Assembly: GCF_004340785.1 (NCBI RefSeq)
Contig: NZ_SLXS01000008.1
Span: 1-64,000 of the forward strand
Direction of reading: 5' to 3'
Source of the DNA: Tumebacillus sp. BK434
GTDB lineage: Bacteria; Bacillota; Bacilli; Tumebacillales; Tumebacillaceae
Length of the DNA: 64,000 bases
In this document: piece after piece, positions 1-64,000 of the stretch
Position numbering within the stretch: position 1 is the stretch's first letter
How the letters are laid out: each line of letters starts with the position of its first letter
Position numbers and translations under genes: made by a program
The notes under the pieces: model-generated
What the model was told of the DNA's origin: nothing
Seen by the model: only the letters and a program-made list of their open reading frames with translations
Database searches by the model: none

Positions 1-94
1 CACACCTGTTCCCATCCCGAACACAGAAGTTAAGCTCTGCAGAGCCGATGGTACTTGGACCGCAGGGTCCTGGGAGAGTAGGACGTCGCTAGGC
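1..94 (+). rRNA. rrf: 5S ribosomal RNA, 3' portion (5' end outside window)
   Basis: The first 94 bases match the body of a bacterial 5S rRNA. Visible are the CCCATCCCGAACAC loop, the GTTAAGCTC segment, and the GGGAGAGTAGGACGTCGC 3' region. The first roughly 20 bases of the gene lie before the window. In B. subtilis rrnO precedes yaaC-guaB, which fits what follows here. The exact 3' end is inferred. Confidence 0.95.
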
Positions 95-100
95 ACACAC

Positions 101-137
101 GAAAGAGACTCGTTCTTCGGAACGGGTCTCTTTTCTA
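101..137 (+). terminator. Rho-independent terminator of the rRNA operon
   Basis: A GAGAC(T)CGTTC stem with a TTCG tetraloop and a matching GAACGGGTCTC arm is followed by TTTT. It lies 7 bases after the 5S 3' end. Confidence 0.85.
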
Positions 138-145
138 TTTCCACC

Positions 146-976
146 CTATGTCCATGCCACCCAGAGCGACAGTGCGATCGCATGCGTCACGACGGCGATC
201 AACATGCGGATCTGATGGTCGGCCAACTGCTCCGGTTTCGTATTCCACGCGTTGAACGCCCCGAGCAGCGAACAGAGCACCGTCAGCAAAAACACATGCG
301 CCACTTGCAGCGTCACGATCGTGCCGACAAACGATGTGAGCAGATAATACCCGGCCGGCACATGCCGGGCCGCCGCTGCGCCGAACTTCTGCGCCACCCA
401 TGCTGCCGTCGTCATACGTCCAGTATCCAAAGCCCCCAGATGCCCCTGCACCAGCCACGCCACACAGAGCATCGAGTGCAGCACCGCCGCGATGCCCACG
501 ACCGGCTCCCACGCATCGGTGAGCAGAAAATACGTCCCCAGCGTGCAGGCCACAATCGCCGGAAACGCCCCCAGCCATTCGCCTAGCAGCGGGAGATGGC
601 GCAGCGGATGAAACGTGTACGCCAGCGACGAAAACACCCCGAGCAGCAAAATCAACAACAGAGACGCCGTCGTCGTCGGCGCCGCATACTCACCAAACGT
701 GATCGTCGTGACCAGCCCGAGCAGCGACAGCAAAAACCACGCCCGCCGCGCATCCGCCCCGAGCGCCAGCGACCCGTCCGGCATCCGCAGCACGCCCTGC
801 AACAGCACGCTGCTCAGCATGATCACCCCAAACATCTCCCAATGCACATCCAGCGCCGACTGTAGATTGTGCACCGCAAAGCCTGCCGAGATCGCAAACG
901 CAGACATCGTCCACGAAATCGCCGGAGACAGCCGCATCCAACCGAACAAGCCTTTGACCATTTGCAGCATCGGCAT
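146..976 (-). CDS. UbiA-like prenyltransferase-fold membrane protein, degenerate
   Basis: 276-residue polytopic membrane protein with about eight hydrophobic segments. The layout and a central loop (SLAYTFHPLRHLPLLGEWLG) resemble UbiA/MenA-type prenyltransferases. However, the first Asp-rich NDxxDxxxD motif that binds prenyl diphosphate is not visible, so catalysis is doubtful. The ATG at 976 was chosen because GGAG sits 4-7 bases before it, directly after the upstream stop. An earlier in-frame ATG overlaps the upstream gene and lacks a site. It follows a degenerate polyprenyl-synthase-like gene by 7 bases, so the two probably form one operon convergent with the rRNA operon. Fold assignment is inference from pattern. 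Confidence 0.55.
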   Translation of the reverse strand: MPMLQMVKGLFGWMRLSPAISWTMSAFAISAGFAVHNLQSALDVHWEMFGVIMLSSVLLQGVLRMPDGSLALGADARRAWFLLSLLGLVTTITFGEYAAPTTTASLLLILLLGVFSSLAYTFHPLRHLPLLGEWLGAFPAIVACTLGTYFLLTDAWEPVVGIAAVLHSMLCVAWLVQGHLGALDTGRMTTAAWVAQKFGAAAARHVPAGYYLLTSFVGTIVTLQVAHVFLLTVLCSLLGAFNAWNTKPEQLADHQIRMLIAVVTHAIALSLWVAWT

Positions 977-983
977 GCACTCC

Positions 984-1793
984 TTATTCCGGTTGTTCAA
1001 ACAGATGGTTCAAGAAATCAAGCAACATGCATTTCGCAAGTGATGCGGGCAGCACCGACAGGCTCTTTTTCGCCTTGTTCGCATACGAGCGCATCACCGC
1101 CCTTGCGGAGCCCATCGGCAGCGGCACGACCCCGCCGGTCGCCGTCGCCTGCAGCACCGCCCGCCCGGCCCGCACCGGCAAGGCCCGCACGAGCCGCAGA
1201 TCCTCCTGCACCTGCAGGGCCATGCCCAGCCAATAACCGTGTGCTGTCAAAGCCTCTTCCACCTCCGACGCCGCTCCCCCGAGGCGCGCCCCGACCTTTC
1301 CGCACGTTGCCGCAAACAGCGCCGACCGCGAGTAGGCCCGTTCCAAATAGGCCCGCTCGGTCAGCTCCGGCCAGAGCGCATTTTGCTGCCGCGTCTTCTC
1401 CACGAGCAACTGCCGGCACAGCTCGGCAAACGACTGTACCACGCCGGGCGGCAGGTCGGCGCATAACGACAGCGCTTCCGTCTGCAAAAAGCTGCCCGCC
1501 AGCAGCTTGCTTCGCGCCGCCATTCCGTCTTCTGCCGCCTCCTGCCCTTTGATCGCCAGCATCAAGAGCTCCATGCTGACCGCAGCGAGCAGTGCCTCCT
1601 CCTCCCGGGCCCGGACCGCGTCGGCCGTCAGCATCACCAAAAGCGCGTACAGCCCGCACTTCGGATCGGACAACAGCTCTTCCCCCAAGCTTGGCGGCAC
1701 ACCGGCCACCCGGTTCAGCGCCGTCCGCAGTTCCTCCTGAATCACCAAGAGACGCGACTCAAACGGATCGTGCAGGTTGATACACATCGCCAT
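984..1793 (-). CDS. Degenerate trans-isoprenyl diphosphate synthase-like protein
   Basis: 269 residues, mostly helical. The end segment GYWLGMALQVQEDLR resembles the second Asp-rich region of polyprenyl synthases (usually GxxFQxxDDxxD). The segment around residue 70 (SMELLMLAIKGQEAAEDG) sits where the first DDxxD would be. Both Asp-rich motifs are degraded, as in ComQ-like or HepS/regulatory subunits, so it may be a non-catalytic partner or have a changed substrate. It is transcribed with the UbiA-like gene downstream; such pairs often act in quinone or prenyl-lipid synthesis. It could also be an unrelated all-helical protein. Confidence 0.5.
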   Translation of the reverse strand: MAMCINLHDPFESRLLVIQEELRTALNRVAGVPPSLGEELLSDPKCGLYALLVMLTADAVRAREEEALLAAVSMELLMLAIKGQEAAEDGMAARSKLLAGSFLQTEALSLCADLPPGVVQSFAELCRQLLVEKTRQQNALWPELTERAYLERAYSRSALFAATCGKVGARLGGAASEVEEALTAHGYWLGMALQVQEDLRLVRALPVRAGRAVLQATATGGVVPLPMGSARAVMRSYANKAKKSLSVLPASLAKCMLLDFLNHLFEQPE

Positions 1794-1829
1794 GAATGAG
1801 CAGCCCCCTTTGCGACAGTATTTGCTAAC

Positions 1830-2864
1830 TCAATGCGGATGATGAGGCGTATAAAAAATCGTCCGCTCCTGACAGAGCTGATCGAGGATCAGATTCGGAA
1901 ACTTGCGCATCGACACGTTCAGAAACTCATTGATCACAAACGTGTCGTGCGAGGAAAAGGTCAGGATCATCTCCCCCCAGCGCTCCGTCTCATAGCGGCA
2001 GAGCATGCCGAGCACAAACATGACCATATAATGCACCGTAAGCTCCGGCAGCAACAGGTCGTCCCGGTGCGGAAAGCGCAGATGCGGCCGCCCCGAGAAG
2101 TCGTAAAGGATCAGCGGATGTTCCGCGTCCTCGCCTTCCACCGCCACGGCGAACAGCCCGGCCTCCTCCCCGTCCTCAGGATAGAAAAAGCGGGTCTCCT
2201 CCCCGCCGTACCGGTTCAGGATGTCGACCAGCTCATCCCGCGTCTTGTCGCACCCGGCCACAAACGACCGCTGCAGCTTCCACCGCGCCTGCCGCTCTGC
2301 GTCGCGCAGAATCTCCACGGCTCCGACCTGCGCCTGACCGTACAGGCGCTGATAGGTCGGGATCAGCTCCGGGATCACGGCGAGCAGCTCCTTCATCGCG
2401 AACCGCTGCTGATTTTCCAGCGGGGTTCCGCCCAGCGTCTTGTGCAGCACATGAAAAATGCCGTCCTTCTGCACCCGCACCTCATCTTCGGCAAACGCGT
2501 ACTCCTCGCGCTTCAGCTTGCGGGTGGACAGCCCGTGCTTGAGCACGCTGGTCGTCGAGGGGTAATCCGGGTCATGCGCCGTGATCAGCGCTTTCGACAG
2601 CGCCATCATGCCGTAATAGAGCAAAAGAGGCTTTGTCAAAATGTCGCACGCTTCTGCCGCCCGGTAGTATTCTCTCGCCTGCTTGATGGAGAAGATAAAC
2701 TTCGGGGTGGCCTGATAGACGTGTTTCTGGACATTTTCAAAGCCGGATTCCGTATAGCGATTTCGCAAAAATTCACTCGTTGTCTGTTCGTTCTCGAAAT
2801 ACACGAACGTATCCCATAGCTTGCGGTAAGGCTGTTCCGTCGGAATGCGGACCGTGGCCTGCAT
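1830..2864 (-). CDS. yaaC: YaaC-family protein
   Basis: 344-residue soluble protein of the YaaC family, recognised from its sequence (an N-terminal LWDTFVYFENEQ-type segment, a YYRAAEACDILTKPLLLYYGMMALSKAL helix, a C-terminal NEFLNVS) and its position divergent from guaB, exactly as in B. subtilis. The function is unknown. The ATG at 2864 was chosen, with GAGGAGG about 12 bases upstream. The longer reading frame to 2963 would run over the guaB promoter. A GTG two codons upstream is closer to the ribosome site but too close. Confidence 0.8.
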   Translation of the reverse strand: MQATVRIPTEQPYRKLWDTFVYFENEQTTSEFLRNRYTESGFENVQKHVYQATPKFIFSIKQAREYYRAAEACDILTKPLLLYYGMMALSKALITAHDPDYPSTTSVLKHGLSTRKLKREEYAFAEDEVRVQKDGIFHVLHKTLGGTPLENQQRFAMKELLAVIPELIPTYQRLYGQAQVGAVEILRDAERQARWKLQRSFVAGCDKTRDELVDILNRYGGEETRFFYPEDGEEAGLFAVAVEGEDAEHPLILYDFSGRPHLRFPHRDDLLLPELTVHYMVMFVLGMLCRYETERWGEMILTFSSHDTFVINEFLNVSMRKFPNLILDQLCQERTIFYTPHHPH

Positions 2865-2913
2865 CGAATTCACAGACCTCCTCTCTCCAAGGGATGAGAT
2901 TCGTAAACATGGC

Positions 2914-2942
2914 TTGACTGCGAAATAGGCTCTTGCTAAACT
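2914..2942 (+). promoter_or_regulatory. SigA-type promoter of guaB
   Basis: TTGACT (2914-2919), a 17-base spacer, then TAAACT (2937-2942), placed 60 bases before the guaB start in the yaaC-guaB divergent gap. Predicted from consensus only. Confidence 0.6.
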
Positions 2943-2950
2943 AGCCATAA

Positions 2951-4462
<1,512 letters not shown>

Positions 4463-4485
4463 TGAAAACTTTTGTCTATCGAGTG

Positions 4486-4520
4486 AAACCGGAGTCTTTC
4501 AGACTCCGGTTTCTTTTTTT
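4486..4520 (+). terminator. Terminator after guaB
   Basis: AAACCGGAGTCT stem, short loop, AGACTCCGGTTT arm, then a run of seven T. Confidence 0.9.
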
Positions 4521-4604
4521 CTGTGCTATAATCAAATTTGCATGTTTATGATCAAAAACAAGGCAAGACTGAAAAATAGAAGAAGAAGGGACGAGGAACG
4601 CAAC

Positions 4605-5855
4605 ATGAAAAAATCGGGTTTCTGGAAAAAAAGTGCCTCGGGTGCCCTGATCGCAGCAATGCTGCTGGCATCCACGCTGCCGGCTGCCCAGCCGGTTGCA
4701 CCGCTCTCCTTCGTATCGGTTGCACACGCGGAAGGCGAAGTGAAACCGCCTGCTAAGCTCGACATCCAATCCCCGGTCGGACTCTTGATGGACGCCAAGA
4801 CCGGCCAGATTTTGTGGGAAAAGGACATGCATGCCAAGCGTTACCCGGCATCGGTCACCAAGATCATGACGATGATGCTCGCCTACGAAGCGGTGGCCAA
4901 AGGTGAAAAGCAGCTCACCGACATCGTGCCGATCACCGAGAACGCCTACCTCGTCGAAGGTTCCAGCGTCTGGCTGGACCCGAATGAGAAGTTCACCTTG
5001 CAGGAGATGCTCGAGTTCATCGCCATCCAGTCCGGCAACGACGCTTGTGTGGCGACCGCCGAGTTCATCGCCGGCAGCGAAGAAGCGTTCGTCGCGCGCA
5101 TGAACAAAAAAGCGCAGGAATTGGGCATGAAAGACACGCATTTTGCCGACACCAACGGCTTGCACCATCCGGACCACTACACCTCCGCGCATGACATCGC
5201 GACCATGGCGCGCGAGCTGATCACGAAGTACCCGCAAGTGCTCGAGATCACCAAAATGGAGAGCAAGACGATCCGCGACGGCAAGTTCAAGCTGGAGAAC
5301 ACCAACCACGTGCTGGGCTCCTATGACGGCCTCGACGGTCTGAAGACCGGCTTCACCGACCAGGCGGGCTACTGCCTCGTCGGGACGGCAGAGCGCAACG
5401 GCTTCCGTCTGATCTCGATCGAACTTGGCGCACCGAACGATGCGGTTCGCGTGTCCGATTCGGTGAAGATCCTCGACCACGGTTTCAACAACTACAAATC
5501 CGAGCCGGTGATCAAAAAGGGCGAGAGCGTTGCAGAGCTCGCACCGATCACCTCCGGCAAAGAAAAAGAGATCGGCACCGTCGCCGCGACCGATCTGAAC
5601 GTGGCCGTGCTGAAAGAGGGCGGCGCATTCACCAAGAAAGTGGTGTACAATGAAGTCACCGCGCCGGTGAAAAAAGACGCGGTGCTGGGACAACTGCAAG
5701 TGGTGCAGAATGAAAAGGTCGTCGCCAGCGTCGATCTGCTCGCTGCCCAAGATGTAGAAAAAGGGTCCTGGATTCGCCTGATGTTCCGCGGGATCGGCAA
5801 TTTCTTTGGCGGCTTGTTCGGAGCGATCGGCGATTTCTTCGGCGGTTTATTCTAA
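4605..5855 (+). CDS. dacA: D-alanyl-D-alanine carboxypeptidase (PBP5 type)
   Basis: Trims the terminal D-Ala from peptidoglycan pentapeptides at the outer face of the membrane. 416 residues. A Sec signal peptide ends at AHA42. The three penicillin-binding motifs are visible: S83-V-T-K86, S143-G-N145 and K247-T-G249. A beta-rich PBP5 C-terminal domain follows, then an amphipathic membrane-anchoring tail rich in FFGGLF repeats. The ATG at 4605 is used, with AGGA eight bases upstream; the open frame extends far upstream but overlaps guaB and its terminator. The position after guaB matches B. subtilis. Confidence 0.96.
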   Translation: MKKSGFWKKSASGALIAAMLLASTLPAAQPVAPLSFVSVAHAEGEVKPPAKLDIQSPVGLLMDAKTGQILWEKDMHAKRYPASVTKIMTMMLAYEAVAKGEKQLTDIVPITENAYLVEGSSVWLDPNEKFTLQEMLEFIAIQSGNDACVATAEFIAGSEEAFVARMNKKAQELGMKDTHFADTNGLHHPDHYTSAHDIATMARELITKYPQVLEITKMESKTIRDGKFKLENTNHVLGSYDGLDGLKTGFTDQAGYCLVGTAERNGFRLISIELGAPNDAVRVSDSVKILDHGFNNYKSEPVIKKGESVAELAPITSGKEKEIGTVAATDLNVAVLKEGGAFTKKVVYNEVTAPVKKDAVLGQLQVVQNEKVVASVDLLAAQDVEKGSWIRLMFRGIGNFFGGLFGAIGDFFGGLF

Positions 5856-5876
5856 TCTGACAAGTGAGGGATCGTC

Positions 5877-6011
5877 ATGTCTAACGTTCCGTCTTGGTAT
5901 CTGATCACGTCGCTGATCTTGTTTATCATCCTGATTCCCGGTGGCTTCTTTATGTTCCGCGCTTTTCTGCGCCGCATGGCTCCCGAGAAGCCGGACCAAA
6001 ACCAGGGGTAA
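5877..6011 (+). CDS. Small single-span membrane protein (44 aa)
   Basis: 44-residue open frame 21 bases after dacA with a GAGG ribosome site 6 bases before the ATG. It reads [16 protein letters not shown] with one hydrophobic helix (about residues 7-27) followed by a positively charged RAFLRRM segment and a hydrophilic tail. The stop lies inside the stem of a terminator. This suggests a real gene at the end of the dacA transcript, but no family is recognised. Confidence 0.55.
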
Positions 6012-6027
6012 TCCCCCTGGTTTTTTG
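5999..6027 (+). terminator. Terminator after dacA and the small ORF
   Basis: AACCAGGGG / CCCCTGGTT hairpin with a TAAT loop, followed by TTTTT. The 5' arm overlaps the end of the small ORF. Confidence 0.85.
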
Positions 6028-6034
6028 CGTTTCC

Positions 6035-6063
6035 TTGTCACTGTCTCATCACTCATGTAAAAT
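6035..6063 (+). promoter_or_regulatory. SigA-type promoter of pdxST
   Basis: TTGTCA (6035-6040), 17 bases, TAAAAT (6058-6063), 55 bases before the pdxS start. Confidence 0.6.
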
Positions 6064-6118
6064 GGGATTAGTTGTGTTTTATTTAAAACGTACTAAGCGG
6101 CACAGGGGGAACTTTCTC

Positions 6119-7003
6119 ATGATCGAAACTGGTACCACTCGCGTTAAACGCGGTATGGCAGAAATGCAAAAGGGCGGCGTCATCATGGACGTTGTCAATG
6201 CAGAGCAAGCGAAGATTGCTGAAGAAGCGGGCGCAGTAGCAGTCATGGCGCTGGAGCGCGTTCCGGCTGACATTCGCGCAGCAGGCGGCGTAGCTCGTAT
6301 GGCAGATCCGACCATCATGGAAGAAGTCATGAACGCGGTCTCGATCCCGGTGATGGCGAAAGCTCGTATCGGCCACTTTGTGGAAGCCAAGATTTTGGAA
6401 GCGATGGGCGTAGACTACATCGACGAATCTGAAGTTCTGACTCCGGCTGACGATAGATTCCATATCAACAAGCGCGACTTCACCGTTCCGTTTGTCTGCG
6501 GCTGCCGTGACCTCGGCGAAGCGCTCCGCCGCATCGCAGAAGGCGCTTCGATGCTCCGCACCAAGGGCGAGCCGGGCACCGGCAACATCGTCGAAGCGGT
6601 CAAGCACATGCGTATGGTGCAAGCACAGATCCGCAAAGTTGCGGCGATGGCAGACGACGAGATCGTAGCAGAAGCGAAAAACATCGGCGCGCCGGTGGAA
6701 CTGCTCCTGCAGATCAAAAAAGACGGCAAACTGCCGGTCGTAAACTTCGCAGCAGGCGGCGTCGCCACTCCGGCTGACGCAGCGCTGATGATGCACCTCG
6801 GCGCAGACGGCGTATTCGTTGGCTCCGGCATCTTCAAGTCGGACAACCCGGCGAAGTTCGCAAAAGCGATCGTGGAAGCGACCACCCACTACACCGACTA
6901 CAAACTGCTCGTAGAACTGTCCAAAGACCTCGGCGTCGCGATGAAGGGCATCGAGCTGTCCACCCTGCGCGACAACGAGCGCATGGCAGAGCGCGGCTGG
7001 TAA
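6119..7003 (+). CDS. pdxS: Pyridoxal 5'-phosphate synthase lyase subunit
   Basis: Makes PLP from ribose 5-phosphate, glyceraldehyde 3-phosphate and ammonia supplied by PdxT. 294 residues, the usual length. The two lysines that carry intermediates are present at K81 ([10 protein letters not shown]) and K149 ([11 protein letters not shown]), at the same numbers as in B. subtilis. Start ATG 6119 has AGGGGGA eight bases upstream. It forms an operon with pdxT nine bases downstream. Confidence 0.97.
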
Positions 7004-7012
7004 GATCCCGCT

Positions 7013-7603
7013 ATGAAAATCGGCGTATTGGCGTTGCAGGGTGCTGTTGCTGAGCACATCAAAAGCTTGCAGCAGGCCGGTGCTGACGAAGTCGTTTCGG
7101 TCAAATGGCCGAAAGACCTCGAAGGCCTCGACGGTCTGGTGCTGCCGGGCGGCGAAAGCACGACCATCGGCAAGCTGATGAACAAATACGAACTGATGGA
7201 GCCGGTTCGCGAGATGGCGAAGCGCGGCGTGCCGATGTTTGGCACTTGTGCCGGCTTGATCTTGCTCTCGAACCGCATCCACGGCCAGGACTGGGCGCAT
7301 ATCGGCGCGTTGAACGCGCTGGTCGACCGCAACTCGTTCGGCCGCCAAGTGGACTCGTTTGAAGCGGACCTCAAGGTGGAAGGTCTGGAAGGGGACGAGC
7401 CGTATCCGGCCGTCTTCATCCGCGCTCCGCACATCATGGAGGTAGGCGAGAACGTCGACGTGCTCTGCACGTACAACGACCGCATCGTCACCGCGCGCCA
7501 GGGCAACCTGCTCGGCGCGTCGTTCCACCCGGAACTGACCGACGATGTCCGTCTGCACAAGTATTTCCTTGGCATGGTGCAAGAGGCGAAAGCAACCGTA
7601 TAA
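7013..7603 (+). CDS. pdxT: Pyridoxal 5'-phosphate synthase glutaminase subunit
   Basis: Class I glutamine amidotransferase that feeds ammonia to PdxS. 196 residues. The nucleophile is C79 (FGTCAGL); the H172-x-E174 pair lies in SFHPELT; the oxyanion LPGGEST segment is at about 44-50. No strong ribosome site is visible in the nine-base gap, so translation may be coupled to pdxS. Confidence 0.96.
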
Positions 7604-7608
7604 AACAC

Positions 7609-7642
7609 AGAGGAGGAGCGTCATGTCGACGCTCCTCCTTTC
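7609..7642 (+). terminator. Hairpin after pdxT
   Basis: AGGAGGAGCGTC / GACGCTCCTCCT inverted repeat followed by a short T-rich stretch. The T run is weak, so termination may be partial. Confidence 0.55.
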
Positions 7643-7685
7643 GTATATTTAAAACCATCCTGCGTTTGGAACGGAGGCTGGGACG

Positions 7686-8753
7686 ATGAACCTCTACGAA
7701 TTCAGCATCGGGCTGCTCAAACAGCACCAGGTGCCGGGCGGCTCCTTCCCGGCGTCACCCGCCTTTTCCGCCTACCAGTACTGCTGGCTGCGTGACGGCA
7801 CGTTTACCGCCTATGCGCTCGACGTGGCGGGGGAGCGGGAGGCGGCTGCGGGCTACTACCGCTGGGTGCACAAGACGATCATCCGGCACCTGCACAAGTT
7901 TTACACCTTGTTAGCGAGAAGACAACGGGGGCTGCCCCTGTCCGCGGAGCTGTTCTGGCATTGCCGGTATACGACCGACAGCTGGGAAGGCAGCGAGCCG
8001 TGGGGGCATTTTCAGTTGGATGGTTACGGCGCGTACCTGTGGGGCGTGGCGGAGCATGTGAAGCGCAGGGCAGATGGGGACGAGTTTCTGACGGAGATCC
8101 AGGAGAGCCTGGAAGCGACGGTGTCCTACCTGCTGGAATTTTGGCAGGAGCCGAACTTCGACTGCTGGGAAGAAAACGGCGACCGGGTGCATCTGAGCAC
8201 CTTGGCGGCAGTCTACGGCGGGCTGCAGCGCATCTCGGAGCTGCTGCCAGACCCGCGCATCGCGCCGGCCTGCGCGGAGATTCGCGCCTTTGTCGAGCGG
8301 CATGGCGTGGCGAACGGGCGGTTCATCAAGTCGCTGGGGAACCCTGCGGTCGACGCCAGCCTGCTCTGGCTCACCGTGCCGTTTGACCTGTTTGCCGCAG
8401 ATGATGCGCGGATGGTGCGCACGGTGGCGGCGATCGAAGCGGACTTGTGCACGGGCGGCGTGCACCGCTATCCGTCCGACGTGTTTTACGGCGGTGGTGC
8501 GTGGCCGCTGCTGACAGCCTGGCTGGGCTGGTACTACCTGCAGGCAGGGCAACGCGAACGGGCACAAGAGCTGCTGGACTGGGTGGAAGCCCAAGCGGAC
8601 GAGCGGGGCTGTCTGCCGGAGCAGGTGCCGGAAGGACTGCTGTTCCCAGAGGAGCGTAAGCGCTGGGTCGACCAGTGGGGAGAACCGGCCCGTCCGCTGT
8701 TGTGGGCGCATGCGATGTATGTGGTGTTGAAGAAAGAGATGATGAGGAACTAG
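7686..8753 (+). CDS. Glycoside hydrolase family 15 (glucoamylase-like), single-domain
   Basis: Probable intracellular exo-acting alpha-glucosidase or glucoamylase-type enzyme. 355 residues of (alpha/alpha)6 barrel. GH15 signatures are QYCWLRDGTF near residue 35, a DCWEENG segment with general-acid candidates E162/E163, and a second catalytic-base candidate E312 in GCLPEQ. No signal peptide is present, and the N-terminal beta-sandwich of typical bacterial glucoamylases is missing. GGAGG lies eight bases before the ATG. In B. subtilis serS follows pdxT, so this gene is an insertion relative to that order. Substrate (maltodextrin, trehalose or other) cannot be told from sequence. Confidence 0.8.
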   Translation: MNLYEFSIGLLKQHQVPGGSFPASPAFSAYQYCWLRDGTFTAYALDVAGEREAAAGYYRWVHKTIIRHLHKFYTLLARRQRGLPLSAELFWHCRYTTDSWEGSEPWGHFQLDGYGAYLWGVAEHVKRRADGDEFLTEIQESLEATVSYLLEFWQEPNFDCWEENGDRVHLSTLAAVYGGLQRISELLPDPRIAPACAEIRAFVERHGVANGRFIKSLGNPAVDASLLWLTVPFDLFAADDARMVRTVAAIEADLCTGGVHRYPSDVFYGGGAWPLLTAWLGWYYLQAGQRERAQELLDWVEAQADERGCLPEQVPEGLLFPEERKRWVDQWGEPARPLLWAHAMYVVLKKEMMRN

Positions 8754-8768
8754 AAATATCCCACAATC

Positions 8769-8805
8769 AACTCCTGCCGATCTGGCTGGAGTTTTTCATT
8801 TTTTT
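8769..8805 (+). terminator. Terminator after the GH15 gene
   Basis: AACTCC(T)GCC / GGC(T)GGAGTT stem followed by two T runs. Confidence 0.7.
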
Positions 8806-8890
8806 CAGACAGACGCCCATAAACTAGCGGACGATTCTCGTAACTATAGCGACAACGACAACAAAGACTGAAAGGATGAATACATACTCT

Positions 8891-10063
8891 ATGAAAAAAT
8901 CGAAAGCACTGCTTACTTCTTCTGTACTGATCACCTCTCTGATTCTCTCGCCGATGGCTGCGTTCGCAAGCGGCGATGCAAACACCTCCACGCAAGTGAA
9001 AGTCACGGAAACGACCGATGTGAACGCTGAGCAAGTCGGCCTGACCCCGGACAACTTCTTCTACTTCTTCAAGCAACTGATCTGTGACGTCAACCTGATG
9101 TTCACGTTCGACGATAAAAAAGAAGCAGAACTGCTTCTGCAATACGCCAACGAAAAAGCGGCCGAGCTGAAAGTGCTGGCCGAGCAAGGCAACACCGAAT
9201 ACAACGAAGAGCAGATGAAAGAGATCGAACAACTGCTCCTCCAAGCGGCAGACCTGATCGGCGGCAAAGATGACGGCAAGACCACCGAAGACGGTACTAC
9301 CATCGAAGACGGCAAGACCACCGAAGACGGCACCACCATCGAAGACGGCAAGACCACCGAAGACGGCAAGACCACCGAAGACGGCAAGACCACCGAAGAT
9401 GGCAAAGCCACCGAAGATGGAAAAACCACCGAAGATGGAAAAACCACCGAAGACGGCAAAACCACCGAAGACGGCAAAACCACCGAAGATGGCAAAACCA
9501 CTGAGGACGGCACGACCGCTCCGACGGAAGAGCAACAGCCGGCTGAGGAAGGGCAGTACGGCCCGCACCATGCGCTGGAAGTGCTGAAAGCTCTGCTCGA
9601 CAAACTGCCGGAACAGGGCCGCAAAGGCGTCGAGAACGCGATCAAGCACATCGAGAAAAACATCGAAAAGCAAGAGAAGAAAAAAGCAAAGCACAAGAAA
9701 CACCAAACAGAGAAAGCGCCGACCACCGAAACTCCGGCACCGGCTGAAACCACACCGGAACAAGACGACACCGCGACGACCGAGCCGACCACCGAACCGG
9801 CAACGAAGCCTGAAACTACGACCGATGGCACCGTAACCATCAAACCGACTCCGGCCCCGGTACAAGCGAAAGAAGAAGTCCTCGCACCGAAAGCGAAAAC
9901 GACCGTTGAGCCGAAGAAAGAGCAATCCAACAACGGCAATCACTACGGCCAGCACAAGCAAAAAGAACAACCGAAGAAAGAAGAGCACAAATCTTCACAA
10001 AATAAAGGCAACAAGGGCAGCGAAAAAGGCAAATCTGAAGAAAAAGACAACGGCAGAAACTAA
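8891..10063 (+). CDS. Secreted DUF5667-domain protein with tandem (DGKTTE) repeats
   Basis: About 390 residues. A Sec signal peptide ends near AFAS. A helical DUF5667-like domain follows (LTPDNFFYFFKQL ... ELLLQYANEKAAEL). Next come 13 six-residue units of the type DGKTTE at 9272-9505, then a second short helical part (HALEVLKALLDKLPEQGRKGVENAIKHIEK) and a long Lys/Thr/Pro/Glu-rich tail without an obvious anchor. The start is uncertain: ATG 8891 is spaced about 12 bases from GAAAGGA, while ATG 8876 overlaps that site. The family is known from surface or spore-associated proteins of Bacillota. The function is unknown. Confidence 0.7.
   Translation: MKKSKALLTSSVLITSLILSPMAAFASGDANTSTQVKVTETTDVNAEQVGLTPDNFFYFFKQLICDVNLMFTFDDKKEAELLLQYANEKAAELKVLAEQGNTEYNEEQMKEIEQLLLQAADLIGGKDDGKTTEDGTTIEDGKTTEDGTTIEDGKTTEDGKTTEDGKTTEDGKATEDGKTTEDGKTTEDGKTTEDGKTTEDGKTTEDGTTAPTEEQQPAEEGQYGPHHALEVLKALLDKLPEQGRKGVENAIKHIEKNIEKQEKKKAKHKKHQTEKAPTTETPAPAETTPEQDDTATTEPTTEPATKPETTTDGTVTIKPTPAPVQAKEEVLAPKAKTTVEPKKEQSNNGNHYGQHKQKEQPKKEEHKSSQNKGNKGSEKGKSEEKDNGRN
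9272..9505 (+). repeat. 13 tandem copies of an 18-bp coding repeat
   Basis: Thirteen in-frame 18-base units encode DGKTTE with DGTTIE and DGKATE variants. Codon choice differs slightly between copies (GACGGC versus GATGGA or GATGGC), so duplication occurred in steps. Length change by slippage is expected. Confidence 0.9.
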
Positions 10064-10127
10064 GTACCAGCCAGCAGTAGCAGCCTGCTTTATACACCAG
10101 CCGGGCCCGCATCACAAGTCACAATGC

Positions 10128-10160
10128 AAAGGCGGTCATCTCCAGGATGACCGCCTTTTT
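10128..10160 (+). terminator. Terminator after the DUF5667 gene
   Basis: AAAGGCGGTCATC / GATGACCGCCTTT stem followed by TT. Symmetric enough to work in both directions. Confidence 0.85.
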
Positions 10161-10170
10161 AGGCACGCAA

Positions 10171-10206
10171 AAAAGCACCGGATCAACTCCGGTGCTTTTG
10201 TTTTTT
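10171..10206. terminator. Bidirectional terminator between convergent genes
   Basis: AAAAGCACCGGA / TCCGGTGCTTTT stem with flanking A and T runs on both sides. It can end the DUF5667 transcript and the dgk-dck transcript. Confidence 0.8.
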
Positions 10207-10209
10207 CCA

Positions 10210-10890
10210 CTAGGACCGTACAGTCTGGCGAACTTGGCCGATGCGCTGGGCCACCTTTTCCAGCACGTGGTGAATCGAGTCTGCGTCTTTCAGCACGTCG
10301 TACTCGTTGATGTTCAGACGAATCACCGGGCAGGCGGTGAAGTTGTTGATCCATTCTTCATACCGTCCGTACATCTCTTCCCAGTACGCGATGTCGGTGT
10401 TCTGCTCCATCGGACGGCCGCGCTCCTTGATGCGGGCGAGAACGTCGTCGAACGTGCCTTCCAGGTAGATCAGCACATCCGGATGCGGGAAGTACGGCGT
10501 CATCACCATCGCATCGAACAGCGAGGTGTATGTCGAGTAATCGGTCTGGCTCATCTTGCCCTGATCGAACAGCATCTTGGCAAAAATGCCGGTGTCCTCA
10601 TAGATCGAACGGTCCTGCACAAAGCCGCCGCCATACTCGAAAATGCGCTTCTGCTCTTTGAACCGCTCAGCGAGGAAATACACCTGCAGATGGAAGCTCC
10701 ACTTCTCAAAGTCGGCGTAAAACTTGTCCAGATACGGGTTGGAATCCACTTTCTCAAGCGAGGTGCGGAACCCGAGCGCATCGGCCAGCGCCATCGTGAT
10801 CGTCGACTTGCCGACGCCCACCGTCCCGCCGATCGTGATCACCGCGTCGCGCGGGATGCCGTATTTTTCGCAAAGGGAATGATTAAGCAT
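10210..10890 (-). CDS. dck: Deoxyadenosine/deoxycytidine kinase
   Basis: Phosphorylates salvaged deoxyadenosine and deoxycytidine. 226 residues. P-loop GGTVGVGKST at about 21-30; the deoxynucleoside-kinase ExxxxNPYLDKFY segment; the QDRSIYEDTGIF (DRS) motif; LID region RIKERGRPMEQ. It overlaps the upstream dgk by 8 bases. Paired genes of this kind are yaaG/yaaF in B. subtilis, in the same chromosomal neighbourhood. Confidence 0.9.
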   Translation of the reverse strand: MLNHSLCEKYGIPRDAVITIGGTVGVGKSTITMALADALGFRTSLEKVDSNPYLDKFYADFEKWSFHLQVYFLAERFKEQKRIFEYGGGFVQDRSIYEDTGIFAKMLFDQGKMSQTDYSTYTSLFDAMVMTPYFPHPDVLIYLEGTFDDVLARIKERGRPMEQNTDIAYWEEMYGRYEEWINNFTACPVIRLNINEYDVLKDADSIHHVLEKVAQRIGQVRQTVRS

Positions 10891-11527
10891 GTTCGAGATG
10901 CTCCTTGTTCATAGTTTCTTCAATCATGCGGAACACGAAATCCATATCTTCCGGACGCTCCACGAAATCCAGCTCGTCCCCGTCCAATTGCAAAATCGGC
11001 ACATCAGGGTGCAGGTAGCGGTAACGCTCCAAAAACAGCTCATAGTCATCGCGCAAGTTGCGAATGTAGGTCGGATCGATGTTATGTTCGATCTCACGCC
11101 CGCGCTTGGCGATGCGCTTCATGATCGTCTCCACGCTGGCGTTCAGGTGAATGATCAAAGTCGCTTTCGGCATGTCGCAGGTCAGAATGTCGTAGATCTT
11201 CAGGTATTTGTCCAGCTCCGCCTTGTGCAGTGTGCGCTGTGCAAAAATCGTATTCTTGAAAATATTGTAGTCCGATACGACCGAGTGCTCTTGTTTTAAA
11301 TATAAGTTCGAGATATCTGTCAATTGTTTGAAGCGGTTGCAGAGAAAAAACATCTCGGTCTGAAAACTCCACTCCTCGATGTTGTCGTAAAAACGGCCGA
11401 GGAAAGGATTTTCCTCTACTATCTCTTGAAGGAGATGGTATCCGTACCGCTGGTTGATAGCCCTGGCAAGTGAAGTTTTGCCAATTCCGATCGGCCCTTC
11501 AACCGTGATGAATTGGGGTAAAGGCAT
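10883..11527 (-). CDS. dgk: Deoxyguanosine kinase
   Basis: Salvage kinase for deoxyguanosine, forming an operon with dck. 214 residues. P-loop EGPIGIGKTS; EENPFLGRFY; the SDYNIFKN motif at the DRS position; LID RIAKRGREIEHNI. Start ATG 11527 is preceded by GGAGGG with a six-base gap. A longer frame to 11569 lacks a site. A weak promoter-like TACAAT lies at 11560-11565 on this strand. Confidence 0.9.
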   Translation of the reverse strand: MPLPQFITVEGPIGIGKTSLARAINQRYGYHLLQEIVEENPFLGRFYDNIEEWSFQTEMFFLCNRFKQLTDISNLYLKQEHSVVSDYNIFKNTIFAQRTLHKAELDKYLKIYDILTCDMPKATLIIHLNASVETIMKRIAKRGREIEHNIDPTYIRNLRDDYELFLERYRYLHPDVPILQLDGDELDFVERPEDMDFVFRMIEETMNKEHLEHA

Positions 11528-11691
11528 CGAAGTCCCTCCTGCAAACGTGATCAGATTGCATTGTAACACATTTCAAAGGTTCATAGAATGGGTTGGCAGA
11601 AAATGAAAAGACGGCAAACCCATTCGCGGCAACCTGCAAAAATGTGTATAATAGTCAAGGTAGATTGTACGGCAGAGAGGAAGGTTTACGC

Positions 11692-11955
11692 ATGAGTCCA
11701 AGTACACTTTTTGTGATCAACATCATCGTGTTTATCATTTGCATCCTGCTTCAATATAAGGCATTCCATCGCAAAGCGTTCAACCGCGGCCTGTTCATTC
11801 AGATCTCGATGTTCGTCGTCACCGGCCTCATCTACCTGGCGCCGAGCTCGCCGCGCTGGTTTGTCTGGCTGCTGTTCATCGTAGTCTGGGCGTTCACGCT
11901 GGTGATCACGTCGTCCTCGATTCGCCACCTGATCCACAACAGCAAGAAGAAGTAA
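11692..11955 (+). CDS. Small membrane protein, three predicted spans (87 aa)
   Basis: 87 residues starting MSPSTLFVINIIVF, with hydrophobic segments at about 5-21, 34-50 and 55-73 and a basic C-terminus (HNSKKK). GAGAGGAAGG lies eight bases before the ATG. TATAAT at 11647-11652 gives a likely -10 element, with a poor -35. Divergent from dgk. Not recognised as a named family. Confidence 0.6.
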   Translation: MSPSTLFVINIIVFIICILLQYKAFHRKAFNRGLFIQISMFVVTGLIYLAPSSPRWFVWLLFIVVWAFTLVITSSSIRHLIHNSKKK

Positions 11956-11956
11956 G

Positions 11957-11998
11957 TTGTGAAAAGAGCTGCGGAAGATGCCTGCCGCTCTTTTCTTG
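11957..11998 (+). terminator. Terminator after the small membrane gene
   Basis: GAAAAGAG ... CTCTTTTC stem with an inner CGG/CCG part, followed by a T-rich run. Confidence 0.65.
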
Positions 11999-12053
11999 TT
12001 TTTCCCTCTTGCAAGGCGGATTCTTTTCGGGTAACATAGATACTGTTCTTCAC

Positions 12054-12144
12054 GGAGAAGTGGCCGAGTCGGTCGAAGGCGCTCCCCTGCTAAGGGAGTA
12101 TACTGGAAACAGTATCGAGAGTTCGAATCTCTTCTTCTCCTCCA
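12054..12144 (+). tRNA. tRNA-Ser(GCT)
   Basis: Class II tRNA with a 7-bp acceptor stem (GGAGAAG/CTTCTCC), a long variable arm (TACTGGAAACAGTA), a TTCGAAT T-loop, anticodon GCT in loop CTGCTAA, and encoded CCA. The discriminator base is T, whereas G is usual for serine tRNAs. Confidence 0.93.
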
Positions 12145-12147
12145 TGT

Positions 12148-12224
12148 GTGCCCATAGCTCAGCCGGATAGAGCGTTTGACTACGAATCAAAAGGCCGGGA
12201 GTTCGAATCTCTCTGGGCACGCCA
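12148..12224 (+). tRNA. tRNA-Arg(ACG)
   Basis: Cloverleaf with acceptor stem GTGCCCA/TGGGCAC, anticodon loop CTACGAA (anticodon ACG), TTCGAAT T-loop and encoded GCCA end. A34 must be converted to inosine by TadA, whose gene comes next on the same strand. Confidence 0.95.
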
Positions 12225-12238
12225 CTTTTATCAAACAG

Positions 12239-12275
12239 ACCTCACCTTTTGCTTTGTGCTCAGGTGAGGTTTTTT
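12239..12275 (+). terminator. Terminator after the tRNA pair
   Basis: ACCTCACCT / AGGTGAGGT stem followed by TTTTT, just before the tadA ribosome site. Confidence 0.85.
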
Positions 12276-12303
12276 GCAACCTGCTCCTTGGGAGGTGTCG
12301 GCC

Positions 12304-12762
12304 GTGCACGAGTCGTTCATGCGGGAAGCGATGCAAGAAGCGCAGACAGCCGCTCAGTACGGCGAAGTGCCGATCGGCGCGGTCATCGTCCGCGACGGCG
12401 AGATCATCGCCCGCGGCCATAACATGCGGGAGATCTGGAAAGACCCGACCGCACACGCTGAGCTGATCGCGATCCGCGAAGCGGCCCGCGTACTTGGCGG
12501 GTGGAGATTGACAGGCTGCACGCTTTATGTTACCTTAGAACCATGTCCGATGTGTGCTGGCTCGATCATCTTGTCCCGCGTGGATCATGTGGTGATCGGT
12601 GCGATGGATGCCAAGGGCGGCGCGGTCGGTTCGGTGACGAACATCGTCGAGACAGACCTGTTCAACCATCGTCCAGAGGTTACCACTGGCGTTTTGGCTG
12701 ACGAATGCGGTATAATGTTGAAGGAGTTCTTCAAGGGACTTCGCAGCAAACGATCTAAATAG
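12304..12762 (+). CDS. tadA: tRNA(adenosine34) deaminase
   Basis: Converts A34 to inosine in tRNA-Arg(ACG), zinc dependent. 152 residues. The cytidine-deaminase zinc site is complete: H51-A-E53 (TAHAEL) and C81-x-x-C84 (EPCPMC). The GTG at 12304 is chosen because GGGAGG lies eight bases upstream. It is flanked by tRNA-Arg(ACG) and tRNA-Ser(CGA) and precedes the SRP RNA, as in B. subtilis (yaaJ-scr). Confidence 0.95.
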   Translation: MHESFMREAMQEAQTAAQYGEVPIGAVIVRDGEIIARGHNMREIWKDPTAHAELIAIREAARVLGGWRLTGCTLYVTLEPCPMCAGSIILSRVDHVVIGAMDAKGGAVGSVTNIVETDLFNHRPEVTTGVLADECGIMLKEFFKGLRSKRSK

Positions 12763-12771
12763 TTTTGTTAC

Positions 12772-12861
12772 GGAGAGATGTCTGAGTGGTCGAAAGAGCT
12801 CGCCTCGAAAGCGAGTGTGCCTTTGCGGGTACCGTGGGTTCGAATCCCACTCTCTCCGCCA
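12772..12861 (+). tRNA. tRNA-Ser(CGA)
   Basis: Class II tRNA: acceptor GGAGAGA/TCTCTCC, anticodon loop CTCGAAA (anticodon CGA), a variable arm with GCCTTTGCGGGTACC, TTCGAAT T-loop, G discriminator and CCA encoded. Confidence 0.93.
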
Positions 12862-12884
12862 TTTTTATGTTTATCACCAAGTTT

Positions 12885-13150
12885 GTCGTGCTAGACGGGG
12901 AGGTAGCGGTGCCCTGTAACCCGCAATCCGCTATAGCGGGGTTGATGTCTGGCCGAGGGTTTCCGTTTGTGGAACGGTCGGTCGTAAGTGGTGTTGAGGA
13001 TTGGGTCCTGCGCGACCGAGCCTCCTGAACCGTGTCAGGTCCGGAAGGAAGCAGCACTAAGGGAACCGCTTGTGTGTGCCGCAGGGGTGCCTGGTCTGAG
13101 CTAACTGCGCCCGACTCTTCATCGGCGGGATTCGGAGCCAGATGCACGGC
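12885..13150 (+). ncRNA. scr: Signal recognition particle RNA, large Bacillus type
   Basis: Starts GTCGTGCTAGACGGGGAGG and ends with the complementary GCACGGC. The helix-8 core GTCAGGTCCGGAAGGAAGCAGC region and the Alu-domain sequences (TGCCGCAGGG, CTGAGCTAACTG) are present. Size is about 266 bases, as for the 271-base B. subtilis scRNA. It binds Ffh for membrane protein targeting. Open reading frames crossing this stretch are chance. Confidence 0.95.
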
Positions 13151-13174
13151 TACAAATTTGATAGATGTTCGCGA

Positions 13175-13216
13175 AAAGACCTGTGCAGTTTCTGCACAGG
13201 TCTTTCTCATTTTTGT
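13175..13216 (+). terminator. Terminator after SRP RNA
   Basis: Perfect AAAGACCTGTGCAG / CTGCACAGGTCTTT stem with a TTT loop, followed by T-rich sequence. Confidence 0.9.
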
Positions 13217-13311
13217 AACAAATGCCGCTTCGACAAGAAGAGACAACGTTCATCAAAGGAACTTTCCGCCCCCGAGGAGAAGTTTCCAGTAATGACAGGG
13301 GGGACTGAGAG

Positions 13312-14412
13312 ATGAAACAAACCTCTGAAATGACCGAAAGATATTCCGGGCTGCGCACACCGCAGTTCCGGGTGGAAGGGCTCGACGTGGAGACGTACCA
13401 CGACGGCGTCGTTGTGCTTGATTTGGAGATGAACGTGCTGGCGGTCAACAAGACGGCTGCCGATTTTCTGCCCGGCGACTGGTCGGGTGAGTTGCCGAAG
13501 CAGCTTCGGGACGTGTTTCCGGAGATGACCGAAGAATACGAGTGGCTGTCGCGACTGGTGCGGGAGCGAAGTTGCTTCCGCAACCACATCGTCAACTTGT
13601 CGCGCGACGGGAAATTGCGGACGCTGCTCTCCGACAGCTCGTTTTTGCGGGAAGCGGACGGGGCGCAGGCGGGGATCTGCCTGTTTTTGAAAGACATCGG
13701 CAACATCGTGTCACTCGAGCAGAAGATCCAGCACAACGAGATTCTCGCCACCGTCGGCAAGATCGCCGCCGGGGTGGCGCATGAGATCCGCAACCCTTTG
13801 ACGTCGATCAAAGGGTTCCTGCAGATCATGCGCCATGAGCTGGACAAACAAGGGATGAAAAAGGAGTTTAGCTACACCGATGTGATGCTGGCCGAGATCG
13901 ACCGGGTCAATGAGCTGGTCGGCGAGCTGCTCTTGCTGTCCAAGCCGCGGGAGCTGCGCATGGAGCATCTGGAGATGGAAGAGCTGATCATGGCGATGGC
14001 GCCCTTGATCTCGTCGGAGTCGCTCCTGCACAATATCGAGTTCCACCTCAGCCTGAAGTCGGTGCCGAAAGTGTACGCCGACCCGGAGATGCTGAAGCAG
14101 GTGCTGCTCAACCTCGTGAAAAATGCGATCGAGTCGATGTCCGAAACGGCAGGCGGCAAGATGGTCATCGCCACCGACTACCTGCAGGGCGAGCGGATGG
14201 TGCGGGTCGATGTGCAGGATACGGGGCCGGGGATTCCGCACTATCTGGTCGATCGGATTTTCGATGCGTTCTTTACGACGAAAGAGACGGGAACGGGCCT
14301 TGGCCTGCCGATCTGCCAGCGCCTGGTCAACGATCTCGGCGGACGGATCAAAGTGAAGACGAAAGGCTATGGCACGACGTTTTCCGTGTTTTTGCCGGCG
14401 CTGGCGGAGTAG
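13312..14412 (+). CDS. PAS-domain histidine kinase, soluble, sporulation-kinase-like
   Basis: 366 residues. An N-terminal PAS-like sensor domain lies at about 24-135 with no membrane segment. A HisKA domain follows with phosphorylated His157 (GVAHEIRNPLTSIKGF). The HATPase domain carries the N box (NLVKNAIES), G1 (VQDTGPGIP), F box (FDAFFTTK) and G2 (GTGLGLPIC). No response regulator gene is adjacent, typical of orphan phosphorelay kinases (KinA-E type) that feed Spo0F. The signal is unknown. GGGGGGA lies upstream of the ATG. The assignment to sporulation is inference. Confidence 0.85.
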   Translation: MKQTSEMTERYSGLRTPQFRVEGLDVETYHDGVVVLDLEMNVLAVNKTAADFLPGDWSGELPKQLRDVFPEMTEEYEWLSRLVRERSCFRNHIVNLSRDGKLRTLLSDSSFLREADGAQAGICLFLKDIGNIVSLEQKIQHNEILATVGKIAAGVAHEIRNPLTSIKGFLQIMRHELDKQGMKKEFSYTDVMLAEIDRVNELVGELLLLSKPRELRMEHLEMEELIMAMAPLISSESLLHNIEFHLSLKSVPKVYADPEMLKQVLLNLVKNAIESMSETAGGKMVIATDYLQGERMVRVDVQDTGPGIPHYLVDRIFDAFFTTKETGTGLGLPICQRLVNDLGGRIKVKTKGYGTTFSVFLPALAE

Positions 14413-14530
14413 AATTTTCAAGGAAAAGAGGGGCTCTGCACAGGGAGAGCCTCTTTTGCGTTCGTCCAAAAACTGTGTTACTCTTAAAGTTGAACATCTA
14501 TGTGTTTTACTAGGGAGGGGTTCGCTTACC

Positions 14531-16375
14531 ATGGCTTATATCGCGTTGTATCGGGAGTGGCGGCCCCAACTTTTTCGAGATATTGTCGGGCAGGAACACG
14601 TGACGCGAACGCTGCAAAACGCCATTCGGCAGCACCGCTTTGCCCACGCCTACCTGTTTAACGGACCGCGCGGGACGGGGAAGACGTCGGCGGCGAAGAT
14701 TTTGTCCAAAGCGATCAACTGTGAGCAGGGGCCGGCCGAAGAGCCGTGCAACGAGTGCCATGCCTGCAAAGGCATCACCAAAGGCACGATCATGGACGTG
14801 ATGGAGATCGACGCCGCGTCGAACCGCGGGGTCGATGAGATCCGCGACCTGCGCGACAAGGTGAAGTTTGCGCCGACCGAAGTGCGGTACAAAGTCTATA
14901 TCGTCGACGAGGTGCACATGCTGACGACGGAGGCGTTCAACGCGCTTTTGAAGACGCTGGAAGAGCCGCCGCCTCACGTGATGTTTATCCTCGCGACCAC
15001 CGAACCGCACAAGCTGCCGGCGACGATCATCTCGCGCTGCCAGCGCTTCGATTTCCGCCGCATCATGGGGCGCCCGATCGTCGACCACCTGCGCTCCATC
15101 GCCGAGCAGAAGTCGGTCGAGGTCGAAGAGGAAGCCTATTGGATGGTCGCGCGCGCCGCGGAGGGCGGGATGCGCGACGCCTTGTCAATTTTTGATCAGT
15201 TGATCTCCTTTGGCGGCGACAAGGTGCGCGCCAGTGACATCATCTCGATGGTCGGCGCGATCGGCACCGACGTGCTGGCCCGGCTCGCGGAAGGTGTGGC
15301 GGAGCACGATGCGCCGAAAGCGCTCGGCATCATCGGGGAGCTGATGGACAAGGGCAAAGACGTCGGGCAGCTCTTGCACGACATCGTGACCTATTTCCGC
15401 GACCTCTTGATGTACAAGACGGTGCCGCACCTGGAAGAAGTGCGCGACCGCGCCAACTACGACCGCGATTTTGCGGAAGTGGCGGGGAAGTTTGAAATAC
15501 CGCTGTTGATCCAGCTGATCGAGCAGATGACGCAGGTGCAAAATGAGTTGAAGTGGCAGTCGCAAGGGCGCCTGCTGCTCGAGATGCTGGTCGTGCGCCT
15601 GTGCCAGATGCAGTCGTTCGATCCGGAGTCGCTGCTCAAGCGGATTCAGGAGCTGGAGGCGAAGATCGCGGGCGGCCTGCCTGCTGCCCCGACGGGGCAG
15701 ATGCCGCAGGGCCAACAGCCGTCGCCGATGCAGCAGATCCAGATGCCTCCGCAGACGATGCAGTCGGCTCCGCCGATGCCGCAAGGACAGCTGCACCAGC
15801 AGCCGCCCCAACAGCAGATGCAGACGCCGCGTCCGGCACCGACACCAGCACCGGCCGCACCGCAGCAGCAGGCAGCGCCCGCGCCGGCCGCTGCTGCTCC
15901 GGCACCAGCGCCTGCTCCGCAGGGCGGAATGCTGTCCGGCGGTCTGGATAAGATTGTGACCCATCCAAGCCCCGAAGCGCTCGCCCACGTGCGCCAGTTC
16001 TGGCCGCGCGTGCTCGATGATGTCAAAGCGCGCAAGATCACCGCACAGGCCTGGCTGCTCGCCGGGACCCCGGTCGCGGTCGACAACGGGTACATCGTGG
16101 TGGCGTTCAAGAGCCCGATCCACAAGGAGACGGTGATGAAGCCGATCCACCGCGAGATCATCGAGCCCGTCTTTACCCAACTGATGAACGGAACGCCCCA
16201 CCAGCTGTATGCCGTCATGGAGACGGAGTGGGACAAGTTCCAGGCCCATTTCCAAGCGGGCGCCGCATCGGCTGCACCCGAGCAGCCGGCGGCCGCCGAG
16301 GAAGAAGCGAAAGACGCACTGGTCGAGAAAGCCCAGGCGCTTTTTGGTTCTGAGCATCTTGAAGTGGTCGAATAA
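14531..16375 (+). CDS. dnaX: DNA polymerase III gamma/tau subunit
   Basis: Clamp-loader ATPase. 614 residues. Walker A G45-PRGTGK-T52; zinc cysteines 64, 73, 76 and 79; Walker B D126-E127 (IVDEVHML); sensor-1 SRC motif. A Q/P/A-rich linker spans roughly residues 385-475. The C-terminal tau region contacts the polymerase and helicase. Start MAYIALYREWRP matches the family, with GGGAGGGG about 11 bases upstream; the longer frame overlaps the kinase gene. First gene of dnaX-yaaK-recR. Confidence 0.96.
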   Translation: MAYIALYREWRPQLFRDIVGQEHVTRTLQNAIRQHRFAHAYLFNGPRGTGKTSAAKILSKAINCEQGPAEEPCNECHACKGITKGTIMDVMEIDAASNRGVDEIRDLRDKVKFAPTEVRYKVYIVDEVHMLTTEAFNALLKTLEEPPPHVMFILATTEPHKLPATIISRCQRFDFRRIMGRPIVDHLRSIAEQKSVEVEEEAYWMVARAAEGGMRDALSIFDQLISFGGDKVRASDIISMVGAIGTDVLARLAEGVAEHDAPKALGIIGELMDKGKDVGQLLHDIVTYFRDLLMYKTVPHLEEVRDRANYDRDFAEVAGKFEIPLLIQLIEQMTQVQNELKWQSQGRLLLEMLVVRLCQMQSFDPESLLKRIQELEAKIAGGLPAAPTGQMPQGQQPSPMQQIQMPPQTMQSAPPMPQGQLHQQPPQQQMQTPRPAPTPAPAAPQQQAAPAPAAAAPAPAPAPQGGMLSGGLDKIVTHPSPEALAHVRQFWPRVLDDVKARKITAQAWLLAGTPVAVDNGYIVVAFKSPIHKETVMKPIHREIIEPVFTQLMNGTPHQLYAVMETEWDKFQAHFQAGAASAAPEQPAAAEEEAKDALVEKAQALFGSEHLEVVE

Positions 16376-16401
16376 CATATTCTGTTATGAGGTGACATGA
16401 G

Positions 16402-16713
16402 ATGAAAAACATGCAACAACTGATGAAGCAAGCGAAGAAAATGCAAGACGACATGATGAAAGCACAAGAAGAACTCGGCAACAAGACGGTCGAAGGCTCC
16501 GCTGGCGGCGGCGTTGTGACCGCCGTTGTCACCGGCCACAAAGTGGTGCAGGCGATCAACATCAAGCCGGAAGCGGTCGACCCGGACGATGTGGAAATGC
16601 TGCAGGACCTGGTGCTGGCTGCCGTTAACGATGCGATGAAGAAAGTGGACGAAATGACCGCTGCATCGATGGGCAAATACACCAAAGGCATGAACATGCC
16701 GGGCCTGTTCTAA
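16402..16713 (+). CDS. yaaK: YbaB/EbfC family nucleoid-associated protein
   Basis: 103 residues, starting [22 protein letters not shown], the typical YbaB amphipathic helix, and ending PGLF. Binds DNA as a dimer. GAGGTGA precedes the ATG. Between dnaX and recR as in nearly all Bacillota. Confidence 0.95.
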
Positions 16714-16721
16714 GCGGACCG

Positions 16722-17327
16722 ATGCTCTATTATCCGGAACCCATCTCCAACCTGATCGACGGGTTCTCCCGGCTGCCGGGCATCGGGCCGAAGACGGCCC
16801 AGCGCCTCGCGTTTCACGTGCTCGGGATGAAGGAAGATGACGTGATGGATCTGGCCAAGGCGCTGGTCAATGCCAAGCGCCACCTGCATTACTGCTCGGT
16901 GTGCCAGAACATCACCGACATCGACCCGTGCCGGATCTGCTCCGACCAGAGCCGCCGCCGCGAAGTGATCTGTGTCGTGCAAGACCCGAAAGACGTGGTG
17001 GCGATGGAAAAAACCCGCGAGTTTGGCGGGTTGTATCACGTGCTGCACGGGGCGATCTCGCCGATCGAAGGCGTCGGCCCCGATCAGATCCGCATCGCCG
17101 AACTGCTGCGCCGCCTGCAAGACCCGGAAGTGGAGTGCGACGAGATCATCATGGCGACCAACCCCAACATCGAAGGGGAAGCGACCGCGATGTACCTCTC
17201 CCGTCTGCTCAAGCCGGTCGGCATCAAAGTGACCCGCATCGCCCACGGTCTGCCCGTCGGCGGCGACCTCGAATATGCGGACGAAGTCACCTTGTCGAAA
17301 GCGTTGGAAGGCAGACGCGAGCTGTAA
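16722..17327 (+). CDS. recR: Recombination mediator RecR
   Basis: 201 residues. A helix-hairpin-helix lies at about 10-35 ([14 protein letters not shown]). The C4 zinc finger uses C58, C61, C70 and C73. The Toprim domain starts [14 protein letters not shown], and a C-terminal Walker-B-like segment ends the protein. Works with RecF/RecO in gap repair. Start is eight bases after yaaK, with a weak ribosome site. Confidence 0.96.
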
Positions 17328-17349
17328 ATTTAGATTTACTATCATTGAA

Positions 17350-17395
17350 GAGAGCCAATTCCTGCATATGAATGCAGGGTTGGCTCTTTTTTAAT
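17350..17395 (+). terminator. Terminator after recR
   Basis: AGAGCCAA / TTGGCTCT outer stem with inner TGCAT/ATGCA pairing, followed by TTTTTT. Confidence 0.88.
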
Positions 17396-17491
17396 TTTTA
17401 CTAACTCCCAAGATAGGACTTTTTCACCTGATGACGAAATATACAGTAGTCTTATTTACCTATCTATTCCAGACATGGGAGGGACAACAGA

Positions 17492-20400
17492 ATGGGCAAA
17501 CGACTCAGGCGACAGACGCTCTCGATCTTGCTGATCGTTACGCTTGTCGTATCATCTCTGCTCCAAAGCTTCTCCACCAAGGCCAGCGCGGCGGCAGGGA
17601 ACGAGTGGGACCCGCTGCTCGACTGGCTGCCGGAGAACGGCCAGACGTTCGATCCGGCAGGCGACATCATCAGCGCTGCGGTCAGCGGGCAGAACCATAC
17701 GACGGGCGGGACTGGAAATGCCCCGATCGTCGAAGCGGCCGATCCTGCTCCGGCCACACCGCAGGAGCCGGTCAACATCGCCACCGGGGCATTGGTGCTG
17801 ACCGAGACCGATTTTTCCTACAGTTCGTACGGACCGAAGCTGGAGATCGCCCGCTCGTACACCAGTGACAAGACGGACAACAAGACGATGTTCGGCCACG
17901 GCTGGTCGATTCCGCAAGAGCGCCGGCTGCAGATCTATGCCGATTTTGCGATGGCCGACCAGAAGGCGGACGGCACGGTCGAAACGTACGTCTACACGAA
18001 AAACGATCCGGACATGATCGTCGAGACGTATGACGGCGACGACACGATCTGGTATCCGCTGCATCTCGGCAGCTATGCGGCGCAAGACGCTGCGAACAAA
18101 AAAGAGCTGATCCGCCGCGGGCCGACCGACTACCTGCTGCGCGAGCCGCAGGGCGGCACGAACTACGCCTTCCACGGCTACTACGCCAAGTGGCGCACCG
18201 ACGCGCCGAAGACGGCAGGCAAGCTGCTGCGCTACGCGGACAACGTGACCGGCCTCACGATGTTCCTCGAGTACGATGAACAGGGCCGGATGAAGAAAAT
18301 GCAAGGCAACACCCGACCGTCCTTGACGTTTGGCTACCAGGGGGCTTCGACTCTCGTGTACAGCGTCACCGACCTTGGCGGACTGGTTTACTATTATGGC
18401 TACGATGCCAATGAAAACTTAACGAAAGTCACCCGTCCGGACGGCTCGAAGGTGGAATACACTTACGACAGCAGCCACCGCATCACCTCGCGTGCGGAAA
18501 ACGGGGTGGCGACCTATTTCGAATACAGCGGCGGCAAAGTCTCCGCGATCAAAGACGCTAAGAAACGCACGCTTTATTCCTACACCTATGAAGGCAGCAA
18601 AGTCACCCGCACCGATTCGGACGGCCATCGCACCGTCTACACGATCGGCGCGAACCAGAAGATCACGCAAAAGGTCGACCCGGACGGCACGACGACCTCG
18701 TACGCGTACAACGCGGACGGCAAAGTCACGTCGCTGACCACGCCGCAGGGCACCACGACGATGGAATACGATGCGAAAGGCAACATGACCCGCCGCGTCG
18801 AGCCGCTGGGCCGCGAGACGCGCATCCAATACCATGCGGTGTTCGACAAGCCGATTCGCATCGTCCAGCCGGGCGATGCCGTGTGGGAGTATACTTACAC
18901 CGACCGCGGCGCCGTGCAGTCGGTCAAAGAGCCGAGCGGCAAAGTCACGAACAATGAAGTGTCGTGGTTCTGGCAGGTCGTGCTCTCCCGCACCGACAAC
19001 GCCGAGCGCGTGACGACGTTCGACTACAACGACTACGCAGAACTGTCCGACATGACCGACCCCAAGGGGCAAGTCACCTCGTTTGTTTACGACAACTCCA
19101 ACCGGCTGAAAGAAGTGCATTATCCGGGCGGCAAGAAACTGACCCTGGAGTACCAGGGCGGCAACCGCAAGCCTTCCGTCACGACCGGCCCGATGGGGCT
19201 GAAGACGCGCGCCGAGTACGACAAAGGCCGTCTGGTGCGCGAATACGACGAGCTGAACAACCTCACCGCCTATGAGTACAACGACCTCGGCCAATTGGCA
19301 CGTAAAATCGAGCCGGGCGACCGGGTCACCGCTTACACGTACACACCGCTTGGGCAATTGGCATCGGCCACCTATCCGGGCGGGCGCACCGTCAGCTACA
19401 AGTGGGATGCAAACGGCCGCCTCCAGAGCAAAGCGGGCACCGGCGTCATCGCCACGTCCTACGAGTACGACATCTACGGCAACGTCGCAGCTGTCACCAC
19501 GCCCAAGGGCACCACGCGCTACGAGCGTGACGCGCTGGGCCGCGTGACCCAAGAGATCGACCCGCTGAAGCAGGAAACAAAATACACCTACAACGCAGCC
19601 GGCCTCGTCGCCACCGTGCAGGATGCCAAGAACCAGACGGTCTCCTTCACCTACGATGCTGACGGCCAAGTGCTGACCAAGACCGACCCGATTGTGCGGA
19701 CCGAGAGCTATACCTACGACGACCTCGGCAATCCGCTGACCGTCACCGACGCCGAAGGGCGCGTTACCCGCTACCAATACAACGTGATCGGGCAGCTGGA
19801 ATCTGTCACCGACCCGCTGAACCGCGTCACGAGCTACACCTACGACGCGACGGGGAACAAGCTCTCCGAAACGTTCGGCAGTTTGACCACCCGCTACGAG
19901 TACGACGCGGCCGGCCGCATGAACAAGCGGATCAACCCGGCGGGCGGCGAGACCGAGTACACGTACGACCCAAAAGGGCAACTGCTCTCGACCAAGGACC
20001 CGCGTGGGAAAACGACCACTTATACGTACAACCCGGCCGGTCAGCTCCTCACGCAAAAAGACCCCTTGGGCAATGTCTACACGTTCAGTTATGACGCAGC
20101 CGGGCGGCTCTCCGGCGTGAAAGATCCAAAAGGGCATGAGGTCGCCTACAAATACGACCTGACCGCCCGCACCACCGAAGTGGTGAAAGATGAGCAGCTC
20201 AAAGTCCGCTATCAGTATGATGAAGCGGGCAACCTGGTCTCCTTCACCAACTCGCGCAACCATGTCACGCGCTACGAGTATGACGCCGCCAACCGCCTGA
20301 CGAAAACGATCACGCCGGCCGGCGAAATCGCGTATGCCTATGACGTGCTGGGCCAGTTGACTTCGGAAACCGACCCGCTCAAACATACCACGCGCTACAC

Positions 20401-23400
20401 CTATGATGCGCTGGGCCGAGTTTTGACGGTGACGAACAAGGCGAACGAAGTCACCGCCTATACGTATGACCCGCAAGGCCGCTTCACCGAAGTCCGCCTG
20501 CCGAATGGCACCACCGAGCGTACTGAGTACAATCTGGCCGGACAAGTGACGCTGGAACAAGATGCGGGCGGCGGGCAGACGAAATACGAGTATGACGCGC
20601 TGGGCCGCCTGACCCAAAAGACCAACCCGCGCGGCCACTTTGCAACGTATCAGTACGACAAGCTGGGCCGTCTGACCGCAGTGACCGACCCGAAAGGCTA
20701 CAAGACGGCGCTCACCTACGATGCCAACGGCAACCTGCTTTCCCGCACCAACGAGTTGGAGCAGACGTGGAGCTACGTCTATGACGATGCCAACCGGCTG
20801 ACCGCAGTGAACAACCCGCTCCATCAGCAGACGAAATACGAATACGACAAAAACAGCAACCTCACCCGCGTCATCGACGTGATGAACCGCGAGACGATCC
20901 TCGCCTACGATAAGTTGAACCGTCTCACCGCCACCACCGACACCGGCGGTTTTACCACGCGCTACGAGTATGACGGAGAAGACAACCTCCTGCGCGAGAT
21001 CGACCATGACGGCGTGGCGAAAGAGTACACCTACGACGCGCTGAACCGCGAAGTGGCAGTCAAAGACCGCGAAGGCAACACCACGACCACCTCGTACGAC
21101 GCGCGGGGCAATGTGACCGGCACGGTCGATGCGAACGGCGCGGCGAGCTCCTACGCCTATGACGCGATGGGACGCCTGACCAGCGTCACCGATGCCAAAC
21201 AGGGCGTGACACAGTACCGGTACGACGCGATGGGCAACCAGACGGAGCAGATCGATCCGCTCGGCCACAGCACCGTCTGGGCGTATGACGCGATGTCGAA
21301 CGTCACGTCCGAACGAGACGGCGAAAACGGCGTCACCCGCTATGAGTACGACCGCATGGGCAACCAGACCGCCCGCATCGACGCGCTCGGCAAACGCACC
21401 GAGTACGCGTATGATGAGCGTCAACTCCTGACGGCGATTCAAACGCCGGGCGAGACCCCGTCCCTTTTTGAATACGACGAGATCGGCCGCCTGACCCGCG
21501 CGAAAAACGGCGCGCTGGAAGAAGTCTATTCCTATGATGGGCTCAACCGCGTGACGGCCGTGACCAACCCGCAATTGAGCAAAACGGTGTCCTACGAGTA
21601 CGACGCAGTTGGCAACCGCACGAAGATCACCGACCCGGAAGGACGCGTGATTTCCTATACGTATGATTCGCGCAGCCAGATCCGGTCGATGACCGACCCG
21701 GAAGGCCTGGTCACCTCGTATGCGTACGATCCGTACGGCCAAGTGACGGAGATCAAAGGCGGCGACCAGACGGTCACCAGCTACACCTACGACCACAACC
21801 GCCGTCCGACCAAGATTCACACGACCACGACGACCGGCGTGCTGTCGACATTCAACTACACCTACGACGGTCTCGGCAACATCCTGACCCAGACCGAAGA
21901 AGACGGCGCGGTCACCCAGTTCACCTATGACAAGCTGAACCGCGTGGTCGAAGCCCTGTACCCGATTGAAAAGATCAAAACCATCCGCAACACCTACTAC
22001 ACCCCGCCGCTGAACAAACTATTCCCGAATGGTGCAGACGGCTCCGGCGAGGTCGACACCTCCGCCCCGAAAGTCCCGCAAGCCGCCCAAGGCGGCAACA
22101 GCGCCGGCGAAGTCAAAACCCCCGGCAACGGCAATGGAGGCGGAAACGGAAACGGGAAAGGCAACTCTGGGAACAATGGCAATGGGAATGGCAACTCAGG
22201 AAACAATGGCAATGGCAACGGGAATGGAAAAGGCAATGGCGGCGACAAAAACCCGAACAGCCCTGGCAACGGCCATGCGTACGGCAAAAACAAGCGCACC
22301 GGCACAGTCCCGAGCGACTACACGCCGGAGATCCTGCAGGAACTGGGGTATCCGCCGAGCTACGTCCCGGAAGACCCGGACTTCTTCCTGAACCCGGTCG
22401 AGCGCGTCACCTACACCTACGACGCAGCGGGCAACCGCACCAGCATGACCGACGACTACGGCCTTGTCACTTATACCTACGACAAAGCCAACCGCCTGAC
22501 CGACGTCGACGGTGACACCTACACCTACGACGCCAACGGCAACCTGACCTCAAAGATGACCGCATACGGCCAGGTCAACTACAAATACAACGCGGACAAC
22601 CTGCTGACCGAAGTCAACTATCCGGACAAGACCTACGTCCACTACGAATACGACGCATTCGGACGCAAAGTATCCCGCGACGAGCAATACTACGACCTGA
22701 ACGGCCCCGGCGCCTCAATGGGCAACGGCCAAGCCATCCTCCCCAGCACCGGCAACAACGGGAACGGCAACGCCTACGGTCTTGAAAAGAACCCGAACAA
22801 AGGCAACAACGGTAATGGAAATAACGGAAACGGAAACGGCAACAACGGAAATGGAAATGGTAATAACGGCAATGGAAACAATGGTAATGGCAACAACGGC
22901 AATGGCAACAACGGCAATGGCAACAACGGCAATGGCAACAATGCTGGCCCAGGTGGTGTCATCAAGAACTACCACCTGAAAAAAGAGCAGACCGACTACC
23001 TCTACGACGGTAACGCCCTGCTCAGCGAATACAACGGTAAGACCGGAGAGACCTTCGCCCAGTACTACCGAGGTGCCGATGACCAAGTCGTCTCCCGCAA
23101 AATGTTTGGTTTCCAAGGCCGCAAAGAGCAAGGCTACCTTGGCAACCTGCGCGACCGCGGACATCACCTGTTCTACCACTATGACGGCATGGGCAACGTC
23201 ACCGACCTGACCGACTACCTCGGCAGCGAAGTGCTGAAGTACCGCTACGACGCATTCGGCGGCGTCTTCACCCAGCTCTGGACACCGTACAACCAAGTCG
23301 GACTGACCGGCAAAAGCTACGACATCAAAGCCAGCCTCATGGACTACAGCGCCCGCTGGTACAGCCCCTCGGTGGGCCGATTCACCACGCAGGACACATG

Positions 23401-24796
23401 GACCGGCCTCGGTGATCTCCCGCAGACGCTGAACCGCTATGCGTATGCGTTGAACAACCCGATCAACATCACCGACCCAAGCGGCCATGCACCGTGCTAT
23501 GAGGACGACAACGGAGACCTCCGCTGCGGCTATTCCCCGAACCCCGACGACTGGGGCAACCGAGGAGGCGGAAGCGGAGGAGGAGGAGGAGGAGGCACCG
23601 ACAACGGCTGGACCCCGCCGCCACCGCCACCACCGCCCAACCCGGACGAACTCGAACCGCCGCCACTCCCGCCGTGGATGAACAAAGACGGCCGGATTGC
23701 GACCCTGCTTGAAAAGGCTGGCATGTCGCCGCAAGAGATCTCAATGATGTTCCAACTCCTCTCAGCCGGAGTCGACTCAATCCCTGTCCTTGGGAACATC
23801 AAATCAGCAGTCGAAGCGATCACCGGCTACGACATCATCTCCGGCGAAAAACTCGGCTTCTGGGACCGCGCCGTCTCCGGCGTCACCGCCCTCATCCCAG
23901 GCGGAGGAGCTTTAAAGAACGCCCTCAAAGCCGGAATGAAGACTGCCAAGGCGCTCGACAAAGCGGCCACCATAGAGCGGAAACTTGACGACGTCCCGAT
24001 AGGCTGCGGCAACTGCTTTACCGCTGGAACCCTCATCGAAACTGAAAACGGCAAAAAGCCGATCGAGGAGATCGACGTCGGCGACAAAGTCCTATCCAAA
24101 GACGATGCTACGGGAAAGATCGCCTACAAAGAAGTCAACGGAACCTTCCAAAGAGATACCGAAGAGATATATACTATCCAAATAGGCGATCAAAAGCTGA
24201 CCACTACTGGCGAGCACCCCTTCTACGTCCACAACCACGGCTGGGTGCGTAGCAAAAACTTAAAAGCTGGTGATCGTCTCGATACGGCATCGGGTATGAC
24301 GCTTGAAGTTCAAGACATTCAGGTCAAGCAGGAGACCATCCGTGTCTATAACTTCAGTGTAACTGACTACCACTCGTATTTTGTGTCAGACCAAAAAATC
24401 TGGACACATAATACTAAGACCTGTCCGATTTTTGGGTCAAAGGATTACCAGGCACGATTCCAGGCGGAACTCGGTAGGTCTCAGTATCCGGGACATGAAC
24501 TTCACCATGGTTACCCTCAGCAATTTGAGGCAGATTTTAGGAATGCTAATATAGATATACATGCTCCCAAAAATATCTACGAACTTCCAGAACCATTACA
24601 TCGTACAGTTACCGTAAATGGGGAGAAGTATCGTACAGGAGTTCATTCTGCACCTTTAGAAACTTCCTGGAATGGACAATGGAGAGAATTTTTCAGAGCA
24701 AATCCGAATGCTTCAGCTGAAAGTATGGAGAAGTTCCGCGAGAAATTAGGAAATGATTTTGCGATTAATAACTATTTGGGAGGTGTTAAGAAATGA
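17492..24796 (+). CDS. Secreted RHS/YD-repeat polymorphic toxin with HINT domain and SitA-like HH-motif toxin tip
   Basis: 2434 residues. A Sec signal peptide ends near KASA. An N-terminal DUF6531-like segment lies at about 90-170 (PVNIATGALVLTETDF, FGHGWS). A very long YD-repeat shell runs from about 240 to 1510, repeating Y-x-Y-D-x-x-G-x-L. Two Gly/Asn-rich linkers lie near 1545-1595 and 1755-1821. The RHS core motif (RWYSPSVGRFTTQDTW) is near 1955-1970. Then come a poly-Gly/poly-Pro spacer, a pretoxin-TG-like segment (ITGYDIISGEKLGFWDRAV), and a HINT domain from C2175 to H2306-N2307. The final 127-residue tip contains H2335-ELHH2339 and WNGQWREFF. The tip resembles TIGR02269/DUF2380-type SitA toxins, recalled from family knowledge; it is probably a nuclease of HNH-like fold. 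GGGAGGG precedes the ATG. The immunity gene overlaps the stop. Confidence 0.88.
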   Translation: MGKRLRRQTLSILLIVTLVVSSLLQSFSTKASAAAGNEWDPLLDWLPENGQTFDPAGDIISAAVSGQNHTTGGTGNAPIVEAADPAPATPQEPVNIATGALVLTETDFSYSSYGPKLEIARSYTSDKTDNKTMFGHGWSIPQERRLQIYADFAMADQKADGTVETYVYTKNDPDMIVETYDGDDTIWYPLHLGSYAAQDAANKKELIRRGPTDYLLREPQGGTNYAFHGYYAKWRTDAPKTAGKLLRYADNVTGLTMFLEYDEQGRMKKMQGNTRPSLTFGYQGASTLVYSVTDLGGLVYYYGYDANENLTKVTRPDGSKVEYTYDSSHRITSRAENGVATYFEYSGGKVSAIKDAKKRTLYSYTYEGSKVTRTDSDGHRTVYTIGANQKITQKVDPDGTTTSYAYNADGKVTSLTTPQGTTTMEYDAKGNMTRRVEPLGRETRIQYHAVFDKPIRIVQPGDAVWEYTYTDRGAVQSVKEPSGKVTNNEVSWFWQVVLSRTDNAERVTTFDYNDYAELSDMTDPKGQVTSFVYDNSNRLKEVHYPGGKKLTLEYQGGNRKPSVTTGPMGLKTRAEYDKGRLVREYDELNNLTAYEYNDLGQLARKIEPGDRVTAYTYTPLGQLASATYPGGRTVSYKWDANGRLQSKAGTGVIATSYEYDIYGNVAAVTTPKGTTRYERDALGRVTQEIDPLKQETKYTYNAAGLVATVQDAKNQTVSFTYDADGQVLTKTDPIVRTESYTYDDLGNPLTVTDAEGRVTRYQYNVIGQLESVTDPLNRVTSYTYDATGNKLSETFGSLTTRYEYDAAGRMNKRINPAGGETEYTYDPKGQLLSTKDPRGKTTTYTYNPAGQLLTQKDPLGNVYTFSYDAAGRLSGVKDPKGHEVAYKYDLTARTTEVVKDEQLKVRYQYDEAGNLVSFTNSRNHVTRYEYDAANRLTKTITPAGEIAYAYDVLGQLTSETDPLKHTTRYTYDALGRVLTVTNKANEVTAYTYDPQGRFTEVRLPNGTTERTEYNLAGQVTLEQDAGGGQTKYEYDALGRLTQKTNPRGHFATYQYDKLGRLTAVTDPKGYKTALTYDANGNLLSRTNELEQTWSYVYDDANRLTAVNNPLHQQTKYEYDKNSNLTRVIDVMNRETILAYDKLNRLTATTDTGGFTTRYEYDGEDNLLREIDHDGVAKEYTYDALNREVAVKDREGNTTTTSYDARGNVTGTVDANGAASSYAYDAMGRLTSVTDAKQGVTQYRYDAMGNQTEQIDPLGHSTVWAYDAMSNVTSERDGENGVTRYEYDRMGNQTARIDALGKRTEYAYDERQLLTAIQTPGETPSLFEYDEIGRLTRAKNGALEEVYSYDGLNRVTAVTNPQLSKTVSYEYDAVGNRTKITDPEGRVISYTYDSRSQIRSMTDPEGLVTSYAYDPYGQVTEIKGGDQTVTSYTYDHNRRPTKIHTTTTTGVLSTFNYTYDGLGNILTQTEEDGAVTQFTYDKLNRVVEALYPIEKIKTIRNTYYTPPLNKLFPNGADGSGEVDTSAPKVPQAAQGGNSAGEVKTPGNGNGGGNGNGKGNSGNNGNGNGNSGNNGNGNGNGKGNGGDKNPNSPGNGHAYGKNKRTGTVPSDYTPEILQELGYPPSYVPEDPDFFLNPVERVTYTYDAAGNRTSMTDDYGLVTYTYDKANRLTDVDGDTYTYDANGNLTSKMTAYGQVNYKYNADNLLTEVNYPDKTYVHYEYDAFGRKVSRDEQYYDLNGPGASMGNGQAILPSTGNNGNGNAYGLEKNPNKGNNGNGNNGNGNGNNGNGNGNNGNGNNGNGNNGNGNNGNGNNGNGNNAGPGGVIKNYHLKKEQTDYLYDGNALLSEYNGKTGETFAQYYRGADDQVVSRKMFGFQGRKEQGYLGNLRDRGHHLFYHYDGMGNVTDLTDYLGSEVLKYRYDAFGGVFTQLWTPYNQVGLTGKSYDIKASLMDYSARWYSPSVGRFTTQDTWTGLGDLPQTLNRYAYALNNPINITDPSGHAPCYEDDNGDLRCGYSPNPDDWGNRGGGSGGGGGGGTDNGWTPPPPPPPPNPDELEPPPLPPWMNKDGRIATLLEKAGMSPQEISMMFQLLSAGVDSIPVLGNIKSAVEAITGYDIISGEKLGFWDRAVSGVTALIPGGGALKNALKAGMKTAKALDKAATIERKLDDVPIGCGNCFTAGTLIETENGKKPIEEIDVGDKVLSKDDATGKIAYKEVNGTFQRDTEEIYTIQIGDQKLTTTGEHPFYVHNHGWVRSKNLKAGDRLDTASGMTLEVQDIQVKQETIRVYNFSVTDYHSYFVSDQKIWTHNTKTCPIFGSKDYQARFQAELGRSQYPGHELHHGYPQQFEADFRNANIDIHAPKNIYELPEPLHRTVTVNGEKYRTGVHSAPLETSWNGQWREFFRANPNASAESMEKFREKLGNDFAINNYLGGVKK
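22125..22260 (+). repeat. Gly/Asn low-complexity linker 1 in the RHS gene
   Basis: Runs of GGN/AAN codons encode GN-, GNG- and GNN-type units, with a few Lys and Ser. It separates the last complete YD repeats before residue 1540 from a further short YD block. Confidence 0.75.
22755..22955 (+). repeat. Gly/Asn low-complexity linker 2 in the RHS gene
   Basis: About 25 near-exact 9- or 12-base units of the GGCAATGGCAACAAC type encode NNGNG repeats. The units between 22860 and 22945 are almost identical, so recent slippage is likely. Confidence 0.8.
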
Positions 24797-25383
24797 GATT
24801 TTATGAGATCAGAGAAAAAAGCGAATCTTTTGCGCAAGTGTATTCAACTCCGGAAATGAAATTTATGGAGCGATGCACTGCATGTGGAAGAGGGGGAGAG
24901 AGAGTCCCCCCTCTCTCTATTAAATTCGATAGAAGAAATATTCCTGATTTAAGTTTCTATCCACCTGATATATTAGTTACCGACCGGGTGAAAGCAATGT
25001 TTGAGCAGCAAGGTATTCGCGGTGTAGAATTCTTGGAGGTATCGTATCAAGGGGATCCACAACTGTTACAGGGGAAAAGAATCTGGCATTTTAACGTGGT
25101 GGCGAAAGTTAAGGCATCTCCTGAGTGCAATATCATGTTGTTGAAAAACTGTGAAGTTTGTGGCCGAAAAGAATACTCAACTTGGGACGGTGGATTAATA
25201 GCATCTCAAGAGGATGCAAAGAGATATGACGTTTTTCGTATCGAGGAACATTGGGGTTATGTATTTATCAATGAGCGTGTAAAGAAACTTATCATAGAAA
25301 ACGATTTTGTAAATGCTAAATTTATTGAAGACAAAGAAGTGAAAGATACACTTGCGTGGATGCGACCAAAAGTAGATTACTGA
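24793..25383 (+). CDS. Double-CXXCG immunity protein (SitI-like) for the RHS toxin
   Basis: 196 residues. Its ATG overlaps the toxin stop as ATGA, so translation is coupled. Two CXXCG motifs are seen: CTACG near residue 28-32 and CEVCG near 118-122. This is the layout of the Myxococcus double-CXXCG family (TIGR02264), whose SitI members protect from SitA toxins; the link is recalled, not searched. The protein is cytosolic, without signal peptide. Base composition is clearly AT-richer than the RHS shell, as in the toxin tip. Probable role: binds and blocks the tip at residues 2308-2434. Confidence 0.75.
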   Translation: MRFYEIREKSESFAQVYSTPEMKFMERCTACGRGGERVPPLSIKFDRRNIPDLSFYPPDILVTDRVKAMFEQQGIRGVEFLEVSYQGDPQLLQGKRIWHFNVVAKVKASPECNIMLLKNCEVCGRKEYSTWDGGLIASQEDAKRYDVFRIEEHWGYVFINERVKKLIIENDFVNAKFIEDKEVKDTLAWMRPKVDY

Positions 25384-25404
25384 AATGATTAAGGAGCACC
25401 TTTT

Positions 25405-25452
25405 AAAGAACCTCAAAATAGCCATTACAAGCTATTTTGAGGTTCTTTATTA
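25405..25452 (+). terminator. Terminator after the immunity gene
   Basis: Eighteen-base perfect stem AAAGAACCTCAAAATAGC / GCTATTTTGAGGTTCTTT with a short loop. Confidence 0.9.
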
Positions 25453-25628
25453 GATATGTCTCTAACGGTCGAAAAGGCTAGGTATCATCCATCTGGTATG
25501 ACGTTGAGTTGCTTCTACGTAGAGAATAAGTCGCTTGATGAAATCCCATAAATAGGGGCATCCACCTGAGTTGCCGAAGTATCCGCCTGAAAAATAGTGA
25601 ACGGGGCTACTGGATTGTCAACATTAAA

Positions 25629-26580
25629 TCAGACAGCTTTTTTAAGGGCTTCTTGGCGATACTGAACAGGTGTCAGATATCCCAACTTTCCATGAATCCG
25701 ATGCTAGTTGAACCAGTTGACATAATCGAATAATTCCATTTCCAGATGACGGAGACTCTGGAATCTCATCTGGTGGATGAACTCGGTTTTCATAACATTG
25801 TAGGTGGCTTCGGCCACGGCATTGTCATAGGACAGCCTTTCATACTTAGAGATCGGCCGATTTCAAAGGTCTCCAGAAGCTCATGAATCCTTTGATTTTT
25901 AAACTCGCTGCCGCGATCCGTATGAAACCACTGAATTTGACGCAAATCACCCTGTACCGTAGCAAAGGCGCGTGAAATCAGAGCAGCGTCCTTTTTTGGA
26001 CCTGCACTATGACCAATAATCTCTCGATTGAACAGATCGATGAGCACACAAATGTAATGCTACTTGTTTTGGACTTTCACATATGTAAGATCATTGGCGA
26101 CAAAGCGTTTGACTTCGGTTTGCTCAAACTCAAGATCCAGGACATTCGTTGTTGGTGATTCATTACAAGACGATTTATAGGGCTTATATTGGGCTATAGT
26201 GTAAGTGGAAACCAGCCCTTGCTCTTTCATGATCCGGCCAATGCGAAGCCTAGACACGAGGAAGCCTTGTTCCTGGAGCCTTACTTTGATCTTTCGCGTG
26301 CCGTATGCTTTTCGATTCTTGTTGAAAATCTCCACAATTGTTTCTGTGATTTTCTCCTCTTTTGCTTGTTCTTTCGCTTCGTAATAGAATGTACTTCTTG
26401 CGATTTGCAGGACGTCACACATTGCTGATACCGAGTATTTTTCACGGTTGTTCTGGATGATAGCTACTTTCGTCCCATGATCAGCGCCGCTTGCTTTAAA
26501 ATATCGTTCTCCATCCGCAGACGCTGAACTTCTTTCCTTAGAGCATTCAGGGTCAAGTATTCTCCTTCTAGGAACGGAAG
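25629..26580 (-). pseudogene. IS3-family (IS150-like) transposase remnant
   Basis: On the minus strand the C-terminal end of OrfA (LRKEVQRLRMENDILKQAALIMGRK, ending near 26475) overlaps OrfB. OrfB continues through MCDVLQIARSTFYYEA, an HTH_21 part (NRKAYGTRKIKVRLQ) and the rve/DDE core (FVANDLTYV, DRGSEFKN). An amber TAG at 26060-26062 interrupts the frame where Trp is expected, then a one-base deletion near 25838 shifts it. A second in-frame TAG follows before HRIHGKLGYLTPVQYRQEA. The N-terminal half of OrfA is not found and the right terminal repeat is not recognisable. The element is dead. Confidence 0.85.
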
Positions 26581-26788
26581 GAGATCCTGCTCAAGCAGGA
26601 AGCTTTATAGATTTCCAGACGACCAAGATCATCCTATACAACAATAATATTTGACAAAAAATGTATTCTTCAGAGGCTGCCTCAACGTGTAGACAAAGTA
26701 CCTATCGGTGCGAGGTATACACGCTTTTTTTGTCGTATTCTCTATTAGGTCAATCTGGTTCAACGAAACGGATTCCCATAGAAAGGCG

Positions 26789-27289
26789 ATGAAATCATTG
26801 AAAATTGATCCCTCGATGATTGAAAGGTTATCTCAGATAAAGTGGTTAAGTAACTGCGGTAGACCGCTCAATGATAACCTCAATCTAAACATCCGTTATA
26901 TTTCAAATTGGGAGGATGCAAAAAGAAATTATCTAAGTTCAACTTGGGAGGACACAACTCTAGTTGCTCGTAATGCTCTGACTATGTTTTTACACAAAAA
27001 GTATAGTAATCGCTACGATAACTGGAACAAACTCGTACGGGAAGCGAAGGCTATATTAGAGGAGCAGGTTTTCCTAACGATTGGAAATCTGAGCCAGGAG
27101 CACTCTTTGGATGAAAAATGGGTGGGTTTGGTCAAGTGGGATATTTTGAATGCAGTCATGGAAAATGCTTACCAGGATTGTGAGAATAGACCAACATTTT
27201 TTCTAGATTTACTCGAAGTGTATGAGGAAGGTAATTTCCCTTGTGGCTGGCAAGGAGATTGGCCAAAGGGTGAACTTGTGATTTTTTAG
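26789..27289 (+). CDS. Orphan immunity-type protein (hypothetical)
   Basis: 166 residues starting MKSLKIDPSMIERLSQI, with GAAAGG six bases before the ATG. No signal peptide or membrane segment. The acidic, aromatic C-terminus EVYEEGNFPCGWQGDWPKGELVIF resembles proteins I have seen next to Bacillus polymorphic toxins, but I cannot name the family. AT-rich and without a toxin gene directly upstream, which now carries the IS remnant. It is probably a displaced immunity gene kept after its toxin tip was replaced. Alternatively an unrelated cytosolic protein. Confidence 0.5.
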   Translation: MKSLKIDPSMIERLSQIKWLSNCGRPLNDNLNLNIRYISNWEDAKRNYLSSTWEDTTLVARNALTMFLHKKYSNRYDNWNKLVREAKAILEEQVFLTIGNLSQEHSLDEKWVGLVKWDILNAVMENAYQDCENRPTFFLDLLEVYEEGNFPCGWQGDWPKGELVIF

Positions 27290-27416
27290 TATTTTCGGTC
27301 AAGAAAAGGACTGATCGGCAAAGCTACGATCGTAATGAAGGAGAAGGTAAGATACGCGGATCGAATATAGAAAGATAGAGATTTACTCCGAGGGTGGAGT
27401 AGTAAAAACGAATGGT
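27290..27416. other. Intergenic decay, no intact gene
   Basis: AT-rich sequence with short broken frames that lead into the immunity-like fragment. No promoter or terminator recognised. Confidence 0.4.
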
Positions 27417-27653
27417 TTGAATGCTCACATTGCAAATGAACTTATGATAACAATAGGGGAAGAGCAAAGCCGCGAGTATATAGAGGTACTGAAGTACTTA
27501 GTTGATTATGTGCTCGACGATACTCCCGTCATGAAGCCAGACCAAACAATTGCTTACTACTCGTGGATTTTAAAACTTGCTCAAGAAGATTCCGCTTACT
27601 ATGAACTCTGGGAGGGCCGGCACATTAAAGCAGTGCTGGTACCGCCCGTCTGA
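27417..27653 (+). pseudogene. Fragment of an immunity-type gene fused out of frame to RHS relic
   Basis: Open frame of 78 codons from a TTG, without a ribosome site. The readable protein (EEQSREYIEVLKYLVDYVLDD ... YYSWILKLAQEDSAYYELWE) is helical and acidic and starts further upstream in the same frame (IEYRKIEIYSEGGVVKTNG), where an earlier frame is broken. From about 27627 the DNA switches to RHS-core sequence in another frame, so the original gene is truncated. Function unrecognised; immunity origin is inference from location. Confidence 0.4.
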
Positions 27654-27720
27654 AGGATGCTTCACGACTCAAGATACCTGGAGGTATCGGTGAGCTCTCG
27701 CCAACGCTCAATGACCGTAG
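27627..27720 (+). pseudogene. Relic of an RHS core domain
   Basis: Translates to WYRPSEGCFTTQDTW and then, after a one-base shift, GIGELSPTLN. This aligns with WYSPSVGRFTTQDTW and GLGDLPQTLN in the intact RHS protein (about 23357-23440). Arg to Cys and frame damage show decay. It marks the point where an older toxin tip was joined to an RHS shell. Confidence 0.7.
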
Positions 27721-27770
27721 TAGGAAAGGTTGGTACGTTTAAGGAATAAATAAATAAATGAATAGGTTCG

Positions 27771-28048
27771 CGGGGACATTGTGATGCCCCATCAAATGCC
27801 ATCTGCAAAAATATGGAGCATCCTCATCCCGAGTCTGGTGGACGACATCGTGAAACATACACCATTGGTACAACAAGTAAGAAGTTGAATGAGTATCTCA
27901 ATTTGAGCCACATGATGCTTTAGCCTTTGATATAAAGGATGCACGTTTTATCTATCAGCAGGGGGGTCTTTATACCCCTGCTATTCGTCAGGGATTAAAA
28001 GATACCATTACACTAAACAAAGAACTCTATCCGAAAGTCTTAAAATAA
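27771..28048 (+). pseudogene. Relic of a polymorphic-toxin C-terminal domain
   Basis: Frame from GDIVMPPSNA through HPHPESGGRHRETYTIGT to KLNEY, then a one-base shift into FEPHDALAFDIKDARFIYQ and LYTPAIRQGLKDTI, ending at TAA 28046-28048. No in-frame start exists. It follows the RHS-core relic and ends 12 bases before an immunity gene, so it is most likely the toxin tip that gene once neutralised. The toxin family is not identified. Confidence 0.55.
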
Positions 28049-28060
28049 TAGGAGGATTGT

Positions 28061-28525
28061 ATGGTGCAGAAAAATTTAGTCGAACAACTTATGAATAATC
28101 GTTTGCTTAGAACAAAGGAGGAGATAGGCTTATTTGAAAGCTCTATTGAGTCGCTGATGGATCTCGGTGAAGAAAGTTTGATCTCGGACCTGTGTTCAGG
28201 TTTTGATGACTCAACGGAACATAATGAGGCAATGTTTGGGCTCGTACATGCAATAGAGTCTTTAGATATAGTTTATGGACAAGAGAACGCGCTTAGAAAA
28301 CTGGCAGGTTCACTTCCAGCGTTGTTTCCTCATGCAAAAGGTTGGGCAGTGATCCTTAACAAAAGAATCTTGAATCACGATCCAAGTCTAATCAAATACG
28401 CAGAAGTGGTGAAAGATCTTGATCCCGATAAAAAAGAGTTAATCACAAGTTTGGTTCGTGAAATTAAAGAAGAGCCTTCAAGAAAATTTGAAACAGCAGG
28501 GGCTACATTCCTAACACAAATGTAA
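28061..28525 (+). CDS. Imm30-like immunity protein
   Basis: 154 residues, all-helical prediction. The pattern FDDSTEHNEAMFGLVHAIESLD with KGWAVILNKRILN resembles the Imm30 family recalled from polymorphic-toxin studies. AGGAGG lies seven bases before the ATG. It appears intact while the toxin relic just upstream is broken, so the gene is an orphan that may still protect against siblings carrying the active tip. Confidence 0.6.
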   Translation: MVQKNLVEQLMNNRLLRTKEEIGLFESSIESLMDLGEESLISDLCSGFDDSTEHNEAMFGLVHAIESLDIVYGQENALRKLAGSLPALFPHAKGWAVILNKRILNHDPSLIKYAEVVKDLDPDKKELITSLVREIKEEPSRKFETAGATFLTQM

Positions 28526-28597
28526 GGATGAGATTCAGGGTTTTGTCTTTTGGGAGAATTTCTTTGGGGAAACTAACTTCTCCCGACAGAACGACAA

Positions 28598-28628
28598 CCT
28601 GCCGAGTTGCACTCGGCAGGTTTTTTGT
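28598..28628 (+). terminator. Terminator at the end of the toxin island
   Basis: CCTGCCGAG / CTCGGCAGG perfect stem, TTGCA loop, then TTTTTT. Confidence 0.9.
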
Positions 28629-28699
28629 CATATCCACCGCCGCACCTGACTATACTTCTACTAATCTCAGAAACGTTAGTCAGAAGAGGAGGGGCGCTT

Positions 28700-28993
28700 T
28701 TGTCAAAGGATGGGGCCGGGAGGAACTGGCGGAAGGTCGTGGATATGATTCGGGGACGGCAGCCGGTCGAGGAGGGGCCGACGGAGATGGAGAAGCTGCA
28801 GGCGGAGATCGACCAGGCGCGGGAAGAATGGGCGATCGCGCAGCAGCACATCGATCATGTGTCCGATCCGGAGCTGATCGATCACGCGATTTACTATCTG
28901 GAAGCTGCAGAACGGAAATACGGGTACCTGCTCCGCGAAGCCAAGCGGCTGCAGGCGAAAACATCCGGGCAGGCACATGCGCTCCTTGAATAA
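28700..28993 (+). CDS. yaaL: YaaL family protein (DUF2508)
   Basis: 97 residues ending with LREAKRLQAKTSG, like the B. subtilis YaaL end. A coiled-coil-like helix (EMEKLQAEIDQAREEW) is followed by a second helix (LEAAERKYGYLLREAK). TTG 28700 is preferred: GAGGAGGGG lies six bases upstream. A longer frame to 28607 would include a terminator. In B. subtilis yaaL directly follows recR; here 11.3 kb separates them. Function unknown. Confidence 0.75.
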   Translation: MSKDGAGRNWRKVVDMIRGRQPVEEGPTEMEKLQAEIDQAREEWAIAQQHIDHVSDPELIDHAIYYLEAAERKYGYLLREAKRLQAKTSGQAHALLE

Positions 28994-29005
28994 AGGGGCG
29001 TTTTT
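28980..29005 (+). terminator. Terminator overlapping the yaaL stop
   Basis: CGCTCCTT / AAGGGGCG stem with one G-T pair and a four-base loop, followed by TTTTT. Confidence 0.6.
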
Positions 29006-29255
29006 GCTTGTTCTCCCCATTGCACGTTCCGGGATTGCATGATAAGATAGCAATGTAAGGATTTCGTGAAAATGCTGTAAAGATAAATTATAAATTGTGT
29101 ATACAGTTTATAGATGAGCAATTTGATCGGAGCACTCAACTAAAAAATGAACCGGACTTAATGGAATCCTTAGTAGACAAAAGGACCTTTCTTTAGCCTA
29201 CCTAGAATTTTGTAACATAATGGTAACATTTAGTCCTGCATATTTCGTCGAATTT
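29006..29255. other. AT-rich intergenic stretch, no gene seen
   Basis: No coding frame with a ribosome site. It is AT-rich compared with the backbone and leads into the promoter of the candidate RNA below. Confidence 0.4.
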
Positions 29256-29256
29256 C

Positions 29257-29369
29257 TGATATACTAGAAAGTGACCACCAAAGTTTAACATTTTGGATGG
29301 CCTCCCAGGGCGATGGCGAACGAGCCGCGCTCCATTGTGTCGGTGACTTCTGTCACCGCTTTTTTTTTT
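29257..29369 (+). ncRNA. Candidate small RNA or leader upstream of bofA
   Basis: An extended -10 (TG-A-TATACT, 29257-29265) is followed by about 95 bases with several possible hairpins (CAAAG...TTTTG, GGATGG...CCATT, GGCGAACGAGCC). It ends in a classic terminator: cGGTGAC/GTCACCg followed by eleven T. No open frame starts inside. It could be an independent small RNA or an attenuator in the bofA leader, since bofA starts 80 bases further. Not matched to a known class. Confidence 0.4.
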
Positions 29370-29450
29370 GCAACAAGCCCCTCGTCCCCCTATCATGTTC
29401 CGCTCTGGCTGCGCATAGAGTAGGAAGGAGGACAAGGAGGGGGAGAAACG

Positions 29451-29717
29451 ATGTCAGCATGGCAAGTAATCGGGATGCTCGTCGGCGCAGTCGTGCTCAT
29501 CTATATGATCGCGAACTTCATGCGCGATCCGGGACAAGCGATCATGGGGATGCTGCGCGGGCTGATCGTCGGCGTAGTGGCGTTGTTTGTGATCAATCTG
29601 ATCGGGGCCTCGTTTGGCTTTCATATCGCGATCAATCCGGTCACCGCGGCGACGACCGCGATACTCGGACTGCCGGGAGTGGCGGCGCTCGTCGTGATGA
29701 ACGTCTGGATGGTGTAA
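29451..29717 (+). CDS. bofA: Pro-sigma-K processing inhibitor BofA
   Basis: 88-residue membrane protein with two or three hydrophobic segments and the conserved C-terminal part GLPGVAALVVMNVW. In the forespore it holds SpoIVFB inactive until the SpoIVB signal. AAGGAGG and GGGGGAG precede the ATG. Position between yaaL and csfB matches B. subtilis and marks an endospore former. Confidence 0.9.
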   Translation: MSAWQVIGMLVGAVVLIYMIANFMRDPGQAIMGMLRGLIVGVVALFVINLIGASFGFHIAINPVTAATTAILGLPGVAALVVMNVWMV

Positions 29718-29746
29718 ATGCACACTTTAACACGTATATGCCAAGG

Positions 29747-29782
29747 GCCGGTGTTTCTATTCTTCAGAAACATCGGCTTTTT
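29747..29782 (+). terminator. Terminator after bofA
   Basis: GCCGGTGTTTCT / AGAAACATCGGC stem with one mismatch, followed by TTTTT. Confidence 0.85.
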
Positions 29783-29851
29783 CACGTATAAAACTAGTGG
29801 AAAGCGTTATAATGGAATGCTAGAGAGACCAAGCAGAGGATGGTGGTCAGG

Positions 29852-30058
29852 ATGGAAGAGTTGAACGTATGCGGTGACAAGCAAAGCGGCGGCACCTGCA
29901 TCGTCTGCGGGGAATCGAAAGCATTTGGCATCCGCATCCTTGCTCAATTCCTGTGTCACGAGTGCGAGCGCGAAATCGTCAAAACGGACGCGCAAGATGA
30001 GAAATATCAATACTATGTGGATCGCATGAAACAGATTTGGCTGGAAGCGATTTCGTAA
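29852..30058 (+). CDS. csfB: Anti-sigma factor Gin (CsfB)
   Basis: 68-residue zinc-binding protein with CIVCG near residue 16 and CHEC near 35. Gin inhibits sigma-G (and sigma-E) to time forespore and mother-cell expression. Start choice is between ATG 29840, with no spacing after AGAGG, and ATG 29852; the latter gives a better gap and near-normal length (B. subtilis 64). Confidence 0.82.
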   Translation: MEELNVCGDKQSGGTCIVCGESKAFGIRILAQFLCHECEREIVKTDAQDEKYQYYVDRMKQIWLEAIS

Positions 30059-30126
30059 CCTGCATACACGCTGGAATCGCCGATCTGTCTGTCGGGGCAG
30101 GCGGGCGAAGATCCAACAAGCAACAG

Positions 30127-30162
30127 AAAAGCTGCCCTGCTAAACCAGCGGGGCAGCTTTTG
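30127..30162. terminator. Terminator after csfB, usable in both directions
   Basis: AAAAGCTGCCCTGCT / CCAGCGGGGCAGCTTTT stem between convergent csfB and the malic enzyme operon. Confidence 0.85.
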
Positions 30163-30177
30163 TTGTGAGTCGTACTG

Positions 30178-30357
30178 CTATTTTTTCTTCCGATACTTCT
30201 TGCGCAGCTCGTACACGGCGATCCAGAGGATGCCGAGGACGTCCAGCGCGAGCAGGTAGGTGTAGATGCTCATCGGATAGACCCAACTCATCATGAAGAT
30301 GACGGAGCCGATCGCGGCGAGCAGGACGATGACGAGCAGAGAGTTAGAAGTTTTCAT
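30178..30357 (-). CDS. Small membrane protein, two spans (59 aa)
   Basis: 59 residues, MKTSNSLLVIVLLAAIG onward, with two hydrophobic helices (about 5-24 and 31-47) and a strongly basic tail (LRKKYRKKK). AAAGGAG lies eight bases before the ATG. It follows the malic enzyme gene by 20 bases on the same strand and ends at a terminator, so it is probably co-transcribed. Not a recognised family. Confidence 0.6.
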   Translation of the reverse strand: MKTSNSLLVIVLLAAIGSVIFMMSWVYPMSIYTYLLALDVLGILWIAVYELRKKYRKKK

Positions 30358-30377
30358 CTCAGCGCTCCTTTCGACGA

Positions 30378-31808
30378 CTACTGCTTGTCGCTGTAGTCGC
30401 GGTATCGGCGGCGGGCCACGCCGGAGCTGTATGCCGCTTCGATGACGGCGAGGCGGACGGCCTGCACGACTTTCTTATTGAAGACAGACGGAATGATGTA
30501 GTGCTCCGACAGCTCTTCGTCGCTGACGACGCTGGCGATCGCATACGCTGCAGCCAGCTTCATCTCTTCATTGATATCGGATGCGCGGCAGTCTAATGCC
30601 CCTTTGAAGATGCCCGGGAAGCAGAGCAGGTTGTTGATCTGGTTCGGGTAGTCGGAACGGCCGGTCGCCATCACGCGCACGTACGGTTCCGCCACATCCG
30701 GGTCGATCTCCGGGTTCGGGTTGGCCATCGCGAAGACGATCGGGTCTTGCGCCATCGACTGCAGATGCTCCACCGTCAGCACCCCCGGACCCGACACGCC
30801 GATGAAGACGTCCGCGCCTTGGATCACATCGGACAGCGTGCCTTGCAGGTTGTCCGGGTTGGTGTTCTCCGCGTACCACTGCCACATCGGATTCTCATAC
30901 GGCTCGTGGCGGGAGATGACGCCCATGCGGTCAACGCCGACCACGTTTTTCACGCCGGCGAGCAGCAGCATCTTCGTGCAGGCGATCCCCGCTGCGCCGA
31001 TGCCCGTGACGACGACTTTCAGGTCTTCCAGCTTCTTGCCGACCAGTTTGACCGCGTTCATCAAACCGGCGAGCAAGACGACAGCCGTGCCGTGCTGGTC
31101 ATCGTGGAACACCGGGATGTCCAGCTCCTGCTTCAGGCGCGCTTCGATCTCAAAGCAGCGCGGCGAGGAGATGTCTTCGAGGTTGATCCCGCCAAACGCC
31201 GGCGCGATCGCTTTGATGTGTGCGATGATCGCTTCTGTGTCTTTCGTATCGAGGCAGATCGGGAAGGCGTCCACGCCGGCGAACTGCTTGAACAGCATCG
31301 CCTTGCCCTCCATGACCGGCATCGCAGCGTACGGGCCGATGTCGCCGAGGCCGAGCACCGCCGTACCGTCCGACACGACCGCGACGGTATTTTTCTTGAT
31401 CGTCAGCTTGAACGCTTTGCTCGGGTCCTCATGGATCGCCTCGCAGATCGTCGCCACGTGCGGGGTGTAGACGCGCGCCAGCTCGTCGCGGTTGCGCACC
31501 GGGATCTTCGAGCGGACTTCGATCTTGCCGCCCAAGTGCATCAGCATCGTGCGGTCGGACACGTTGACGACGTGGATGCCTTCGGCCTGCTCCAGGCGCT
31601 CGCGGATCACTTTGCCGTGGCGGCGGTCAAAGACGTTGACGTTAACGTCGCGGATCGCGTGGTCCTTGCGCACGTCCACCACGTCGACGCCGATGATGTC
31701 GCCGCCCTCTTCGCCGATGATGTGCGCCACCTTGCCAAAGGTGATCGAACTGTTTTGCAATTCAAGCCGGTAGATCAGGGACAGACCGGCCGTTTTTTCG
31801 TTTGCCAT
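30378..31808 (-). CDS. NAD(P)-dependent malic enzyme with N-terminal ACT domain
   Basis: Oxidative decarboxylation of malate to pyruvate. 476 residues: an ACT-type domain at about 10-85 (LIYRLELQNSSITFGKVAHIIGEEGGDI), then the malic domain with the conserved Tyr (ARVYTPHV) and catalytic Lys region, metal site VFHDDQHGTA, and a Rossmann NAD domain (VVTGIGAAGIACTKMLL). The ACT domain suggests allosteric control by a small molecule, as known for a Bacillota subgroup; ligand unknown. AAAGGAGG precedes the ATG. Inserted between csfB and the decarboxylase gene relative to B. subtilis. Confidence 0.9.
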   Translation of the reverse strand: MANEKTAGLSLIYRLELQNSSITFGKVAHIIGEEGGDIIGVDVVDVRKDHAIRDVNVNVFDRRHGKVIRERLEQAEGIHVVNVSDRTMLMHLGGKIEVRSKIPVRNRDELARVYTPHVATICEAIHEDPSKAFKLTIKKNTVAVVSDGTAVLGLGDIGPYAAMPVMEGKAMLFKQFAGVDAFPICLDTKDTEAIIAHIKAIAPAFGGINLEDISSPRCFEIEARLKQELDIPVFHDDQHGTAVVLLAGLMNAVKLVGKKLEDLKVVVTGIGAAGIACTKMLLLAGVKNVVGVDRMGVISRHEPYENPMWQWYAENTNPDNLQGTLSDVIQGADVFIGVSGPGVLTVEHLQSMAQDPIVFAMANPNPEIDPDVAEPYVRVMATGRSDYPNQINNLLCFPGIFKGALDCRASDINEEMKLAAAYAIASVVSDEELSEHYIIPSVFNKKVVQAVRLAVIEAAYSSGVARRRYRDYSDKQ

Positions 31809-31978
31809 CTATCGTTCCTCCTTTATGTACGCAGTCCAAAAGTGAATAAAATCTATTTTATCACCAACGTCAATCAGAATGAAAGATTGCAAAGCCAAAA
31901 ATCGGTTGTATGGTCCGATTTGGCAAGACGATACTAAGAAAAAGGAACTCGTACGGCAGATCTCGAAGTATAGGTGAT

Positions 31979-33391
31979 ATGATGACAACTAGGATTCCCA
32001 TTTTGCATGCAATCCTCTCGCATCTCCAGACCAGCCCGACCGCCTTCCACGTGCCCGGCCACAAGATGGGTCGCGGGCTGCCCGGAGAATTGGGCGCCTG
32101 GCTGAGCGCAGCAGGACGGCTCGACCTGACCGAAATCCCCGGGCTCGATGACCTGCATGCGCCTGAAGGCGCGATCCGCGATGCGCAAAGGCTGGCAGCC
32201 GAGGCGTTCGGGGCGGAGGAAACATTCTTTCTGATCAACGGCAGCACCGCCGGCAACCTCGCGATGGTGATGACGGTGTGCCAGCCGGGAGATATTATCC
32301 TCGTCCCCCGCAATCTGCACAAGTCGGTCATTCACGGCTTGGTGTTGGCGCAGGCCCGGCCCGTTTTTTATCAGCCGGAGGTCGTGGCCGAGTTCGGCAT
32401 CGCCGGCCGGGTGCCAGCAGCGGAGATCGCGCGGGCGGTGCGGGAGAACCCGCAGGCCAAGGCGGTGCTGATCACCTCGCCGACCTACCACGGCATCGCA
32501 TCCGATCTGGCTCTGATCGCCGGGATCGTGCACGAGGCGGGGATGCTGCTGTTGGTCGATGAGGCGCACGGAGCGCATTTCGCCTTTCATGAACAGCTGC
32601 CCCCGACGGCGATGGCCAGCGGCGCCGACATGGCGGTGCAGAGCACGCACAAGCTGCTCGGCGCGCTGACCCAGGCTTCGATGCTCCATGTGCAAGGCCC
32701 GCGCGTCGACCGCGTGCGGCTGCGCAAACGGCTGCAGCTGGTGCAGAGCACGAGCCCGTCCTACCTTTTGATGGCGTCGCTCGACGCGGCCCGGTATCAG
32801 ATGGAGACGGAAGGACAAGCCCGTTTGGAAAAAGCGCTCCGGGCGGCGGCTGACGGACGGCAGCAGCTGCTGGAACTTCCCGGCCTGCAGGTACTGCCGG
32901 CCGACGATCTGCTAAAATGGACGATCCGGGTCACCGGGCTCGGAATCACGGGGACGGACGCCTACCGCATCTTGCACGAAGAGCACAAGATGATGCTGGA
33001 GCTGTCCGACCCGTACAATGTGCTCGCCGTCCTGAGCTATGCGGATGGCGAGCGGCAGGTCGACCGGCTGGTGACGGCGCTTGCGAAGCTCGCCCCGAGC
33101 GGGCATCAGCTGACCGTGTCGGCATACACCGCGCCGCCAAAGCTGCGGGCGGTGCTGCCTTTGCACGACGCGTTCGATCTGCCGAGCGTGACGGTGCCGC
33201 TCCGGGAAGCGGCGGGAAAAGTGGCTGCGGAGATGGTGATTCCCTATCCGCCCGGCATTCCGCTCGTCCTGCCCGGTGAGGAAATGACAAGAGACATGCT
33301 AGAATATATAGAGCAGCTTCGCAGTGCGGGCATTCGTTTTTCCGGCGCGGAGGATGCAGCGTTAAATACAGTGCAAGTGATACGGCAGTAA
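31979..33391 (+). CDS. yaaO: Orn/Lys/Arg decarboxylase family protein (YaaO-like)
   Basis: PLP-dependent fold-type I decarboxylase, 470 residues. N-terminal TAFHVPGHKMGRGLP signature, DLHAPEGAI, FLINGSTAGN for phosphate binding, LLVDEAHGAHF and the Schiff-base Lys in AVQSTHKLLGALTQ; a C-terminal domain with EMTRDMLEYI follows. Immediately upstream of tmk as yaaO is in B. subtilis. Substrate (arginine, lysine or other) is not decided. Start uncertain between ATG 31979 and 31982; AGGTGA lies very close upstream. Confidence 0.85.
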   Translation: MMTTRIPILHAILSHLQTSPTAFHVPGHKMGRGLPGELGAWLSAAGRLDLTEIPGLDDLHAPEGAIRDAQRLAAEAFGAEETFFLINGSTAGNLAMVMTVCQPGDIILVPRNLHKSVIHGLVLAQARPVFYQPEVVAEFGIAGRVPAAEIARAVRENPQAKAVLITSPTYHGIASDLALIAGIVHEAGMLLLVDEAHGAHFAFHEQLPPTAMASGADMAVQSTHKLLGALTQASMLHVQGPRVDRVRLRKRLQLVQSTSPSYLLMASLDAARYQMETEGQARLEKALRAAADGRQQLLELPGLQVLPADDLLKWTIRVTGLGITGTDAYRILHEEHKMMLELSDPYNVLAVLSYADGERQVDRLVTALAKLAPSGHQLTVSAYTAPPKLRAVLPLHDAFDLPSVTVPLREAAGKVAAEMVIPYPPGIPLVLPGEEMTRDMLEYIEQLRSAGIRFSGAEDAALNTVQVIRQ

Positions 33392-33422
33392 GCTGTTTCC
33401 TTGATAGAGTGGAAGGAGAAAC

Positions 33423-34058
33423 GTGGACGTGGGGCTTTTTTTCACGCTGGAAGGGCCGGATGGCAGCGGCAAATCGACGCAGATCAGGCGGCTCGCTGAA
33501 CGTTTGGAGGAGAGCGGAATACGATATCTTACCACCCGGGAACCGGGCGGCACACCGATCAGCGACCAGATTCGCGCGTTGCTGCTCGATCCGGACAACC
33601 GGGAGATGACGGCGAAGACAGAAGCGCTGCTCTACGCCGCCTCCCGCGCCCAGCACGTGGCAGAGGTGATTCGGCCGGCGCTCGAGGCCGGGATTGTCGT
33701 GATCTGCGACCGCTACATCGACGCCTCGCTCGCTTACCAGGCGACCGGATTGGGACTGTCTGTTGAATACGTGCGCGAACTGAACCGGCAGGCGACCGAC
33801 GGCCTGTGGCCGACGCGAACCTATCTGATCGACGTGCCGGCGGAGGTCGGCATCGGCCGGGTGGCCAGAAGCCGCGGGACGGGGCTGGATCGCATCGAAC
33901 AGCGCGATCTGCACTACCACGGCCGCGTGCGCGATCAGTTCCTGCAGATCGCCAGAGAGGAGCCGGAGCGGTTTTGCGTGCTCGACGGCACCCGCTCGAT
34001 CGATCAAGTGACCGACGCCATCTGGGAGGATGTCCGCCAGTTCCTGAATGCAGACTAA
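33423..34058 (+). CDS. tmk: Thymidylate kinase
   Basis: dTMP to dTDP. 211 residues. P-loop EGPDGSGKST at about 10-19; the DR(Y/x) motif in ICDRYIDASLAYQ; TREPGGTP; a LID region (SRGTGLDRIEQ). GTG start with AAGGAG four bases upstream; a second GTG two codons later has a better gap. Leads the tmk-darA-yaaR-holB-ricT-yabA block. Confidence 0.95.
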   Translation: MDVGLFFTLEGPDGSGKSTQIRRLAERLEESGIRYLTTREPGGTPISDQIRALLLDPDNREMTAKTEALLYAASRAQHVAEVIRPALEAGIVVICDRYIDASLAYQATGLGLSVEYVRELNRQATDGLWPTRTYLIDVPAEVGIGRVARSRGTGLDRIEQRDLHYHGRVRDQFLQIAREEPERFCVLDGTRSIDQVTDAIWEDVRQFLNAD

Positions 34059-34074
34059 AGGAGTGGGTCCCAAG

Positions 34075-34404
34075 GTGAAACTTGTGATTGCAGTCGTGCA
34101 GGACAAGGATAGCAACAAATTGTCGAACGAACTGGTGAAAAAGGGCTTTGGCGCGACCAAGCTCGCTTCCACCGGCGGCTTTTTGAAATCGGGCAACACC
34201 ACATTTTTGATCGGCGTGGAAGAGCATCGCGTCGAAGAAGTTCTGCAAGTGATCAAAGACACGTGCAAAGCGCGCGAGAAGACGATCACGCCGATGTCGA
34301 ACATGGGCAGCACCGGCGAAACGTTCGTCCCGTATCCGGTCTCTGTGCAGGTCGGAGGCGCGACGGTGTTCGTCATCGATGTCGAACATTTTGCTCATTT
34401 TTAA
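34075..34404 (+). CDS. darA: PII-like cyclic di-AMP receptor
   Basis: 109 residues, the usual DarA (YaaQ) length, starting VKLVIAVVQDKDSNKL. Cyclic-di-AMP-binding loop candidates are GFGATKLASTGGFLKSGNTTFLIG and the conserved GGATVF near the end. GTG start with AAAGGAG eleven bases upstream; an earlier ATG overlaps tmk. Confidence 0.93.
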   Translation: MKLVIAVVQDKDSNKLSNELVKKGFGATKLASTGGFLKSGNTTFLIGVEEHRVEEVLQVIKDTCKAREKTITPMSNMGSTGETFVPYPVSVQVGGATVFVIDVEHFAHF

Positions 34405-34419
34405 GAGGGAGCGGTTTTG

Positions 34420-34866
34420 ATGAAGATCGGGAACAACCAAAGACCTTTCGTCGAAACACTCGGTTTGCGCGAAGATACACGAGCGGGGGATGTCAAATCT
34501 CCCGCTTTTCAAGATATTTTCCAGCAGGCCAACGCCAAATTGACCCGGGCCGAATTGGACAAGCTGATGCGCCAGATCGATTCGCTCGGCAACTTTTTGG
34601 CCCGCAACATGACATGGAAGGCCTTGCAGGATTACAAGGAGCAGGTGCGGCGCTTTTTGGAACAGGTGGTCAAAGGCGGCTTTGGCGCGAAAGAGAAGCA
34701 GGGCTTTGACCGCCGCGGCCGGATGCGCCTGTACAAGATCGTCTCGCAAATCGACGACCTGATGGCCGAACTGGCCGAGCAGGTCGTGGCCGATGAAAAA
34801 GAACATTTGGACTTGCTGGCCAAGATCGGCGACATCCGCGGCCTGCTCTTGAACCTCTATTTTTAG
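34420..34866 (+). CDS. yaaR: YaaR family protein (DUF327)
   Basis: 148 residues, helical; family segments VETLGLREDTR, FQDIFQQANAKLTRAELDKLM and LARNMTWKALQDYKEQVRRFL. Always between darA and holB; function unknown. GAGGGAG precedes ATG 34420. Confidence 0.88.
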   Translation: MKIGNNQRPFVETLGLREDTRAGDVKSPAFQDIFQQANAKLTRAELDKLMRQIDSLGNFLARNMTWKALQDYKEQVRRFLEQVVKGGFGAKEKQGFDRRGRMRLYKIVSQIDDLMAELAEQVVADEKEHLDLLAKIGDIRGLLLNLYF

Positions 34867-34899
34867 TGCGATTTTGAACGAGAGAAGGGAATGAGCGCG

Positions 34900-35877
34900 A
34901 TGACCTGGCCAGTACCGGGGCCTGTGACCGACATGTTGTCGCGCAGCCTCGCGAACGGACGGATGGCGCACGCCTACCTGTTTCTCGGCGCGGAAGGGTC
35001 GGGGCAGGCGGAGACGGCGAACTATTTTGCCAAAGCGATCCTCTGTGCCGGCGAACAGCGGGCGGAGCGCCCCTGCGGCGTCTGCATCCAGTGCCGGCGC
35101 TTTGAGTCGGGCAACCATCCCGACCTGATCGTGCTGGAGCCGGACGGCAATGCGATCAAGATCGCCCAAGTGCGCGAGCTGCAAAAGGCGTTTTCATTGA
35201 AATCGATGGAAAGCGCCTCGAAAGTCTACATCATCCACCAGGCGGACAAGATGACGGTGGAGGCGGCGAACTCGCTGCTGAAATTCCTCGAGGAGCCGAC
35301 GACGCCCGTCGTGGCCGTGCTGCTCGCCGAAGCGAAGACCAAGCTGCTGCCGACGATCATTTCGCGATGTCAGGTGATCCAGTTCCCGCGCCGTCCTGTC
35401 GGTGTCGTGGCCGAGCAACTGCAAGGCGAAGGATTCCCGGCTTCGCGGGCGCGATTCCTCGCCTACATGAAGCAGTCGCTTGGCGCAGCCAAGGAGCTGG
35501 CGGCCGAAGAGCGGTTTGCGGAAATCTTGACTCTGGTGGTACAATTGACTGAAGAGATCGCGGCGCGTCGCAACAACGCGCTGTTCACTCTGCAGGAAAA
35601 AGTCTTTAAACAAAATTGGCAAAGTCATGAGATCGACGCTTTGCTCGATGCGCTGTCGTGGTGGTATCGCGACGTGCTGTATGTGCGGCTCGGCATGGAG
35701 CCGCAGGTCGCAGCGGATGTGCATCTGGAGCGCTACCGCCAGCAGGCGATGAGCCTGCGCCAGGAGCAGTTGCAGTCTATGATCGATATCATATTCAAAA
35801 CGAAAAAACGCTTGCAAAGCAATGCCAATGTGCAACTTTCGCTTGAGCATATGATTTTGCAATTGCAGGAGGGATAG
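34900..35877 (+). CDS. holB: DNA polymerase III delta-prime subunit
   Basis: Clamp-loader subunit, 325 residues. Modified P-loop GAEGSGQAET, zinc cysteines in CAGEQRAERPCGVCIQC, KVYIIHQADKMT, ANSLLKFLEEP and the SRC motif. The Lys of Walker A is replaced by Gln, as expected for a non-hydrolysing delta-prime. ATG 34900 has AAGGGA nine bases upstream; ATG 34891 has none. Confidence 0.92.
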   Translation: MTWPVPGPVTDMLSRSLANGRMAHAYLFLGAEGSGQAETANYFAKAILCAGEQRAERPCGVCIQCRRFESGNHPDLIVLEPDGNAIKIAQVRELQKAFSLKSMESASKVYIIHQADKMTVEAANSLLKFLEEPTTPVVAVLLAEAKTKLLPTIISRCQVIQFPRRPVGVVAEQLQGEGFPASRARFLAYMKQSLGAAKELAAEERFAEILTLVVQLTEEIAARRNNALFTLQEKVFKQNWQSHEIDALLDALSWWYRDVLYVRLGMEPQVAADVHLERYRQQAMSLRQEQLQSMIDIIFKTKKRLQSNANVQLSLEHMILQLQEG

Positions 35878-35882
35878 GAGCT

Positions 35883-36551
35883 ATGTTTGCCGTAGTCGGG
35901 ATTCGCTTTAAAAAAGCGGGCAAGATCTACTACTTCGACCCGGCTGACCTTCCTATCGAAAGAGGAAATTTTGCCATCGTGGAAACTGCGCGTGGCGTTG
36001 AATACGGAGAAGTCGTCATCGGCAAAAAGTCTGTTTCTGAAGGAGACGTCGTCTTGCCGTTGAAACGGGTGCTTCGCATCGCAGACGCTAAAGATGCAGC
36101 CCAGGTGGAGGAAAATAAGGTCGCCGCGAAGAAGGCGTTTACGATTTGTCAGCAGAAGATCGCTGATCATGGCATGGAAATGAAGCTGGTCGATGTCGAA
36201 TACACATTTGACCGCAACAAGATCATCTTTTACTTTACGGCCGACGGCCGCGTCGATTTCCGGGAGCTGGTCAAGGATCTCGCTTCCGTGTTCCGCACCC
36301 GCATTGAGTTGCGTCAAATCGGTGTGCGCGACGAGGCGAAACTGCTCGGCGGGATCGGCCCGTGCGGGCGCATTCTCTGCTGCTCGAGCTGGCTCGGCGA
36401 TTTCGACCCGGTGTCGATCCGGATGGCGAAAGACCAGAACCTTTCGCTCAACCCGGCGAAGATCTCCGGTCTCTGCGGCCGTTTGATGTGCTGCTTGAAA
36501 TTCGAAAGTGATACGTATGATGCAGACCTTGAGGCAGCAGACGGAAAATAG
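35883..36551 (+). CDS. ricT: RicT/YaaT, PSP1-domain regulator
   Basis: Member of the Y-complex (RicT, RicF, RicA) that aids RNA processing by RNase Y and phosphorelay activation. 222 residues: PSP1 domain with [13 protein letters not shown] and [13 protein letters not shown], whose cysteines help hold iron-sulfur clusters. The protein is about 50 residues shorter at the C-terminus than the B. subtilis protein (about 275). GGAG precedes the ATG. Confidence 0.9.
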
Positions 36552-36606
36552 AACACAGCATGGCAGAGGCGAACAGAGCCAAGGGGATTGCAAGCGGGGT
36601 GAACGA

Positions 36607-36939
36607 GTGGATAAACAGGCCGTTTTTGCACAAGTAGCCAATGTTGAAGAACGAATCGGCGAGCTCTACCGCGAATTGGGGTCGCTGAAGCAAAAGATCG
36701 TGGAACTGATCGAAGAGAACCAGAAGCTGCAGATGGAGAATGAGAATCTGCGCAAGCGCCTCGACAGTCAGGAGCCGGGAGCCGAAGCGGAAGGCGGAGA
36801 GAAGCTGATCCAGCTCGGCGAAGGCTATGACAACCTGGCCCGCTTGTACCAGGAAGGATTTCACATTTGCAACCTGCACTACGGAAGTCTCCGCACAGAA
36901 GGAGACTGCCTGTTCTGCCTGTCGTTCTTGCACAAGTAA
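36607..36939 (+). CDS. yabA: Replication initiation control protein YabA
   Basis: 110 residues: an N-terminal leucine-rich coiled coil (about 10-55) for tetramerisation and a C-terminal zinc domain with HICNLHYG and DCLFCL. Limits DnaA and binds the clamp DnaN. GTG start with GGGGTGA five bases upstream. Confidence 0.9.
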
Positions 36940-36980
36940 GTCAGTCATCTAAGAATTGAGATCGAGGAGGTGCGAACCTC

Positions 36981-38231
36981 ATGCACGAGCAGGAGGCGTA
37001 TCGTAACCTTCGCCACAATGTCAGAATCAACACAATACAGGGAATCTTTGCGGTGCTGGCCCAGAACTTAACGGCACCGTTCATTCCCCTGTTCGCGATC
37101 AAAGTATTGGAAGCGTCCGATTCACAAGTCGCTTGGTTGTCGTCGTTGCCGGCGCTAACCGGGATTCTCGTCTTGTTGCCGGGCGCTCTTTTTATTGATC
37201 GTCTCGTGGCGAAGAAGCAATTTACCGGGTCGATGATCTATCTGCGTGGTCTGTTTTTTCTGTTTCTTGCCATTCTTCCGTTTATGTCGATCGACCTGTA
37301 TTGGATGGCCTGGCTGTTCGTCCTGATCATCGGATTGATGAACATGCCGTACTCGGTCTACCAGCTCGCCTGGCAATCGTTTATCGCCGACGTGATCCCG
37401 GCCTCGCAGCGGGCGCGGGTGTTCGGGTCGCGCAATCGCATCACCCAAGGGATCGGGACGATCACCACCGTGCTCACCGGCGTCCTGATCTATCTGTACG
37501 GCGGTGCGGCGTGGGCCTACCAATCGATCTTCGCCTTGTCGTTCGTGGTCGGCATTCTGGAAGCGACCACCTTGCGCAAGATCAAAGAGCCGGTGCTGCA
37601 GGCGGACAAGAAGGTGCATACGCTGGCAGAACTCTGGCAGTCGCTGCTGCGGGAACAACGCTTTTTGATCTTTGCGCTGGCTTCGGCGGTGTTTCATTTC
37701 GGCTGGCAGATGGCGTGGCCGCTGTTTAACATCTATCAGATGTCGCCCGAGTATGCGAACATGTCTGCGCTGTGGGTGTCGGTGATCACCATCTGCAACT
37801 CGCTGATGGGGGTGCTCACCTATCCGTGGTGGGGCAAAGTCGCGCAGAAGATCGGGCATGGCTGGACGCTGGTCATCGGCACGGCCGGGCTGGCGACGGC
37901 GCCGCTGCTCTATTCGCTGACGATGAACCTGTGGGTGCTGGCGGCGTTCAACCTGTGGATGGGAATCTTTGCCGCCGGCACGGTGCAGACGCTGTTCAAC
38001 CGCGTGCTGGAAGTGTCGCCCGATGACAAGCGGGCGCTGTTTATCGCCATGCACTCGCTGGTGATCGGGGTGACGGCGATCTTTGCGCCGCAGTTTGGCG
38101 TCTGGATCATGGGACTGTTCGATATCAACTTCGCATTTTATGTTTCGTCGGGCATTCGGCTGTTCGGATCGGTCGCGTTGGGGCTGGTCGCGATCTGGGA
38201 GCTGCGGAAGCGGCAAAAAGGTGCCCTCTAG
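36981..38231 (+). CDS. MFS transporter
   Basis: 416 residues, 12 predicted membrane helices. MFS signature-like loop GALFIDRLVAKKQFTG after helix 2 and a charged central loop (KIKEPVLQADKKVHT). AGGAGG lies seven bases before the ATG. First gene of the insertion between yabA and yabB. Substrate unknown; it resembles drug or sugar permeases only in general form. Confidence 0.8.
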   Translation: MHEQEAYRNLRHNVRINTIQGIFAVLAQNLTAPFIPLFAIKVLEASDSQVAWLSSLPALTGILVLLPGALFIDRLVAKKQFTGSMIYLRGLFFLFLAILPFMSIDLYWMAWLFVLIIGLMNMPYSVYQLAWQSFIADVIPASQRARVFGSRNRITQGIGTITTVLTGVLIYLYGGAAWAYQSIFALSFVVGILEATTLRKIKEPVLQADKKVHTLAELWQSLLREQRFLIFALASAVFHFGWQMAWPLFNIYQMSPEYANMSALWVSVITICNSLMGVLTYPWWGKVAQKIGHGWTLVIGTAGLATAPLLYSLTMNLWVLAAFNLWMGIFAAGTVQTLFNRVLEVSPDDKRALFIAMHSLVIGVTAIFAPQFGVWIMGLFDINFAFYVSSGIRLFGSVALGLVAIWELRKRQKGAL

Positions 38232-38292
38232 TCATCAATTCCCCTACGACTTATAATTACATGTAGTTGCATGGTGAACGGAGCGATTCGAA

Positions 38293-40023
38293 ATGAGAGC
38301 TAAAGGAGCCAGACCGGAGCAAGGACTTACCAAGAGCATCGTGAAACAGATGAGTCGGATCATGGCGCTGCTGATCATTCTGATCCTGGTCGGCGGCGCA
38401 CTTCTCTACTGGTTTAACCATCGTATGCAGGCGAGCTTCGAACAGCAGGTGTCCGAATTGGATGAGAAGGCGTTTCTCGCCGGCGAGATTCAGCAGAGCA
38501 TGTCGAGCCTGATGATCGAGTACCGTGGCTACATCTCCTACCATCTGCCCGACTTCAAAGGGCGGATCGCCGAGAACCAGCGCGGGCTGAGCGACGGCGT
38601 CGCCAAGTTCCGCCTCGTGGCGCTGACCGAGTCGGACCGCGAGCATCTGCGCTTTTTAGAAGATGCGAGCAGCCGTTACTCGAAGCGCGTGACGGAAGGG
38701 GTGCGCATGATCGACGAAGGCCGCTTCGACGAGATCACGAAGCGGGCCGGGGAAGAAGGATTTTTGACGTTTACCGATGAGCTGCGGGCGCGTCACTACA
38801 TGTTCATGGAAGACCTGCGTCTGGAGCAGATGGAGCTGCGCAGCGCGTACGCCGACAAAGTCGACCAGCACACGGTGTATTATGCGGAGTACCTGCTGCT
38901 GATCGCGATGTTGATCGCCCTGCTCGCCGTGCAGTTCGCGCGCAACGTCGGCGGACCGCTACGTACGCTTGCGTTGTTTTCTGAACATTATGAAGATGCA
39001 AAGATCATCAATTTGCCGTATGACAAACGGGAAGATGAGATCGGCTACCTGACGCGAATCTTGAAGCAGATCTTCATGCGGATCAAAGAAAACGAACGCA
39101 AACTGATCGAGCAGAGCCAGGAGCTGCGCCTGCAGCAGGATGAGATGATGGCCCAGACGGAACAACTGATCATCCAGCAGGACGAGCAGCACCACACGCT
39201 GGTCAAGATGAAGGAGAAAGAGAGCATTCTGGCCGCGCAGTATGAACTGAGCTCGTCATTGCTGAACACGCTCGATCAGGAAGAGCTGTTGGAGAGCATC
39301 GTCCGCAATCTCATGCGCATCCAGCAGGCCGACAAAGGCGCGGTCGTGCTGCTGGAGAGCGGCTTTCCGCATGCCTCGGTTGGCGTGGGCACAGTGGGGA
39401 TGGAGCAGCTGATCCTGTCGCTTGAGGAGAGCATTTTGCCGCGTCTGCGTGAGGAACGTCAGGCATTTGTCGTCGAGCGGGAAGCGCTTACGGCCGACAA
39501 AGGCTATCACGAAGGGAAGATGAAGCTGTACGACCTGTTCCTGCCGATTCTCGCCCGCGGCGGCAGTGTGACGGCGCTGATCATCCTGACGCGCATCGGG
39601 CGCCGCTTCGGCCCGGATACGATCAAACAGGGCAGCGCGCTGAGCAATCAGATCGCCTTGTCGATCAACAAGCTGCGGTCGCGCGAGCTGAATCTGCAGA
39701 TCATCGATTCGATCCGCGAAGGGATGCTGCTGTTCAACGCCCATGGCCGGCTGGTGCAGGCCAACCGCATGTGGGCGGAGTGGATGCAGTGCCAGTTCCG
39801 AGGGTTGGACGAGTCTTGCGCCACAGAGCTCCTGTACAGGCAGATCGCCGTGCGTGTGCAGCAGAGCGAAGCGTTGATCCGCTTCCTGCAGGACGCGATA
39901 CAGGGACGTGTCAGTGCCGGCGAGCAGCTGGTCTACGAGCTGGAAGGTGAAAGCGGCCAGCCGATCACCGTGCTTTTCGTCAAAACGGCAGGCGGGACGA
40001 TGTTCCTGCACCGCAAGGGATGA
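38293..40023 (+). CDS. Membrane sensor with HAMP-like, coiled-coil, GAF and PAS regions, no output domain
   Basis: 576 residues. Helix 1 (about 25-41), an extracytoplasmic helical bundle (42-195), helix 2 (about 198-214), a HAMP-like linker (LFSEHYEDAKIINLPYDKREDEIGYL), a long coiled coil (265-320), a GAF domain (about 325-470) and a C-terminal PAS-like part with LLFNAHGRLVQANRMW. No histidine kinase, GGDEF, phosphatase or methyl-accepting domain follows; the stop overlaps the next frame as ATGA. It may act through a partner or have lost its output part. Confidence 0.7.
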   Translation: MRAKGARPEQGLTKSIVKQMSRIMALLIILILVGGALLYWFNHRMQASFEQQVSELDEKAFLAGEIQQSMSSLMIEYRGYISYHLPDFKGRIAENQRGLSDGVAKFRLVALTESDREHLRFLEDASSRYSKRVTEGVRMIDEGRFDEITKRAGEEGFLTFTDELRARHYMFMEDLRLEQMELRSAYADKVDQHTVYYAEYLLLIAMLIALLAVQFARNVGGPLRTLALFSEHYEDAKIINLPYDKREDEIGYLTRILKQIFMRIKENERKLIEQSQELRLQQDEMMAQTEQLIIQQDEQHHTLVKMKEKESILAAQYELSSSLLNTLDQEELLESIVRNLMRIQQADKGAVVLLESGFPHASVGVGTVGMEQLILSLEESILPRLREERQAFVVEREALTADKGYHEGKMKLYDLFLPILARGGSVTALIILTRIGRRFGPDTIKQGSALSNQIALSINKLRSRELNLQIIDSIREGMLLFNAHGRLVQANRMWAEWMQCQFRGLDESCATELLYRQIAVRVQQSEALIRFLQDAIQGRVSAGEQLVYELEGESGQPITVLFVKTAGGTMFLHRKG

Positions 40024-40073
40024 GAGAAGCTGTCGAATTTGATTGCCCGGGAAATGGGAAGGGGGAAAACGAT

Positions 40074-40562
40074 GTGCAAAGCTGGCAAGAAGAGATCGCA
40101 CGGGGCTATGAACTGTACCGCCAAGGGGAGCATCGCGAAGTGCTGAAGCTGTTTGCGCGCCTGCGTTTGGAGTACCCGGAAGTGGCGCAAGTCTGGCACG
40201 AGTCGGCGGGGATGCATGACCGGATGGGGTTCGAAGAAGATGCGGCTCCGCTCTACGAACGGGCGCTGGCGCTCGGCTTAGCGGGCGAGGAGCTGGTCGA
40301 CTGCCTGATCTGCCTCGGCTCCACCTACCGCAACCTCGGGCAGTTGGAGGACTCGCTGCGCCGTCTGGAAGACGCCCGCCGGCTGCAGCCGGACAACCTT
40401 GCCATTCAAGCGTTTCTGAGCCTGACGCTGGCCGACCTCGGGCACGGCGCCGATGCGGTGCGGCTGCTCGGGCAGGCCTTGCTGCGCGAGTCGGATGATG
40501 GAAAGCTGCAAGGATACAACCGGGCGCTGAAGGAGTATTTTGCGACGGTTGGACGCGTGTAA
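40074..40562 (+). CDS. TPR-repeat protein
   Basis: 162 residues, with about three tetratricopeptide repeats: VWHESAGMHDRMGFEEDAAPLYERALALGL, ICLGSTYRNLGQLEDSLRRLEDARRLQPDN and AFLSLTLADLGHGADAVRLLGQALL. The GTG at 40074 has GGGAAGGGGG upstream; an ATG at 40020 overlaps the sensor stop but has no spaced site. Probably a scaffold that works with the sensor upstream; partner unknown. Confidence 0.7.
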   Translation: MQSWQEEIARGYELYRQGEHREVLKLFARLRLEYPEVAQVWHESAGMHDRMGFEEDAAPLYERALALGLAGEELVDCLICLGSTYRNLGQLEDSLRRLEDARRLQPDNLAIQAFLSLTLADLGHGADAVRLLGQALLRESDDGKLQGYNRALKEYFATVGRV

Positions 40563-40582
40563 ATGACAAGTGTTCACATCGC

Positions 40583-40629
40583 ACACAGGAAAAGCCGAAG
40601 CTGACCAGCTTCGGCTTTTCCTGTGTGTT
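40583..40629. terminator. Bidirectional terminator between TPR gene and cstR
   Basis: Twenty-base perfect stem (ACACAGGAAAAGCCGAAGCT and its complement) with a short loop and A/T-rich flanks. It overlaps the last codons of cstR. Confidence 0.85.
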
Positions 40630-40888
40630 ATCGGCTTTTGACCAGCATCTCAACAGCTTCCTTGATGACATGATTGGGTTCATTGCCTTGATCGAGCTCC
40701 GTGCGAATGCACGATTCCAGATTCGAGGCGACAATCGTTCCGATCGCACGATCCACTGCGGAGCGAATCGCCGATAATTGGGTGACGACTTCCCGGCAGT
40801 CCTTCTGCTGTTCCATCATGTTCAAGACGCCGCGCAGCTGTCCTTCCATCCGGCGCAGTCGATTTTTGATCGCGTCGTTGTATTCCAC
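40628..40888 (-). CDS. cstR: Persulfide-sensing repressor CstR
   Basis: 86-residue CsoR/DUF156-family helical repressor. C31 and C60 occupy the persulfide-sensing positions of CstR. The copper-ligand His next to the second Cys in CsoR is absent (NLESCIRTE). The end EAVEMLVKSR is like staphylococcal CstR. GTG start with GAGGTGA six bases upstream. Last gene of the sulfur cluster. A palindrome at 40926-40939 lies 38 bases upstream, suggesting autoregulation. Confidence 0.85.
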   Translation of the reverse strand: MEYNDAIKNRLRRMEGQLRGVLNMMEQQKDCREVVTQLSAIRSAVDRAIGTIVASNLESCIRTELDQGNEPNHVIKEAVEMLVKSR

Positions 40889-40925
40889 GGTGCATCACCT
40901 CACACAGTTGATTTGATGAGCAGCG

Positions 40926-40939
40926 TACCCCCTGAGGTA
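40926..40939. promoter_or_regulatory. CstR operator candidate, site a
   Basis: TACC-CCCTGA-GGTA palindrome upstream of cstR; one of six similar palindromes in the cluster. Confidence 0.55.
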
Positions 40940-40968
40940 TCGCTTCGCAAGTCGCCGTTCTTTGTCGG

Positions 40969-41442
40969 TCAGATGAACAGATTCAGGCGGCTTTGATCCG
41001 CTTCGGCCAAATAAGTGGCAACACCGGCGTATTCGATGCCGTCGATCAGTTCCGCTTCCGTGATGCCCAGCACATCCATCGACATGGCGCAGGCGATGAT
41101 TTTGACGTCAAGCTCCTGCGCGGTTTCCATCAACTGCTGCAGCGTCGCGATGTTTTTCTTGCGCATGATATATTTCATCATCTTCGAACCGAGACCGCCC
41201 ATGTTCATGTTGGAAATCCCGAGCTTTTCCGGACCGCGCGGCATCATCCAGCCGAACATGTTTTCCAAAAAGCTTTTCTTCACCGGTACCGGCTCACCTT
41301 TGCGCAGGATGTTCAGTCCCCAGAAGGTGAAAAACATCGTCACTTGATTGCCCATCGCCGCAGACCCGGTTGCGATGATGAAGCTGGCGATGGCTTTGTC
41401 CAAGTCTCCGCTGAATACGACCATCGTGCTTTTGTCTTCCAT
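40969..41442 (-). CDS. DsrE/DsrF-like sulfur-carrier protein
   Basis: 157 residues of the DsrE2-like family (MVVFSGDLDKAIASFIIATGSAAMG, TMFFTFWGLNIL, IIACAMSMDVLGI with the conserved Cys). Such proteins carry persulfide sulfur together with TusA and rhodaneses; a C-terminal or central hydrophobic part may touch the membrane. Co-directional with DUF302 and tusA. Confidence 0.82.
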   Translation of the reverse strand: MEDKSTMVVFSGDLDKAIASFIIATGSAAMGNQVTMFFTFWGLNILRKGEPVPVKKSFLENMFGWMMPRGPEKLGISNMNMGGLGSKMMKYIMRKKNIATLQQLMETAQELDVKIIACAMSMDVLGITEAELIDGIEYAGVATYLAEADQSRLNLFI

Positions 41443-41463
41443 GGTTTCTCCTCTTCCCGTTGT

Positions 41464-41847
41464 TTATTTTGCTGCTTCAATCGCTCGAATCAGCGTCTCC
41501 TCCACACCTTGCGCGATGCTTTCCAGCGCGGGGTCTTGCAACACGCCCATCAGCGCGCTTGGCTTGGGCAGTCCAATCTTCGTGGTGTCACCGTCCTGAT
41601 AGACGACGATCTTGCAGGGCAGGAAATAGCCGACCAGCAGATTCTGTTCCAGAACGCGCTTCGCTTCCACCGGGTTGCAGACTTCAAGGACGCGGTAGGG
41701 AGTCGTAAAATCGACGCCCTTTTCCTGCAGTTTGGCCGGCAGATCAAGCTGCCACAGCACGCCGAACTTGTGATCTTTCAGGCTTGCTTCGATCGCTGCG
41801 GTTGCTTCGTCCAGTGTTTTCGTCGTTTCCACCGTGTAGTGAAACAT
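41464..41847 (-). CDS. DUF302 family protein
   Basis: 127 residues, with family segments FHYTVETTKTLDEA, FGVLWQLDLPAKL, VLEVCNPVEAKRVLEQN and LLPCKIVVY-like FLPCKIVVYQDG. Function unknown; often found in sulfur oxidation or carrier clusters. Cys in the two conserved positions could accept persulfide (inference). Confidence 0.8.
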   Translation of the reverse strand: MFHYTVETTKTLDEATAAIEASLKDHKFGVLWQLDLPAKLQEKGVDFTTPYRVLEVCNPVEAKRVLEQNLLVGYFLPCKIVVYQDGDTTKIGLPKPSALMGVLQDPALESIAQGVEETLIRAIEAAK

Positions 41848-41859
41848 GAGCTCATCCCC

Positions 41860-42087
41860 TTATGCTTTTTTAACAAAGAAGCGGAACACGCCGTTTGCTT
41901 CTTCCATCTTGAGCAGTTCGTGGTGCGTTTGCTTGACCCATGCTTGGAAGTCTTGGATCGACCCTTTGTCGGTCGTCTCCAGCATCATCACTTGACCGGC
42001 TTGCAGCGAGTCGATGCCTTTCTTTGCTTTTACGATCGGCATCGGGCACGCAAGGCCTTTTGCATCGACATGCAGATCCATGTTCAT
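41860..42087 (-). CDS. tusA: TusA-family sulfurtransferase
   Basis: About 75 residues. The LACPMPIVKAKKGI motif holds the persulfide-bearing Cys in the CPxP signature; GSIQDFQAWVKQTHHEL is the second conserved half. Three closely spaced ATG codons exist; 42087 gives a seven-base gap to GGGGGAG. Confidence 0.88.
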   Translation of the reverse strand: MNMDLHVDAKGLACPMPIVKAKKGIDSLQAGQVMMLETTDKGSIQDFQAWVKQTHHELLKMEEANGVFRFFVKKA

Positions 42088-42101
42088 GTACATACTCCCC
42101 C

Positions 42102-42722
42102 TCAAACGTTTTTTTGTGCCAAAATCTGAATCACATGCGACAACCCGTGGTGCAGTTTTCCTTCGTGACGTACCACTTCACCCATGAACAGATGCAGGAT
42201 CTTCCATCCGTCAAACGCCTGCAGGAAATCTTCCGGCCGGTACAGCTGGTCACGTTCCTTCGGCCCGCCGCTGCCATAGGGCGGCTGATCCACGGAGTAG
42301 ACTTCACTGAGAAAGTATCCGCCCGGCTTTACCGCGTCGCGGACGGCGGCGAGTGTTTTCCGGCGAAGTTCCGAATCGAAGTGACCAAAGATGCAAATGA
42401 TCTGATCCCAACGGTCTTCCAGCCACGGTGCCTCGTTCAAATCCACCAGTTCTGGATGAACCTGCACCCCGCGCGCTGCAGCCAGGCGCCGGGTCTTCTC
42501 CAAGCCGGCCGGTGCAAAGTCCCATGTCGTGACCTCCATCCCTTGTTGAGCAAGGAATACCGCATTGCGCCCTTCCCCTTCGGCAATGGCCAGTGTGTGC
42601 CCCTGCGGATGGAGCCGGTGTACCATCGTTTCCAGAAATGCATTGGGTGTTGTGCCGTAAACGTACTCTTCGTTCAAGAACCTTTCATGCCATGGGTTCC
42701 CATTTTTATGCAAAACGATCAC
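42102..42722 (-). CDS. Class I SAM-dependent methyltransferase
   Basis: 206 residues. Motif I LAIAEGEGRNAVFLAQQG, motif II TWDFAPAGLEK, motif IV IICIFGHF and post-motif VKPGGYFLSEVYS. It resembles TehB/thiol-type methyltransferases in this arrangement. Within a persulfide cluster, it might methylate sulfide or thiols, but this is inference; no substrate motif is visible. Confidence 0.75.
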   Translation of the reverse strand: MIVLHKNGNPWHERFLNEEYVYGTTPNAFLETMVHRLHPQGHTLAIAEGEGRNAVFLAQQGMEVTTWDFAPAGLEKTRRLAAARGVQVHPELVDLNEAPWLEDRWDQIICIFGHFDSELRRKTLAAVRDAVKPGGYFLSEVYSVDQPPYGSGGPKERDQLYRPEDFLQAFDGWKILHLFMGEVVRHEGKLHHGLSHVIQILAQKNV

Positions 42723-42760
42723 CTCATTACTTGGGATGCTCCCTTGCGCTCCGAAATATG

Positions 42761-43891
42761 CTATTGGTGCTTCAGGGCACAGCGGTTGGGACCAATCTCT
42801 ACTTCCATCGCTTTTTCGGGATCTGCTTGCAGCACCCCGCGGTTGATGTCGACAATCTCCGTGTAGTTCGGCGGAGTGGCGCCGACAGCCCCTGCGACCG
42901 CTTCGGTAAACGCTGCGCGGTCTGCGGTGCGCATGATGGCGTTATTTTGGCGGATCGCACCGAGGGAGGCTCCGACATAACCGTGCGCGTTGATCTCCTC
43001 GATGTCAGCAAAGTGTGTCGGCAGCACCAGCACTTCGTCCGACAGATTGGCGATCGTTGAGAAGACGGTGTCGTACAGGGACTGTGCCCACTCGCGCGCC
43101 TTGCCGCCAAGATCGGGACGACCCAGTCCGCCGACAAAAATGGTGTCTCCGGACAGCAGGTACTCACCGTTGACCAAAAACGAAGTACTGCCGGGGGTAT
43201 GACCTGGTGTCGGCACCGACAGGACTTGCACGTCCACGCGGCCGAATCGAATGTTTTCATGATCTTCGAGCGCTGCATAGGGCAAGTTCGCGCCTTGCAT
43301 CTCGCTGGCCGAGATGTAGTAGGTCGCATCCGTTCGTTCCGCCAGTTGCAGACCGCCGGAGATGTGGTCGGCGTGGAGGTGCGTGTCCATGACCCCGGTG
43401 ATCTTGACCCCGGCTGCTTCTGCATAGTCGAGGTATTCGTGCACATGGCGGCCCGGGTCGACAATCACCGCTTCGCCGTCAGAGATCACCATGTAGGACA
43501 GGCAGCCTTTCGCCAGACGATTGAACTGCACGAGCTTCATCGAGCCGGTATCGGCAATCGTGATCGGATGATAGAACTGGCTCCATTCTTTCATGCCCTC
43601 TTCCAGGTACGAAGCGGTATAGCCGCGCTCGTCGAGCAGTTCCGCGACCATCAGCGCACTGCCGCCTTTGGCGCAGATCACGACGATCTCGGCATCTTTC
43701 GGCAGATCCGCATAGATCTCGTCGTTGTCGTCCAGGAAATCGAAGTACGGGATGTTCACCGATTGCACAGCGGCGCTTTCGATCTTCCAATCGGCGTAGT
43801 CTTCCGGGTTGCGGACATCGAGGAGGAAGAGTGCTTTGCCTTGCTCGATGTCTTGATGAAGTTGTTTGGCGTTGACAGCTTGAACGGTCAT
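42761..43891 (-). CDS. Rhodanese-persulfide dioxygenase fusion (CstB-like)
   Basis: 376 residues. N-terminal rhodanese (about 1-110) with active C73 in VICAKGGSA, then a metallo-beta-lactamase persulfide dioxygenase with H171-x-H173-x-D175-H176 (THLHADHISGG) and the downstream metal ligands in PTPGHTPGS and LSGDTIF. It oxidises glutathione or low-molecular-weight persulfide to sulfite and passes sulfane sulfur. CstB of S. aureus has the dioxygenase first, so the order is reversed here. AAAGGTGG lies eight bases before ATG 43891. Confidence 0.88.
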   Translation of the reverse strand: MTVQAVNAKQLHQDIEQGKALFLLDVRNPEDYADWKIESAAVQSVNIPYFDFLDDNDEIYADLPKDAEIVVICAKGGSALMVAELLDERGYTASYLEEGMKEWSQFYHPITIADTGSMKLVQFNRLAKGCLSYMVISDGEAVIVDPGRHVHEYLDYAEAAGVKITGVMDTHLHADHISGGLQLAERTDATYYISASEMQGANLPYAALEDHENIRFGRVDVQVLSVPTPGHTPGSTSFLVNGEYLLSGDTIFVGGLGRPDLGGKAREWAQSLYDTVFSTIANLSDEVLVLPTHFADIEEINAHGYVGASLGAIRQNNAIMRTADRAAFTEAVAGAVGATPPNYTEIVDINRGVLQADPEKAMEVEIGPNRCALKHQ

Positions 43892-43918
43892 CTGAAAAAC
43901 CACCTTTCGTATTTTGTC

Positions 43919-44698
43919 TTACAGCAGATCGGTCCAGATCTTGATCGCCGTCCCGAAGATCAGCGCGGCGAGGATAGCTTGCAGCAGTTTCGTATTCAGC
44001 TTGGTGCTCAGTTTCGCACCGAGCGGAGCGGCGAGCACAGAAGCGATGATCATGATCACAGACGGCCACAGCAGGACGTCACCCGCCAGCACTTTGCCCG
44101 CCGTAGAGCCGATCGAGGAGAGGAACGTGATCGCAAGCGATGAGGCGACGGTCATCCGGGTCGGGATCTTCAGCACGAGCAGCATGATCGGCACGAGAAT
44201 GAAAGCGCCGGCCGCTCCGACGATGCCCGAGGCAACTCCGACCGCAAAGGCGAAGACGACCGCCAAGCTGCGATTGAATGTCACTTGATCCAGCGGCATG
44301 TCGTCGAGTCCTTTGGCTTTTGGCAGCAGCATCATCACGGCAGCGATCGTGGCCAACACGCCATACACCAGATTGATGCTGCTGCCGCTGAGATACTGAC
44401 CACCGTACGCACCGAGGAAAGAACCGGCGATGACCGATGCCCCCATGTATCCGACGAGCTTGTAGTTGATCACTTTGTCTTTACGCAGCGCCCAGACTCC
44501 GGCGAGCGTCGCAAAAAAGACCTGCACAGCTGAGATGCCGGAGACTTCGTGTGCCGTAAATGCGGTGATACCGACGAGTGGCGGGATGTACAGCAGCATC
44601 GGATATTTGATGATCGAGCCGCCGATCCCGACCAGACCGGAGAGAAAGGACCCGACGAACCCGATCAAAAACAAGGTGAGAATGTAGGAAAGGTCCAT
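43919..44698 (-). CDS. TSUP-family sulfite exporter (TauE/SafE)
   Basis: 259 residues with eight predicted membrane helices in two repeats; family glycine motifs LVGIGGSIIKYPMLL and GIVGAAGAFILVPIML. Likely exports the sulfite made by the dioxygenase next to it. Its promoter holds operator b. RBS GAGAGG precedes the ATG. Confidence 0.88.
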   Translation of the reverse strand: MDLSYILTLFLIGFVGSFLSGLVGIGGSIIKYPMLLYIPPLVGITAFTAHEVSGISAVQVFFATLAGVWALRKDKVINYKLVGYMGASVIAGSFLGAYGGQYLSGSSINLVYGVLATIAAVMMLLPKAKGLDDMPLDQVTFNRSLAVVFAFAVGVASGIVGAAGAFILVPIMLLVLKIPTRMTVASSLAITFLSSIGSTAGKVLAGDVLLWPSVIMIIASVLAAPLGAKLSTKLNTKLLQAILAALIFGTAIKIWTDLL

Positions 44699-44716
44699 TT
44701 CGATTCGCCTCTCTTT

Positions 44717-44732
44717 ATACCTATGGGGGTAT
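44717..44732. promoter_or_regulatory. CstR operator candidate, site b
   Basis: ATACCTATGGGGGTAT lies 19 bases before the TSUP start. On the minus strand a TTCAAC element, 18 bases and TATAAA form a likely promoter with this palindrome covering the spacer and -10. Confidence 0.65.
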
Positions 44733-44782
44733 ATATAGTTGAAAAAGGAAAGGAGTCGGGGTGAACCGTACTCCTGTGTCTT

Positions 44783-45160
44783 TTACTTGGTGAGCTGTCC
44801 GTTCCAACCCGTGACACCCGTTTTCAGGTGTGCCAGCTGCGAGAAACCGTGTTTGCTCAGGATCTTGGCAGCTTGGCGGCTTCTCATGCCGCTCCGGCAG
44901 GTCAGAACGATCGATTTGTCCTTCGGCAGTTCGCCGATGCGAGCCTTCAATTGGCTCAGCGGGATATTTTGAAAACCTTTGATGTGGCCGGCCCCGTACT
45001 CATGAACTTCCCGCACATCCACATACACGTGCTCATTCTGCTGAGCCAGCCGCTCCTGCACGTCTTGGGCCGTCAGCGCGGCTAATCCGCGAACGGGAAG
45101 CATCCGGCTCAGGAGAAACCAGAGGATCAGGGCCGGGAACAGGTATTGCACGTACTCCAT
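44783..45160 (-). CDS. Membrane-anchored rhodanese
   Basis: 125 residues: one N-terminal membrane helix (about 3-19), then a rhodanese domain with active C88 in TCRSGMRSRQA. It transfers sulfane sulfur at the membrane. ATG 45160 is preferred (AAAGGAG eight bases upstream). Confidence 0.85.
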   Translation of the reverse strand: MEYVQYLFPALILWFLLSRMLPVRGLAALTAQDVQERLAQQNEHVYVDVREVHEYGAGHIKGFQNIPLSQLKARIGELPKDKSIVLTCRSGMRSRQAAKILSKHGFSQLAHLKTGVTGWNGQLTK

Positions 45161-45180
45161 GATGCACACTCCTTTGTCAT

Positions 45181-45196
45181 ATACCCTATGGGGTAT
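45181..45196. promoter_or_regulatory. CstR operator candidate, site c
   Basis: ATACCCTATGGGGTAT palindrome, 21 bases before the membrane rhodanese start and downstream of its -10. Confidence 0.65.
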
Positions 45197-45208
45197 TTGA
45201 TGAGCACA

Positions 45209-45237
45209 ACTATACGCGCTTGGCGTGTAAAAGTCAA
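45209..45237 (-). promoter_or_regulatory. SigA-type promoter of the membrane rhodanese gene
   Basis: On the minus strand: TTGACT, a 17-base spacer, TATAGT. It is bracketed by operators c and d. Confidence 0.7.
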
Positions 45238-45248
45238 CCTTTGCTCAG

Positions 45249-45264
45249 ATACCCCATCAGGTAT
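45249..45264. promoter_or_regulatory. CstR operator candidate, site d
   Basis: ATACCCCATCAGGTAT palindrome, just upstream of the -35 box of the rhodanese promoter. Confidence 0.6.
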
Positions 45265-45282
45265 ATGGTGGCGGATCTTTTT

Positions 45283-45855
45283 TTAGCGTGTCTGTACGGG
45301 GCCGGTCCAGCCGGACATGCCTGGCAGTACATTTTTTACGTTGGGAAACCCTTTTTCAGTCAGCCATTGGCAGGCCAGGTCACTTCGACTGCCTGAGCGG
45401 CAGATCACATAGATTTCCTGTTCTCTGAGCGGCTCCAGCTCATCCAGTTTTGCCTCCAATTGGCCAAATGGCACCAGCTTGGCGCCGGGGATGTGGCCAA
45501 AGGAATACTCGGCCGGCTCCCTGACGTCGAGAATGACCGGGTGATCGGACAGCTTGGCTTGCAGATCCGCATTGGACACCCGATGCTGGTGTTGAGTCTC
45601 CGGTTGCGTCTCTTCCAGTTTGGATTTGCGGATGTAGTGCTTATACAGGCCGTCTTCTGTGGCGGTGCCGATATATTGATGCCCGGTGCGGTCCGCCCAG
45701 CTCTTGATGTCTGCCACCGAGCCGGCGTCAGTGGCAACGACCTCCAGCACTTCGCCCGGTGTGAGCGCGTCGATCGCTTTCTTGGTGCGGACGATCGGCA
45801 TCGGACAGGACAGCCCTTTGCAGTCGATGGTTTTATCTACAGCTACTTCACTCAT
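45283..45855 (-). CDS. TusA-rhodanese fusion (CstA-like)
   Basis: 190 residues: an N-terminal TusA domain with C17 (LSCPMPIV) and a C-terminal rhodanese domain with C152 (VICRSGSRSD). Sulfane-sulfur carrier, first gene of the cluster. The separate tusA and rhodanese genes further down repeat its two functions. AGAGGAGG precedes the ATG. Confidence 0.85.
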   Translation of the reverse strand: MSEVAVDKTIDCKGLSCPMPIVRTKKAIDALTPGEVLEVVATDAGSVADIKSWADRTGHQYIGTATEDGLYKHYIRKSKLEETQPETQHQHRVSNADLQAKLSDHPVILDVREPAEYSFGHIPGAKLVPFGQLEAKLDELEPLREQEIYVICRSGSRSDLACQWLTEKGFPNVKNVLPGMSGWTGPVQTR

Positions 45856-45904
45856 GATGAGATCCTCCTCTGCTTTCTTTTACAGGCGTATCACGCCTTT
45901 TGAA

Positions 45905-45920
45905 ATACCCCTGTGGGTAT
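45905..45920. promoter_or_regulatory. CstR operator candidate, site e
   Basis: ATACCCCTGTGGGTAT palindrome, 50 bases before the TusA-rhodanese start. Confidence 0.65.
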
Positions 45921-45940
45921 GGGGTGATGAGTTCAATATT

Positions 45941-45956
45941 ATACCCATGGGGGTAT
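45941..45956. promoter_or_regulatory. CstR operator candidate, site f, inside promoter
   Basis: ATACCCATGGGGGTAT. On the minus strand TTGACA lies just upstream and TATAAT (15-base gap) or TAATAT (17-base gap) just downstream, so the palindrome fills the promoter spacer of the TusA-rhodanese gene. Confidence 0.7.
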
Positions 45957-45999
45957 ATTGTCAACGATAAAAAAGCACTTTCCATGGCGGAAAGTGCAG

Positions 46000-46332
46000 T
46001 TACGCGAACAGTTGAAACGGATAAAACAGATAGTAATCGTCGATGTTCTTGAACGCCAGGTACCACAACAGGACCCCAATCGGAACGGCTGCGACGCTGT
46101 AGCGCCTTTTTTTGAACCAGCCAAACGTAAAGCCGGCGGCGAAGACGAGGAAGATAAACGTGAAGACCAGCGTGAACAGCCCGATCGACCACGCGGCAAA
46201 AAAGCTGAACACATAGGAGCTGAGCGCAGCCCACCAGAAATACTTGTGATCTTTGATGATGGCAAATGCTGCGAAGAAAAAGCTGAGTGCAAACGACCCC
46301 CAGCACAGTAAGAGAATCAAGGCCCCTAACAC
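46000..46332 (-). CDS. Membrane protein, four predicted spans
   Basis: 110 residues, very hydrophobic (FALSFFFAAFAII, FWWAALSSYVFSFFAAW, IGLFTLVFTFIFLVFAAGF, VAAVPIGVLLWYLAF). Start GTG 46332 has GGAGGAGG eight bases upstream. Upstream of the sulfur cluster on the same strand and separated from it by operators e and f. Function unknown. Confidence 0.65.
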   Translation of the reverse strand: MLGALILLLCWGSFALSFFFAAFAIIKDHKYFWWAALSSYVFSFFAAWSIGLFTLVFTFIFLVFAAGFTFGWFKKRRYSVAAVPIGVLLWYLAFKNIDDYYLFYPFQLFA

Positions 46333-46446
46333 GGGCAACACCTCCTCCGTTTCAGTATGGCATTCCTTCCCATTTTTATCTAGCCCCCCGATGTATGCTA
46401 TACTTCTTGCATAAATTTTGCCTCTTGTGAGAGGAGTTTGGTGCTG

Positions 46447-47208
46447 ATGACGTTTGAACTTCGCGCAGGCGAACGCCTCGATGATCTGCAGGTGCGGGGA
46501 CTGCGGATCATTCAGAGCAAAGAGGTGTTTTCCTTTTCTTTAGATGCGGTGCTGCTGGCCCGCTATGCCACGCTGCGCAACAAGGACCGGGTGATCGATC
46601 TCGGCACGGGCAACGGCGTGATTCCACTTTTGCTCGCCGCGCGCAGCAGTGAGAGCCGGGCCGAGATCGTCGGGTTGGAAATTCAGGAACGCCTCGCCGA
46701 CATGGCGCGGCGCAATGTGGAAGGCAATGATTTGGGCAAGATCATCAGCATCGTGCACGGCGATACGCGGGAGGCGGTGCAGACGTTTGGCAGCGAGTCG
46801 TTCGACCTCGTCGTCTGCAACCCGCCGTACCGCCCGGCCGGGGTCGGTGATCAGAGCGTCAACGAGCATGTGAAGATCGCCAAGCACGAGATCACCTGCA
46901 CCTTGGAGCAGGCGATGGACGCGGCGGCGGGGCTGGTGCGCTATGAAGGCAAGGTGGCGTTCGTGCACCGCCCGGACCGGCTGGCCGACATCTTTGCGGC
47001 GATGCGCGCCCGCAAGCTGGAGCCGAAGCGGATGCTGCTCGTACACCCCCGCCCGGACAAGCGTCCGAACATCGTGCTGGTCGAGGCGATCAAAGGCGGC
47101 CGCTCAGAGTTGCGCATCGACCCGCCCTTGATCGTACACAACGCAGACGGAACGTATTCCGATGCGATCTTAGAACTTTACGCCGGACGAGGAGAGTTGG
47201 GCTTATGA
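46447..47208 (+). CDS. yabB: tRNA1(Val) (adenine37-N6)-methyltransferase family protein
   Basis: 253 residues, class I methyltransferase with motif I VIDLGTGNGVIPLLLAA and catalytic N-P-P-Y (VVCNPPYRP). The N-terminal IIQSKEVFSFSLDAVLLA is typical of YabB/TrmN6. ATG 46447 is ten bases from GAGGAG. Translationally coupled to rsmI by ATGA overlap. Confidence 0.88.
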   Translation: MTFELRAGERLDDLQVRGLRIIQSKEVFSFSLDAVLLARYATLRNKDRVIDLGTGNGVIPLLLAARSSESRAEIVGLEIQERLADMARRNVEGNDLGKIISIVHGDTREAVQTFGSESFDLVVCNPPYRPAGVGDQSVNEHVKIAKHEITCTLEQAMDAAAGLVRYEGKVAFVHRPDRLADIFAAMRARKLEPKRMLLVHPRPDKRPNIVLVEAIKGGRSELRIDPPLIVHNADGTYSDAILELYAGRGELGL

Positions 47209-48110
47209 TGAACCATCGCTATTCCTTTCAAGACGAAGGCCGCCAAGGCGGCACGCTGTATCTGGTCGCCACGCCGATCGGCAACTTGGAGGACATGACC
47301 TACCGCGCGATCGAGACGCTGAAGAAAGTCGCGGTGATCGCCGCCGAAGACACGCGGCAGTCGCGCAAACTGCTCACCCATTTTGAGATCACCGGGCCGC
47401 GGATGATCTCCTACCATGAGCACAACAAAAACAGCAAAGAAGAAGCGATCCTCTCCCTGCTCCGCGACGGAGACAGCGTGGCGCTGGTCAGCGACGCCGG
47501 CACGCCCGGCATCTCCGATCCGGGCGCAGACATCGTGCGGGCGGCGGTGGAGGAAGGGTTTGCCGTCGTGCCGATCCCCGGCGCTGTGGCCGGTGTGACA
47601 GCACTGATCGCATCCGGCTTGCCGACCGACCGCTTTACGTTTGTCGGGTTCTTGCCGCGCGAGAAGAAAAAGCGCCTCGCCGAGCTGGAATTTTACAAAC
47701 ACTACCCGGACACGCTGGTTTTTTACGAAGCGCCGCATCGGGTGGAAGAGACGGTCAAAGCGTTGCTGGACGTGCTCGGCGACCGCCAGATGGTGATCGG
47801 CCGGGAGCTGACCAAACGCTTTGAACAGTTCTCACGTGGAAAATTGAGCGAGTGTTTGGAGTGGTTTTCGAAAGATAGCCCGCGCGGGGAGTTCGTGGTC
47901 ATGGTCGAGGGGAACCGCGAAACAGGGGGTCAATTGGAAAATCCATTTGTCGAAACCCCCTGGTGGGAAGGGCTGAATTTGTCGGAACATGTCGAAAGGG
48001 TGGTCGGCACCGGCGTCACCAAAAAAGAAGCGGTGAAGATCGTCGCCAAAGAGCGTGGGCTGCCCAAACGGGAAGTCTATAACACCGTCATGCAGGATGT
48101 AAATGAATAA
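47205..48110 (+). CDS. rsmI: 16S rRNA (cytidine1402-2'-O)-methyltransferase
   Basis: 301 residues, tetrapyrrole-methylase fold: GGTLYLVATPIGNLEDMT, AAEDTRQSRKLL, LVSDAGTPGISDPG, VPIPGAVAGVTAL. C-terminal KKEAVKIVAKERGLPKREVYN helix-turn region. ATG overlaps the yabB stop; a second ATG follows at once. Confidence 0.95.
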   Translation: MMNHRYSFQDEGRQGGTLYLVATPIGNLEDMTYRAIETLKKVAVIAAEDTRQSRKLLTHFEITGPRMISYHEHNKNSKEEAILSLLRDGDSVALVSDAGTPGISDPGADIVRAAVEEGFAVVPIPGAVAGVTALIASGLPTDRFTFVGFLPREKKKRLAELEFYKHYPDTLVFYEAPHRVEETVKALLDVLGDRQMVIGRELTKRFEQFSRGKLSECLEWFSKDSPRGEFVVMVEGNRETGGQLENPFVETPWWEGLNLSEHVERVVGTGVTKKEAVKIVAKERGLPKREVYNTVMQDVNE

Positions 48111-48126
48111 AGCATGAAAAGCACAC

Positions 48127-48166
48127 AAAAAAGCCCTTTCTGCACTTGGCAGGAAGGGCTTTATTT
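48127..48166. terminator. Terminator between rsmI and abrB
   Basis: AAAGCCCTTTCTGC / GCAGGAAGGGCTTT stem with A- and T-rich flanks; can serve both convergent genes. Confidence 0.9.
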
Positions 48167-48218
48167 GCATGCTGTCGAATAGAGAGCATCACAAGCGGTT
48201 GAATGCTTGTAAGTTATA

Positions 48219-48458
48219 TTAACGGCTCATTTCGCCGATGCAGACCGAGCAGATGTTTTTGCCGCGGAAGTGGATGATGTCGTCAGCCGATCCGCAGAAT
48301 ACGCATGCCGGTTCGTACTTCTTGAGCACGATGCGCTCGCCATCCACGTAGATTTCCAGTGCGTCTTTCTCCCCGATTCCCAAGGTGCGGCGCAGTTCGA
48401 TCGGAATGACCACACGGCCCAGTTCGTCAACTTTACGTACAATACCTGTAGATTTCAT
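48219..48458 (-). CDS. abrB: Transition-state regulator AbrB
   Basis: 79 residues. N-terminal swapped-hairpin DNA-binding domain MKSTGIVRKVDELGRVVIPIELRRTLGI; C-terminal half with CVFCG and CSVC cysteines. Represses stationary-phase genes. Somewhat shorter than the 96-residue B. subtilis protein at the C-terminus. GGGGGAG precedes the ATG by eight bases. Confidence 0.92.
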   Translation of the reverse strand: MKSTGIVRKVDELGRVVIPIELRRTLGIGEKDALEIYVDGERIVLKKYEPACVFCGSADDIIHFRGKNICSVCIGEMSR

Positions 48459-48714
48459 TTACTAATCTCCCCCAATTTTCATAGTTTTATTTGACGGTTC
48501 GTTAATTCTACAATCTTCGACAAAGTTTCGACATCCTTAGCGTACCAATTACTCCCATAACAGTCAATAGGTTTGGCGAAAAAATAGATTAATTCCAGCG
48601 GAAAATTTTCAAGGTTGCCACATCACTTTCGAAAATGGTGAAAAAAAGGGCCGTTTCTTGACACATTTCTGTATAACGTGATAGGTTGTGGTAAAGATAT
48701 CTTATTGTGATGAC

Positions 48715-48978
48715 TATAAGTTCATGCGATGAAGGAATGAGTACTTGCAAACGGGCCGTACCAGAGAGTCGGGCAGGTGGAAACCGACACGGAGACGCGC
48801 AGGGAAGATGGTTCCGGAGCTTTCGTTGTCGAGACGCTTTTTTCGAAAAGGGTTGAGGCTACGACGGGTGCGCCCGTTACAGCGATAGAAGGCCGCTTTG
48901 TAGTCGGAAGCGGTGAAGCAAGGTGGTACCACGGAAGCCCAAGCTTTCGTCCCTGCACAGGGGCGGAAGCTTTTTTTA
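48715..48978 (+). promoter_or_regulatory. T-box leader (methionine) of metG
   Basis: Stem I with the AGAGAG(TCGGG) motif and GGTGGAAACCGACACGGAGACG region. The candidate specifier codon ATG is at 48808-48810, just before the TTCCGGAGC side. The T-box AGGTGGTACCACGG lies near 48920-48933. The terminator stem (AGCTTTCGTCCCTG ... CAGGGGCGGAAGCT) with TTTTTTT is at 48942-48978. Uncharged tRNA-Met should favour read-through into metG. A TTGACA box at 48658-48663 is the likely -35; its -10 is weak. 48459-48714 otherwise holds the abrB upstream region and nothing coding. Confidence 0.9.
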
Positions 48979-48992
48979 TGTTCAACAGATGA

Positions 48993-51065
<2,073 letters not shown>

Positions 51066-51066
51066 G

Positions 51067-51861
51067 ATGAACGAGATCAACCTGTTCGATACGCACTGCC
51101 ACCTCAACTCGCCGAAGTTCCGCGAAGAAAACGGCGACGAAGTGGCGCAACTGATCGGCGACGCCCGCGCCAATGGCGTGCAGCGCATCGTCATCCCCGG
51201 CTACGACTACGAGTCGAACCTCCGCTCGCTGGAGATCGCCGCACAGCACGACGGCATCTACTGCGCCGTCGGCTACCACCCGTGCGACTTGAACGACCTG
51301 ACGGACGACCACTACCAACAGCTCTACGAGTGGGCGAAGCTCGACCGTGTGGTCGCGATCGGCGAGATCGGCCTCGACTACTACTGGGACACGACGACGC
51401 CGGAACTGCAGCAGCAGATGTTCCGCAAGCAGATCGCGATCGCCAAGGAGCTCGACCTGCCCATCGTCATCCACGACCGGGAAGCGCACGGCGACATCCT
51501 CCAGCTGCTGAAAGAGGAGGACGCTGCCAAGATCGGCGGGATCATGCATTGCTTCTCCGGTTCCTGGGAGATGGCGCAGGAGTGCCTGAAGCTGAACTTC
51601 TACATCTCCTTCGGCGGCCCGGTCACCTACAAAAACGGCAAGCGCCCGCAAGAGGTGGCCGCGAAAGTCCCGCTCGAGCGCCTGCTCGTCGAGACCGACG
51701 CACCCTACCTGACCCCGGAGCCGCACCGCGGCAAACGCAACCAGCCGGCCTACGTCCGCCACGTCGCCGAAAAGATCGCCGCCCTGCGCGAGATCTCGCT
51801 GGAACAGCTGGCCATGCAGACCACAAAGAATGCCTGCGAGCTGTTTCGCTTGCCGGAATAG
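51067..51861 (+). CDS. tatD: TatD-family metal-dependent hydrolase
   Basis: 264 residues, TIM-barrel DNase: FDTHCHLN, AVGYHP, GEIGLDYY, PIVIHDREA, GIMHCFSG and LLVETDAPYLTP metal-site motifs. Starts one base after the metG stop; B. subtilis yabD is in the same place. Confidence 0.94.
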   Translation: MNEINLFDTHCHLNSPKFREENGDEVAQLIGDARANGVQRIVIPGYDYESNLRSLEIAAQHDGIYCAVGYHPCDLNDLTDDHYQQLYEWAKLDRVVAIGEIGLDYYWDTTTPELQQQMFRKQIAIAKELDLPIVIHDREAHGDILQLLKEEDAAKIGGIMHCFSGSWEMAQECLKLNFYISFGGPVTYKNGKRPQEVAAKVPLERLLVETDAPYLTPEPHRGKRNQPAYVRHVAEKIAALREISLEQLAMQTTKNACELFRLPE

Positions 51862-51869
51862 ACAGCAAC

Positions 51870-51899
51870 AACCCCGCTTGCAAAAAAGCGGGGTTTTCT
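51870..51899 (+). terminator. Terminator after tatD
   Basis: AACCCCGCTT / AAGCGGGGTT stem followed by TTC TT. Confidence 0.85.
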
Positions 51900-52036
51900 T
51901 GCGTAGAAGCGCATATCCTTTTTCTGACAAGGGAATTCTACGGAAGTGGGTGCGCCCTCTCCTTTTTTCAGTGTACGTTTGCTATAATGGGACGGGTACT
52001 GGCTTGTCAAGATTCTAAGTGGGAGAGGTAAGCCCG

Positions 52037-53233
52037 ATGAGCAATAATCGATTGCGCTGGTTGAAAGACCTGGATATATTTTTGATCTTTGTCATCATCG
52101 CCATCTGCTGTGCAGGACTGCTTGCGATCTCCAGTGCCACGCGGTCGTTTGACGGCGGCAGTCAGTCGTTCGTCCTCAAACAGGGCGTCTTCATGGCGGT
52201 CGGATTTGTCACGATGATCTTCCTGATCCGCACCGACTACCGCTTTTTGATCCGCTATGTGGAATATGGGTATTGGGCGGTCATCGTGCTGCTGGGCGTC
52301 GTCTTTCTGTTTCCGGCTGTTGCGGTGGAGACGGGCGCGTACGGCTGGATTCCGCTGCCCGGCGGCTTTAACTTGCAGCCGTCCGAGTTTTTCAAGATCG
52401 TGTTCATCCTGATGATGGCCAAATACCTGGCCAACGAACAGGAAGATGAGAACGGCAACGTGCCCGACCCGCTGCGCGGCTACATCCTGCTCGCCGCGGC
52501 GACGATCTTGGGCATCGGCCTGATCATCATCGAGCCGGACCTCGGCCAGACGATGATGCTGATGGCGGTCATCGGCACTGCCCTGTTCGTGCACTTGCCG
52601 AAAAAATGGTTCTGGTCGATGTTCCTTACCGTCGGCCTGCTGGTGGGGCTGTTCTTCACCGCGACCATGGCCTACCCGGATCAGTTCCTCAAAGGCCTCG
52701 ACGTGCTCGTCGACAAAGGCCTGCTCGAAACACACCAATACGGCCGCTTTTACTCGTTCATCCACCCGGAGGAAGACCTTGCCGGAGATGGCTATCAAGT
52801 CTATCAAGCGAAAGTCGCCATCGGCTCGGGGATGATGTTTGGCAAAGGGCTCTACCAAGGCTCGCAGACGCAAGGCAACTGGGTGCCTGCGCAGCACACC
52901 GACTTTATTTTTACCGCGATCGGCGAAGAGCTGGGTTTTGTCGGTGCCGTGGCGCTGATCTTCCTGTTCTTCCTGCTGCTCTACCGGATCGTGATGAACG
53001 GGTTCGCAGCGAAAGACCGCACGGGCTTGTACATCTGCGCGATGGTCGCCGGGATGTTTACGTTCCAGATCTTCGAAAACATCGGGATGTCCCTGCAACT
53101 GATGCCGATGACCGGAGTCACCTTGCCGTTTATCTCGTACGGCGGCTCCTCGGTGCTGGTCAACTTCATGCTGCTCGGCATCGTGCTCAACGTCGGCTTC
53201 CGCAGACGGAAATTGAGCTTCAGCAACAACTAG
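52037..53233 (+). CDS. rodA: SEDS-family peptidoglycan polymerase (RodA/FtsW type)
   Basis: 398 residues, 10 membrane helices. Signature segments LQPSEFFKIVFIL, EPDLGQTMMLM, YQVYQAKVAIGSGMMFGKGLYQGSQTQGNWVPAQHTDFIF and GEELGFVG; the last two with the conserved Asp region typify SEDS glycosyltransferases. Closer to RodA than to FtsW by ending, but the symbol is tentative. GGGAGAGG precedes ATG 52037. Replaces yabE at this place in the B. subtilis order. Confidence 0.85.
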   Translation: MSNNRLRWLKDLDIFLIFVIIAICCAGLLAISSATRSFDGGSQSFVLKQGVFMAVGFVTMIFLIRTDYRFLIRYVEYGYWAVIVLLGVVFLFPAVAVETGAYGWIPLPGGFNLQPSEFFKIVFILMMAKYLANEQEDENGNVPDPLRGYILLAAATILGIGLIIIEPDLGQTMMLMAVIGTALFVHLPKKWFWSMFLTVGLLVGLFFTATMAYPDQFLKGLDVLVDKGLLETHQYGRFYSFIHPEEDLAGDGYQVYQAKVAIGSGMMFGKGLYQGSQTQGNWVPAQHTDFIFTAIGEELGFVGAVALIFLFFLLLYRIVMNGFAAKDRTGLYICAMVAGMFTFQIFENIGMSLQLMPMTGVTLPFISYGGSSVLVNFMLLGIVLNVGFRRRKLSFSNN

Positions 53234-53253
53234 CTTCCAACGAAACACACCCT

Positions 53254-53282
53254 GCGAGTTCCATGACGGGACTCGCTTTTTT
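53254..53282 (+). terminator. Terminator after rodA
   Basis: GCGAGTTCC / GGGACTCGC stem with one mismatch, then TTTTTT. Confidence 0.75.
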
Positions 53283-53306
53283 CAAACACTGAAGGGATGG
53301 AAAAGG

Positions 53307-53882
53307 ATGAGAATCAAGGAAGTGATCGTCGTCGAAGGCTACCACGACAAACAGGCGATCGACGCGGCCGTCACCGCCGACTGCCTGATCTCAGGCGGCT
53401 CGGCAGTGAACGAAACGTTTCTGCGCACCGTCGAGCGCGCCGCCAAAGAGCGCGGCGTGATCATCTTCACCGACCCGGATTACGCCGGCGAACGCATCCG
53501 CCGCATCGTTTCGCGCCGCGTGCCGGGCTGCAAACACGCCTTTTTGCCGCGCGAGGAAGCGACCGCCAAAGACGGCGACATCGGCATCGAAAACGCCAAG
53601 CCGGACTCGATCCGCCGCGCGCTCGATGCGGTGCGCACCGACTGGACGGGCGTCGAGCCGGAATTTTCCTGGCAGGAGATGACCGAATACGGGCTGACCG
53701 CACATCCGCGGGCGGCCGCGCGGAGACAATACATCGGAGACAAGCTCGGCATCGGCTACGGCAATGCCAAGACCTTATGGAAGAAGCTCAACATGCTCGG
53801 CGTTTCGCGCGAGGAATTTGAGCAGGTCTACCAGGAAATCGAACCCTCGTTTCAACTTCAAGGAGGAGAACGCAGAACATGA
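53307..53882 (+). CDS. rnmV: Ribonuclease M5
   Basis: 191 residues. Toprim motif with E10 (VVVEGYHDKQAI) and DPDYAGERIRR; a C-terminal domain with GYGNAKTLWKKLNMLG. Matures 5S rRNA precursor. Overlaps rsmA by four bases (ATGA). Confidence 0.95.
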   Translation: MRIKEVIVVEGYHDKQAIDAAVTADCLISGGSAVNETFLRTVERAAKERGVIIFTDPDYAGERIRRIVSRRVPGCKHAFLPREEATAKDGDIGIENAKPDSIRRALDAVRTDWTGVEPEFSWQEMTEYGLTAHPRAAARRQYIGDKLGIGYGNAKTLWKKLNMLGVSREEFEQVYQEIEPSFQLQGGERRT

Positions 53883-54745
53883 CCAAACGCCTCGTCCTGC
53901 CGTCTGTCACCCGCGATGTGGTGACCCGGCACGGCTTTTCTTTTAAAAAATCGCTCGGCCAAAACTTCCTTATCGACGGCAACATCCTCGACAAAATCGT
54001 CACCGCCGCCGAACTCGACGAACAAAACGGTGCGCTGGAGATCGGACCGGGCATCGGCACGTTGACCCAGGAGCTCTGCGAAAACGCCCGCCAAGTCGTC
54101 GCTGTGGAGAAGGACAACCGTCTGCTCTCCGTGCTGGAGGAGACCTTGTCCGACTATGACAACGTCCACGTGCATCACGCCGACGTGCTGGAGGCCGATC
54201 TGCACGCGCTGTTTGCACAGTGGTTCTCCGGCATGGAAGTCTCCGTCGTCGCCAACCTGCCCTACTATGTCACGACGCCGATCGTGATGAAGCTGCTCGA
54301 AGAGCGCCTGCCTCTGCGCCACATCGTGGTCATGGTGCAGCGCGAAGTCGCCGAGCGCATGGCGGCAAAACCGGGCGGCAAAGACTATGGCACGCTTTCC
54401 ATCGCCGTGCAGTACTACACCGAGCCGGAGCTGGTCACCCGCGTGCCGGAGTCGTCGTTCATGCCGGCCCCGAACGTGGAGTCGACCGTCATCAAGCTGA
54501 AAGTGCGCAAAGCGCCGGCGGTGTCGGTGCAGGACGAAAAGCTGTTTTTCCACCTCGTCAAAGCGTCCTTCGCCCAGCGCCGCAAAACGCTGCTCAACAA
54601 CCTGCAGAACAACTTGCAGCCGAAGCGCGACAAAGACAGCATCCTGACCGCACTGGAGCGCGCCGGCATCGAACCGTCGCGCCGCGGGGAGACGCTGTCT
54701 CTGGAGGAATACGCAAGATTGGCAGATGAGTTAGTAATTTCTTGA
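53879..54745 (+). CDS. rsmA: 16S rRNA (adenine1518/1519-N6)-dimethyltransferase
   Basis: 288 residues (KsgA). SLGQNFLID, motif I EIGPGIGTLTQEL, VEKDNRL, catalytic N-L-P-Y (VVANLPYYVTTP). C-terminal helical domain with AQRRKTLLNNL. Coupled to rnmV. Confidence 0.96.
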   Translation: MTKRLVLPSVTRDVVTRHGFSFKKSLGQNFLIDGNILDKIVTAAELDEQNGALEIGPGIGTLTQELCENARQVVAVEKDNRLLSVLEETLSDYDNVHVHHADVLEADLHALFAQWFSGMEVSVVANLPYYVTTPIVMKLLEERLPLRHIVVMVQREVAERMAAKPGGKDYGTLSIAVQYYTEPELVTRVPESSFMPAPNVESTVIKLKVRKAPAVSVQDEKLFFHLVKASFAQRRKTLLNNLQNNLQPKRDKDSILTALERAGIEPSRRGETLSLEEYARLADELVIS

Positions 54746-54818
54746 GGACAGATGGGCGCCCGTCTACATGATTCCTCTCACCGCCGAATAAACTAACACC
54801 AGAAGGCGGTGAGACCTC

Positions 54819-55298
54819 ATGGACTTTGTAAATCCGACCAAAGGAAAACTCACGTTGGCGCGGGTCGCCCAAGATATGCTCGACTTTATTGCGGAAGAGC
54901 CGCAGGAAGACTACAAGATCATCATCGGCTCCGATTCGCAGAATAAAGAATCGCGCCTCAAAACCACGTTTGTCACGGCGCTGATCGTGCATCGGGTCGG
55001 CAAAGGAGCCCGATACTATTTTCACCGGCGCATCCGGCCGCTGGTGAAAAACATGAGACAGCGCATGTTTACCGAAGCGTCCTTGTCGCTGCTGCTCTGC
55101 GGCGAACTGCGGGAGCTGCTCCATGATGAAAAGCTCGTGCAGAACCTCGAAGTGCATCTCGATGTCGGACAAAATGGTGCGACCGAACCTCTGATCAAAG
55201 AGCTGGTCGGCTGGGTGGAAGGCAGCGGGTACGAAGCGCGCATCAAGCCCGATTCGTTCGTCGCCTCGAAAGTCGCGGACCGGTACACACGGATCTAA
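54819..55298 (+). CDS. YkuK-like RNase H-fold protein (DUF458)
   Basis: 159 residues; IIIGSDSQNKES gives the first Asp of an RNase H-like fold, HLDVGQNGATEPLIKELVGWVEG the second half. GGCGGTGAG precedes the ATG. Enzymatic role unproven in the family. Confidence 0.75.
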   Translation: MDFVNPTKGKLTLARVAQDMLDFIAEEPQEDYKIIIGSDSQNKESRLKTTFVTALIVHRVGKGARYYFHRRIRPLVKNMRQRMFTEASLSLLLCGELRELLHDEKLVQNLEVHLDVGQNGATEPLIKELVGWVEGSGYEARIKPDSFVASKVADRYTRI

Positions 55299-55323
55299 AA
55301 GCACCCAATGGGTGCTTTTTTTG
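55297..55323 (+). terminator. Terminator after the YkuK-like gene
   Basis: AAAAGCACCC / GGGTGCTTTT stem with AAT loop, then TTT. Confidence 0.85.
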
Positions 55324-55366
55324 TCGGTTCTTGTCTGATGTGTCGCGTATCCTATCCATATGACGC

Positions 55367-55403
55367 AAAACCTCTGCTCAGACCATCGGAGCAGAGGTTT
55401 TTT
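55367..55403 (+). terminator. Second terminator
   Basis: AAAACCTCTGCTC / GAGCAGAGGTTTT stem followed by TT. Confidence 0.8.
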
Positions 55404-55473
55404 GTGCAGCAAACTGATCGATTGGCATCTAGAATTTTACAATGATTTATAAAATTCTATATTTACTTACCTG

Positions 55474-55505
55474 TTGATTGTGATAAAGTAGAAATATGTT
55501 ATAAA
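55474..55505 (+). promoter_or_regulatory. Promoter of the secreted hydrolase gene
   Basis: Extended -10 TGT-TATAAA (55497-55505) in a very AT-rich stretch, with TTGATT 20 bases upstream. The AT-rich block before it could act as an UP element. Confidence 0.45.
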
Positions 55506-55539
55506 TAATAATTTTATCGGGTCAGGGGTGTGTTAATTT

Positions 55540-57114
55540 ATGGGAAACAAAATTACAAAAATTGTAACAGCGGCGGCCGTACTCGCAACGCTCGTCGCAC
55601 CGCAGGCTGCGCTGGCAGCAGCACCGGCACCGACTTTGAAAAATGACGGCGCCGCGAAAGCAGGCGACTGGTATGTGGGTGCAACGCCGCCGAACGTGGA
55701 CTACAACAAGCCGGTCATCCTGTTCGTGCAAGGTCTGCACTCGGACTACACGACTTGGTACAACTCGGACGGCTACTATGATGCCGCTTACAATGCAGGC
55801 TACCGCACGGCGTTTGTGCAGCTGCACGACGCGGACGGCACCGGGCGCAACATGTGGGACAACGGCTACCTGTTGTCCGGCCTGATCACGAAAGTGAAAA
55901 ACTACTACGGCGTTTCCAAGCTGAACCTCGTCGTCCACTCCAAAGGCGGGATCGACACGCAGACGGCGCTCGTTCACTACGGCGCTTATCCGTATGTCAA
56001 CGTGGTGCATCAGCTGTCGACGCCGAACCGCGGTTCGGAACTGGCCGACATGGCGTACAGCACCTGGACGTCCTGGCTGGCGTCGATCATGGGTCAGAAG
56101 GATGATGCGGTGTACTCGCTGCAGACGTCTTACATGTCCTACTTCCGCTCGGTGACAGACGGCCGTGCGGAAAACAACTACACCCGCACCTACATGTCGG
56201 GCGGTACGGGCGATGATGGCCTCTTCTCCTCGACGTTCTACTCCCGTGCCTTCCTGCCGGATGAAGATGACGGTGCGGTGGCGATCTACTCGGCGTTTGG
56301 CTTGCCGAACGGCTACTACGGCTTCACCGACAACGGATCGGAGCGCCTGTCGCACACCAAGATGCGCCAGGCTTCGAAGACTTGGTGGCAAGTGCGTCCG
56401 AAGCTGACCACGACCAACTACTACGGCGTGTCGGGCAGCGCGTTGGCAGCGACCACGACCTCGTACATGGCGAAAAAATCGGTGGATGAGAGCTCGACGA
56501 ACATCCTGCGCGGCGGCGCGGTCAACGGTCAGGCGATCGACACCTTCACGATGGAAAGCGGCACGAAAGCGGCGATCGACGTGATGACCTCCAAGTCGGC
56601 GACCCAAGTCAAGCTGGTCTCCCCGTCCGGCAAAGAGTACTTCCCGACCACCGGCAAGGCGCATCAGGATGATGCGGTCTTGTTTGCCGATGCGGTGCAC
56701 AACACCTTTGCGGTAAGCGGCGAAGCGGGCACGTGGTCGCTGGTGACCGAAGGCGACTCCGACGCCTACTTCATGCTGGCCGTAGTGGACGGCGGCACGA
56801 AAGCGGACGTGAAAGCGGCGAAGAAAGTGTTCAAGAAGGGCGAGAAAGTCGACCTGAACGTAGCACTCCAAGGCGGCAAAGCGGACAAGAAAGCGAAAAA
56901 AGCCAAGTTGAGCAAATCCGGCAAGCAGTCCGCGCAAGACGTGGCGCTGACCGTGAACAGCGACGGCACGCTGGCTTCCTCCTTCACCGCGCCGACCGAA
57001 CCGGGCGTGTACAACGTTTCGTTTGACGTGGATGGCGTCAATGCGAACGGCGAATCCTTCACCCGCTCGGTGAACTACAACTTCGCGGTGCTCGACGAGA
57101 ACGGCAAACTGTAA
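55540..57114 (+). CDS. Secreted lipase-like alpha/beta hydrolase
   Basis: 524 residues. Sec signal peptide ends at ALA26. The nucleophile elbow is VVHSKGG with S134; an oxyanion loop ILFVQGLHSDYTTW lies at about 60-73. HADGTGRN-like HDADG and LSTPNRGSE near the barrel, and DEDDGAVAIYSA (catalytic Asp candidate) and RLSHTKM (His candidate) later. The C-terminal third (about 340-524) is beta-rich, with KADVKAAKKVFKKGEKVDLNVAL, like an extracytoplasmic Ig-type domain. Lipid or ester substrate unknown. Confidence 0.78.
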   Translation: MGNKITKIVTAAAVLATLVAPQAALAAAPAPTLKNDGAAKAGDWYVGATPPNVDYNKPVILFVQGLHSDYTTWYNSDGYYDAAYNAGYRTAFVQLHDADGTGRNMWDNGYLLSGLITKVKNYYGVSKLNLVVHSKGGIDTQTALVHYGAYPYVNVVHQLSTPNRGSELADMAYSTWTSWLASIMGQKDDAVYSLQTSYMSYFRSVTDGRAENNYTRTYMSGGTGDDGLFSSTFYSRAFLPDEDDGAVAIYSAFGLPNGYYGFTDNGSERLSHTKMRQASKTWWQVRPKLTTTNYYGVSGSALAATTTSYMAKKSVDESSTNILRGGAVNGQAIDTFTMESGTKAAIDVMTSKSATQVKLVSPSGKEYFPTTGKAHQDDAVLFADAVHNTFAVSGEAGTWSLVTEGDSDAYFMLAVVDGGTKADVKAAKKVFKKGEKVDLNVALQGGKADKKAKKAKLSKSGKQSAQDVALTVNSDGTLASSFTAPTEPGVYNVSFDVDGVNANGESFTRSVNYNFAVLDENGKL

Positions 57115-57133
57115 GCTGGCATCATACGACTTG

Positions 57134-57166
57134 AAAAGGCGGCCTGAGCAGGTCGCCTTTTTTTGC
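57134..57166 (+). terminator. Terminator after the hydrolase gene
   Basis: AAAAGGCGGCCT / AGGTCGCCTTTT stem with one mismatch, then TTT. Confidence 0.85.
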
Positions 57167-57220
57167 TGTTTTGGGGTAGAATGTGCAGATGGAGGCGAAT
57201 TTGGAAAAGATGAACAACCC

Positions 57221-58336
57221 ATGAGAAAAGCGAAGATCGAAGAGATCGAACTGCTGCGCGCGCTCGCCTTTCTGGCGGTGGTGGTGCAGCATGCGATCGC
57301 CCATTACACGTTCGATCCGGGGATGACGCCGGCGGATGGCGTGGCGATCGGGCTGTTGCTGTTGGCGGTAAAATTTGCGGTGCCGCTGTTTGTGTTTATT
57401 ACGGGACTGGTGCTGTTTTATAACTATGACGGGCCGCTGCGCTACGGGGATTTTGTCTGGAAGCGATTTCGGGATATCATCGTGCCGTATCTGGTCTGGA
57501 CGGGGTTTTATTTCTTGATGTACCACGTCTGGAACCATCCGGACGTGTCGGCCGTGTGGGAGTTCGTGCGGCTGGCGGTGACGGGCAAGGCTTCGTATCA
57601 TCTGTGGTATGTGGTGATGATCTTTCAGTTCTACCTGCTCTTCCCGCTGCTGCGCCGGGCGTTTGTCTGGCTCCGGGGGCTGCTGAAGGCGCGCTGGCAG
57701 GTGTATGCTGTTCTGACCTTGTCGGCGGGGCTGTATGTGTATCTGATGACGCTGGTCTGGCCGCTGAACGTCCTGATGGAGGCGTGGAACGTGCCGGTGC
57801 TGACGCCGCTGTTTACGAAGTTTGCCGACCGCAATGCGCTGTATTTTGTGTACTACTTCGCGATGGGCGCGGTGACCGGGTTGGCGCTGACGCATTGGCG
57901 GGCGTTTTTGACCAAGTACCGGACGGCGATCTGGGCCGTCTTTGCCGGGATGTTTGCCTATTTTGCGTACCGGGTGATCGGGATGTATCAGTACGAGCCT
58001 GCGTTCCGCGTGAATTTTGACTACCTGTTCCTGCTCCGGCCGTGGATGGCCGTGTTTTTGATCGTGTCGATCCTGGCGTTGTACCTGCTGGCCATGCGAG
58101 TTGGCACAAGCAGATGGGCGGCTGTGATCGGGCGCTATTCGTTTGGCGCCTACCTGATGCACGCCTACGTGCTCCGCCAGACCTACTTCCTCACCGACGG
58201 CCTGCTGGCCGGATACAATGTCACCTTGCGCACCGTGATCGCGGCGCTGCTCTGTGCGGCGGTGTCCATTTTGGCCACCATGCTGCTCGCGAAAACACCG
58301 CTTGGAAAAGTGGTGGTGGGAGTAAGAGATAAGTAA
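57221..58336 (+). CDS. Acyltransferase family 3 membrane protein
   Basis: 371 residues, ten predicted membrane helices; IEEIELLRALAFLAVVVQHAI is the typical family start with the catalytic-type H near residue 24; KRFRDIIVPYLVW follows. O-acetylates or acylates extracellular polymers in the family; substrate unknown. No strong ribosome site near ATG 57221. Confidence 0.85.
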   Translation: MRKAKIEEIELLRALAFLAVVVQHAIAHYTFDPGMTPADGVAIGLLLLAVKFAVPLFVFITGLVLFYNYDGPLRYGDFVWKRFRDIIVPYLVWTGFYFLMYHVWNHPDVSAVWEFVRLAVTGKASYHLWYVVMIFQFYLLFPLLRRAFVWLRGLLKARWQVYAVLTLSAGLYVYLMTLVWPLNVLMEAWNVPVLTPLFTKFADRNALYFVYYFAMGAVTGLALTHWRAFLTKYRTAIWAVFAGMFAYFAYRVIGMYQYEPAFRVNFDYLFLLRPWMAVFLIVSILALYLLAMRVGTSRWAAVIGRYSFGAYLMHAYVLRQTYFLTDGLLAGYNVTLRTVIAALLCAAVSILATMLLAKTPLGKVVVGVRDK

Positions 58337-58362
58337 CGGCGACCTGAAGGGGTCGCCTTTTG
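58337..58362. terminator. Terminator between convergent genes
   Basis: GGCGACC / GGTCGCC stem followed by TTTT; close to the end of the anti-sigma gene. Confidence 0.7.
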
Positions 58363-58368
58363 TATTCT

Positions 58369-59400
58369 TTAAGGCACATCCACCGTGACGCCGAGGACGG
58401 ACGCTTTCAGGTAAGAGGCGCCTTGCAGCTGCTGCAAAGCTTCGGCGGTGCCGGTGACGACAACGCCGAGGATTTTGACATCGGCAGGCGTCGGCTTTAC
58501 TTTGTCGCCGCGGAGGTAGTTGTAGATGCGCGCGAATTCGTCATGGTGCATCTTGTTGATCGACAGCCCGCGCTCTACCGCTTGCAGGAAACTCTCTTCT
58601 GTTTGGCCGGAGCGGGCGTCGAACCCATACACGGAGCGGGCCTGTTCAGGAGAATCGGTACGCACCGTCTGCGGGACTTTGAAGACGCTGCCGTCCGGGC
58701 GTTTGACGTTGACTTCGATCTCGTGCGGAAGGAGTGCCGTTTTGTCGTAGTAGGCGTCGACCCAGTACCACTGCGGATGCACGCCTGCGGGGAGCATTTT
58801 TTCGATCTCCGCGGACGAATAGGGCTTGTCGAACGACAAGGCCAACTCGGCCGCCTGGCCTTCCATGTGGGCGAGCAATGGCAGGTCGTCTGCGTATTCT
58901 TTGTAGGACAGAAACGGCAGGAAAAACTCCAGTTCGCGCTGAAACGTCTGCGGATTGTAGGTGGCGTTGATCTCCGACTGGCCTTCTTCCAGCGTGATCG
59001 AACCCGCCCGATTCAACTGCTGGAACGAACCCCAGAGCGAGTACTCATAGATCTGCGTCTCCCAGCGCACCGGGATGCCTTCGATGATTTTGTAGGTCTG
59101 CACGGAGAGCCCGTTGTGCAAAAGTCCGGCATTGACCGGAGCGGGGGACTGCAGCAAATGCTCCACGTTGGGCTGGGTGATCGCCGTGATCGTCTCCAGA
59201 TCAAAAAAGGTGCGGTCGCGGTTGTAGGAGTCGAGCTGGACGTAACCGAAAAAGCCGCCCACCACCATCAACAACGTGACACCTGCCGAAATCATCGCCG
59301 TGCGCAGCGTGTTTTTCCGCTTCGCTTTTTTCAGCAGACCGGACATGGCTCTGTCGTCGAGATCGTCGAGATCGAAAGCGTATTCTTCATGTTCGTTCAT
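58369..59400 (-). CDS. Anti-sigma factor (Sigma_reg_N/Sigma_reg_C type)
   Basis: 343 residues. Cytosolic N-terminal part (1-30) with KKAKRKNTLRTAM, one membrane helix (about 34-52), and a large extracytoplasmic domain. It resembles the regulators of SigM-like ECF factors (YhdL type). Its start overlaps the end of the sigma gene by 14 bases, so the two are translationally coupled. Confidence 0.75.
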   Translation of the reverse strand: MNEHEEYAFDLDDLDDRAMSGLLKKAKRKNTLRTAMISAGVTLLMVVGGFFGYVQLDSYNRDRTFFDLETITAITQPNVEHLLQSPAPVNAGLLHNGLSVQTYKIIEGIPVRWETQIYEYSLWGSFQQLNRAGSITLEEGQSEINATYNPQTFQRELEFFLPFLSYKEYADDLPLLAHMEGQAAELALSFDKPYSSAEIEKMLPAGVHPQWYWVDAYYDKTALLPHEIEVNVKRPDGSVFKVPQTVRTDSPEQARSVYGFDARSGQTEESFLQAVERGLSINKMHHDEFARIYNYLRGDKVKPTPADVKILGVVVTGTAEALQQLQGASYLKASVLGVTVDVP

Positions 59401-59890
59401 GGTTCAACCTCCCGTATGCTTCCCGGAAACGATTCCTCGCCCGGAACATTGAGACTTTGACGTTTTCTTCCTTGAGGCCGAGCACGGTGGCAATCTCGCG
59501 GTGGGACAGTCCGTATTCGTATTTGAGCAAGAGCATATGGCTGTAGGCGGGGTGTAAGCTGTCAAAGACGCTTTGGATTTCGTCCTGCAGTTCACGGGTC
59601 AGCACCGCGTCGTCCAGCGTCTGTTGCGTGATCAAGGAGACCGACTCCAAGGGCAGCTCGCCGCGCCGCTTTTTCTTGCGCAGGTGGTCGATGTGGGTGT
59701 TGAAGGCCACGCGAAACAGCCAGGGCGTGAACTTGTCGACGGCGATGTCGTCGAGCACCTGCAGGGCTTTGACCAGCGTTTCCTGCACGATGTCCTCGGC
59801 GTCCACCCGGCTCACTCCCAGCTTCATCAGATAGCGGAAGATCATCTTGCCCTTGTCGATGAGCAATTGATCCAGATCATCATAATCCAC
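59387..59890 (-). CDS. ECF sigma factor
   Basis: 167 residues. Sigma2 region with LGVSRVDAEDIVQETLVKALQVLDDI and PWLFRVAFNTHIDHLRKKKRR; sigma4 region with LLLKYEYGLSHREIATVLGLKEENVKVSMFRARNRFRE. GTG at 59890 is chosen (AAAGGAG seven bases upstream); the longer frame runs over the promoter. It is probably membrane-stress responsive, held by the anti-sigma gene downstream. Confidence 0.88.
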   Translation of the reverse strand: MDYDDLDQLLIDKGKMIFRYLMKLGVSRVDAEDIVQETLVKALQVLDDIAVDKFTPWLFRVAFNTHIDHLRKKKRRGELPLESVSLITQQTLDDAVLTRELQDEIQSVFDSLHPAYSHMLLLKYEYGLSHREIATVLGLKEENVKVSMFRARNRFREAYGRLNHERT

Positions 59891-59925
59891 ACCTTTTCTC
59901 CTTTCCGGCGCTTCTCTATCTAGAA

Positions 59926-59950
59926 CACGTCTGTGCATCCAAAAGGTAAC
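59926..59950 (-). promoter_or_regulatory. Weak ECF-type autoregulatory promoter candidate
   Basis: Minus strand TGTTAC, 15 bases, CGTG. Similar to the TGAAAC-N16-CGTC consensus but imperfect in both boxes and spacing. Confidence 0.25.
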
Positions 59951-60026
59951 ACACCATGCTATAATAATATTCAAAACTATTACGGAAGACGAAATAATCC
60001 AGCAGCTGGATAGGAGACGAAGGATC

Positions 60027-60959
60027 ATGGGAGAGCAAAAGGGAAGTCCGCGCGGCATCTATCTGCTGCTGTTGCTGGTGCCGCTGTTTTGGGGCGGGGC
60101 GTTTGGGTCGGGGAAGCATGTGTTGACGGAGATTCCGCCGTTTCTGACGGCGACGCTGCGCTTTGGGCTGGCCGGGCTGATCTTGGCGGTGTGGCTGACG
60201 TATAAAAAGGGCTGGGATTTCAAACTGCTCAAGGAGCGCTGGAAAGGGCTCCTGCTGCTGTCGCTGACAGGGATCTTGGGCTATAATGCATTTTTCTTTC
60301 TGGGCTTGCAGTTCACGTCGGCCGCCAACGGTTCGCTGGTCGTGGCGATGAACCCGGTGTCGACGACGCTGGCGGCGGTGATCTTTCTCGGCGAGGCGTG
60401 GAGCAGACGGCTGGGCGTCGGGATGGCATTGTCATTGATCGGGCTGCTCGTCGTGATCACCGGCGGGTCTTGGGAGACGATCCGCACGATGTCGTTTAAC
60501 AGCGGAGACATCATGCTGCTCGGCGCGGTGGCGAGCTGGTCGATCTACTCGGCGGCCGGCAAAGTGATCATGAAAGGCATGTCGTCCTTGTTTGTGACCA
60601 CCGTGACGATGATTGTCGGCACCGTCGGGCTGTTCATCGGGTCGCTGTTCGAAGGCGGCTGGGGGCAAGTGTCCGGGCTGTCTTTGCAGTCGGTGGCGGA
60701 GCTGGTGTACATGGCGGTGTTTGCATCGGTGATCGCCTTTGTGATCTGGAACATCGGCATCCAGCGCATCGGAGCCTCGAAGACGAGCGCCTATGTCAAC
60801 CTTGTGCCGATCTGCGCGACGACGATCGCCGTCCTCCTGTACGGGGAGCAGGTGACATGGGCGCATGCGGCAGGTGTGGTGCTGACCGTCTCGGGCGTTT
60901 TGATCACCACCTCCTCGCCGGCACAACGAAAACATGCGTCCGTGCGTGAAAATGTGTAA
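60027..60959 (+). CDS. EamA/DMT-family transporter
   Basis: 310 residues, ten membrane helices in two EamA repeats (PPFLTATLRFGLAGL, GYNAFFFLGLQFTSAANGSLV, and ASVIAFVIWNIGIQRIGASKTSAYVNLVPICA). AGGAGACGAAGGA precedes the ATG. Substrate unknown. Confidence 0.88.
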   Translation: MGEQKGSPRGIYLLLLLVPLFWGGAFGSGKHVLTEIPPFLTATLRFGLAGLILAVWLTYKKGWDFKLLKERWKGLLLLSLTGILGYNAFFFLGLQFTSAANGSLVVAMNPVSTTLAAVIFLGEAWSRRLGVGMALSLIGLLVVITGGSWETIRTMSFNSGDIMLLGAVASWSIYSAAGKVIMKGMSSLFVTTVTMIVGTVGLFIGSLFEGGWGQVSGLSLQSVAELVYMAVFASVIAFVIWNIGIQRIGASKTSAYVNLVPICATTIAVLLYGEQVTWAHAAGVVLTVSGVLITTSSPAQRKHASVRENV

Positions 60960-61127
60960 ATTGTGGCGGGAGTTGGTTATGATAAGCGATGAACCGTTTC
61001 CTTCACAGACTCATATCCTATATAATAATGTTGCAATCTGTAATTGAGCGTGATTGGCAACGGTTTACAAGAGATTTGAGCAAGCGAACCCGGAAGGGGT
61101 TCGTATCTAGGATGGTGCAACTGTTTC

Positions 61128-62060
61128 ATGAAGTTTTCGGAGACGATCGCCAAAATGAAAGGCGGGCAGAATCTCGTGCTCTGCCATGACCAGGCCGACA
61201 GCGACGCCGTCGGGGCGGCCTATGCTTTGTCGCGCTTCATCGGCGCCGAGATCGGCGTCCCGCAAGCGGTGGCGACGCATACGCACAAATTGCTTGAGGA
61301 GTTGCAGATCAACATCCTCATCGGCCCGGACCCGGGCAAGTATGAGAACGTCGTGGTCGTCGATGCGGCCGCAGCGGTGCAGCTCGGGAAGTCGATGCCA
61401 GAGCGCTTCTGGTTCATCGACCACCACCCGATCAACACGCTGCAGGAGCTGGCGCAGGGCGGCTTGTACGACCCGGTTTCTTCGACCTGCCAGCTGATCT
61501 ACCGCCTGCTGCGGGAGCTGAACGCCCCGTTCGACCGCGCGATCGGCATGGCGCTGGCGGCAGGGATCATGACCGACACGATCAACTTTCACAAAGGCGA
61601 CCCGGAAGCATTTCGCGCGTTTGGCGAGATTCTGGAGCTGTGCGGGCTGACCTACGAAGAGGTGCAGCGCCTGTACATCGTCGACGAGCGCAACGACCGC
61701 GGCGCGATCTGCCAAGCTGCGCTCGATGCCAAAAAATACACGTTTGGCGGCTATCACGTCCTCGTGACGCGGATCGACGCCAACATCCCGACTTTTGCCG
61801 CCCGCGCCTTGTTTGATCTGGGCGCCGACGTCTCGGTGGTCGGGTTTGCCAAAGGCGCTGAGGTGGAGATCCGCATGTACCTCCGCCAAGAGCTCGCCGA
61901 AAAGCACCACCTCGACGCCGCCGAACTGTTCCGCACCATGCCCGGCATGAACCAAGGCACCGCCTGGGGCTACGCGCTGTTCGGCGGGTACCGGGCAAAA
62001 GGCGAGTTGGACGTGCTGCTGAAGAATATTGTAAAGCGGTTTGAAGAGTTGCTTGGTTAA
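61128..62060 (+). CDS. DHH-family phosphoesterase (NrnA-like)
   Basis: 310 residues. DHH part: LVLCHDQADSDAVGAAYAL (a variant of HxNxDxDA), VVVVDAAAA and WFIDHHPIN. DHHA1 part: GADVSVVGFAKGAEVEIRMYLR with an RxxxxD-like end. The first His-x-Asn motif is altered (CHDQAD). Could degrade nano-RNA or cyclic dinucleotides. A GAACCC/GGGTTC inverted repeat without a T run lies at 61084-61101 upstream. Confidence 0.8.
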   Translation: MKFSETIAKMKGGQNLVLCHDQADSDAVGAAYALSRFIGAEIGVPQAVATHTHKLLEELQINILIGPDPGKYENVVVVDAAAAVQLGKSMPERFWFIDHHPINTLQELAQGGLYDPVSSTCQLIYRLLRELNAPFDRAIGMALAAGIMTDTINFHKGDPEAFRAFGEILELCGLTYEEVQRLYIVDERNDRGAICQAALDAKKYTFGGYHVLVTRIDANIPTFAARALFDLGADVSVVGFAKGAEVEIRMYLRQELAEKHHLDAAELFRTMPGMNQGTAWGYALFGGYRAKGELDVLLKNIVKRFEELLG

Positions 62061-62066
62061 ATCGAA

Positions 62067-62096
62067 GAAGACCTGTCCAAGGACAGGTCTTTTTTA
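62067..62096 (+). terminator. Terminator after the DHH gene
   Basis: AAGACCTGTCC / GGACAGGTCTT stem with a two-base loop, then TTTTTT. Confidence 0.88.
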
Positions 62097-62145
62097 TATA
62101 CTAATTATGCAGTAACTTCAAGTTCCTTACAAAAGGGGAAGTTTC

Positions 62146-64000
62146 ATGAAGCTGACTATCGACCACTCGAAACTGATCGACGCACCGCTGGATGCGGCGC
62201 AACAAGAGCCAAGCCCGATTCTCTATAATGATTTGAAAGCGGACATCGAAAGGCTCGCCTACGACCTTTTGAAAGGTCCAACAGCTTCGTATCTGATCTC
62301 CGGTTATCGCGGCGCAGGCAAATCTTCTTTTACAAACGCCGTGCAGGAACGAGTAATGAGCTCAGTAACTGACCGATGCCTGGTCTTCGTTCCTGTCAAC
62401 ATCATGCGAAAAGACGACAAGTGGCTGCGCACGATCATACGCAATACAGTGTCGGAAATCGATAAGAACAAAACTGTCAAGCAGAAGATCCCGGTCTGGA
62501 TATGGGAAAATATGAAATTGTTGTTTGAGCGTACATTTCATGATGTTACCGACTCTTCCAAATTGGGTTCCGCGATGGAGAACGCGACAAGTGTTGATTT
62601 GGAGTTGGATCTCACAAAAATTGGGCAATTGGTGACGGTGTTCAGTGTTTGGGCTGGCCTTTCTTTGGCAACTCCTTTGACGATCGAAATGGTTACGAAC
62701 AGCACGAATCCCTGGCTGCAGTTTTTATCGCCGTTTGCCATCTTGTTATTTGGAGTGTACGGGATGTTGAAGACCGCGACGCTCAAAAATTCCACGAAAC
62801 GTACCTTGAGCAAATCGAAAAGTCGTGATATCAAGTCCCTCTACGATGACGAGATCGCCGAATACCGCTTGCACGAAATGCAGCGGGAACTGCAGAAGAG
62901 AGGGATTGAACTGGTTTATGTCTTTGATGAGTTCGATAAGATTAATGACGGGGATGTGAAAGATGTTCTTTCGATTCTGAAACCGTTTATGCTATCGGGC
63001 AAGGCCAGCTATCTGATTTTGAGCGGGCAGCAATTGTTTTACAGATTTCACAACTCGGCGATGGAAGACGATCCGATCGTGGCGACATTGTTCTCCAAGT
63101 CCTATCATGTACCGTTGCATTCTCCGGAGACGTTCCGCGCTTTTTTTGAGAATCTCGTCGTCAACCAAGATGGCGTGTTGTCTGAGGCGGCTATGCAGTA
63201 TGTAGATGCGAAGATCTTGGCTTCAAATCGTTCGTTGCGCAAATTTATCAATCTAATCCGTCAGGATCTTGAATGGGAAGGCGAGAAGGCGGTGATTCGG
63301 CTGGAGCCTGCGTCGGAGCAGCCCATACAATCGTGGCGTTTCCGTGCTCGGGTGCTCGCTTCGATCGAGAGCATTGTAGAGACGATGCTCCAAATATTCC
63401 CGGAAAAGCGCGCGGTCAACGATTTTTATATCTCACAGCTCTATATTTGGGTGCAGCGCATGTTTTCTTTTGATACAAAGCCTTTTAGCAAAGAGAGCAT
63501 CTATGATTACGTGCGTGATTACGCGGATAGTGTCACTCCGAACGGGAGCAGGGAGTATCTAAATTTCCTCTGCAGCAACTTATTAGAGCATCTGATCTCA
63601 GAAAGGCTGCTGGTTGAGAGGGAGGAACCCAATAAGTATCATTGGAATCAGGCATTTGACTCATTTAGTGAGCAAATACAGGATGTAGAGTTGCAAGAAA
63701 TGCCTGTTCATGTGGCTGCAGAAGCGGATACGTTTTATAAGCGCTTTCATGAACTCGATTCTTTTTGCTTTCGTCAGCTAGACTGTGGAGTTTCCCAGGC
63801 GATGTCGCATGGTGTGTTTTCAGAAAATGAACGATCTATGTTGCACAAGGTCTTAGCAATCAAAAGCGCTTTGGATACGTCTTCCCGTCCCGTCAGTACT
63901 GAGGAATTAAAATATGAAGGGATATTTGCGATTAACCGTTTGATCGGGAAATTGGCGGAACTTATGGCTGAACATCATTTGCGCAAGGTTCTAAATCCAA
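62146..64000 (+). CDS. KAP-type P-loop NTPase, partial (3' end outside window)
   Basis: Open from ATG 62146 to the window edge (618 codons visible). Walker A G53-YRGAGK-S60; two membrane helices (about 166-183 and 190-208) between Walker A and Walker B; Walker B D261-E262 in VYVFDEFDKI. Insertion of membrane helices between these motifs is the mark of KAP NTPases. Two later helical regions follow (ILSGQQLF, FRAFFENLVV). GGGGAAG precedes the ATG. KAP NTPases occur in some defence systems, but no accessory gene is visible here. Confidence 0.8.
   Translation, partial: MKLTIDHSKLIDAPLDAAQQEPSPILYNDLKADIERLAYDLLKGPTASYLISGYRGAGKSSFTNAVQERVMSSVTDRCLVFVPVNIMRKDDKWLRTIIRNTVSEIDKNKTVKQKIPVWIWENMKLLFERTFHDVTDSSKLGSAMENATSVDLELDLTKIGQLVTVFSVWAGLSLATPLTIEMVTNSTNPWLQFLSPFAILLFGVYGMLKTATLKNSTKRTLSKSKSRDIKSLYDDEIAEYRLHEMQRELQKRGIELVYVFDEFDKINDGDVKDVLSILKPFMLSGKASYLILSGQQLFYRFHNSAMEDDPIVATLFSKSYHVPLHSPETFRAFFENLVVNQDGVLSEAAMQYVDAKILASNRSLRKFINLIRQDLEWEGEKAVIRLEPASEQPIQSWRFRARVLASIESIVETMLQIFPEKRAVNDFYISQLYIWVQRMFSFDTKPFSKESIYDYVRDYADSVTPNGSREYLNFLCSNLLEHLISERLLVEREEPNKYHWNQAFDSFSEQIQDVELQEMPVHVAAEADTFYKRFHELDSFCFRQLDCGVSQAMSHGVFSENERSMLHKVLAIKSALDTSSRPVSTEELKYEGIFAINRLIGKLAELMAEHHLRKVLNP

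What the first reader, a model, noticed from the sequence alone, without database searches (positions are those of the whole stretch)
24011..25383. RHS-HINT protein carrying a Myxococcus SitA-like tip and a SitI-like double-CXXCG immunity protein
The final 127 residues after the HINT His-Asn carry H-E-L-H-H and W-N-x-x-W motifs, and the overlapping gene has two CXXCG motifs. In Myxococcus such pairs are delivered as lipoproteins by outer-membrane exchange. Here a Gram-positive RHS shell with a Sec signal and HINT release seems to carry the same toxin type, a different delivery route.
Basis: partly seen in the sequence, partly recalled or inferred. Interest (0 to 1): 0.75.

Follow-up and report, generated by a model that had tools for sequence, protein, structure and literature searches.

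The report
Secreted RHS toxin with swappable nuclease
A Gram-positive bacterium carries a giant, probably secreted weapon whose detachable tip looks like a DNA-cutting toxin also found in social myxobacteria, next to a matching antidote gene; it is a clear new example of a known kind of bacterial weapon in which the same warhead rides on different carriers.

Summary
The 127-residue tip after the HINT His-Asn matches Pfam DUF2380 above cut-off (30.2 vs 26.3 bits); the overlapping gene matches Gmx_para_CXXCG (28.9 vs 25) and Imm11 (28.2 vs 22.1). The stricter NCBIfam SitA6/SitI6 models are not met (22.6 vs 85.75; 18.8 vs 100.15): only the nuclease half is shared, not the lipoprotein. The tip profile aligns with pMF1.20 (probability 98, E 2e-13), a myxobacterial DUF2380 protein with published DNase activity (PMC6091211, passages). 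The immunity model, of low confidence, matches one structure, the Myxococcus Imm11 protein MXAN_0049. A genome of the same genus has the same RHS-HINT shell beside the same dnaX-ybaB-recR genes; DNA similarity stops 2 bases past the HINT end, and another DUF2380 tip with SUKH immunity follows. RHS shells with DUF2380 tips also occur in other Bacillota, Bacteroidota and Chloroflexota. Best reading: a WapA-like RHS-HINT polymorphic toxin with a DUF2380 DNase tip and Imm11-clan immunity. A new member of a known kind; "SitA-like" names a shared module, not an origin.

The parts
17492..24796 (+). RHS-HINT polymorphic toxin gene, 2434 aa, no cysteine before residue 2002 (hence no lipobox)
   Evidence: Pfam RHS_repeat 4e-222 with 44 stretches, DUF6531, PT-TG, PT-HINT
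17492..17596 (+). Sec-type signal peptide (basic n-region, hydrophobic core, ASA-A), residues 1 to about 35
   Evidence: read by eye from the translation; no predictor was run
23246..23488 (+). RHS repeat-associated core domain, residues 1919-1999
   Evidence: TIGR03696 65.8 bits, cut-off 32.5
23756..23950 (+). Pre-toxin TG domain, residues 2089-2153
   Evidence: PF14449 50.4 bits, cut-off 23.5
24014..24412 (+). HINT domain from Cys2175 (NCFTAGT), through TGEHPF, to His-Asn 2306-2307
   Evidence: PT-HINT 116.4 bits at 2181-2307, Hint_2 at 2175-2212; motifs located
24413..24796 (+). toxin tip, 127 aa plus stop, DUF2380-type nuclease domain (tip residues H31, H32, H63, H78, W86, N87, W90 conserved)
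   Evidence: PF09533 30.2 bits, cut-off 26.3; alignment A5; hhalign to pMF1.20
24793..25383 (+). immunity gene, 196 aa, Gmx_para_CXXCG / Imm11 clan, two CXXCG motifs
   Evidence: fold match to 6a4c
25404..25449 (+). 19-bp perfect hairpin just after the immunity stop, terminator-like
   Evidence: fold, -26.8 kcal/mol; not reported by the consensus scan
28061..28525 (+). orphan Imm30 gene downstream, similar DNA in the sister genome
   Evidence: PF15565 95.7 bits; blastn 28133-28510, 86.1%

Best explanation
This is a WapA-like, Sec-secreted RHS-HINT polymorphic toxin. The RHS repeats form the carrier shell, the HINT domain cuts the tip free at Asn2307, and the tip is a DUF2380-type nuclease of the HNH/AHH sort that most likely cleaves DNA in the cytoplasm of neighbouring bacteria. 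The protein encoded by the overlapping gene is an Imm11-clan, zinc-ribbon-like (two CXXCG) immunity protein that binds the tip and protects the producer and its kin. Tip and immunity gene are a cassette exchanged on a resident shell at the HINT junction. Shown here: domain homology, gene overlap, a tip and immunity difference between two genomes of the genus that begins at the junction, a fold match of the immunity model. Inferred: secretion, HINT cleavage, entry into targets, DNase activity, binding and protection, zinc binding.
For: DUF2380, Gmx_para_CXXCG and Imm11 over their cut-offs. Tip profile to pMF1.20: probability 98, E 2e-13, with HH, H and WN..W shared; pMF1.20 degrades plasmid DNA in vitro and pMF1.19 binds and inhibits it (PMC6091211, passages). 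pMF1.20/19 in the same libraries are clear positives (158.7 and 230.9 bits; TIGR02269 114 and TIGR02264 218.1), and their genes overlap by 4 bases as here. Immunity model: of 288 chains aligned, 6a4c (MXAN_0049) alone reaches Z 2 or more, at Z 8.4, 142 residues, rmsd 4.1; Foldseek probability 1.00, E 0.016. Sister genome: DNA 87.7% (14247-22723) and 85.2% (22894-24414) identical, ending 2 bases past the HINT end at 24412; another DUF2380 tip with SUKH immunity follows. G+C falls from 0.598 (shell) to 0.414 (tip) and 0.394 (immunity). The script found 7 distinct full-length tips after such a HINT end in the sister genome.
Against: The tip model (pLDDT 86.1) has no significant PDB match: best Foldseek E 2.1, in VIA only P1 Ref 3plw at Z 2.0. 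So an HNH/AHH fold is not shown by structure, and the tip hits no HNH or AHH Pfam model at E up to 1. The immunity model is weak (pLDDT 54.3, residues 1-58 under 50), so the part with the first CXXCG is untested. The immunity profile against pMF1.19 gives only probability 12, E 0.0024. In relatives the first CXXC is incomplete in L040, L041 and L042, and the G after it is absent in all five and in pMF1.19. The tip lacks one nearly invariant Gly (Asn46 here). The sister's DUF2380 tip pairs with SUKH, so DUF2380 alone does not predict the immunity type. No DNase, secretion or immunity has been measured in this organism.
Confidence: 0.82

Rival explanations
1. The same RHS-HINT weapon, but the tip is an RNase (for example a tRNase, as in WapA) rather than a DNase.
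For: WapA, a secreted contact-dependent toxin of B. subtilis, is a tRNase (PMC5566331, passages); the substrate cannot be read from the sequence or model here.
Against: The closest tested homologue, pMF1.20, digests plasmid DNA (PMC6091211, passages) and the tip profile aligns with its C-terminal half at E 2e-13.
Confidence: 0.12
2. The tip-immunity pair came to this lineage straight from a myxobacterial SitAI6 locus by recent horizontal transfer onto the RHS gene.
For: Shared domain families with pMF1.20/pMF1.19; the AU test does not reject window plus pMF1.20 as one clade (p 0.337); cassette G+C differs from the shell.
Against: Tip and immunity gene are A+T-rich (G+C 0.414 and 0.394), whereas Myxococcus DNA is G+C-rich (recalled). 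The tree puts the tip with L039-L042 at 95/99. Identity to the window tip is 31-35% for L039-L042 and 22% for pMF1.20. Only one myxobacterial sequence was in the tree.
Confidence: 0.05
3. The tip is degenerate or domesticated and no longer a weapon.
For: Long tree branch (5.04), a loop between H63 and H78 that is longer than in the nine relatives, a Gly after HH where eight relatives have I, V or L (one is cut), and Asn for a nearly invariant Gly at 46.
Against: The candidate catalytic residues H31, H32, H63, H78 and N87 are kept, both reading frames are intact, and the model is confident (pLDDT 86.1).
Confidence: 0.06

Closest known systems
pMF1.20/pMF1.19 of Myxococcus fulvus plasmid pMF1 (EU137666.1; PMC6091211, passages)
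   Same: DUF2380 protein with HH..H..WN..W and a downstream Gmx_para_CXXCG gene overlapping by 4 bases
   Different: pMF1.20 is a 240-aa protein with a lipobox-like N-terminus (LALAGC) and no RHS or HINT match; the tip here is the 127-aa end of a 2434-aa RHS protein without any early cysteine
SitA6/SitI6 toxins of myxobacterial outer-membrane exchange (TIGR02269/TIGR02264; PMC8546572 and PMC12077181)
   Same: C-terminal toxin half (TIGR02269 positions 118-191) and part of the immunity model (TIGR02264 positions 152-217)
   Different: no lipoprotein part, model cut-offs not met
WapA/WapI of Bacillus subtilis (PMC5566331, passages)
   Same: N-terminal secretion signal, C-terminal toxin, cognate immunity gene; its RHS/YD make-up is recalled
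   Different: the tip here is DUF2380-type and follows a HINT domain; WapA is a tRNase
MXAN_0050/MXAN_0049, AHH nuclease and Imm11 immunity of the Myxococcus T6SS (6a4c; PMC12077181)
   Same: immunity fold match and Pfam Imm11 over cut-off; the commentary places Imm11 and double-CXXCG in one clan, CL0767
   Different: T6SS delivery; the AHH Pfam model is not hit by the tip here
PTS I of 'Ca. B. vickermanii', an endosymbiont of Bodo saltans (PMC8163844, passages)
   Same: AHH-nuclease polymorphic toxin followed by an immunity protein that matches Imm43, Gmx_para_CXXCG and DUF1629, published in 2021 outside myxobacteria
   Different: another organism and another toxin; its shell was not compared here

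Membership tests
Pfam DUF2380 (PF09533) | score over the gathering cut-off | tested here: met
   30.2 bits vs 26.3 for the tip alone, positions 92-178 of 187; 23.6 when scored within the whole 2434-aa protein; 27.5 in the six-frame search
SitA6 (TIGR02269 equivalog) | score over the equivalog cut-off 85.75 | tested here: not met
   22.6 bits; pMF1.20 scores 114 in the same library
SitA6 (TIGR02269 equivalog) | lipoprotein N-terminus | tested here: not met
   no cysteine before residue 2002
SitA6 (TIGR02269 equivalog) | TraAB-dependent transfer by outer-membrane exchange | not tested
   no search for TraA/TraB was made; the transfer itself needs cells
SitI6 (TIGR02264 equivalog) | score over the equivalog cut-off 100.15 | tested here: not met
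   18.8 bits; pMF1.19 scores 218.1
Gmx_para_CXXCG (PF09535) | score over the gathering cut-off, two CXXCG motifs | tested here: met
   28.9 vs 25; motifs at 28 and 120
Imm11 (PF07791) | score over the gathering cut-off | tested here: met
   28.2 vs 22.1
Imm11 (PF07791) | Imm11 fold | tested here: inconclusive
   6a4c is the only VIA match, Z 8.4, but the model is of low confidence (pLDDT 54.3)
Tox-AHH / HNH-EndoVII nuclease | match to AHH (PF14412) or another HNH Pfam model | tested here: not met
   none listed for the tip at E up to 1
Tox-AHH / HNH-EndoVII nuclease | HNH/EndoVII fold | tested here: inconclusive
   no significant structural match; only P1 Ref 3plw at Z 2.0
RHS-HINT polymorphic toxin | RHS repeats, RHS core, PT-HINT and a variable C-terminal tip with adjacent immunity gene | tested here: met
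WapA-type secreted RHS toxin | export and contact-dependent inhibition of neighbours | not testable with these tools
   signal peptide read by eye only

The most novel reading that the evidence does not exclude
DUF2380 nuclease plus Imm11-clan double-CXXC immunity is an old, carrier-independent cassette of RHS toxins spread over several phyla, and the myxobacterial SitAI6 kin-discrimination toxins are a derived branch of it that acquired a lipoprotein escort. Entry of the same nuclease into Gram-positive cytoplasm must then use a wholly different import step, which this pair would let one compare directly.
Probability: 0.45. Interest if true: 0.5.

Novelty: new member of a known kind. Interest (0 to 1): 0.36.

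Why it matters
It ties a toxin family whose experimental record, in the papers I saw, is myxobacterial (outer-membrane exchange and plasmid pMF1) to the RHS-HINT weapons of Gram-positive bacteria, and gives DUF2380 and double-CXXCG proteins outside myxobacteria a concrete, testable function. The sister genome with the same shell, a 33% identical DUF2380 tip and an unrelated SUKH immunity gene offers a natural pair for asking how nucleases of one family come to be neutralised by different immunity folds.

Tried and rejected
Chance motifs: rejected for the double CXXCG (0 of 200,000 shuffles) and for the tip by profile scores.

Fold search of the tip: nothing significant. PDB sequence searches with the tip and its alignment found nothing credible; with P0002 alone only 9vt8 at E 0.73; with the immunity alignment 6a4c came first at E 0.012. 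P0003 by tblastn found no plasmid and no phage at E up to 0.01; the viral-contig scan gave no relative. P0002 has no match besides itself in 101 genomes at E up to 0.001.

DUF2380 rows dropped as probably spurious: L004 (20.6 bits, four stops inside), L032 and L033 (24.5 and 23.7 bits, one stop inside each), all under the cut-off. L003/L039 also has one stop inside but is over the cut-off (47.6 bits) and was kept, from after that stop.

A myxobacterial donor: neither shown nor rejected. One clade of all seven CXXC-immunity tips is not found in the tree (3 changes) and not rejected at 0.05 (AU p 0.0742).

Papers: in the listings and passages seen, none links DUF2380 with RHS. Searches: DUF2380 (2 papers); PF09533, PF09535, SitA6, Gmx_para, TIGR02269, TIGR02264 (8 listed, four of them unrelated by title); 'double CXXCG' with immunity (none).
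Full report
What is there. The gene at 17492-24796 (+) encodes a 2434-residue RHS protein: a basic, then hydrophobic Sec-type N-terminus (read by eye) without any cysteine before residue 2002, DUF6531, 44 RHS-repeat stretches, pre-toxin TG and PT-HINT, and the RHS core. The HINT begins at Cys2175 and ends at His-Asn 2306-2307. The remaining 127 residues are the tip. The next gene, 24793-25383, overlaps by 4 bases, has a Shine-Dalgarno-like GGAGG and encodes 196 residues with two CXXCG motifs. A 19-bp perfect hairpin follows its stop. The genes upstream are dnaX, ybaB and recR.

Families. The tip alone scores 30.2 bits against Pfam DUF2380 (cut-off 26.3), on model positions 92-178 of 187; within the whole protein it scores 23.6. 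The neighbour scores 28.9 against Gmx_para_CXXCG (cut-off 25) and 28.2 against Imm11 (cut-off 22.1). The NCBIfam equivalogs for SitA6 and SitI6 are hit at 22.6 and 18.8 bits, far below 85.75 and 100.15. As positive controls, pMF1.20 and pMF1.19 of the Myxococcus fulvus plasmid pMF1 score 158.7 and 230.9 in Pfam and 114 and 218.1 in NCBIfam. So the window pair belongs to the Pfam-level families and is not itself SitAI6.

Function of the closest tested relative. pMF1.20 was shown to degrade plasmid DNA in vitro, to be toxic in E. coli and to be bound and inhibited by pMF1.19 (PMC6091211, passages). The profile of ten DUF2380 tips aligns with the C-terminal half of pMF1.20 at probability 98, E 2e-13, with the HH, H and WN..W residues shared. 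The immunity profile aligns with pMF1.19 only weakly (probability 12, E 0.0024). The tested SitA6 alleles are described as AHH nucleases, PF14412, in PMC8546572 (section 9; other passages), yet neither the tip nor pMF1.20 is listed with PF14412; I could not settle this difference.

Structure. The tip model is confident (mean pLDDT 86.1) but has no significant PDB match; the only VIA row is phage P1 Ref, Z 2.0. The immunity model is poor in its first 58 residues (mean pLDDT 54.3); even so its only match among 288 chains with Z of 2 or more is 6a4c, MXAN_0049, Z 8.4, and Foldseek ranks it first with probability 1.00, E 0.016. MXAN_0049 is the immunity protein of the nuclease MXAN_0050, and Imm11 and double-CXXCG are placed in one clan (PMC12077181, part 1 of 2 read). 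This supports an Imm11-type fold by a second route.

A tip difference that begins at the junction. Genome G399 of the same genus shares DNA with the window from 14247 to 22723 (87.7% identity) and from 22894 to 24414 (85.2%), that is from dnaX through recR, shell and HINT; the match ends 2 bases after the HINT Asn codon. Behind it G399 has another DUF2380 tip (40.8 bits) and a SUKH immunity gene (48.6 bits). Similarity returns at the Imm30 gene (28133-28510) and from 28626 on. G+C drops from 0.598 in the shell to 0.414 in the tip and 0.394 in the immunity gene. The script picked 7 distinct full-length tips after such a HINT end in G399 (L011, L013, L015, L017-L020; the frames that hold them run from 585 to 2840 aa) and one short one (L029). 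I scanned the six that are not L015, and one from another contig of the window's own genome (L014): 3 of 7 hit a known toxin family (Tox-HNH-EHHH, GH-E, Tox-URI2). Exchange of tip and immunity at the HINT border is the plain reading of this.

Distribution. In the window's phylum 3 of 398 sampled genomes have DUF2380 over its cut-off, own genome included; in its class 4 of 398, own and sister included; in its genus 2 of 3. The phylum is inferred to be Bacillota, since the same-phylum G090 is the record L034. The genome-contig scan gave 9 loci. Of six toxin ORFs scanned, 4 pass the RHS-repeat cut-off and carry the DUF2380 tip: L034 Bacillota, L035 Mucilaginibacter, L038 Flavobacterium, L040 Chloroflexi; L036 and L037, with short frames, do not. 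L039 and L041 have short frames and L042 begins inside the tip; these three were not scanned for RHS. I compared 14 distinct DUF2380 toxins (window, L015, L030, L031, L034-L042, pMF1.20). The downstream gene is of the CXXC type in 7 (window, L034, L039-L042, pMF1): four exceed the PF09535 cut-off (window, L034, L042, pMF1), L040 is just below (24.6 vs 25), and L039 and L041 have no such match and are placed here by alignment A6. Two have SUKH (L015, L030), one is Imm43-like below cut-off (L031), three have no family (L035, L037, L038) and one is DUF1963-like below cut-off (L036). The second CXXC is complete in all seven, the first in four.

Phylogeny. With 14 rows and 91 columns the window tip joins L039-L042 at 95/99, but its branch is long, and neither union with pMF1.20 (p 0.337) nor with the SUKH tips (p 0.25) is rejected. 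I therefore make no claim about a donor.

Mechanism, with status. Secretion by Sec (inferred from the N-terminus); display of the RHS shell and release of the tip by HINT (inferred from intact motifs); entry into neighbours by an unknown step (inferred; WapA of B. subtilis is the model, PMC5566331, passages); DNA cleavage (inferred from pMF1.20); neutralisation by the 196-residue protein (inferred from gene overlap, family and fold). In print already: the catalogue of polymorphic toxins with RHS, HINT, AHH and Imm11 (PMC3482391, passages) and an AHH toxin with a Gmx_para/Imm43/DUF1629-like immunity protein outside myxobacteria (PMC8163844, passages). The finding is real, well classified and moderately interesting, not a new kind of system.

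Noticed in passing
L010, L011, L013, L014, L015, L017, L018, L019, L020, L029; window residue 2311: In 10 of 10 distinct HINT-borne tips that the script picked in two genomes, most of them otherwise unlike each other, a cysteine stands 2 to 4 residues after the HINT Asn; it may take part in release of the tip or mark the recombination border.
   Followed up: partly
window 26060-26422 (-): IS3-family transposase remnant (NF033516 88.6 bits, cut-off 160; HTH_21 in Pfam) between the immunity gene and the orphan Imm30 gene.
   Followed up: partly
window 26708-27289 (+): 193-aa ORF with no Pfam or NCBIfam match in an immunity island; perhaps another orphan immunity gene.
   Followed up: partly
L015 and L030: Two DUF2380 tips from two families of the window's class are followed by SUKH (SMI1/KNR4) genes instead of CXXC proteins.
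   Followed up: yes
L020 2349-3002 (reverse strand of the locus): A tip with a PHH motif in the sister genome is followed by a protein with several CXXC pairs; possibly another zinc-ribbon immunity type.
   Followed up: no
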